Of a DNA stretch of 32,070 nucleotides, positions 1-32,070 are shown in pieces. Position numbers and translations under genes: made by a program. Position 1 is the stretch's first letter; every line of letters starts with the position of its first letter. The DNA comes from Nitrospinota bacterium (lineage in GTDB: Bacteria; Nitrospinota_A; UBA7883; JACRGQ01): assembly GCA_016217735.1 (NCBI GenBank), contig JACRGQ010000068.1:1-32070 (forward strand), written 5' to 3'. Below the pieces are notes generated by a model. The model did not search any database and was not told where the DNA came from. It saw nothing but the letters and a program-made list of their open reading frames with translations.

Positions 1-46
1 GAAACAGGTTCAATTGGTCAATGCTCTGTAACTCGTTCAGGCTCAT
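1..46 (-). CDS. 5' end of a probable IS transposase, cut by the window edge
   Basis: Only about 15 codons are visible, reading MSLNELQSIDQLNLF from the ATG at 46. An in-frame ATG at 58 is also possible, but the G-run that would serve as ribosome binding site touches it, so 46 is better spaced. The peptide vaguely resembles the N-terminus of integrase-type transposases, but that is memory of a pattern, not a match I can prove. Two direct repeats lie directly upstream, as at the ends of several IS families, and the opposite end of the window also stops in an IS. It could instead be the start of an unrelated small gene. Confidence 0.4.
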   Translation of the reverse strand, partial: MSLNELQSIDQLNLF

Positions 47-77
47 GATGGTATTCATCCCCCTATCATGAACAGCT

Positions 78-135
78 TTCAGACTCATTTCATGTTGGAA
101 TCACGTCCCCCCTTCAGACTCATTCCATATTGGAA
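78..135. repeat. Pair of 23-bp direct repeats, probable IS terminal region
   Basis: Two copies of a 23-bp sequence beginning TTCAGACTCATT lie at 78-100 and 113-135, 35 bp start to start, differing at two positions. They sit just upstream of the truncated minus-strand ORF. Tandem direct repeats of this size at an element end are typical of transposase binding sites, for example in IS21-like elements. The exact element boundary is not visible. Confidence 0.55.
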
Positions 136-146
136 AAGGCTAACGA

Positions 147-175
147 TTGCAATTTTTCGCCGCCGGTGCTATAGT
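147..175 (+). promoter_or_regulatory. Candidate sigma-70 promoter of the rpsF operon
   Basis: TTGCAA (147-152) and TATAGT (170-175) are separated by 17 bp, matching four and five of the six consensus bases. The position suits transcription of the rpsF leader and operon. It begins only about 12 bp beyond the IS-like repeats, so the element may have inserted at the promoter's upstream edge. Prediction only. Confidence 0.5.
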
Positions 176-202
176 CACCCCCTTGCGGAACTTGTAACCC
201 TT

Positions 203-245
203 GCTCCCGTCCGTTGTGGCGGGGGCTATAATAACCACAAGGAGG
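203..245 (+). promoter_or_regulatory. Candidate structured rpsF leader (S6:S18-type autoregulation)
   Basis: GCTCCCG (203-209) pairs with CGGGGGC (220-226), one G-U pair allowed. The loop contains CCG and then TTGTGG (214-219), which is perfectly complementary to CCACAA (235-240), right at the AAGGAGG Shine-Dalgarno (239-245). Together these could form an H-type pseudoknot that hides the ribosome binding site. Leaders of rpsF in many bacteria bind the S6:S18 complex through a CCG-containing hairpin. The position and elements fit, but assignment to that family is inference. Confidence 0.4.
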
Positions 246-250
246 AACTT

Positions 251-607
251 TTGCCGAAGTACGAAGCCGTCTATGTTCTCGAACCGGAAAAAACCGACGA
301 AGCGGTCGCCCAATACACCCAGGAGGTGAAAACTTTCCTGGAGAAGGAAGGGGCCGTCGTCGACCACATCGAACAGTGGGGAAAAAAGAAGCTGGCCTAC
401 ACCGTGGGCAAGCACCGCTACGGCCATTACACCCTTCTGCACATCACCGGTCCCGGCGAGATCGTGGCGAAGCTGGAACGCGCCTTCAAGATCAACGAAT
501 CGGTCATCAAATACATCACGCTGTGTCACCATGAAAAAACGATGCTGCGCCCCACCGTGGAAGCCCCGATGGGATTCAGCCGTGAGGGTGGCGGCGGACG
601 CTTCTAA
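251..607 (+). CDS. rpsF: 30S ribosomal protein S6
   Basis: This 118-residue protein begins PKYEAVYVLEPEKTDE and contains the S6 core, including the VDHIEQWGKKKLAY strand and the IKYITL segment, ending in a Gly-rich FSREGGGGRF tail. S6 binds S18 and the central domain of 16S rRNA in the small subunit. The open frame extends upstream to 68, but homology begins at a TTG at 251, five bases after a perfect AAGGAGG, so TTG is chosen as start. It is the first gene of the rpsF-ssb-rpsR-DUF2232-rplI-dnaB operon. The S6 and S18 genes being in one transcript fits joint autoregulation through the leader described at 203-245. Confidence 0.97.
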   Translation: MPKYEAVYVLEPEKTDEAVAQYTQEVKTFLEKEGAVVDHIEQWGKKKLAYTVGKHRYGHYTLLHITGPGEIVAKLERAFKINESVIKYITLCHHEKTMLRPTVEAPMGFSREGGGGRF

Positions 608-627
608 ACCGGGCGGGGGGATAAACA

Positions 628-1053
628 ATGGCCAGTTTAAACAGGGTATTCATGATGGGTAATATCACCCGCGACCCGGAGCTGCGCTATACGCCCGGCG
701 GCCAGGCCGTCACCACGCTCGGCCTCGCCGTGAATAGCAAATGGGGCAGCGGCGACGATAAAAAGGAAGAAACCCTTTTCATCGACATCAACGTGTGGGG
801 CAAGACCGCCGAAAACTGCGTGACCTACCTGAAAAAGGGGGCGCCGGTGTTCGTCGAAGGACGGCTCCGCTCCCGCTCGTGGGACGACAAGGAAACCGGC
901 CAGAAACGCTCCAAAATGGAAATTACCGCCACCACCGTGCAATTCCTCCCGAAGGGCGGGGGGGCCGGCGGCCCGGCGGGCGGAACGCGCCCATCCCCGG
1001 AACATGACGTGGGGGAAATGCCCGCGCCCGCGGACGACGACGTGCCGTTCTAA
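628..1053 (+). CDS. ssb: Single-stranded DNA-binding protein
   Basis: The 141-residue product starts MASLNRVFMMGNITRDPELRYTPGG, the classic SSB OB-fold opening, and continues through the FIDINVWGKTAENCVTYLKKG strands over about residues 1-108. A short Gly/Pro-rich linker leads to an acidic tip ending DDDVPF, the conserved peptide that recruits replication and repair partners. SSB coats single-stranded DNA as a homotetramer. The linker is short compared with E. coli SSB. It lies 20 bp after rpsF with a G-rich ribosome binding site, and is placed between rpsF and rpsR as in very many bacteria, so it is probably cotranscribed with the ribosomal genes and dnaB. Confidence 0.97.
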   Translation: MASLNRVFMMGNITRDPELRYTPGGQAVTTLGLAVNSKWGSGDDKKEETLFIDINVWGKTAENCVTYLKKGAPVFVEGRLRSRSWDDKETGQKRSKMEITATTVQFLPKGGGAGGPAGGTRPSPEHDVGEMPAPADDDVPF

Positions 1054-1091
1054 ACAAAAACCGACTTTTACATTAAAGGACAACCAACCGC

Positions 1092-1343
1092 ATGAGACCG
1101 AGAAACACGAAACGGAGAAAGAAAAAGCTTTACCCGCAGCGCAAAGTCTGCCGATTCTGCGCCGACAAGGTGACCTTCATCGACTACAAGGACATCAAAA
1201 CGCTGAAGGCGCTCACCACCGAACGCGGCAAGATCATACCGAGCCGCGTTTCGGGCAACTGCGCCAGACACCAGCGCTCGGTGACCGAGGCGATCAAGCG
1301 CGCCCGGAACATCGCCCTGCTGCCGTTCACGATGTCGCTGTAA
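1092..1343 (+). CDS. rpsR: 30S ribosomal protein S18
   Basis: The 83-residue, very basic protein contains [16 protein letters not shown] and the C-terminal [26 protein letters not shown] core of S18. It binds 16S rRNA as a heterodimer with S6, encoded at the start of the same operon. The CxxC plus a third cysteine (SGNC) resembles the zinc-binding form of S18, although a fourth ligand would be needed and is not obvious apart from the following His. The ATG at 1092 follows an AAGGA at 1077-1081. Start and length agree with the family. Confidence 0.97.
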
Positions 1344-1362
1344 CGGAGATACGGAGATAACG

Positions 1363-2382
1363 ATGGTTGCCACCAGTTCACCGGCCGCTTCCGGGGGGGT
1401 TCCGTCTCCGGGCATGACCGCCCGCGGCGGCATCGTGGGCTGGGTGGCGGCGCCCGTTTTAAGCGCGCTGCTGTTTCTATCCATCCTGTATGTGCCGGTG
1501 CTGGGAAGCCTGCTCAACCCCTTCGCCCCCCTGCCGATCATCTATTACGCCTTCACCCACGGAACGCCGGCGGGCGCCGCGGCGGTACTCGCCTCGGCCG
1601 GCGTGATCGGGCTGCTGATGGGACCCAAGGCGGGCGCCGTGTACTTCCTCAGCTACGGACTGGCGGGACTGATGATGGCGACCATGATACGCAACGGCAA
1701 AACATTCACCGCGACGGTGCTCACCACCGCCGCGGCCTCCATGGCGGCAACGGCGCTGCTGGCGTTGGCCGGACAGGGAGACTTGGCCGGACTCTATGCC
1801 GCGGCGTTCTCCGCCGTGAAGGGAATGATGGCCGAAACCATCGCCGTGTACGAAAAGGCGGGAATGCCGGACGACCAGATAGCCCTGCTGAAGGAAAACA
1901 GCGACGCCATCGCCCTCTGGGTGGTGCGGGCGCTCCCCGGCGCGATGACGGTGCTCTACCTGTCGGCGATGTTCATGAATTACGCGGCCTACGCGGCCCT
2001 CCGGAGCCGCTGGAGCTGGCTCCCGGCCGCGAGTCCGCTGGAGCTCAACCGCTGGTCGCCACCGGAAAAGACGGTGTTTTTTTTCATTATCGGCGGCGGG
2101 CTGATGCTGGTGCCGGACGATGCGGCCCACGCCGTGGGGATGAACCTGCTGATCGTAACCGTCGCCCTCTATTTCATGGGGGGGCTTTGCGTTCTCCGGC
2201 ACTGGTTCGAGCGTGGCCGGCTCCCCCGCTTTCTGCGGTGGACCATTTATATTTTAATAAGTTTTCAGCCGTTCATGATCGCGGGAACGGCTGGCCTCGG
2301 TCTGTTCGACCTGTGGCTCGATTTCAGAAAAATACGCCCTGCGAAAGGCGAAAAGGAGGATACCAATGGAAGTGATACTTAA
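1363..2382 (+). CDS. DUF2232 (YybS-like) multi-pass membrane protein
   Basis: This 339-residue protein is strongly hydrophobic, with about eight to nine predicted membrane segments: roughly 25-50, 60-80, 85-105, 120-140, 185-210, 235-255, 258-280 and 295-320. It matches what is known of the DUF2232/YybS family, whose members are regularly encoded between rpsR and rplI, as here. Their biochemical role is not established; a link to ECF-type transporter substrate subunits has been suggested from fold similarity. The ATG at 1363 follows a GGAG. The 3' end overlaps rplI by 17 bp, so the two are translationally coupled. Function is unknown. Confidence 0.85.
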   Translation: MVATSSPAASGGVPSPGMTARGGIVGWVAAPVLSALLFLSILYVPVLGSLLNPFAPLPIIYYAFTHGTPAGAAAVLASAGVIGLLMGPKAGAVYFLSYGLAGLMMATMIRNGKTFTATVLTTAAASMAATALLALAGQGDLAGLYAAAFSAVKGMMAETIAVYEKAGMPDDQIALLKENSDAIALWVVRALPGAMTVLYLSAMFMNYAAYAALRSRWSWLPAASPLELNRWSPPEKTVFFFIIGGGLMLVPDDAAHAVGMNLLIVTVALYFMGGLCVLRHWFERGRLPRFLRWTIYILISFQPFMIAGTAGLGLFDLWLDFRKIRPAKGEKEDTNGSDT

Positions 2383-2863
2383 AGAAGACGTGGAGAAATT
2401 GGGCAAGGCTGGAACCAAGGTCAAGGTGAAGGGCGGCTACGGCCGGAACTTTCTCCTGCCGCAGGGCCTCGCCATCGAGGCGACCAAGGGCAACCTGAAG
2501 GTGATCGAACAGCACATGGTGCAGCGCGCCAAGCGGCTGGCGGCCCTGAAGGCCGACGCCACGCAGATGGCCGAAGAGCTGTCGAAAGTGCGCCTCGTGT
2601 TCATCCGCAAGTCGGGCGAGGAAGGGAAACTCTTCGGCTCGGTCACCGTGACCGATATCGCCAAGGAACTGATCGGCAACCGCCATTTCCACCTCGACAA
2701 GCACAAGATTCACATCGATATGCCGCTGAAGACCGTGGGCGAACACAAGGTGGAGATAAAAGTCCACCCCGAAGTGACCGCCACCGTCACCGTGGAAATA
2801 CAGGCCGAAGCCGAAGAAAAAGCACTGACCGAAGAAGCACCGGCGGAAGGCGCGGCGGAGTAA
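2366..2863 (+). CDS. rplI: 50S ribosomal protein L9
   Basis: The 165-residue protein begins MEVILKEDVEKLGKAGTKVKVKGGYGRNFLLP, the signature of L9's N-terminal rRNA-binding domain, followed by the long connecting helix (about 45-75) and the C-terminal domain ending in EVTATVTVEIQAEA. L9 binds domain V of 23S rRNA near the L1 stalk and helps maintain reading frame. A strong AAAAGGAGG (2350-2358) precedes the ATG and lies inside the DUF2232 gene. The Ala/Glu-rich C-terminal tail (about residues 148-165) is a little longer than usual. Confidence 0.97.
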   Translation: MEVILKEDVEKLGKAGTKVKVKGGYGRNFLLPQGLAIEATKGNLKVIEQHMVQRAKRLAALKADATQMAEELSKVRLVFIRKSGEEGKLFGSVTVTDIAKELIGNRHFHLDKHKIHIDMPLKTVGEHKVEIKVHPEVTATVTVEIQAEAEEKALTEEAPAEGAAE

Positions 2864-2872
2864 CCCCGCGCC

Positions 2873-4264
2873 ATGCCGAGCGACCTCTCGCCGCGCCCGA
2901 TGCCCATGCCCGGGCCGGGGAGAGTGCCGCCGCATAATATCGAGGCCGAGCAGTCGGTTCTCGGCGGCATCCTGTTCGACAACCAGGCGATGCCCCGCGC
3001 CGTCGAATTCGTGCAGAACGGCGAGGATTTTTACAAGCCGGCCCACCGGCTGATCTACGCCGCGTTCATCGATCTCTTCAACGCGAACGAGCCGATAGAC
3101 CTGATGACCGTCAGCGAAAAGCTGCGCAGGAAAAAACAGCTCGACGATACGGGCGGCCTCGACTACCTGGCCCGCCTGATGGAGCTGATCCCCACCGCCG
3201 CCAACGTCGGCGTCCACGCCCGCATCGTAAAGGAAAAGGCGCTGCTGCGCGGCCTCATCACCACCGCCGCCGAAGTGGTCACCCTCGGCTACGAGGACTG
3301 CGAGGAGGTGGATATGGTGATCGACCGCGCCGAATCGATGATCTTCGAGATCGCCGAAAAGCGCGTCAACAAAGGCTTCCGCGACATCAAAACGGTGGTG
3401 AACGAATCTATCCAGAACGTCGAAAAACTGTTCGACCGCAAGGAACTGATCACCGGCATCCCGACCAGCTTCAAGAAATTCGATGAAAAGACCGCCGGCC
3501 TGCAAGGGGGCGACCTCATCGTCATGGCCGGCCGCCCCTCGATGGGCAAAACCGCCATCTGCATCAACATGGCGGAATACATGGCCATCGAGCAGGAAAA
3601 AAGCGTCGCCTTCTTCTCGCTGGAAATGAGCGCCATGCAACTGGTGCTGCGCATGATCTCATCGTTAAGCTCCATCAGCATGCACAAAATACGCACCGGC
3701 TTCCTCTCGCAAAACGATTGGCCCAAGATCACCACCGCGGCCAACCACCTCTACACCTCGAAAATCCACATCGACGACTCCCCGGCCCAGACCGTGCTCG
3801 ACATCCGCTCGAAAGCGCGCCGCCTGAAGGCCGACAAGGGGCTGGACATCATCTTCATCGACTACTTGCAGCTCATGAGCGGCCGCCTCAAATCCGAAAA
3901 CCGCGTGCAGGAAATCGCCGAGATCACCCGCGGCCTCAAGGGGCTGGCGCGCGAACTGGATGTCCCGGTCGTCGCCATCTCGCAGCTTTCGCGCAAAGTG
4001 GAAGAGCGCCCCAACAAGCGGCCGCAACTGGCCGACCTGCGCGAATCCGGCACCATCGAGCAGGACGCCGACCTCGTCTGCTTCGTCTACCGCGAAGAGT
4101 ACTACTCCCCCGAAAAGGTGGAGGCGCAGGGGCGGGCGCTGGTCATCATCGCAAAGCAGCGTAACGGCCCCATCGGCGACGTGCACCTGGCGTTCAACAA
4201 GGAATGCACCCGCTTCGACAACCCGGCATTCGACGAGCCGGATTTCGAAGCCTCGCAGGAATAA
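2873..4264 (+). CDS. dnaB: Replicative DNA helicase DnaB
   Basis: This 463-residue protein has the DnaB N-terminal domain (PHNIEAEQSVLGGILFDNQA from about residue 21) and a RecA-like motor. The Walker A GRPSMGKTA is near residue 220, the Walker B-type DIIFIDYLQLMSG near 325, and the AISQLSRKVEERPNKRPQLADLRESG region near 365-390. It unwinds the fork as a hexamer and recruits primase. No intein is present, although the Walker A region is a common intein site. It starts 9 bp after rplI, with the GC-rich N-terminus reading MPSDLSPRPMPMPGPG. It is the last gene of the operon, followed by a repeat and terminator. Confidence 0.97.
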   Translation: MPSDLSPRPMPMPGPGRVPPHNIEAEQSVLGGILFDNQAMPRAVEFVQNGEDFYKPAHRLIYAAFIDLFNANEPIDLMTVSEKLRRKKQLDDTGGLDYLARLMELIPTAANVGVHARIVKEKALLRGLITTAAEVVTLGYEDCEEVDMVIDRAESMIFEIAEKRVNKGFRDIKTVVNESIQNVEKLFDRKELITGIPTSFKKFDEKTAGLQGGDLIVMAGRPSMGKTAICINMAEYMAIEQEKSVAFFSLEMSAMQLVLRMISSLSSISMHKIRTGFLSQNDWPKITTAANHLYTSKIHIDDSPAQTVLDIRSKARRLKADKGLDIIFIDYLQLMSGRLKSENRVQEIAEITRGLKGLARELDVPVVAISQLSRKVEERPNKRPQLADLRESGTIEQDADLVCFVYREEYYSPEKVEAQGRALVIIAKQRNGPIGDVHLAFNKECTRFDNPAFDEPDFEASQE

Positions 4265-4281
4265 TCCCCGATTCCGAAGTT

Positions 4282-4401
4282 TCCTCCCCTCATTTGAGGG
4301 GAGGATTAAGGTGGGGTTAAAGTAATAGCCGTTCTCCTTATAAAACAGGATTGGTGCAAGCTATCCCAACCCCTCCTGCGCCTCCCCTTGAAAAGGGGAG
4401 G
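4282..4401. repeat. Dispersed composite inverted-repeat element after dnaB
   Basis: The left part is a perfect 10-bp hairpin, TCCTCCCCTC (4282-4291) with loop ATTT and GAGGGGAGGA (4296-4305), followed by AAGGTGGGGTT. The right part contains AACCCCTCC, then the hairpin CCTCCCCT/AGGGGAGG (4381-4401). The GGGGTT and AACCCC blocks are complementary, so the whole 120 bp can fold on itself. I recognise this composition as a type of noncoding repeat scattered in many GC-rich genomes. Copy number here cannot be judged from one window. Confidence 0.6.
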
Positions 4402-4409
4402 TGTTTTTT
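4381..4409 (+). terminator. Rho-independent terminator of the rpsF-dnaB operon
   Basis: An 8-bp stem, CCTCCCCT (4381-4388) with AGGGGAGG (4394-4401) and loop TTGAA or similar, is followed by GTG and six thymines (4404-4409). It also forms the right end of the dispersed repeat, so termination may be provided by the repeat. Confidence 0.65.
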
Positions 4410-4459
4410 CTTGCCGAATCACTCCATATTTCACGCGCAATCAGTATAAAATAGCGGCC

Positions 4460-5557
4460 ATGCTCAACGTGCGCATCGACCTGGCGGCCTTCCGGCACAA
4501 CCTCGAAGCCGTCAAATCGCTCGCCCCCAACGCGGCCATCCTCCCCGTCATCAAGGCGGACGGCTACGGCCACGGCATGATCCCGCTGGCGCGCGAAGCG
4601 CTCAAGTGCGGCGCGCCGATGCTCGGCGTCGGCGCGCTGGAAGAGGGCCGCGCGCTGCGCCGCGAAAAAATCGCGTCTCCGGCGCTGCTGCTGGACGGCA
4701 TTTTTCCGGAAGATGCCGCCGAAGCGGTGAAGTACCGCCTCACGCCGGTGGTCTTTTCGCTGGGGGTTGCCAAAGAGCTTAACCGTATCGGCAAGAAGGA
4801 AGGCAAAAAAATCGCCGTCCACCTCAAATTCGACACCGGCATGAGCCGCCTCGGTTTCACCCTGCACGATGCCACCGAGGCCGTGACGCAGATCGCCAAA
4901 ATGAAAAACATCCACGTCGAAGGAGTAATGACCCACCTCGCGTCGGCCGGCGACGTCCAATCGCCGCAGACCGACCACCAGATCCGCCGTTTCGAGGGGG
5001 TTTTGGAAATGGTGAAAAAATCGGGGTTGAAGCCGCTCTACATCCACGCCGCCAACAGCGCGGCCATCCTCAACCACAAATACGCGCATTACAACATGGT
5101 CCGCCCCGGCATCGCCCTCTACGGCGCGCCGCCTTCCGAAACAAAGGGGGTTGAGTTCAAGCCGGTTATGACCGTCGCCAGCCGCCTCATCAGCGTGAAA
5201 GAAATTTCGCAGGGGGAAGGGGTCGGCTACAACGCCACCTACGTCACCCCGCGCAGGAAAAAAATCGGCGTCGTTCTGGGGGGATATGCCGACGGCGTCA
5301 ACCGCCTCCTTTCCAACCGCGGCGTCTTCCTCGTTCACGGCAAGCCGGTTCCCATCGTCGGCAACGTCTGCATGGACATGGTGATGGTGGACTTGAGCCG
5401 CGTCCCCTCCGCCGCGCCGGGGGACGAAGTGATCGTCTTGGACGGCGGCGTTCCCGAAACATCGGCTGAGCACTGGGCCGAACTTGCCGGCACCATCCCC
5501 TACGAAATATTCTGCCGCCTCGGCGTCGGCCCCCGCGCGCAGCGCATTTATAAATGA
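4460..5557 (+). CDS. alr: Alanine racemase
   Basis: The 365-residue protein has the TIM-barrel opening VRIDLAAFRHNLEAVK and the PLP lysine in PVIKADGYGHG (K32). The second catalytic base is the tyrosine in GVGYNATYV (Y257). It interconverts L- and D-alanine, supplying D-Ala for peptidoglycan. The frame stays open back to 4388, but that part is the repeat/terminator, so the ATG at 4460 is the start. No Shine-Dalgarno is present; a TATAAA box at 4445-4450 lies only 9 bp upstream of the ATG, which suggests a leaderless or nearly leaderless transcript. It is separated from dnaB by the terminator and stands alone. Confidence 0.95.
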   Translation: MLNVRIDLAAFRHNLEAVKSLAPNAAILPVIKADGYGHGMIPLAREALKCGAPMLGVGALEEGRALRREKIASPALLLDGIFPEDAAEAVKYRLTPVVFSLGVAKELNRIGKKEGKKIAVHLKFDTGMSRLGFTLHDATEAVTQIAKMKNIHVEGVMTHLASAGDVQSPQTDHQIRRFEGVLEMVKKSGLKPLYIHAANSAAILNHKYAHYNMVRPGIALYGAPPSETKGVEFKPVMTVASRLISVKEISQGEGVGYNATYVTPRRKKIGVVLGGYADGVNRLLSNRGVFLVHGKPVPIVGNVCMDMVMVDLSRVPSAAPGDEVIVLDGGVPETSAEHWAELAGTIPYEIFCRLGVGPRAQRIYK

Positions 5558-5578
5558 TTTCTTTTCCGAAATAAGATG

Positions 5579-5674
5579 AACCACGAATGACACGAAGGAC
5601 ACGAATGGGGAGATCGGGAAACAGTAAAGCAAATTTATTTTTGGTTATTCGTGCTCTTCGTGCCATTCGTGGTT
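5579..5674. repeat. Inverted pair of 28-bp dispersed repeats
   Basis: A 28-bp sequence beginning AACCACGAATGACACGAAG (5579-5606) recurs as its reverse complement at 5647-5674 with three differences. The 40 bp between the arms is AT-rich. Each copy is built of repeated CACGAA-type words. It lies between alr and the convergent oxidoreductase gene. Pairs of AACCACGAATG-type repeats are known as scattered intergenic sequences in many bacteria; a function is not established. Confidence 0.65.
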
Positions 5675-5684
5675 AATAACGTTT

Positions 5685-7259
5685 TTATTGGGATAGCGGC
5701 GAGGCGGCGCGCATGATCTTTCCCATCACCTTCATCATGCCGGTTGCCCCTTCGGTGGCGGCCATCGCCATAATGCCCCCCATCATCGCCCCCACGATGC
5801 CGGGGCTCATGACGTCCGCGCCGGCCAAATAGAGGTTTTTCACCGGCGTGCCGGGGCGTGACCAAGGTTGCAGCGGCCTGTGCGGCACGCATGGAATGCC
5901 GTAAAACGCCCCCGCCGGATTCCCCTGGAAATATTCCATCGTGAGCGGCGTCGAAACGTCGTAATGCGCCACCAGTTCCTTGAAGCCGGGAAAACGGGCC
6001 TCGGCCTTCGCCAGCAGCTTTTGGGCAAGCGCCTCCTTGAAGGCGTAGTATTCCCTGTCCCGCTTCCGCCAGCCGCGGCCCGCCCACCGCTTCCACTCAT
6101 CGTAATTCGCCATCGTCACCACCTCGCCGGTATGCGCCACGGCCTTCGGATCCTTGAGCGAGGGGAAGGAAAGGAAATACATCATCGGCCCGTCTTCCGC
6201 GCCGGTGGCGGAAAACATCTCCTCGTGATCGTATGATTCAAATACCCAGGTGTTGCCGCCGTCGAAGCCGAGCCGCGCGGGGGAATCCTTGAGGCAAAGA
6301 TACAAGACGAACGCGCTGGAGCCGGCGGGAAAGGCCGCCAATTCCCGCCGGAAGGGTACCGGCACTTCGGGCGGGAGGAGCGAACAGTAGGTGTTCACCG
6401 CCCCCGCATCCGATATTACCAGCGGCGCGTGGAACGATTCCTCCGCGCCATCGACGATTGCCGCGACGCCGGTGGCGGCGCCGCCTTCCACGATAATCCG
6501 CGTCACATTCACCCCGGTGCGGACACGCCCCCCCGCGCGCTCGATCTCCGGGATAATCCCGGCGGCGATTCTTCCCGCCCCTCCTTCCGGATACCACGCG
6601 CCTTTAAGATAGTGGGTAACGACCATGCCATGCATGCCGAACGAGCTTTGCGAAGGGGGAAGGCCGTAATCGGGCCATTGCGAAGCGAGCAACGCTTTCA
6701 GCCGCGCGTCCCTGAAATGCCGGTCAAGGTATTCTTTCGTGGTCAACCGCGCAAGGCCGCCGAGCAGGGCATATGCGCCGCGCGCGGCAAGCTTCAACGG
6801 CCGCGGAAAACCGTCCGCAACCGGCCGGAAACCGTACCAGAGACCCGCATTTTTGGCGTCGCGGAAATAGCGGCGCAGGGCATCCCCCTCGGCGGGAAAC
6901 CGCGCCGCGAGGTCATCCAGATATTGCCGCGGATCGGCCCGCGCCGTAAAGGTGAAATCGGGGTAGATGAACCTCTCCAGCGTCTCCGGCATCCGGTTCC
7001 ATGCAACCCGGCCGCCGGTGAGGAAATCCATCACCTTCCGCGCCGTCTCCCCGGGGGCCATCTGCCCCACATAGTGCAGGCCGACGTCGAAATGCCAACG
7101 TCCGCGGCGCGCAAATGCGTGCGTCTGCCCCCCCGGCTGGAAATGCCGCTCCAGCACCAACACCCGGCGCTTGCTCAGCTTCGCCAGCGCCGCCGCGGCG
7201 GCAAGCCCGCCGATGCCGGAGCCGACGACGATGGCGTCGTACGAATTGTCCCGTCCCAT
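5685..7259 (-). CDS. FAD-dependent oxidoreductase, CrtI/CrtISO/retinol-saturase-like
   Basis: The 524-residue product begins MGRDNSYDAIVVGSGIGGLAAA, giving a dinucleotide-binding GxGxxG motif at residues 13-18 and the ribose-binding Glu in VLVLERH. The C-terminus carries the FAD-binding block NLYLAGADVMSPGIVGAMMGG of the phytoene desaturase superfamily. The long middle section, including a GLHYVG motif, resembles carotenoid isomerase/retinol saturase-type proteins. The substrate cannot be read from sequence, and no other carotenoid genes are here. The open frame continues upstream for 212 codons, but AAGGAG sits just before the ATG at 7259, and that ATG gives the natural N-terminus. It is divergent from ubiE, with a TATAAT on its strand (7281-7286) but no clear -35. 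Confidence 0.85.
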   Translation of the reverse strand: MGRDNSYDAIVVGSGIGGLAAAAALAKLSKRRVLVLERHFQPGGQTHAFARRGRWHFDVGLHYVGQMAPGETARKVMDFLTGGRVAWNRMPETLERFIYPDFTFTARADPRQYLDDLAARFPAEGDALRRYFRDAKNAGLWYGFRPVADGFPRPLKLAARGAYALLGGLARLTTKEYLDRHFRDARLKALLASQWPDYGLPPSQSSFGMHGMVVTHYLKGAWYPEGGAGRIAAGIIPEIERAGGRVRTGVNVTRIIVEGGAATGVAAIVDGAEESFHAPLVISDAGAVNTYCSLLPPEVPVPFRRELAAFPAGSSAFVLYLCLKDSPARLGFDGGNTWVFESYDHEEMFSATGAEDGPMMYFLSFPSLKDPKAVAHTGEVVTMANYDEWKRWAGRGWRKRDREYYAFKEALAQKLLAKAEARFPGFKELVAHYDVSTPLTMEYFQGNPAGAFYGIPCVPHRPLQPWSRPGTPVKNLYLAGADVMSPGIVGAMMGGIMAMAATEGATGMMKVMGKIMRAASPLSQ

Positions 7260-7355
7260 GAAAACTCCTTCCTGTGATTTATTATATTCCCGCCGCCGGG
7301 ATTTTCTTAAAAAATCCAATCCCCTTTGCCGCCGCAAATATGCCATCATTACGGG

Positions 7356-8050
7356 ATGGTTGAAAAAGACGCCGCGAAAATAGAGCGGATGTTCAGCGAC
7401 ATCGCCCCGCGCTACGACCTGCTGAACCGGCTGCTCAGCATGGGGATCGATCAACGCTGGCGCACCGCCGCCATAAAAAAACTCGCCCCGCGCGCGGGGG
7501 GCGTATACCTCGACGTGGCGACCGGCACCGGCGACGTGGCGCTGGAAATCTTCCGCCAAAATCCGAAGGCAAACGTGGTCGGCGTCGATTTCGCCCACCA
7601 AATGCTGGTTATGGGGCTGCCCAAAGTCAAAGGCACAACGATCCGGCTGGGGCGGGGCGACGCGCTGAACCTCTCCTTCCGCAACGCCACATTCGACGGC
7701 GCAACCTGCGCCTACGGCATCCGCAATTTCGCCAACCTCTCCACGGGGCTGCGCGAGATCAACCGGGTGCTCAAGCCGGGCGCGTCCATCGCCATTTTGG
7801 AATTCACCACCCCGCCCAACCCGCTGGCGCGGGGACTGTACCTTTTTTATTTCACCCGGCTGCTCCCGTTTATCGGCCGGCTTGTCTCCGGCCATCCGGA
7901 AGCGTACACATACCTGCCGCTATCGGTGATGGACTTCCCCGGCGGCGCGCACCTTAAGGAGATTTTTGAAAAATGCGGCTTTGTGGATGTAACGGTCGCG
8001 CCGCTGACATTCGGCATCAGCGGCCTCATAACCGCCCGGAAACCGGAACG

Positions 8051-8054
<4 letters not shown>
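7356..8054 (+). CDS. ubiE: Demethylmenaquinone/ubiquinone methyltransferase
   Basis: This 232-residue class I SAM methyltransferase starts MVEKDAAKIERMFSDIAPRYDLLNRLLSMGIDQRWR, characteristic of UbiE/MenG. SAM motif I is YLDVATGTGDVA (about 51-62). Further family blocks are AYGIRNFANL and REINRVLKPGASIAILEF. It performs the C-methylation in menaquinone and/or ubiquinone synthesis; without quinone genes nearby, menaquinone versus ubiquinone is undecided. The frame opens at 7326, but the ATG at 7356 matches the family start; its ribosome binding site is weak. The stop overlaps the next gene by 4 bp (CTGA), indicating coupled translation. Confidence 0.92.
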
Positions 8055-9147
<1,093 letters not shown>

Positions 9148-9151
<4 letters not shown>

Positions 9152-11715
9152 CGACGCGCGCCGCATTCAGCGAAAAAATAAAAGACGCGCGCGCCGCGCT
9201 GGAGGCGCGCCATAACGCCGGCGGCGGCGGATTCGACATCTGCCGCGCCTGGGCCGGCTCGGCCGACGGCATCATCAAAGAGCTCTTCGCCGAACTTGCC
9301 CCCGAAAGCTCCGCCCTTCCCTTCGCGCTCGCGGCGTTGGGCGGCTACGGACGGGAGGAACTCAACCCCTGGTCGGACATTGACCTCCTCTTCCTGTACG
9401 ACAAGGAAATCGGCAACGCCGAAGGAGCGCTGCCCGGCAAGGTCATCCCGATGATGTGGGATCTCGGCTTCAAGGTGGGGCACTCCACCCGCACCATCGC
9501 CGATTGCCTCCGCATCGCGCAGACCGACCTCATCAGCAAAACCGGCATGATCGAGTCCCGCTTCCTGCTCGGCGACCGGGAGGTCTTCGGCCGCTTTGAA
9601 TACCAGTTCGCCAAAAACGCGATGGGCAACCAGGTGGACCGCTTCGTCCGCGACAAGTGGGTGGAAAGCGAACTGCGCCACGGCAAATGGCATAATACGC
9701 CCCTGCTCACCGAGCCGGACGTGAAGGAATCACCCGGCGCGCTGCGCGACTACCACACGGCCCTCTGGGTGGCCGCCGCCCGCTACGGCGTGCGCGGCAT
9801 CGCGGAGATCGCCGGCCGCGGCCTGATGGATCCCGCCGAGCAAAAAGCCGTCACCGAGGCGGTGGACTTCATCCTCCGCCTGCGCAACGACATCCATTTT
9901 CTGACCGGGAGGCCGCACAACCTGCTCGATTACGTCCTGCAGCCGCGCGTGGCGAAACGGCTTGGCTTCACCGGCGGGGGGGACGCCCCCGTCATCCGCA
10001 TGATGCACGATTACTACCGCGCCGCCGACACGGTGCTGCGCTTCGGCCAGAGCGTGCGGGCGCAGGCGATGCGCTACCGCACCAAAACCCAGATGTTCTT
10101 CCTGAAGCTCCGCCACAAAATGCTCGCCCCCAACATCTTCGCGGGTGAAGACGAAATATTCGTGAAAGACCTCACGGCGGCGGACCTGGCCGCCAAACCG
10201 GAAACGCTCTTCACCCTGCTGCGCCTGATGGTGGAAAAAGAGCTGAGGCCCTCCCCCGGCCTGCGCCGGATGCTCGACGAAATCGGCCGGCTCTGGAAGC
10301 GGGAGAGTCCCGGCCCGGTGGCGCTGGGTACCGGCCTGCGCGGCATTCTGGAAATGCCGGACCCGGTCAAGGCGCTGGAGCTGATGCGCGACTGCAAGCT
10401 GCTCACCGCGATCATCCCGGAATTCCACTCCATCCGCTACCTCACCCCGTTCGATCTCTACCACCGCTTCACGGTGGACGGCCACTCGTTCCGCGCCATT
10501 CTCGAATTCGACAACCTCAAGCGGAACGAACGCCCCGAGTGCGACCTGCTGCGCGCCCTGTACATCGCCGAGCCGCGCAAGGATTTGGTGCGGCTGGCCC
10601 TGCTGCTGCACGACCTGGGCAAGGGAACGGGCGGCCATCACGAAGAGCGGATCGATCCCGCCATCCTCCTGCGCATCGGCTACACCGGAGACGAGGCCGC
10701 CACGGTGGAACGGCTGGTGCGGCAGCATTTGTTGATGAACAGCGTGGCGCAGAAACGCGACATCCACGAGCCGCACACCGTCATCGAATTCGCCGAACAG
10801 GTGGAAAACGACGAAACGCTCAAGCGCCTCTACATGCTCACCTACGCCGACACCTGCGCCGTCGGCCCCGGCATATGGAACTCGTGGAAGGGGGCGCTGC
10901 TGAAAGAGCTTTTCACGCTGGGGGCCACCTACTTCGAGGGGAAAGACCCGATGCAGTGGCTGGCGCCGGGACGTTTCCTGCCGCCGGAAAAAATGACGCC
11001 GGAGGTCATCCGCTTCGTCAAAGGGATGCCGGACAAATACTTCTTCATGCGCTCGCCGGAGGATGTGGAGCGCGACGCCGCCCTCTTCACGGCCTTTATG
11101 CGGGGAGACGGCGCGCCGGTGATACAGCACCGCTTCGTCTCCGCCACCGATCCGGGGGAAATCACGCTGGTATCGAAAAACAAGCTGGGGCTGCTCTACA
11201 ACGCGCTCGGCACCCTTGCCTCGAAAAACATCGACATCCTCCAAGCGGTCATCCTCACGCACGCCGAGGGGGTGGCGTTCGACTTCTTCCGCGTACACGG
11301 TCCCAGCGGACAGCCGATAGGCGACGACGCTTTTTGGGGGCGCGTGGAGGGGGAAATGCGCCGCGTGCTGGCGGGAGAAAAAACGGTGGACGAAATACTG
11401 AAAGGGCGCACCCGCATTCTCGGCGGGCAAAACGCCGTGACGGTCGACCCGCATGTGCGCGTGCTCAACGACGTGTCGTTCTCCCACACGGTGGTGGAAA
11501 CCGTGTCGCGCGACCGCATAGGGCTGCTGTTCGATTCGGCCCGCGCCATCAGCAACGCGGGGCTGGATATCGTCTCGGCCACCATCGCCGTCGAGGGGCA
11601 CAAGGCGCTCAACACCTTCTACCTCTCGGAAGCGGACGGCAAAAAGGTGACCAACCCCGAACGGATGGAAGAGATAAAAGAAGCGCTGAAAGCCGCCCTC
11701 ATCCCACCCGCCTGA
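9148..11715 (+). CDS. glnD: Bifunctional PII uridylyltransferase/uridylyl-removing enzyme
   Basis: The 855-residue protein has all four GlnD modules. The nucleotidyltransferase motif GGYGREELNPWSDIDLLFLYD is near residues 64-85. The UR-type HD domain has HDLGKGTGGHHEE near 488. Two C-terminal ACT domains begin near 670 (EITLVSKNKLGLLYNALG) and 779 (HTVVETVSRDRIGLL). It senses glutamine and uridylylates or deuridylylates PII, setting nitrogen assimilation. No glnB or glnA is present in this window. The ATG at 9148 overlaps the protease stop by 4 bp. The frame extends far upstream, but that part is a shadow of the protease gene. Confidence 0.96.
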
Positions 11716-11733
11716 TTTTTCCCGCATCCTCAA

Positions 11734-11755
11734 GTAGGTGCGACTTCAGTCGCAC
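11734..11755 (+). repeat. GTAG-hairpin element, copy A
   Basis: GTAG (11734-11737) leads into the perfect 8-bp palindrome GTGCGACT-TC-AGTCGCAC (11738-11755). It lies between the convergent glnD and HyfB-like genes and shares its frame with copies B, C and D. Confidence 0.6.
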
Positions 11756-11830
11756 ACAAAAATATTTTCAAAGGTTCCCCCTCGCGGGCCAACGACACGC
11801 AAGAATGCGTATCCCACCGGGGAAAGGGAT

Positions 11831-13828
11831 TTACAGCAGGAATTTCCAGACGAGGAGGAGGATGAGGAGCGCCACCACGATATTCAGGATGTAGAAATGC
11901 ACGCCGCCTTGCAACCGCCGCCGCACGCGGGCCAGCAGGCGGTTGAGGCCGAAAAAAAGCGGCGCGTAACCCCGCTCCGTGGCCGGGTCTGAAATTTGCA
12001 CCGTCATTTCACCGGCGGCGGGGAAATAAGAGCTGTCGGCCTTGACGGTTTTTTCCGCCATCCCCATCTTGTCGAAAAACTCCGCCAGCGGCGCGGCGAA
12101 CGACCACGCCGAATACTGCATCCGCGGCCCCGGCGCGGCATAGCCGCAATCCCAGGTAACCGTCCGCGCCACCTTCCGCCCCGCCAGCAGCCGGTAACGG
12201 AGATACGCCGCCGCGCCCAGCAACAACGCGAGAATCATCAATACCTGAACCACGCCGAGCAGCGGTTGCAGCGCATCCAGCAGGCCGCCCTCCAGCGCGG
12301 CGCGCGGCACGCCGCCCAGTCCGGCGGCAACTTCCACCAACGGCGCTTTCAGCAGCAGCACAATCCACGGGGAATAAAACGCCGCGATCACCATGACCGC
12401 CGCGAGGATCGTCCCCGGCAGGCGAAGCGCAAGCCCCGGCTCTTCCACCTTTGCGTCAAGCTGTTCGCGGGAAGAGCCGAGAAACGCCACCCCGAACATC
12501 TTGGCGAACGCGGCGGCCGCAAGCCCGCCGATCAGCGCGAATGCGGCGGCCGCGCCGACGGCGGGCAGGATCAGTCCCGTGCCGCCGGCGGCCAGCCCCT
12601 TGAAGGCGGCGAGGAACACCGTGAACTCGCTGATGAAGCCGGAGAGCGGCGGCAAACCGCAGATGGCGGCGGCCCCGATGAGGGTCAGGCTGCCGGTCCA
12701 CGGAAGTTTTTTATACAGCCCCCCCAGCCGGTGCAGGGCGGCGGTGCCGCACGCCAGCCGCACGGAACCAACCTGCATGAAGAGCAGGCTTTTGAACATG
12801 GCGTGGTTCAGCACATGGAACAGCGCCCCGGCGGCGCCCAGCGCGGCCATGGCGGGATACCGCGTAGCCGCGCCCAGCAGCGCGAAACCAACGCCCATCG
12901 TGATGATGCCGATGTTCTCCACGCTGGAGTACGCCAGCAGTTTCCGCATATCGCTTTGCGCCAGCGCGAAAAGCGCCCCCGCAACTCCCGATACCGCGCC
13001 AATGGCCACCAGCGTCCACCCCATCCAGGGGGCTGGCGCGCCGAGCATCGGGATGAAACGGAGAATGCCGTAAATGCCGAGTTTCCCCATCGCCCCGGCC
13101 ATCAATGCGGCGGCGAACGGCGGGGCGGCCGGGTAGGCGCGCGGCATCCAGATGTGCAGCCCCGCGAAACCGGCCTTTGTCCCGAAGCCGATGACAAAGA
13201 GCGCGAAGAGTATCCCCATCTCCAGCGGCGTGGCGGCCCGCATCGCCCCGAAATCGGCGGTTCCCCGCCCTTGCGCGAGATACAGTATCGCGCCGAAAAG
13301 CAGCGCCGCGCCGGTGTGCATCGCCAGCAGATAAAGGCGCGCGGCCCCCTTCTGCTCCGCATCCCGCTCCCCCATCATCACAAGGAAGAATGATGCAACC
13401 GACATCAGCTCCCACGCAAAGAGGAAAAAAACGCCGTTGCGCGCCAGCGGGACAAGCGCCATGCCCGCCGCCATAAGGTTGTAGAAAAACCAAGCGGGCG
13501 CGGGGTGAACGACGGAACCGCGCCGCTCCAGCCAGCCGAAGCCGTACACCGCCGCCAAGGCGGAGACCCCGAAGACCGGCAGGAGGAAGAACAGCGTCAG
13601 CGCGTCGGCCCCCATGTTCAGCGAGCCGTAAGGAATGTTCCAGCCGATGGCAACGCTCCGCTCGGCCGGCTTGAGCAACATATAACAGGTTGCGGTAAAA
13701 CCGAGCAGCCCCGCCGCCACGGCACCGGCGGCGCTGGCGCGGTTCGCCAGCGCCGGCGTTTTGTACAGCGCCAGCGCCGCCGCGCCCGACGCAAGGTAAA
13801 GACCGATTACGGCCAGCAGTATCGTCAC
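11831..13828 (-). CDS. HyfB/HycC/NuoL-like proton-conducting membrane subunit, orphan
   Basis: The 665-residue protein is almost entirely hydrophobic, with about 15 membrane segments. It shows the proton-translocating oxidoreductase core: FLFAWELMSVASFFLV with the conserved Glu, then IWMPRAYPAAPPFAAALMAGAMGKLGIYGILRF, and a NHAMFKSLLFM segment. This is the antiporter-like family shared by complex I, Mrp antiporters and group 4 hydrogenases; the length and the TWDCGYAAPGPRMQYSAWSF C-terminal block favour HyfB/HycC. No other hydrogenase, Mrp or Nuo gene is adjacent, so the partner complex is unknown. Start is GTG 13828, with a GGAG overlapping the end of the sirtuin gene. Confidence 0.85.
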   Translation of the reverse strand: MTILLAVIGLYLASGAAALALYKTPALANRASAAGAVAAGLLGFTATCYMLLKPAERSVAIGWNIPYGSLNMGADALTLFFLLPVFGVSALAAVYGFGWLERRGSVVHPAPAWFFYNLMAAGMALVPLARNGVFFLFAWELMSVASFFLVMMGERDAEQKGAARLYLLAMHTGAALLFGAILYLAQGRGTADFGAMRAATPLEMGILFALFVIGFGTKAGFAGLHIWMPRAYPAAPPFAAALMAGAMGKLGIYGILRFIPMLGAPAPWMGWTLVAIGAVSGVAGALFALAQSDMRKLLAYSSVENIGIITMGVGFALLGAATRYPAMAALGAAGALFHVLNHAMFKSLLFMQVGSVRLACGTAALHRLGGLYKKLPWTGSLTLIGAAAICGLPPLSGFISEFTVFLAAFKGLAAGGTGLILPAVGAAAAFALIGGLAAAAFAKMFGVAFLGSSREQLDAKVEEPGLALRLPGTILAAVMVIAAFYSPWIVLLLKAPLVEVAAGLGGVPRAALEGGLLDALQPLLGVVQVLMILALLLGAAAYLRYRLLAGRKVARTVTWDCGYAAPGPRMQYSAWSFAAPLAEFFDKMGMAEKTVKADSSYFPAAGEMTVQISDPATERGYAPLFFGLNRLLARVRRRLQGGVHFYILNIVVALLILLLVWKFLL

Positions 13829-13831
13829 CGG

Positions 13832-14551
13832 TTACTCCAAAAGCCTCGGCAACAGTTCCCCCGACCGGCCGGAAAGATGGACGTCCACCATCCCGCTGGC
13901 GGGAGTTTCTTCAATGTTTATTTCAATCACAAACGCCCCGGCCTCCTTCGCCAGCCCCGCCAGCCCCGCCGCCGGATACACCACCGACGAGGTGCCGGCC
14001 ACGATCATCACGTCGGCGGCGCGGCAGGCATCCATCGCCTGTTGCAGCACGTCCGGATCCAGCGCTTCGCCGAACCAGACGATATGCGGACGGAGCAGCG
14101 CCCCGCAGGAACAGCGCGGCGGCAACGGCGCAAGCGGCACATCGCGGTTTTCGCGCACCGTCCCCTCCTCCACGCAGCGGGTGAACCAGATGTTGCCATG
14201 CAGTTCCGCCAGCTTCGAGCTTCCGGCGGCGCGGTGCAGGCCATCCACATTCTGCGTCACCAGGAAAAAATCGCCGAACCTCTTTTCCATCGCGGCCAGC
14301 GCGTGGTGGCCGGGATTCGGCGCCAGCGGGGCGATCTTTTGCCGCCGCCAATCGTACCACTCCCACACGAGGCGCGGGTCGCGCTCGAACGCTTCGGGGG
14401 TGGCCAGTTCCTCGGCGCGGAAATTTTTCCAAAGCCCCCCTTCGCCGCGAAAGGTGGGAACGCCGCTCTCGGCCGAAACCCCCGCGCCGGTGAGCGCCAC
14501 CACGCTTTTCGCGGCGGCCAACGCCCCGCGGGCGTGGCTAATCCCCGGCAT
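13832..14551 (-). CDS. cobB: NAD-dependent protein deacylase, class III sirtuin
   Basis: The 239-residue enzyme has GAGVSAESGVPTFRG (22-36), TQNVDGLH (99-106), catalytic H118 in LHGNIW and the NAD-binding AGTSSVVYPA. The YDWR motif (Y66, R69) is the YxxR pair that selects acidic acyl groups such as succinyl in class III sirtuins. Sirtuins remove lysine acyl groups using NAD. The zinc site is unusual: C126, C147 and C149 are present, but the expected partner of C126 is a glutamate (RCVEEG). The ATG at 14551 lies inside the end of the kinase gene after a GGGGAAGGGG site, with a 14-bp overlap. Coupled with kinase upstream and HyfB-like gene downstream. Confidence 0.92.
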   Translation of the reverse strand: MPGISHARGALAAAKSVVALTGAGVSAESGVPTFRGEGGLWKNFRAEELATPEAFERDPRLVWEWYDWRRQKIAPLAPNPGHHALAAMEKRFGDFFLVTQNVDGLHRAAGSSKLAELHGNIWFTRCVEEGTVRENRDVPLAPLPPRCSCGALLRPHIVWFGEALDPDVLQQAMDACRAADVMIVAGTSSVVYPAAGLAGLAKEAGAFVIEINIEETPASGMVDVHLSGRSGELLPRLLE

Positions 14552-16262
14552 TCCCCTTCCCCTTCAGCGGCAGGGTGAAGTGGAACACGGCCCCCTTGCC
14601 TAGCTCGCCGCCCACGCCGATATCGCCGCCATGCCCATTGACGATCATCTTGCAGATGGCCAGCCCGAGGCCGGTTCCTTTCGCCTTCGCCGCCTCGTCC
14701 CCCACCTGCACGAACTTGGTGAACAGTTTTTTCTGGTCCTCCCCGCTGATGCCGGGGCCGCTGTCCTCCACTTCGAAGCGGTACGAACCGTTCGTCACGC
14801 TTTCGCGCAGAATGACCGTCCCCCCCACCGGCGAGAATTTGATGGCGTTGCTGATAAGGTTATTGAACACCTGGAATATCTTGGAGCGGTCGAGCGCCAG
14901 TTCGGGGCTTGGCGTGAGCGGAACGTGCTCCAGCACGATCTCCTTGTTGTGCGCGTTGAAGGACATGGCGGAGATGGAGTCCAGCAGGATATCGCCTACG
15001 GTGGTGGCGGCGAGATTCACCTCCATGCTGGCGGCGTTCGTCTTCGCCAGCGCCAGGATGTCGTCCACCAGCGTCAACAGGTGTCCGGCGGAATTCACCA
15101 TGATCTCCAATCCCCTGCGCTGCATTTCGGTCACCACCGTTTTTTCCGCCATCATTTTGCCGAAGCCGATGATGGCGGTCAGCGGCGAGCGAAGGTCATG
15201 CGATGCAATGGAGAGAAAATCGTCCTTCATCGCCAGCAGTTCCTCCAGCCGCCGGTTCGTTTCCTCAAGGCGGGTGATCGTCAGCGATTTTTCCAGCGCC
15301 ACCGCCAGGTTTTCCTGGACGGCGGCCAGCGATTTCATGCAGGTATCGTAGTGCCGCCCCATGTATTCGGGGGTATACACGCCCGGCGTACGGGACGAGA
15401 AAAAGAGGATGGCGGTCGGCTTCCCCTCCACATACAGCGGCACGGTGAGGCTGGAGCGTATCCCTTCCTTCAGCAGCGTGGCGTTGTAGTGGCTGTCACG
15501 CTTCTTGTCGACAACGTACTCCTTGAGGTCGTAAATGATGCGGTACTTTCCCCCCGCCATTACCGAGTGCGCATCGCGCCAGGACGCCGCCGGGTTCAAC
15601 AGGGCCGGCAGATTGGTGGAGGCGAGATGTATCCGGTAGCCTTTGGGGAGCAGAATGGGATTATCCGACCTTACTTTGGCAACGGCGATAAACTCCAGCT
15701 TTTCGTCCAGCAGCGAAAGGCCGATCCTGTCGTAGGGGATGATCCGCTTGAGCTGGTCGAAAATGATTTCGAACATCTCATCCAGCGTGGAGCCGGAGTG
15801 AATTGCGGAATTGATCTCCATGATGGTGCGGTTGACGGCGAGGATTTCGGTCAGCTCGCTGTTGCGCTTGAGCAGCTCGTTGCGCGTTTTGGCGCGTTTC
15901 GTCATATCGTGGATGGTCAACAGGGCGCCGCTGAAGCAGCACTCGTTCGCCGCCCGCTGGAGCGATACCGCGAACACCGGGCCGTCCGGCGCGGGGCTGG
16001 CCGTTTCAAATCTCTGCACCACTTCCCCCGCCATCACCGCGGCGAGGAAATCCGGCAAGCGCGCCATCTTTTCGCCGTAGCGCGGGGCCATCAGCGCGAA
16101 GTCCAGCGGTTTGCCGATTGCGGCATCACGGTCGATCCCCATGCCTTTGGCGGCGGCGGCGTTCATCATCGCCACGTTACCGGCCTCGTCCAGCAGGGCG
16201 ATCTGGTCGGGCAGCATATCGAAATAGCTTTGCAGTTGGTTTTTCTGTTCCAGGGAATTCAT
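14538..16262 (-). CDS. PAS-GAF sensor histidine kinase
   Basis: The 574-residue protein has, in order: a PAS domain (about 12-125, MLPDQIALLDEAGNVAMMNAAAA), a GAF domain (about 155-320, IIFDQLKRIIPYDRIGLSLLDE), a HisKA dimerisation helix (FLSIASHDLRSPLTAIIGFG, with phospho-His near 360) and a HATPase domain. The last has an N-box (NNLISNAIKFSP), G1 (VEDSGPGIS) and G2 (GTGLGLAICKMIVNGHGG). No membrane segments are apparent, so it is probably cytosolic. No response regulator gene is adjacent, so it is an orphan and its input is unknown. The ATG at 16262 has only a weak ribosome binding site. Its 3' end overlaps the sirtuin gene. Confidence 0.93.
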   Translation of the reverse strand: MNSLEQKNQLQSYFDMLPDQIALLDEAGNVAMMNAAAAKGMGIDRDAAIGKPLDFALMAPRYGEKMARLPDFLAAVMAGEVVQRFETASPAPDGPVFAVSLQRAANECCFSGALLTIHDMTKRAKTRNELLKRNSELTEILAVNRTIMEINSAIHSGSTLDEMFEIIFDQLKRIIPYDRIGLSLLDEKLEFIAVAKVRSDNPILLPKGYRIHLASTNLPALLNPAASWRDAHSVMAGGKYRIIYDLKEYVVDKKRDSHYNATLLKEGIRSSLTVPLYVEGKPTAILFFSSRTPGVYTPEYMGRHYDTCMKSLAAVQENLAVALEKSLTITRLEETNRRLEELLAMKDDFLSIASHDLRSPLTAIIGFGKMMAEKTVVTEMQRRGLEIMVNSAGHLLTLVDDILALAKTNAASMEVNLAATTVGDILLDSISAMSFNAHNKEIVLEHVPLTPSPELALDRSKIFQVFNNLISNAIKFSPVGGTVILRESVTNGSYRFEVEDSGPGISGEDQKKLFTKFVQVGDEAAKAKGTGLGLAICKMIVNGHGGDIGVGGELGKGAVFHFTLPLKGKGNAGD

Positions 16263-16294
16263 CCGGCTATTTTGGCAGGAATGGGGCTGTTTTG

Positions 16295-16314
16295 GTAGGT
16301 GCGATTTTAATCGC
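16295..16314 (+). repeat. GTAG-hairpin element, copy B
   Basis: GTAG (16295-16298) is followed by GT and the palindrome GCGATT-TT-AATCGC (16301-16314). It fills most of the gap between leuS and the kinase gene. The stem differs from copy A by a compensated C-G to T-A change. Confidence 0.6.
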
Positions 16315-16325
16315 GCCCCCGCCGG

Positions 16326-18794
16326 TCAGTGGACGACGTTGATGAGCCGGCCCGGAACCACGATGATCTTCTTCACCGCGTCGGATCCGATGGCCTGGCG
16401 CACTTTTTCGTCCGCGAGCGCCAGCTTTTTCAGCTCTTCCTCGGCGGTATCCGGCGCCACTTCCAGCTTTGTCCGCACCTTGCCGCGCACCTGCACCACG
16501 ATGGTCATGGTGGCGGAGGCGGTGAGCGCATCGTCGTATTTCGGCCACGCGGCGGTGGTGAGGTATTCGGCGTGACCGAATTCCCCATACAGTTCCTGCG
16601 TGAGGTGCGGCATAAACGGGTGCAGCAGCTTGAGGTAATCGATAAGCGTGCCGCGCAACTCGGCGCGGTCGACGCCGGTCTCCGGCGCATAGTCGGAGAG
16701 AAAGTTCAGAAGTTCCATGCCGGCGGCGATGGCTGTGTTGAACTGCTCGCGGTCGCGGATGTCGTGGGTAAACCGTTTGATGGTAACGTGCCGCATCCGG
16801 CGGAGTTCCCTCCCCGTTTCCGAAAGCTCCACTCCGGCTTTCTGTTCCGCTTTCAGTTCCGGCAGCCACTTGTGGAAAAGCCGGTAGACGCGCTGCACGA
16901 AGCGGTACGAGCCTTCGATGCCGCTGTCGTCCCACTCCAGATCGCGCTCCGGCGGCGCGGCGAAGAGAATGAAGATGCGGGTGGCGTCCGCCCCGTAGCG
17001 CGACAAAATGGCGTCCGGATCGACCACGTTCCCCTTGCTCTTGCTCATCTTCGCGCCGTCTTTAATAACCATCCCCTGCGAGAGGAGATTCTTGAACGGC
17101 TCCGGCGCGGCGGTGAAACCGATGTCGCGCGCGAATTTATTGAAGAACCGCGCATAGAGCAGGTGCAGGATGGCGTGCTCGATGCCGCCGATATATTTGT
17201 CCACTGGCAGCCAGTAGTCGATGTCTTTTTTCTCCCCCGCCGATGCCGCCGCCGCGGGCGAGGCGTAGCGGAAGAAATACCACGACGAACACATGAAGGT
17301 GTCCATCGTATCGGTCTCGCGCCGGGCCGCGCCGCCGCACCGCGGGCAGGCGGTGTTTGTGAATGATTCAAGCTGGCCCAGCGGCGAGCGCCCTCCTTCC
17401 AGCAGGTCGGCGTCCGTCGGCAGCAACACGGGCAACTGTTCTTCGGGAACCGCCACCGGGCCGCACGTCGGGCAGTGGACAACCGGAATCGGCGTTCCCC
17501 AGTAGCGCTGGCGGCTGATGCCCCAATCGCGCAGGCGGTAGCTGATGGCGGCATCCCCCGCCGCGTTTTCTTTCAGCCACGCGTTTATCTTCGTGATGGC
17601 GGCGCGGTTCTCCATGCCGGTGAACTGGCCGCTGGCGTGCATCACGCCGTCGCCGGAGTACGCTTCATCCGGCGGCGCGGCGGCATCTTCCCCTTCGCGC
17701 AGGATCACTTTGCGGATGGGGAGGTTGTATTTTTCCGCAAAGGCGAAATCGCGCGTATCGTGCGCCGGCACGCTCATGATAGCGCCGGTGCCGTAATCTA
17801 TCAGTATGAAGTTGGCGGCCCATATCGGCAGCTTTTCGCCGTTCACGGGATTGACGGCGTAGCGCCCGGTGAAGACCCCCATTTTTTCCGCGTCGTCGCT
17901 GGTGCGCGAAATCTTGTCCATCCGCGCCACCTGCTCGACGAAGATGTTGACGGCTTCTTTCTGCGCGGTTCCGGCGGCCAGCTTTTTGACCAACTGATGT
18001 TCCGGCGCGAGACAGAGAAACGTCGCGCCAAACAGCGTATCGGGCCGCGTGGTGAATACCTCGATGCCCCCCTCCGCGCCATCAATCTTAAACGTGACAC
18101 GCGCCCCCTCGCTGCGCCCTATCCAGTTGCGCTGCATGGTGAGCACGCGGTCGGGCCAGTGTCCTTCCAGCAGCTTCAGGTCTTTCAGCAGCTCGTCGGC
18201 GTAATCGGTGATTTTGAGGAACCACCCCTGCATCTCTTTTTGCACCACCGGCGAATCGCAGCGCCAGCAGGTATCATCTATCACCTGTTCATTCGCCAGC
18301 ACGGTGTGGCAGCTTTCGCACCAGTTGACGAACGTCTCCTTGCGATAGGCCAGTCCCTTTTTCATGAACTGGATGAAGAACCACTGCGTCCAGCGGTAGT
18401 AATCCGGCAGGCAGGTGGTTACTTCGCGGTCCCAGTCGTAGCCGGTTCCCATCGCGCGTATCTGCTGACGCATGTTGGCGATGTTCGAAAGCGTCCACTT
18501 GTGGGGATGCGTCTTTTTTTCGATGGCGGCGTTCTCGGCGGGAAGGCCGAAGGCGTCCCACCCCATCGGGTGCAGCACGTTGTAGCCGTTCATCCGGAAA
18601 TAGCGCGAGAGCATATCGCCGATGGTGTACACGCGGACGTGCCCCATATGTATCCGCCCGGAGGGATACGGGAACATTTCCAGGCAATAGTATTTGGGCC
18701 TGGAGGTGTCGGTGGAAACCTTGTCCGCTCCCGTGGCGGCCCAATGCGCCTGCCACTTGGCCTCTATCCCTTTAAAATCGTACCGCTGGTTCAT
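16326..18794 (-). CDS. leuS: Leucyl-tRNA synthetase
   Basis: The 822-residue class Ia synthetase starts MNQRYDFKGIEAKWQAHW. The HIGH motif is HMGH (49-52), and KMSKS lies near 581 (AKMSKSKGNVVDPD). A zinc-type CxxC pair is present (WCESC and CWRC), along with a CP1 editing domain with the TRPDTLFGATFL motif and a C-terminal anticodon-binding domain. It charges tRNA-Leu and hydrolyses mischarged amino acids. The length is slightly short compared with E. coli (860), within the bacterial range. A short gap with copy B of the hairpin repeat separates it from the kinase gene downstream. Confidence 0.97.
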   Translation of the reverse strand: MNQRYDFKGIEAKWQAHWAATGADKVSTDTSRPKYYCLEMFPYPSGRIHMGHVRVYTIGDMLSRYFRMNGYNVLHPMGWDAFGLPAENAAIEKKTHPHKWTLSNIANMRQQIRAMGTGYDWDREVTTCLPDYYRWTQWFFIQFMKKGLAYRKETFVNWCESCHTVLANEQVIDDTCWRCDSPVVQKEMQGWFLKITDYADELLKDLKLLEGHWPDRVLTMQRNWIGRSEGARVTFKIDGAEGGIEVFTTRPDTLFGATFLCLAPEHQLVKKLAAGTAQKEAVNIFVEQVARMDKISRTSDDAEKMGVFTGRYAVNPVNGEKLPIWAANFILIDYGTGAIMSVPAHDTRDFAFAEKYNLPIRKVILREGEDAAAPPDEAYSGDGVMHASGQFTGMENRAAITKINAWLKENAAGDAAISYRLRDWGISRQRYWGTPIPVVHCPTCGPVAVPEEQLPVLLPTDADLLEGGRSPLGQLESFTNTACPRCGGAARRETDTMDTFMCSSWYFFRYASPAAAASAGEKKDIDYWLPVDKYIGGIEHAILHLLYARFFNKFARDIGFTAAPEPFKNLLSQGMVIKDGAKMSKSKGNVVDPDAILSRYGADATRIFILFAAPPERDLEWDDSGIEGSYRFVQRVYRLFHKWLPELKAEQKAGVELSETGRELRRMRHVTIKRFTHDIRDREQFNTAIAAGMELLNFLSDYAPETGVDRAELRGTLIDYLKLLHPFMPHLTQELYGEFGHAEYLTTAAWPKYDDALTASATMTIVVQVRGKVRTKLEVAPDTAEEELKKLALADEKVRQAIGSDAVKKIIVVPGRLINVVH

Positions 18795-18866
18795 AGGGGA
18801 TAAAGATTACCACAGCGGCGGGCCGTTGCGGAACCGCTCTTCTTGATTTGGTGGCGTCCTCTTATT

Positions 18867-18973
18867 TAGGTGGCACGGACACTCTTGTCCGTGTTGCGCC
18901 CTTGAGGGCGCAAGTTCCAGTTTGCTGTCATGGCCGCTATGCGGCCATCGCGGACAGGAGTGTCCGCGCCACC
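18867..18973. repeat. Head-to-head pair of double-hairpin elements (copy E)
   Basis: Four hairpins follow each other: CACGGACA/TGTCCGTG (18874-18893), TTGCGCCC/GGGCGCAA (18894-18913), ATGGCCGC/GCGGCCAT (18930-18948) and CGCGGACA/TGTCCGCG (18949-18968). The outer flanks are GGTGGC at the left and its near complement GCCACC at the right, so the 107 bp is an inverted pair of two-hairpin units. The outer stems differ by a compensated pair (A-T versus G-C). It lies between leuS and rlpA. Confidence 0.7.
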
Positions 18974-18976
18974 GGA

Positions 18977-19768
18977 TCAATCGCGCATCATCTTGCCGGA
19001 GTAGCTCCGGTGTTTTTTCGGCTCGGCGGGGGCATCGGCGGCGGGAGCGTTCTCGGCGGCGCGCCTTTTCTTTCCCAATGGCAAAAAGCCGCGGCCGGGG
19101 TCGTTCCCGTCTTCGCCCGCCGGGGTTTTCGCGTCGGTGGGATCGCGGTAGGATTCGCTGGCGGCGGGTACCTCATCCTTCTTTACCGCGTATTTCACGG
19201 TCAATTTCACCCGCGCCGTGCCGGTGCCGACCATCCCTATCTCCGTGGCGGCACGATTGCTCAGGTCGATGATGCGCTCCTTGGCATACGGGCCGCGGTC
19301 GTTGACGCGCACCACCACCGAGCGTCCGTTATCGAGGTTTTCCACCAGCACCAGCGTGTTGAACGGCAGCGTCCGGTGCGCGGCGGTCACCGCGTCCTGA
19401 TTGTAGGTCTCGCCGTTGGCGGTCGGCTTTTCGTGGAAATCGGGCCCGTACCACGAAGCGGTGCCTTTCTCCTCATACCCCTCGGCGTCGGCCAGCGGGT
19501 AGTACGTCACACCGTCTATCTTATAGGGGGTGCTATCTTTCCACTTCCATTGATCGGGGGGGATGTCGTGCCGCGCGCTGTAATAGGACGCCACATCGGC
19601 CTTTTCGCGCGGAGCGGGGCCTTTGTAGCTTTGCTTGCGGATGCCCGCCACCGGCGCGCATGACCCGGCGAACAGCGCCACCGCCAGCAGCGGCGGCAGA
19701 AGCTTCCGTAGGGTGGCACGCCCGGTTCCGCTTTTGAACGCGGTAGGTACACAATTAATTGTGTACAT
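18977..19768 (-). CDS. rlpA: RlpA-like septal ring lytic transglycosylase, lipoprotein
   Basis: The recognisable protein has a lipoprotein signal (LPPLLAVALFAGSC) and then a double-psi beta-barrel: GTASWYGPDFHEKPTANGE, TAAHRTLPFNTLVLVEN, VVVRVNDRGPY and IIDLSNRAATEIGMVG. RlpA proteins are outer-membrane lipoproteins that cleave glycan strands lacking stem peptides at the septum. No SPOR domain follows; the C-terminal 75 residues are charged and low in complexity. The start is problematic. The only usable in-frame start near the signal is ATG 19768 (MYTINCVPTAF), which lies inside palindromic repeat D and has no Shine-Dalgarno. The frame runs on upstream to 20185 through another repeat, which is artefactual. 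Confidence 0.88.
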   Translation of the reverse strand: MYTINCVPTAFKSGTGRATLRKLLPPLLAVALFAGSCAPVAGIRKQSYKGPAPREKADVASYYSARHDIPPDQWKWKDSTPYKIDGVTYYPLADAEGYEEKGTASWYGPDFHEKPTANGETYNQDAVTAAHRTLPFNTLVLVENLDNGRSVVVRVNDRGPYAKERIIDLSNRAATEIGMVGTGTARVKLTVKYAVKKDEVPAASESYRDPTDAKTPAGEDGNDPGRGFLPLGKKRRAAENAPAADAPAEPKKHRSYSGKMMRD

Positions 19769-19784
19769 CGGCCCGTAGGGCCGA
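19743..19784 (+). repeat. GTAG double-hairpin element, copy D
   Basis: GTAG (19743-19746) precedes TACACAAT-TA-ATTGTGTA (19748-19765) and a second hairpin TCGGCCC-GTA-GGGCCGA (19768-19784). It has the same two-hairpin design as copy C and overlaps the 5' end of rlpA on the other strand. Confidence 0.7.
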
Positions 19785-19786
19785 CC

Positions 19787-19834
19787 TTGGTGGCACGGAC
19801 ACTCTTGTCCGTGTTGTGTCCCAAAGGGACTCAA
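19787..19834 (+). repeat. Double-hairpin element, copy F
   Basis: TTGGTGGC leads into CACGGACA-CTCT-TGTCCGTG (19794-19813), followed by a second hairpin GTCCC-AAA-GGGAC (19818-19830) framed by TTG and CAA. The first hairpin is identical to that of copy E; the second differs with compensating changes. It directly follows copy D in the rlpA to DUF4911 gap. Confidence 0.7.
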
Positions 19835-19889
19835 GCTCCTTAACAGTTGTTGCATCATTATCCGCGCTAGTTTAACCTTTATCACACCT

Positions 19890-20153
19890 ATGGGCAAACA
19901 ACTGGCTCCGCCGCGCATCTCCGTAGAAGCCCGGCGCGTCATCATGCTCTGCCCCCCCTCCGCCATCGCCGACGTGCACGCCATCGTGGAATCGTGCGAA
20001 TACCTCGCGGTTGTCCGCACGCTGGAGCCGGAAGCGGCGGTTATAGAGCTGATCGCCACGCCGGACACCATCGACGACACCTTGGATATCGCCCGCCTGA
20101 TAGAACGCCGCCTAGGGGCCGAAATCCTCCACCCCCGCCCCATCTCACAATAG
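19890..20153 (+). CDS. DUF4911-like small protein
   Basis: The 87-residue protein (MGKQLAPPRISVEARRVIML...) contains the pattern of the DUF4911 family as I recall it: a short domain with SAIADVHAIVESCEYLAVVRTLEPEAAVIELIATPD, then a helix with DIARLIERRLGAEI. The alternating strands and helices suggest a small alpha/beta fold. Its function is not known. It is divergent from rlpA, with the repeats D and F between them, and no Shine-Dalgarno is obvious before the ATG. It could be placed only tentatively in the family without a profile search; the reading frame itself looks real. Confidence 0.65.
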   Translation: MGKQLAPPRISVEARRVIMLCPPSAIADVHAIVESCEYLAVVRTLEPEAAVIELIATPDTIDDTLDIARLIERRLGAEILHPRPISQ

Positions 20154-20159
20154 ATTCTG

Positions 20160-20201
20160 GTAGGTACCCATTTTAATGGGTACATTGGCCCGTAGGGCCA
20201 A
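20160..20201 (+). repeat. GTAG double-hairpin element, copy C
   Basis: GTAG (20160-20163) precedes TACCCATT-TT-AATGGGTA (20165-20182) and a second hairpin TTGGCCC-GTA-GGGCCAA (20185-20201). The second stem differs from copy D at one base pair, changed on both sides (C-G to T-A), which is clear covariation. Confidence 0.7.
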
Positions 20202-20223
20202 GCAGACCGGCCCCCCGCGCCAT

Positions 20224-20252
20224 TTGATGCGGTGTGCCACTTGTGTTACACT
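20224..20252 (+). promoter_or_regulatory. Candidate promoter and operator of the toxin-antitoxin pair
   Basis: TTGATG (20224-20229) and TACACT (20247-20252) are 17 bp apart. A small palindrome, GTGT-T-ACAC (20243-20251), overlaps the -10 box and is a plausible site for autorepression by the ribbon-helix-helix antitoxin, as is usual for such modules. Prediction only. Confidence 0.45.
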
Positions 20253-20271
20253 CATTCCAATAGGAGGATAT

Positions 20272-20496
20272 ATGCCGACATCAAATCCGCGCATCAATGT
20301 GGCGCTGGAAAAACCGCTTTTTAACAACATCGAACGCCTTGCCAAACGGGATGGGGTATCCCTCTCGCTGAAGGTGCGCGATCTGGTGCGCGAGGCCATT
20401 GAGATGGATGAAGACCGCGCGCTGACGAAGGTGGCGGAACGCCGCGAAAAGGGTTTTGCCAGATCAAAAGCCCTTAAGCACAACGAAGTCTGGTAG
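20272..20496 (+). CDS. Ribbon-helix-helix antitoxin of a RelE/ParE-type module
   Basis: The 74-residue protein begins MPTSNPRINVALEKPLFNNIERLAKRDG: a beta strand (PRINVALE) and two helices (PLFNNIERLAKRDG, SLSLKVRDLVREAIEMDED), the fold of MetJ/Arc-type antitoxins. The charged C-terminus (ALTKVAERREKGFARSKALK) would wrap the toxin. The ATG at 20272 follows TAGGAGG; the longer open frame from 20176 runs through repeat C and is rejected. The toxin gene follows after 2 bp. Antitoxins of this kind neutralise the partner and repress their own promoter. Confidence 0.85.
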   Translation: MPTSNPRINVALEKPLFNNIERLAKRDGVSLSLKVRDLVREAIEMDEDRALTKVAERREKGFARSKALKHNEVW

Positions 20497-20498
20497 GC

Positions 20499-20771
20499 AT
20501 GGCCTTTCAGGTTCTTTACCATCCCGAAGTGCGGACCGATATCGCCAAGATCAATGAAAAGCTTAAAATCCGCATCAGGAAAGCGATAGAAACCCGCCTC
20601 GCGGTGGCCCCGCAGCAATACGGCGAACCGCTAAGAAAAACCCTAAAGGGGTATTGGAAAATGCGGGTCGGCGATTACCGCATCGTCTTCAAAATAACGG
20701 GAAACGAAATTCTGGTTCTTGCCATCCTGCACCGCAAAACAGTCTACGAATCCATCCCCAAACGCCTCTAG
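20499..20771 (+). CDS. RelE/ParE superfamily toxin
   Basis: The 90-residue protein shows the RelE/ParE pattern: FQVLYHPEVRTDIAKINEKLKIRIRKAIETRL, PLRKTLKGYWKMRVGDYRIVFKI and ILVLAILHRKTVYE. RelE members cut mRNA in the ribosome and ParE members poison gyrase; sequence alone does not separate them here. The R..YRIVF block and the LHRKTVY ending favour RelE-like, mRNA-cleaving members, which is an inference. The start lies 2 bp after the antitoxin stop, so the pair is translationally coupled. It appears intact. Confidence 0.87.
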   Translation: MAFQVLYHPEVRTDIAKINEKLKIRIRKAIETRLAVAPQQYGEPLRKTLKGYWKMRVGDYRIVFKITGNEILVLAILHRKTVYESIPKRL

Positions 20772-20836
20772 CCTGCCCTACCGTAACTCACATTTGCTTG
20801 GCATGAGTCAGACTTCGGCGGGATTGAAATTAACGG

Positions 20837-21421
20837 CTATTCTTTTGGGCCTTCTACTATCTGTCCAGTTTTATCGGCTTGATTCGCTGGATTTATAAGA
20901 GAAATTGGCAATGGCTTATTGCCCACTAAAACCTGGGCCCATCCGTGCCTGATCACATTTTCTTCTGTCTCTATCCAATTATGCACTTGAGGCTGATATA
21001 CGACTCTCTTTATATGAACCTTATCAATATCGTATCCTAAAGATATTGCCATCTCGAAGAGCAATTCAACACGTAAATCCATCGATTTTTCGTTACACGC
21101 TTCAAGTCTACGTGGGTAATCTTTATCAGCCACATCTTTTGGATAACTTTCGAAATTATCAAACAATGCCTTCCAAAGGTCTCTAATTTTTTTATCTTTG
21201 TAAAACTCGATGTCAATCCGATTTAATGCTTCAACATGAAGAGGAGAAAGAATCGTAGCTCTTGTTGCCATCAAAGTGGTGAATAATTGGATTTTACGGC
21301 GCTTCTCTTCCCTTGCCCGCTCAAGCCACCCTTGCACTTGCACAGCGGCTACAGGGCCAACGACAATCGCAATTATCATTATAACGTTCGTAATTATTGT
21401 AATAATTTCCGTGTTCGTCAT
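20837..21421 (-). CDS. AT-rich DUF6680-like membrane-anchored protein
   Basis: The 194-residue protein has one N-terminal membrane segment (about 5-28, ITNVIMIIAIVVGPVAAVQV), then a cytosolic part starting WLERAREEKRRKIQLFTTLMATRATILSPLHVEALNRIDIEFYKDKKIRDLWKAL. That pattern resembles the DUF6680 family as I recall it; no function is known. Composition is clearly more AT-rich than the neighbours, with rare-for-this-genome codons, implying recent transfer. The ATG at 21421 has a GGAGG (21432-21436 on the opposite strand), somewhat far away. It lies between the toxin-antitoxin pair and an orphan regulator, a typical place for acquired cargo. Confidence 0.72.
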   Translation of the reverse strand: MTNTEIITIITNVIMIIAIVVGPVAAVQVQGWLERAREEKRRKIQLFTTLMATRATILSPLHVEALNRIDIEFYKDKKIRDLWKALFDNFESYPKDVADKDYPRRLEACNEKSMDLRVELLFEMAISLGYDIDKVHIKRVVYQPQVHNWIETEENVIRHGWAQVLVGNKPLPISLINPANQADKTGQIVEGPKE

Positions 21422-21477
21422 TTTAGCAAGACCTCCATTCTAGGCGGTAATATATCATACCAAAGAGACTAAAAATG

Positions 21478-21550
21478 GTCATCCTGAGCGCAGCGAAGGA
21501 TCTCTTTCGGGAAAGGGATTCTTCAGTCGCTGGCGCTCCTTCAGAATGAC
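21478..21550. repeat. Dispersed GTCATCCTGAGC-type repeat
   Basis: The 73-bp element starts GTCATCCTGAGCGCAGCGAA and ends TCAGAATGAC; the ten terminal bases are inverted repeats with one mismatch. Inner blocks (AGCGAAGGATC and GATTCTTCAGTCGCT) are also roughly complementary. Sequences of this wording are known as scattered intergenic repeats in many bacterial genomes. It lies upstream of the AT-rich gene. Confidence 0.7.
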
Positions 21551-21603
21551 AACGACAATTTGCTTCGCCAAAAATAACCGCAAGGCTCCCCGCTCCCCGG
21601 AGT

Positions 21604-21888
21604 CTACGCCGCGCGGCGCTTGAAGGTGATGCGGTATTCCACGCCCAACAGCTTCAGCATCCGCAGGAGGGTATCAAGCGTCATATGCGCCCCGCCAACG
21701 CCCCCCTCTATCTGCGCGATGCGTGCCTGTCTCACCCCCGCCAGCTTGGCGAGCCGCGCCTGCGTCAAACCTTTCGCTTTCCGCGTCTTGATGATCTCCG
21801 CGATGACGCGCACCTTCGCGCGCGACTCCGCATGGTCTATCCCAAGTTTTTTCGCCAGCTCTTCAGTGTTCAAATCCTTCCACGGCAT
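21604..21888 (-). CDS. XRE-family helix-turn-helix protein, orphan antitoxin-like
   Basis: The 94-residue protein carries an XRE/Cro-type helix-turn-helix at about residues 40-62 (KGLTQARLAKLAGVRQARIAQIEGG), followed by TLDTLLRMLKLLGVEYRITFKRRAA. The N-terminal leader (ELAKKLGIDHAESRAKVRVIAEIIKTRK) and this C-terminus are like HigA-type antitoxins. No toxin gene lies on either side in the right orientation, so it is either an orphan antitoxin, a stand-alone regulator or the remnant of a module. Its ribosome binding site is weak. Confidence 0.75.
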   Translation of the reverse strand: MPWKDLNTEELAKKLGIDHAESRAKVRVIAEIIKTRKAKGLTQARLAKLAGVRQARIAQIEGGVGGAHMTLDTLLRMLKLLGVEYRITFKRRAA

Positions 21889-21952
21889 AATCGGTATCCA
21901 ACTCCCGTCCAGACATCCGGATAAGAAACCCTAATTACGCCGGTGCAGGTTT

Positions 21953-22169
21953 AAGGAGGCGCGGAATGGTAATTCAATCCGCGGCGGAAATGGTCGAAAG
22001 ACCGCAACCTGTTGCGCGGCCTGAAAGGACGCAGTCTTCTTGCGCCTGTCGGCACAACCACAGATACAAGGTTGAAACCTGTACCGGGGCAAAACGCCTT
22101 CACATTAGAAAATTTAGGCGCGGGCGCGTATTGCGCGGGAGCGGGGCCGCGCGGTATCATGAAAAGATT
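21953..22169 (+). promoter_or_regulatory. Structured stretch upstream of ispF, candidate leader or N-terminal extension
   Basis: A perfect AAGGAGG (21953-21959) stands six bases before an ATG (21966) that is in frame with ispF. The same DNA holds successive hairpins: CGCGGA/TCCGCG (21960-21983), GGTC-GAAA-GACC (21992-22003), GCAA-CCTG-TTGC (22004-22015), CGCA/TGCG (22030-22044) and AGGT-TGAA-ACCT with an outer TAC/GTA (22065-22083). It could be a translated extension or a structured leader. It matches no RNA family that I recognise. Confidence 0.35.
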
Positions 22170-22649
22170 GTGAGAATAGGAACAGGCTTCGATGCGCACC
22201 GTTTTGTTGAAGGAAGGCCGCTGATCATCGGCGGCATAACCATCCCCCATCCGCTGGGACTGGACGGCCATAGCGACGCCGACGTGTTGCTGCACGCCAT
22301 CTGCGACGCGCTGCTGGGGGCCGCCGCGCTGGGGGACATCGGAAAGTACTTCCCTCCCACCGACATGCGATACAAGGGGATATCCTCGTTGCTGCTTTTT
22401 GAGAAGGTGGTGGCGTTGCTGGCCGAAAAAGGATACCGTGTGAATAACATCGATTCCGTCATCATCGCCGAAGAGCCGAAGATGGCCCCCCACATCGACG
22501 CCATGCGCCGCGCCATCGCGCTGGCCGCGGGCATCGCGCCGGACCGGGTGGGGGTCAAGGCCACCACCACCGAACGGATGGGCTTTACCGGGCGTAAAGA
22601 GGGGATCGCCGCGCACGCCGTCTGCACCATCGCCCCAATGGAACGGTAA
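22170..22649 (+). CDS. ispF: 2-C-methyl-D-erythritol 2,4-cyclodiphosphate synthase
   Basis: The 159-residue enzyme opens [12 protein letters not shown], with the metal ligands D8 and H10, followed by [35 protein letters not shown] and the ending [22 protein letters not shown], all IspF hallmarks. It cyclises CDP-methylerythritol phosphate in the MEP isoprenoid pathway. GTG 22170 gives the family's usual length and is chosen. However, an in-frame ATG at 21966 has a far better Shine-Dalgarno and would add 68 Arg-rich residues without recognisable homology. ispD is not adjacent. The gene is followed 4 bp later by gltX, part of an ispF-gltX-cysS-rlmB operon. Confidence 0.95.
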
Positions 22650-22653
22650 CAAT

Positions 22654-24072
22654 ATGGAAATCACCGCGCGGCCGTTCAGGGAAGTGCGTGTCCGCTTCGC
22701 CCCCTCCCCCACCGGGCCGCTGCACGCGGGCAATATGCGCACCGCCGTCTTCAACTGGCTTTACGCCAAGAGCGCCAAAGGCAAATTCATCCTTCGCATC
22801 GAAGACACCGACGTGGAGCGGAGCACTGAAGAATACAGCCGCGAGATACTCGAATCCCTCGCGTGGCTCGGCATCGGCTTCGACGAAGGGCCGCACCACC
22901 AGTCACACCGGATGGACATCTACCGCCGCATCGTCGGCCCCATGCTGGCCAAAAACCGCGTGTACCCCTGCTTTTGCACGGCGGAGCGGCTGGAGGAAGA
23001 CCGGCGCGAGGCCGAAAAAAGAAGCCGCCCCCCCGTCTATCCGGGACGCTGCGCCGCCATCGATCTGGAAGAGGCGCGCGAACGGATGGAAAAGGAGCCG
23101 TACTCGCTCCGCTTCCGCATCACCGGCGACGACCTGACGTTTCACGACGCCATCCGCGGCCCCGTCACCTTCAATCTGCGGCTGATGGGGGACTTTATCG
23201 TGGTGCGCTCCAACAACATCCCCACGTACAACCTCGCCGCCGCCATCGACGACATCCTGATGAACATCTCGCATGTCATACGCGGCGAGGATCACCTGAG
23301 CAACACCCCCAAACAGATACTCATCATGAAGGCGCTCGGTTTTCCGCCGCCGGTCTACGCCCACCTGCCGCTCATCCTGGCCGAAGACGGCACCAAGCTC
23401 TCAAAGCGCCACGCCAACAGCTCGTTCCGCGATCTCATCGACGGCGGCTATCTGCCGGAGGCGGCGCTGAACTTTTTGGCGCTCATCGGCTGGCACCCCG
23501 CCGACAACGTGGAAGAGATGACGGCGGACGACATGCTGCGCAAATTCGCGCTGGAAAGCGTCGCGTTGCGCCCCGCGCACTACAATCTGGAAAAGCTGGA
23601 CTGGCTGAACCGCCAAAAGCTGCACCACATTGAACCGGAGCGCCTGCTCGCGATTGGCAAGCCGTTCATTAAAGAACACGCGACGGCGTTTGACGCGCTG
23701 CCGCTGGATGGCAAACTGTTCCTGATGTCGGCCGCGCGGGAGAACATCGCCCGCCTCACCGATCTGGATGCCGAGCTGACCCCCTTCTTCGAGTACGCGC
23801 CGGATGCCGGCCTCAAAGACGGGCTGAAAGAATACAAGGCCGAAGCGGTGGCAACAGCCCTGCGCGGGGCCAACGCCGCGCCGGATATCGCCGCCGCCGC
23901 CAAGTCCGTGCAGGCCGCCACCGGCCTGAAGGGAAAAGCGCTCTACCTGCCGCTGCGAGCCGCCCTCACCGGGCGGTTGCACGGGCCGGAGCTTAAATAT
24001 TTTTACGGCTTTTTAAGCCCGCTGGAACGGGAAAGAAGAATAGACCTTTTTTTGGAGCACCTCCGATCATGA
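22654..24072 (+). CDS. gltX: Glutamyl-tRNA synthetase
   Basis: The 472-residue class I synthetase has VRFAPSPTGPLHAGNMRTAVFNW (HIGH-type motif HAGN) near residues 14-36 and TKLSKRHANSS (KMSKS-type) near 247. RGEDHLSNTPKQ and the helical anticodon domain follow. It charges tRNA-Glu; whether it also charges tRNA-Gln depends on gatCAB, which is not in the window. The residues before VRVRFAPSP (MEITARPFRE) are somewhat long, but the ATG at 22654 is the only good start. It overlaps cysS by 4 bp (ATGA). Confidence 0.96.
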   Translation: MEITARPFREVRVRFAPSPTGPLHAGNMRTAVFNWLYAKSAKGKFILRIEDTDVERSTEEYSREILESLAWLGIGFDEGPHHQSHRMDIYRRIVGPMLAKNRVYPCFCTAERLEEDRREAEKRSRPPVYPGRCAAIDLEEARERMEKEPYSLRFRITGDDLTFHDAIRGPVTFNLRLMGDFIVVRSNNIPTYNLAAAIDDILMNISHVIRGEDHLSNTPKQILIMKALGFPPPVYAHLPLILAEDGTKLSKRHANSSFRDLIDGGYLPEAALNFLALIGWHPADNVEEMTADDMLRKFALESVALRPAHYNLEKLDWLNRQKLHHIEPERLLAIGKPFIKEHATAFDALPLDGKLFLMSAARENIARLTDLDAELTPFFEYAPDAGLKDGLKEYKAEAVATALRGANAAPDIAAAAKSVQAATGLKGKALYLPLRAALTGRLHGPELKYFYGFLSPLERERRIDLFLEHLRS

Positions 24073-25496
24073 GTTTGCGTATTTACAACACCCTGTCGGG
24101 CCAAAAAGAGGAATTCAAGCCGATCAATCCAGGTGAAGTGAAAATGTACGTCTGCGGCGTCACCGTCTACGACCGCTGCCACATCGGCCACGCCCGCGCC
24201 GGCGTGGTGTTCGATTTCGTTTTCCGCGCGCTGCGGCACCTCGGCTATGCCGTCACCTACGTGCGGAACTTCACCGACGTGGACGACAAGATCATCAACC
24301 GCGCCGCCGAACGGGGCATCCCGTGCGACGCGCTGGTAGACGAGAACATCGCCGCTTTTTACGAAGACATGGACGCGCTGCACCTGCTGCGCCCCACCCA
24401 CGAGCCGCGCGCCACGCGCTACATAGCCCAGATGCTGGCGATGATACAGACGCTCATCGACAAGGGGATGGCCTACGAATCGGGCGGCGACGTTTTTTTC
24501 GCCGTTTCAAAGTTCCCGGAATACGGCAAACTCTCCAAAAAGAACATCGACGACCTCGAATCCGGCGCGCGCGTGTCAGTGAACGAATCGAAGCACGACC
24601 CGCTCGATTTCGCCCTCTGGAAAGCGGCAAAGCCGGGCGAGCCGAAGTGGGCATCCCCTTGGGGCGAAGGGCGCCCCGGCTGGCACATCGAATGCTCCGC
24701 GATGGGAAAAGACCTGCTGGGCGATGCGTTCGACATCCACGGCGGCGGCAAAGACCTCGTCTTCCCGCACCATGAGAACGAAATCGCCCAGTCGCACGGC
24801 GCCTGCGGCAAGCCGCCGGTGAATTACTGGATGCACAACGGCTTCGTGAACATCAACAAGGAGAAGATGAGCAAATCGCTCGGCAACTTCTTCACCATCC
24901 GCGAAGTGCTGCAAAAATTCGACGCCGAGGTTATCCGGCTCTACCTGCTCGGCACCCACTACCGCTCCCCCATCGATTTCGCCGATGCCTACCTTGTGGA
25001 AGCGCGCCGCCACCTCGACCGCCTTTACGCCACCGCCGACCGCGCCAAACAGATGATCGGCGCGCGCACAAATCCGGCCCCCCTCGATATTGAAAAAAGG
25101 CTGATAGCCGAAATAGAGGACGACTTCAACTCCGCCACCGTGGTGGCGCTGTTGAGCGAAGTGGCGGGCCGGATGAACGCCGAGGCCGACCTGATCGATA
25201 AAAAGAAGGGAGATGTCCACGGCCTCGCCGGCCTGTATGGGGCCTTTCAAACAATCGGCGGCCTGCTGGGCATTTTCAACCATACCCCGGCGGAATATCT
25301 GGCCGAGGCCAAACAAAAGCACCTTGCCGAAATCGGCATGAGCGCCGCCGAGGTGGCCGCGCTCATCACCCGCCGCGCCGAGGCGCGCAAGGCCAAAAAC
25401 TTCGCCGAGGCCGACGCCATACGCAAAACCCTGGAGGAAAAGGGAATCGAAGTGAAGGATTCCGCCACCGGCTCGTGGTGGAGCGTTAACCGCTGA
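24069..25496 (+). CDS. cysS: Cysteinyl-tRNA synthetase
   Basis: The 475-residue enzyme starts MSLRIYNTLSGQKEEF and shows VYDRCHIGHARAGVVFD (HIGH), the zinc ligands in MYVCGVT, HIECSAMG and FPHHENE, and EKMSKSLGNFFT (KMSKS) near 266. The C-terminal helical domain ends in the AEARKAKNFAEADAIRKTLEEKGI pattern typical of CysS. It charges tRNA-Cys. It is coupled to gltX by a 4-bp overlap and to rlmB by a 1-bp overlap (TGATG). The gltX-cysS-rlmB order is also common in Firmicutes, where cysE and mrnC usually intervene; both are absent here. Confidence 0.97.
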   Translation: MSLRIYNTLSGQKEEFKPINPGEVKMYVCGVTVYDRCHIGHARAGVVFDFVFRALRHLGYAVTYVRNFTDVDDKIINRAAERGIPCDALVDENIAAFYEDMDALHLLRPTHEPRATRYIAQMLAMIQTLIDKGMAYESGGDVFFAVSKFPEYGKLSKKNIDDLESGARVSVNESKHDPLDFALWKAAKPGEPKWASPWGEGRPGWHIECSAMGKDLLGDAFDIHGGGKDLVFPHHENEIAQSHGACGKPPVNYWMHNGFVNINKEKMSKSLGNFFTIREVLQKFDAEVIRLYLLGTHYRSPIDFADAYLVEARRHLDRLYATADRAKQMIGARTNPAPLDIEKRLIAEIEDDFNSATVVALLSEVAGRMNAEADLIDKKKGDVHGLAGLYGAFQTIGGLLGIFNHTPAEYLAEAKQKHLAEIGMSAAEVAALITRRAEARKAKNFAEADAIRKTLEEKGIEVKDSATGSWWSVNR

Positions 25497-26233
25497 TGGC
25501 AAAAGAAATAATTTTCGGGCGGCACCCGGTGCTGGAAGTGCTGCGGGCGGGCAAGCGCAAAGTGGACGCACTCTTCGTCACCGCCAACGCCGCGGATCGG
25601 CTGGAGGACGTTATCGGCCTCGCCGAAAAAAAGGGTATTCCCGTCAAACACGCCAGCGGGCACCAGCTTGACCAGCGCACGCAGGGGGCGCTGCATCAGG
25701 GGATTTTGGCGGTGACCGACCCGCTCCCGCAACACGACCTTGATTTTTTCATCGACCTCGTGAAATCGAAAAGCGCCACCCCCGTCATCGTGGTGCTGGA
25801 TTCCATCGAAGACCCGCACAACTTCGGGGCGATCATCCGCAGCGCCGAAACATTCGGCATTACGGGCGCGGTTTTTCCCAAAGACCGGAGCTGCGACATC
25901 AACAGCACGGTGGTAAAAACCAGCGCCGGGGCGACGGAGCACATGGATTTTTGCCGCGTCACCAACATCGCCGAAACCCTGCGCCAACTCAAGCGCGAAA
26001 ACTTTTACTGCATCGCGGCGGAAGCGGAGGGCGAAAAGAGCCTATGGGATTTCAAGCCGATTTTCCCGCTCGCCATCGTTGTCGGCAGCGAGGGCAAAGG
26101 GGTGCGGCCGCTGGTGAAAAAAAACTGCGACGAGGTGGTGAGCATCCCGCTGAAGGGGAATATCGGCTCGCTCAACGTCAGCAACGCCGCCGCCGTCTTC
26201 TTCTACGAAATTTCCAAACACCTCGCCCGCTGA
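25496..26233 (+). CDS. rlmB: 23S rRNA 2'-O-ribose methyltransferase, TrmH/RlmB family
   Basis: The 245-residue protein begins AKEIIFGRHPVLEVLRAGKRKVDALFV, an L30e-like substrate-binding domain (1-75). A SPOUT catalytic domain follows, with DSIEDPHNFGAIIRSAETFG (about 103-122), VVGSEGKGVRPLV and IPLKGNIGSLNVSNAAAVFFYE, the three conserved SPOUT blocks with the trefoil knot. RlmB methylates G2251 of 23S rRNA in the peptidyl transferase centre; a related target cannot be excluded. The start overlaps the cysS stop by one base. Last gene of the operon; no clear terminator follows before flagellin. Confidence 0.93.
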   Translation: MAKEIIFGRHPVLEVLRAGKRKVDALFVTANAADRLEDVIGLAEKKGIPVKHASGHQLDQRTQGALHQGILAVTDPLPQHDLDFFIDLVKSKSATPVIVVLDSIEDPHNFGAIIRSAETFGITGAVFPKDRSCDINSTVVKTSAGATEHMDFCRVTNIAETLRQLKRENFYCIAAEAEGEKSLWDFKPIFPLAIVVGSEGKGVRPLVKKNCDEVVSIPLKGNIGSLNVSNAAAVFFYEISKHLAR

Positions 26234-26295
26234 TTCCCGCCAATGGGTTGCTTTTTTGGGGTTTTGCCTTAAACTGTTAGTAGAGGTAAATAACC

Positions 26296-27147
26296 ATGCC
26301 GATGCCGATTAACAGCGCCAGCAACAAAAATATCCTTAACCAGATAGGGAAAACTTCGAACGCCCTCGCCGGAAACCTCGCCAAACTGGCGAGCGGCAAA
26401 CGGATCAACAGCGCCGCCGACGACGCGGCGGGAATGGCCATTTCGGCACAGTTGCAATCAAAGATCGCCTCCACCGATCAGGCAAGCTCCAACATCAGCC
26501 AAGGGGGCGCGATGCTCCGGACCGCCGAAGGGGGTCTGGGACAGATCGGCGACATGCTTTCGCGCGGGCGCGAGCTGGCGGTGCAGGCCGCCAACGGTAC
26601 GCTGAACGACCAGCAACGGCAGGCGATCAACAGCGAGTTCACCAACATCAAGCAGGAGATCGACCGGGTCACGCAGACCACCGAATACAACGGCCAGCAG
26701 CTGCTTACGGGCCAACTGGGGCCGAACGCCCAGAATCCCCCCGTGATTCAGGCGGGAACCAACGCCACTCCCAACGACCGCATCGCCCTGAACCAGATCA
26801 ACGCCTCCGACACCGCGTCGCTCGGCGTAAACAACCTTTCGCTCGATACCGCCGCGAACGCCCAAAACGCGCTGCAGGGAATCGATAACGCCATTTCGTC
26901 CGTGGCGCAAAACCGGGCGGGCATTGGGGCCATGGAAAACCGGCTGCAGGCCGGGGCATCCAACCTGGCGGTATCGAAGGAAAATCTCACCGCCGCCGAT
27001 ACGCAGATCAGCGGCCTCGACTACGCGGCGGAGATATCCTCGATGAAGCAGAATCAGGTGGCGATGCAGGCGGGCCTCAGCGCGCTGAAAAGCGGCCTGA
27101 AAACGCAGGAAAAAATGATCGGCAGCCTGCTGAACACAAAAGGCTGA
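26296..27147 (+). CDS. Flagellin, short form lacking most of the variable domain
   Basis: The 283-residue protein has the flagellin N-terminal D0/D1 helices (NALAGNLAKLASGKRINSAADDAAGMAIS through REIDRV-type coiled coil to about 140) and C-terminal D1/D0 (about 195-283, NRAGIGAMENRLQAGASNL...). Only about 55 residues (145-195, PNAQNPPVIQAGTNATPND...) stand in place of the surface-exposed D2/D3 domains. Flagellin polymerises as the filament after export by the flagellar secretion system. No chaperone or other flagellar gene is nearby. A GAGG precedes the ATG by 9 bp; a second ATG (26302) is possible. I see no convincing sigma-28 or sigma-54 promoter. Confidence 0.93.
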   Translation: MPMPINSASNKNILNQIGKTSNALAGNLAKLASGKRINSAADDAAGMAISAQLQSKIASTDQASSNISQGGAMLRTAEGGLGQIGDMLSRGRELAVQAANGTLNDQQRQAINSEFTNIKQEIDRVTQTTEYNGQQLLTGQLGPNAQNPPVIQAGTNATPNDRIALNQINASDTASLGVNNLSLDTAANAQNALQGIDNAISSVAQNRAGIGAMENRLQAGASNLAVSKENLTAADTQISGLDYAAEISSMKQNQVAMQAGLSALKSGLKTQEKMIGSLLNTKG

Positions 27148-27155
27148 CACTGACA

Positions 27156-27206
27156 GGAGGGGTTAAAAACCTCCCCTTTATCCCCTCCTTCCCACTAAGG
27201 AGGGGA
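27156..27206. terminator. Tandem hairpins between flagellin and the TPR gene
   Basis: The first hairpin is GGAGGGGTT/AACCTCCCC (27156-27176) with loop AAA and one mismatch, followed by only TTTA. The second is a perfect 10-bp stem TCCCCTCCTT/AAGGAGGGGA (27181-27206) around CCCACT. Their place between convergent genes suggests bidirectional termination, but neither has a long T run. Confidence 0.5.
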
Positions 27207-27233
27207 TGATTCCATACATTTTCCGCGCCGCGT

Positions 27234-28091
27234 TCAACGCTCCGGAGCCGCTTCTTTCATCTTTTCATCAATCCGGGCCACCGCCGCCTGATCCTCCGCG
27301 GCCCTGCGTTCAAGGCTGCCGGCGCTGTTCACGGCATAAGCGCGGACATAGAAGTACCGGGCGGCGGGGTAATCCTTCTTCGCCTCATATGCCATGCCGA
27401 TGAGATGCAGCGTTTCGCCGATGGCGGTCACGGCTTCATCCGCCTTATCGAGCGCCAGCGCGCGGTTGAGGTGCGTGAGCGCCGCGTCCGGCGCGCCCGT
27501 TTTTATGAATAGCAGGCCCAAGTTGCCCAGACAGGCCGATTCGGCGGAATTGTCCTTGGCGGAATGCGCCGCGTCCAACGCGGCCATGAAATGTTTTTTA
27601 GCCCCATCCGTATCGCCCTTCGCCATCGCCAGCCTGCCATGGGCGTTCTCCCGTTTCCAGCCGCCGATGCCGGCCGAAACGGCGGCGGCAACCGCCGCTT
27701 CGGCGCGCGGGATGTCTCCCCGCGCCAGCTCGGCCATCGCGCCAGCCAGCGCCGCCTCCGCCGCGAGAGCCTTCAGGTTCTCACGTTCGGCGATCCGCAG
27801 CGCCTGTTCAAAATAATCGGCCGCCAGCGGATAATTCCCCTCCAGCATGCCCGCTTTCCCCATCTTTATGAAGACGGCGGAAACCCCCGGCAGGTTGTCG
27901 GCGCGGCGGTACTCGCGCAGCGCCGCCTCGTACCGCCGCTTCGCGCCGGCCACATTCCCCCGCCGCAAACTTTCATCCCCTTGCCCTTCCTGGCCTTCGG
28001 CGCGGGTGGGGAGCGGCTTGACCGCTTCGGACGAGGCGCAGGCCGCCGCGAAAACCGCCAGCGCCGCGCATGCGATAAACAGCCGTTTCAT
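27234..28091 (-). CDS. TPR-repeat lipoprotein, last gene of the mla operon
   Basis: The 285-residue protein starts MKRLFIACAALAVFAAACASSEA: a short signal with lipobox AAAC and Cys18, so an anchored lipoprotein; with Ala-Ser after the Cys it is probably sent to the outer membrane. The rest is helical TPR-like repeats (AKRRYEAALREYRRADN, NYPLAADYFEQALRIAE, AALTHLNRALALDK, KDYPAARYFYVRAYAVN). GGAGG precedes the ATG at 28091, which overlaps mlaD by 4 bp. Coupling to mlaD suggests a role with lipid transport, but there is no known homologue function I can name. The open frame continuing to 28400 is a shadow. Confidence 0.85.
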   Translation of the reverse strand: MKRLFIACAALAVFAAACASSEAVKPLPTRAEGQEGQGDESLRRGNVAGAKRRYEAALREYRRADNLPGVSAVFIKMGKAGMLEGNYPLAADYFEQALRIAERENLKALAAEAALAGAMAELARGDIPRAEAAVAAAVSAGIGGWKRENAHGRLAMAKGDTDGAKKHFMAALDAAHSAKDNSAESACLGNLGLLFIKTGAPDAALTHLNRALALDKADEAVTAIGETLHLIGMAYEAKKDYPAARYFYVRAYAVNSAGSLERRAAEDQAAVARIDEKMKEAAPER

Positions 28092-29158
28092 TTCCCGCCT
28101 CCGTACACCGCGTCCCGCGCCGCCGGTTCCATCTGGATTTTTTCCTTGTCGGGGGACACCATGTTCTTCACCGGCCAGGAACGCTTGATTCCTTTCACTA
28201 TCGCCAGGGTTTCGTTCAATGTCGTCTCCATGTCGTCCAACAGCGGCGGCACCTTGGCGGAGGTGTGCGACATGTCTTCGGCCATCGAGCCGATGTTCGC
28301 CACGGTCTTTTTCACGGTGGGGGTCATCTCGCGCATATCCAGCAGAAGGTGATCCATGTTTTTCAGCACCTGATTCATGTTTTTTTGCAGATCCGGCCAA
28401 TCGCCGCTGGCGGTCTTCACGTTGCCGCTGATGTCGGCCACGTTATTCATCGTTTCGGGCAGGCGTTTGGCGGCTTCGGCCATCCGTTCGGAAAGCGTGG
28501 TTAACCGGTCGGCCAAACGGTCGAGGCGGTTGTAGAATTCCCCGTTGTCGGTGCTCAGGAATTTGCCCGCGGTCGATTTGCCGTTGCGTATGTTGCTGAT
28601 CACCGCGCCCACATCCCCGATGGCGGCGTTGATGCGCTCATCCGGAAAGCCGGCAAGCACCTTCTCCACGCGGAAGACTATCTTTTCCGCGGCGGCAAGC
28701 ATTGGACTCACGCGATCCATCAGGTTGTCCATGTCAAACAGCCCCTGCGCCGCTATGGTGCCGCCGTCTTTTGCCGGCGGCGCGGACTCGCTGCCGCCGC
28801 GGATGCGTATCTCCTTGATCCCGATCATGCTGGCCGAAGCGATAATGGCCACGGCATCGGCGTGTATTCTGTCCATGTACTGCCGTTCAATCATAAGCGA
28901 AAGTTCCACTTCATCCCGCGCTCCCAGCCTGACGCCGCCCACGCGGCCGATGGCCATGCCGGCGAACACAACCGGCGTACCGGTGTCGATCCCCTGCGCC
29001 GAAGCCACGATGGTCCTCAGCGTGGCCGTCTTCTTGAACAAACCGCGGTTATATCCCCACATCACGAACAAAAACAGCATGACCGCCGCCGGAATGCCGA
29101 TGAACACCGCGATTGCGGCGTTTTTCTGCGCGGGGGTGAGCCGGTGTATGTAATGCAT
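28088..29158 (-). CDS. mlaD: MlaD-type MCE-domain substrate-binding protein
   Basis: The 356-residue protein has an N-terminal membrane anchor (about 14-36, AAIAVFIGIPAAVMLFLFVMW), then an MCE domain (about 45-118, VASAQGIDTGTPVVFAGMAIGRVGGVRLG and EIRIRGG). After it comes a long helical tail (about 140-330) with repeated coiled-coil segments (RLDRLADRLTTLSERMAEAAKRLPETMNNVADISGNVK). MCE proteins form hexameric rings that carry lipids across the periplasm. The tail is longer than in E. coli MlaD and more like the extended MCE proteins that could span the periplasm. It starts immediately after mlaF and overlaps the TPR gene by 4 bp. Confidence 0.9.
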   Translation of the reverse strand: MHYIHRLTPAQKNAAIAVFIGIPAAVMLFLFVMWGYNRGLFKKTATLRTIVASAQGIDTGTPVVFAGMAIGRVGGVRLGARDEVELSLMIERQYMDRIHADAVAIIASASMIGIKEIRIRGGSESAPPAKDGGTIAAQGLFDMDNLMDRVSPMLAAAEKIVFRVEKVLAGFPDERINAAIGDVGAVISNIRNGKSTAGKFLSTDNGEFYNRLDRLADRLTTLSERMAEAAKRLPETMNNVADISGNVKTASGDWPDLQKNMNQVLKNMDHLLLDMREMTPTVKKTVANIGSMAEDMSHTSAKVPPLLDDMETTLNETLAIVKGIKRSWPVKNMVSPDKEKIQMEPAARDAVYGGGK

Positions 29159-29947
29159 CTATTCTTTCTCCGTTTGATCGTCTTTAAAAAGAACTTTGAA
29201 AAATCCGCTGATTTCCCTTTTCTGCCGCTCGGTGTAATTCCGTATCTCCCTGAAAAATTCCCGCGCCGCGCGGTCGGTTGTTTCCAGCCGGCCGGAATGG
29301 GGGATAAGGCGGCGATCCACCAGATAGTAGAAGCTCGCTCCCTCAATAGCCGCCAGAGACGGCGAACAGGTGGTAATCAGCAAAGTCACTCCTTGATCGC
29401 GGAACCGCTTGATCGTCGCCATGACCTGCATGAAACCGGCCGGGTCGATATCCCCCCCGGTCGGCTCGTCCATGACGAGCAGGCGGGGATTTTGGATCGT
29501 GGCGCGGGCCAGCATTGCCAGCTTGGCGTCGTTGGTATTAATCTCGTGCGGGAATCGGTCGGCGATCCCGCCGATGCCGAGCAGTTCCAGCAGGGGGAGC
29601 ACCCGGGCGCGCATCTCGCGCTCCCTCAATCCTTGATGATACGAGAGGGGAAGCCCCACATTGGCCGCGATGTTGAGGTTATCCAGCAGCGTCACATGTT
29701 GCGTCACCATGCCGATGTGCCGGAAATCCCCCTCCTCCGGGCCGTCACCGGCAAACATCCGCCGGCCCATCAAATATACGGCGCCGGCGGTCACGGGAGT
29801 TTTCCCCAGGCAAACATTGATGAAATCGGTCTTCCCCACCATGCGGGAACCGAGTATGACCGCCACACCCCCTTCCGGCAGGTGGAAATTGGCGCCGTTG
29901 AAAGAACCGGCTTCCGAAGTAAAGCTGACGTTTTCAAGGCGTATCAT
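29159..29947 (-). CDS. mlaF: MlaF-type ABC ATPase with degenerate motifs
   Basis: The 262-residue protein shows Walker A GSRMVGKT (33-40), a Q-loop glutamine (Q83) and Walker B LLVMDEPTGGD (156-166). The ABC signature is missing: the place of LSGG reads INTND (136-140). The H-loop histidine is replaced by Cys194 (ITTCSPS). Such an ATPase may be inactive or hydrolyse poorly. The frame could start at TTG 29962, but ATG 29947 overlaps the mlaE stop as ATGA and matches the usual N-terminus (MIRLENVSF), so I chose it. It lies between the permease and MCE genes, so its role is energising or gating lipid transport by the Mla complex. Confidence 0.87.
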   Translation of the reverse strand: MIRLENVSFTSEAGSFNGANFHLPEGGVAVILGSRMVGKTDFINVCLGKTPVTAGAVYLMGRRMFAGDGPEEGDFRHIGMVTQHVTLLDNLNIAANVGLPLSYHQGLREREMRARVLPLLELLGIGGIADRFPHEINTNDAKLAMLARATIQNPRLLVMDEPTGGDIDPAGFMQVMATIKRFRDQGVTLLITTCSPSLAAIEGASFYYLVDRRLIPHSGRLETTDRAAREFFREIRNYTERQKREISGFFKVLFKDDQTEKE

Positions 29948-30936
29948 AACGTCATGTACCAAACGAAGGAGATGATCATATTGATTATGAAACTGGCGAT
30001 AAACGCGGTAACTATTGCTTTGCTGGCCCGTTGGGGTATCTCGGTGGCGGAGGATTTAACGTTGACCCCCTGATGGATGCAGACGAGGGCGACGGTAAAA
30101 CCAAGCACTCCTCCTTTGAGAAGACCGACCAGAAAATCGCCGGCGTGGAGGGAGCCGACGAAAAGGATTATCGTCTTGTTCAGGCTGGCCCCCCTTTGGA
30201 AAGATGAGATGACCAGCCACGAGAAAAACGTCATAACGACGAAATAGCCGTTGAGTATGATTCCCGCCGCGGTGAGACCAATTATGCGCGGGATATAAAA
30301 GTACTGGGCCAAGTCGATCCCCATCGCCGCCAGCGCCTCGTGATGGCGCTTCACCCGCATGTTGCCCAGTTCCACCGTGATGGCGCTGCCGGAGCGCCCC
30401 ACGAGGATGAGCGCCGTGAAAAGCGGGGCGATCTCTTTGACGATGAGGCTGGTGACAATCCCCATGAGAAAGGCGGAAGCCTCGAAACCGGGAGCGTAGG
30501 TCATCATCTGCACCAGCACCACGCCGCCGATAACCACCGCGACCACGCTCACCACCCCCACCGCATCGATACCGGAAAAAATGATCTGGTGGATGGTGAG
30601 GTTTTTTACATACCGGCGGTGATTCCCCTTAAGTGAGCGAAGCCCCAGCCAAAATTCCATGAACAGGTAGGCGAGTTGGCGCCAGAAGGCGAGGCTCGCC
30701 AGCCGTCCCTCCAAATAACGCTCGGTCCGGGTAAGCGCGCGCTCCCCCTCCGCCGGCGCCGCAAGCGGCGCCAACAGTTCCTCATTCACCTGATTCTCCC
30801 TCCGGTTATCCCAGCTATGATAAGTCAGATGAAACGCCAAAAACAGGAGGAAATTTTGGCTCCACTGAAAAATGCGGATAAAAACCCACGGCGGGAAAAA
30901 ACCGCGTGACGGATTATCCCGGTCCGCATCTGGCAA
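29944..30936 (-). CDS. mlaE: MlaE-type lipid transport permease
   Basis: The 330-residue protein has an unusually long N-terminal region (about 1-115, with HLTYHSWDNRRENQVNEELLAPLAAPAEGE) before the permease domain. That domain has about five membrane segments and the conserved motif GRSGSAITVELGNMRVKRHHEALAAMGID (about 205-233). MlaE dimers form the inner-membrane core for MCE-linked phospholipid movement between membranes. It is the first gene of mlaE-mlaF-mlaD-TPR. The shorter GTG and ATG starts inside the N-terminus cannot be excluded; the ATG at 30936 keeps all of the open frame. No MlaB or MlaC gene is present. Confidence 0.88.
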   Translation of the reverse strand: MPDADRDNPSRGFFPPWVFIRIFQWSQNFLLFLAFHLTYHSWDNRRENQVNEELLAPLAAPAEGERALTRTERYLEGRLASLAFWRQLAYLFMEFWLGLRSLKGNHRRYVKNLTIHQIIFSGIDAVGVVSVVAVVIGGVVLVQMMTYAPGFEASAFLMGIVTSLIVKEIAPLFTALILVGRSGSAITVELGNMRVKRHHEALAAMGIDLAQYFYIPRIIGLTAAGIILNGYFVVMTFFSWLVISSFQRGASLNKTIILFVGSLHAGDFLVGLLKGGVLGFTVALVCIHQGVNVKSSATEIPQRASKAIVTAFIASFIINMIISFVWYMTL

Positions 30937-30962
30937 AGCCGGGACAGGTGCGGAACGGCGCT

Positions 30963-31000
30963 AAAATAAAAAAGCCGTCCTCCGCATGGCGGAGGACGGC
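30963..31000 (-). terminator. Rho-independent terminator of the rplM-rpsI operon
   Basis: A perfect 12-bp stem GCCGTCCTCCGC/GCGGAGGACGGC (30974-30985 and 30989-31000) with a 3-base loop is followed on the minus strand by TTTTTTATTTT (complement of 30963-30973). It lies 22 bp beyond the rpsI stop. Confidence 0.92.
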
Positions 31001-31022
31001 ATGGTAAACGGGGATACGCGGT

Positions 31023-31412
31023 TTACCGCTTGGAGAACTGGAACCGCTTGCGCGCGCCCTTCTGGCCGTACTTTTTGCGCTCCTTCATCCGGCTGTCGCG
31101 GGTGAGAAGGCCGGCCTTCTTCAGGGCGCGGCGGAATTCCGGATTCAGCTTGCACAACGCGCGGGATATGGCGTGGCGGACCGCGCCAGCCTGCGAATTG
31201 AGGCCGCTGCCGCGCACGGTGGCGCGCACATCCAGCTTCGCGTCGCTGGCGGCGATCACCAGCGGCTGCTTCACCAGCATTTCGCTGGAAGGGCGCTTGA
31301 AGTATTCATGCAGCCCCTTCTTGTTAACGGTGATCTTGCCGGTGCCGGCCGCCAGCCAGATGCGGGCGGCCGCGGTTTTGCGGCGGCCGGTGGCGTATTG
31401 AGCGTTAGCCAT
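31023..31412 (-). CDS. rpsI: 30S ribosomal protein S9
   Basis: The 129-residue protein begins MANAQYATGRRKTAAARIWLAAGTGKITVNKKGL and ends KKYGQKGARKRFQFSKR, the S9 signature; the basic C-terminal tail reaches the P-site tRNA. GVRHAISRALCKLNPEFRRALKKAGLLTRDSRMKERKK is the C-terminal core. It follows rplM by 3 bp, the usual rplM-rpsI pair, with the ribosome binding site within the rplM end. A strong terminator follows. Confidence 0.97.
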   Translation of the reverse strand: MANAQYATGRRKTAAARIWLAAGTGKITVNKKGLHEYFKRPSSEMLVKQPLVIAASDAKLDVRATVRGSGLNSQAGAVRHAISRALCKLNPEFRRALKKAGLLTRDSRMKERKKYGQKGARKRFQFSKR

Positions 31413-31415
31413 TCG

Positions 31416-31856
31416 TCATATCTCCATTTTTTCCGGTTGTTGCGCGGCGTGCGGATGCTCCGCGCCGGCGAAAATCTTGAGTTTCTTCATGAATTGCGCC
31501 CGCAGCTTGTTGCCCGGCAACATGCCGTGAACCGCTTCCTCGATCACGCGGTCGGGGTGCTTGGCCAGCATTTCCCCGGCGGTGGCGGAGCGGAGGTGTC
31601 CCACCCAGCCGGTGTGGTGGTAGTAAATCTTGTCGGTAAGTTTTTTGCCGGTCAGCTTCACCTTCGCCGCGTTGATGACGATCACATGATCGCCGGTGTC
31701 AACGTGGGAGGTGTAGGTCGGCTTGTCCTTGCCGCGCAGGGCGTTGGCGACCGCGGTGGCTATGCGGCCGAGGGATTTCCCTTCGGCGTCGACAATGCGC
31801 CACTTCTTGTCGCTGTCCTTAAAATCTTCTTTACGTGCAAAATAAGTCGTCTTCAT
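31416..31856 (-). CDS. rplM: 50S ribosomal protein L13
   Basis: The 146-residue protein begins MKTTYFARKEDFKDSDKKWRIVDAEGKSLGRIATAVANALRGKDKPTYTSHVDTGD, the L13 pattern, then the YYHHTGWVGHLRSATAGEMLAKHPDRVIEEAVHGMLPGNKLRAQFMKKLKIFAG block. L13 binds 23S rRNA early in 50S assembly. It is the first gene of the operon and has a near-consensus promoter 31-58 bp upstream. The ribosome binding site (GATGGG) is modest. Confidence 0.97.
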   Translation of the reverse strand: MKTTYFARKEDFKDSDKKWRIVDAEGKSLGRIATAVANALRGKDKPTYTSHVDTGDHVIVINAAKVKLTGKKLTDKIYYHHTGWVGHLRSATAGEMLAKHPDRVIEEAVHGMLPGNKLRAQFMKKLKIFAGAEHPHAAQQPEKMEI

Positions 31857-31886
31857 GTTTAATTTCCCATCTCAAATGAAAAAAGA

Positions 31887-31914
31887 ATTATATAGATTCC
31901 CGTGGGATTGTCAA
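31887..31914 (-). promoter_or_regulatory. Consensus sigma-70 promoter of rplM-rpsI
   Basis: On the minus strand TTGACA (complement of 31909-31914) and TATAAT (complement of 31887-31892) are exact consensus hexamers with a 16-bp spacer. The -10 lies about 30 bp before the rplM ATG. Confidence 0.8.
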
Positions 31915-31936
31915 ACATCTTTTTTGGGGCTGTTGC

Positions 31937-31980
31937 GAGCACATTAACCGTCCGGTGTAGGAGCACATTACCTGTCCGGT
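31937..31980. repeat. Pair of 20-bp direct repeats at the right IS end
   Basis: GAGCACATTAACCGTCCGGT (31937-31956) and the copy at 31961-31980 differ at two positions and are 24 bp apart start to start. They sit 52-71 bp upstream of the transposase start and resemble transposase-binding repeats at an IS end. The outer IS boundary probably lies close to 31930. Confidence 0.6.
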
Positions 31981-32007
31981 TATATAAAACGTCCATGGAG
32001 GCGTTTT

Positions 32008-32070
32008 ATGAGAAAGACGATGTTCGGGCAGGAGGTGTTACTCATGCGATTTCAAGAAGCGCATAGCGGC
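32008..32070 (+). CDS. 5' end of an ISNCY-like transposase, cut by the window edge
   Basis: Twenty-one codons are visible, MRKTMFGQEVLLMRFQEAHSG. This opening (MFGQEVLLMRFEE-type) is the one I know from ISNCY-family transposases, which continue with a helix-turn-helix and a DDE integrase core. The assignment rests on that memory and 21 residues only. GGAGG (31996-32000) precedes the ATG by 7 bp. The window ends before the catalytic domain, so intactness is unknown. Confidence 0.65.
   Translation, partial: MRKTMFGQEVLLMRFQEAHSG

Follow-up and report, generated by a model that had tools for sequence, protein, structure and literature searches.

A degenerate MlaF-like subunit kept beside an altered MlaE permease in a Nitrospinota bacterium and its relatives: a candidate scaffold for ATP-independent lipid transport

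Known MlaE/MCE systems and the operon

MlaFEDB of E. coli contains the ATPase MlaF, the permease MlaE, and the MCE protein MlaD. Each of the 2 ATP sites of MlaF is reported to combine the Walker A and B motifs of one subunit with the LSGG signature of the other (PMC7784689), and the Walker A and B mutants K47A and E170Q are described as failing to complement (PMC7367683). The direction of Mla transport and the role of ATP in it are described as debated; in the same account, lipid passes spontaneously from MlaD to MlaC and hydrolysis blocks that flow (PMC10212509). A minimal MlaEFD system in Veillonella parvula is presented as a transenvelope bridge with no MlaA or MlaC, in which a long MlaD-type protein is thought to span the periplasm (PMC10665443). 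PqiABC of E. coli joins an inner-membrane protein, a spanning MCE protein, and an outer-membrane lipoprotein, and no ATPase is named among its 3 components (PMC10897342).

The window, which is the whole stretch of 32,070 nucleotides analyzed here, constitutes one entire contig of a 2.53 Mb assembly (76 contigs, 95.48% complete). It carries genes for a permease, an ATPase-like protein, an MCE protein, and a TPR lipoprotein in that order, close together or overlapping, downstream of rplM-rpsI (Table 1), and in one genus mate (G004) rpsI and rplM adjoin the operon as well. The presence of an MlaE permease and an MCE protein in one operon (PF02405 and PF02470) places the system in the MlaE/MCE superfamily. 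It is like E. coli MlaFEDB in its permease family, in the ABC fold of its ATPase, and in having an MCE protein, but it differs in lacking the ABC signature and the switch histidine, in a changed loop where the permease presumably faces the ATPase, and in the long MCE protein and TPR lipoprotein encoded in the operon. It differs further in that MlaA and MlaC have no match in the genome; among the 24 phylum genomes, 23 lack both and 1 has them. It shares with the Veillonella bridge the lack of MlaA and MlaC and a long MlaD-type protein, and it would work like PqiABC, through an inner-membrane protein, a spanning MCE protein, and an outer-membrane lipoprotein. Unlike PqiABC, the system has an MlaE permease, which matches only PF02405 in Pfam (no PqiA component), and a TPR lipoprotein, which matches only TPR families (no PqiC component), and it has kept an ATPase-derived subunit.

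The TPR lipoprotein is the fourth gene of the operon, with its lipobox and start taken from the sequence. The MCE protein appears to consist of an N-terminal helix, a single MCE domain, and a long helical C-terminal part; its structure model is of too low confidence (mean pLDDT 48) to build on. For the permease, GGAGGGAG precedes the GTG start, which agrees with the frame starts in homologs and is preferred; an upstream TTG at 30936 is an artefact of the list of open frames. The original prediction had proposed that a long N-terminal extension of the permease might compensate for the lost motifs of the ATPase, and this idea disappears together with the TTG start. A short flagellin-like open frame of 283 aa (26296-27147), recognized by eye only, adjoins the 3' end of the operon.

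Table 1. Genes of the operon and its upstream neighbors in the window
Feature	Position	Strand	Length	Remarks
rpsI + rplM	31023..31856	minus		upstream neighbors, outside the system; names by eye
MlaE-family permease	29944..30789	minus	281 aa	PF02405 3e-44; GTG start at 30789
MlaF-like ABC pseudo-ATPase	29159..29947	minus	262 aa	ATG at 29947
MCE-domain protein	28088..29158	minus	356 aa	PF02470 6.5e-10
TPR protein with lipoprotein-type signal (MKRLFIACAALAVFAAAC)	27234..28091	minus	285 aa	PF13424 7e-18

Motif loss in the ATPase-like protein and its relatives

The ATPase-like protein matches the ABC nucleotide-binding fold (PF00005, 9.6e-16) and scores 66.6 bits against the NCBIfam MlaF equivalog PRK11831, below the curated cut-off of 441. 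Its structure model (9 sequences, pLDDT 82) resembles ABC ATPases, with a TM score of 0.79 and 24% identity to E. coli MlaF (6xbd), and ends in a C-terminal helix of 35 residues (226-260); in E. coli, a C-terminal extension of MlaF is reported to clamp the dimer (PMC7367683). Walker B (LLVMDEPT) is intact, the catalytic Glu161 is present, and the Q-loop reads VTQHV. Walker A had also been called intact, which is only partly so: GSRMVGKT fits GxxxxGK[ST], yet the middle glycine of GxxGxGK[ST] is missing. Alignment confirms the 2 losses originally read from the sequence, with INTND at residues 136-140 in the column of the LSGGM signature and Cys194 in that of the switch histidine (H-loop). It likewise supports the earlier view that in a homodimer both ATP sites would be crippled. 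The ABC exporters TM287/288 and TmrAB are also described as having non-canonical residues in an ATP site, but those are reported to be heterodimers with one working site, whereas the presumed homodimer of the window has none.

The suggested alignment with orthologs extends these losses to every family member read. The signature and the switch histidine are both missing from all 8 full-length orthologs, which come from 8 further genomes of that family; one (L048) additionally lacks Walker A, another (L049) lacks the Walker B aspartate, and 7 of the 9 family proteins retain Walker A together with Walker B. In 3 proteins of another family of the class, set in the same gene layout, every motif is gone (L051-L053). 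Sequencing or assembly error, including the misassembly that had been considered as a cause, is ruled out by the 8 orthologs, which share the motif loss.

A survey with a permease profile over 192 genomes (matches listed down to 1.8e-35) yielded 151 MlaE permease frames in 147 loci, with an adjoining ATPase found for 126, of which 2 were dropped as wrong or incomplete neighbors (L158 and L180). The loop before the last transmembrane helix splits the permeases into 121 that are mostly GVGxATT-like and 30 that bear a proline in a T[E/D/Q][I/V/L]P-like motif; 2 of the latter (L041 and L050) sit at the ends of contigs, where no complete ATPase could be read. The permease of the window belongs to the proline type, and within it to the TEIP type, T[E/D][I/V]P, reading SSATEIPQRAS where the canonical sequence is GGAEGVGKATT. 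Among 96 ATPases beside canonical permeases, xSGG is present in 93, the switch histidine in 96, and all 4 catalytic motifs in 92. Of the 28 beside proline-type permeases, none has xSGG or all 4 motifs, while 14 keep GxxxxGK[ST] and 11 the Walker B Asp-Glu pair; the switch region of 3 TEIP proteins (L079, L083, and L115) resisted alignment. Outside the TEIP type, altered signatures also occur at L111, L099, and L139 (VSLSV, VSIGM, and LSYGM), where Walker A, Walker B, and the histidine are kept.

A second permease profile was run over 385 genomes (matches listed down to about 1e-50), and 12 further high-scoring genomes were read, with ATPase motifs assigned by eye. Nine of the 12 are TEIP-type, and by eye all 9 of their ATPases lack xSGG, 8 lack the switch histidine, 3 keep Walker A, and 1 keeps the Walker B Asp-Glu pair. 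Two others have an RQVPK loop with an LSVGM ATPase, and the last (G196) is GVG-type with an intact ATPase, as are 3 more GVG controls (L249-L251). When the 27 survey and 9 fresh ATPases beside TEIP-type permeases are pooled, none of the 36 has xSGG and none has the full set of 4 motifs. At least 14 of the phylum's 24 genomes carry the TEIP type, as do at least 24 of 361 others, the latter spanning at least 18 family codes.

Most of the clade loci read consist of the permease-ATPase pair followed by an MCE gene, often followed in turn by a gene for a TPR or other lipoprotein; no MCE gene was recognized beside the TEIP permease in G163 or in 3 genomes of family f99. At 3 loci of family f99 (L236, L238, and L248), the ATPase frame is shortened to about 170-207 codons and has no P-loop, and it still stands beside a TEIP-type permease. 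L105 and L240 have a histidine at the switch position but lack the P-loop. A few members of the clade keep a partial signature (LSMGE, LSTGH, or ISLGE) plus Walker A, and these may retain activity.

The permease clade, the docking segment, and the second Mla locus

With the loop columns removed, the permease tree still separates the 30 proline-type rows from the 121 others (SH-aLRT 100), and a careful tree of 71 rows, also without the loop columns, separates 41 proline-type from 30 canonical rows (100/100). On the proline-type side of the latter, Walker A has changed at least 6 times. The same side includes 3 RQVPK permeases of one genus (L204 in G111, L242 in G379, and L243 in G251), whose placement there is not settled by the tree. 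Their ATPases are near-intact (LSVGM, histidine kept) and no MCE gene was recognized beside them; these loci may show the state before motif loss. The 71-row tree does not fix the deeper branching order among the proline-type permeases, and it does not tell whether full degeneration arose once or several times.

MlaE is reported to have 5 helices, with a cytoplasmic coupling helix between TM2 and TM3 and a periplasmic helix between TM3 and TM4 (PMC7790496), and from this topology we infer that the TM4-TM5 loop lies on the ATPase side. On the ATPase itself, few parts are as well conserved as the segment after the Q-loop, LxxN(90)xxxxxN(96)xxLPxxYH, while the catalytic columns have lost conservation in the clade. 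Asn90 is present in all 28 proline-type ATPases of the survey and in 11 fresh ones read by eye (39 of 39), where canonical MlaF has serine in 98% (weighted). Within the survey, Asn96 is found in all proline-type ATPases and Tyr103 in 87% (weighted). In ABC transporters, the region after the Q-loop lies by the coupling helix. Since this segment is conserved and the catalytic columns are not, the presumed docking face appears to have changed along with the permease loop and been kept, whereas the catalytic face was not.

Another MlaE permease is present in 35 of the 38 genomes with the TEIP type, a figure that counts permeases, the ATPase of the second permease having been left unread in G115 and some others. 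The exceptions are the genome of the window, G007 (82% complete), and G326 (one contig). In G326, the only MlaE is TEIP-type, and its ATPase keeps Walker A and B together with ISLGE and has asparagine at the switch position; a canonical partner system is thus not universal. Three genus mates of the window carry a canonical mlaEF locus, which in G006 stands beside a gene identified by eye as uvrC. The possibility of a second ATPase had been raised originally, and a search of the window's assembly found no second MlaF. This is a weak negative, since the uvrC-type protein and most of the surrounding DNA are missing from the assembly too, so that the canonical locus probably lies in an assembly gap and its true loss is unsupported. 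Near the canonical mlaE of G006, there is a repeat of about 95 bp (L191:5823-5922); matching sequences, 74-95% identical, lie at about 16 places spread over many contigs of the window's assembly.

Possible mechanisms and their meaning

The original prediction had allowed for passive lipid movement or a different mechanism, and this is the best reading of the data, backed by conservation over many genomes. We consider it likely that the pseudo-ATPase is kept as a docking scaffold in an ATP-independent lipid conduit. The MlaF-derived subunit would retain its fold and its permease-docking surface without carrying out normal ABC hydrolysis, and 2 such subunits would sit on the cytoplasmic face of an MlaE-type permease dimer in the inner membrane. 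From there, an MCE ring and its long helical stalk would reach through the periplasm toward the operon lipoprotein, which is probably in the outer membrane. With hydrolysis removed but the assembly intact, what is left would be a path for lipids to follow their gradient, and this favors a passive bridge along which lipids would pass without an ATP stroke, most likely from the inner to the outer membrane. The uphill work would fall, in most of these cells, to a canonical MlaEFD system that is separate and driven by ATP. The sequences themselves show the disarmed site and how widely it occurs, the selection on the gene, the changed loop and docking segment, and the order of the operon, and the structure model shows that the fold is retained; the absence of hydrolysis, the passive flow and its direction, the stoichiometry, and the scaffold role are what we infer here.

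Within the window's own family, ATP may still bind, since Walker A and B survive in 7 of the 9 proteins, and it could serve as a switch or undergo slow hydrolysis. In some heterodimeric ABC exporters, degenerate sites still bind ATP. A reading built on this would let the mere binding of ATP gate the permease or stabilize the complex, with neither hydrolysis nor a signature sandwich, and the retention of Lys39 in 70% (weighted) of the clade is consistent with it. Across the clade, however, 20 of the 36 pooled members lack GxxxxGK[ST] and 25 lack the Walker B Asp-Glu pair, and with the repeated Walker A changes on the tree these losses mean that ATP binding cannot be a need of the whole clade. 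We regard such a switch as unlikely.

It is distinctly improbable that the permease is driven by a canonical MlaF encoded at a second locus, either paired with the degenerate subunit or in its place. The second MlaE permeases of most TEIP-type genomes would fit such sharing, and one ATPase serving several permeases is described elsewhere, as for mycobacterial MceG (PMC9947336). A mixed dimer would nonetheless have no complete site, because the Walker A, Walker B, and histidine of the canonical subunit would face a missing signature and the degenerate subunit has no histidine of its own. The joint change of permease loop and docking segment, with Asn90 throughout the proline-type neighbors, and the lack of a second MlaE in G326 also stand against it.

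We give very little credence to a new catalytic site, in which an unconventional ATPase would be formed by a TTSSP switch and by acidic residues where the signature used to be (INTND, ITDSE, or ISDAE). The family does keep an acidic fifth residue in the replaced signature and an invariant S195-P196 (9 of 9), and that fifth position is Asp or Glu in 17 of the 27 TEIP proteins of the survey, but members that lack Walker A show the same pattern, and the canonical catalytic columns are no longer conserved. Finally, a decaying pseudogene or sequencing artefact, for which nothing speaks beyond the lost motifs, is practically dismissed by the open frames, the similar operon in distant genomes, and dN/dS values for the pseudo-ATPase among genus mates of 0.10, 0.14, and 0.16 (Nei-Gojobori).

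By the same method, the permease ranges between genus mates over 0.08-0.20, the MCE protein over 0.10-0.22, and the TPR protein over 0.16-0.26, and a canonical MlaF gives 0.11; ratios from wider pairs are rough, with synonymous distances of 0.6-1.3. The pseudo-ATPase is under normal purifying selection.

A literature search, with most subscription papers outside its reach, returned no report of MlaF-like proteins without the signature or Walker motifs. One broad survey assigned MlaF by synteny and omitted it from its tree for uncertain annotation (PMC10665443). Across a wide span of bacteria, there is reason to doubt annotations that label TEIP-type subunits as functional ATPases, and the TEIP loop of the permease together with N90/N96/LPxxYH of the ATPase provides a two-part search signature for them.

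The recurrence of the same loss in distantly related bacteria suggests that a whole branch of these transporters moves lipids without ATP. We regard it as a real possibility, though not as the probable outcome, that an ancient and widespread MCE branch gave up ABC pumping and became a lipid bridge that needs no ATP, with the dead ATPase kept as a structural clamp, and that many diderms run 2 parallel bridges, one driven and presumably inward, the other passive and presumably outward. A clade with a disarmed but retained ATPase reveals the part of the machine that runs in the absence of hydrolysis, and TEIP-type complexes would offer a passive flow that is measurable on its own.
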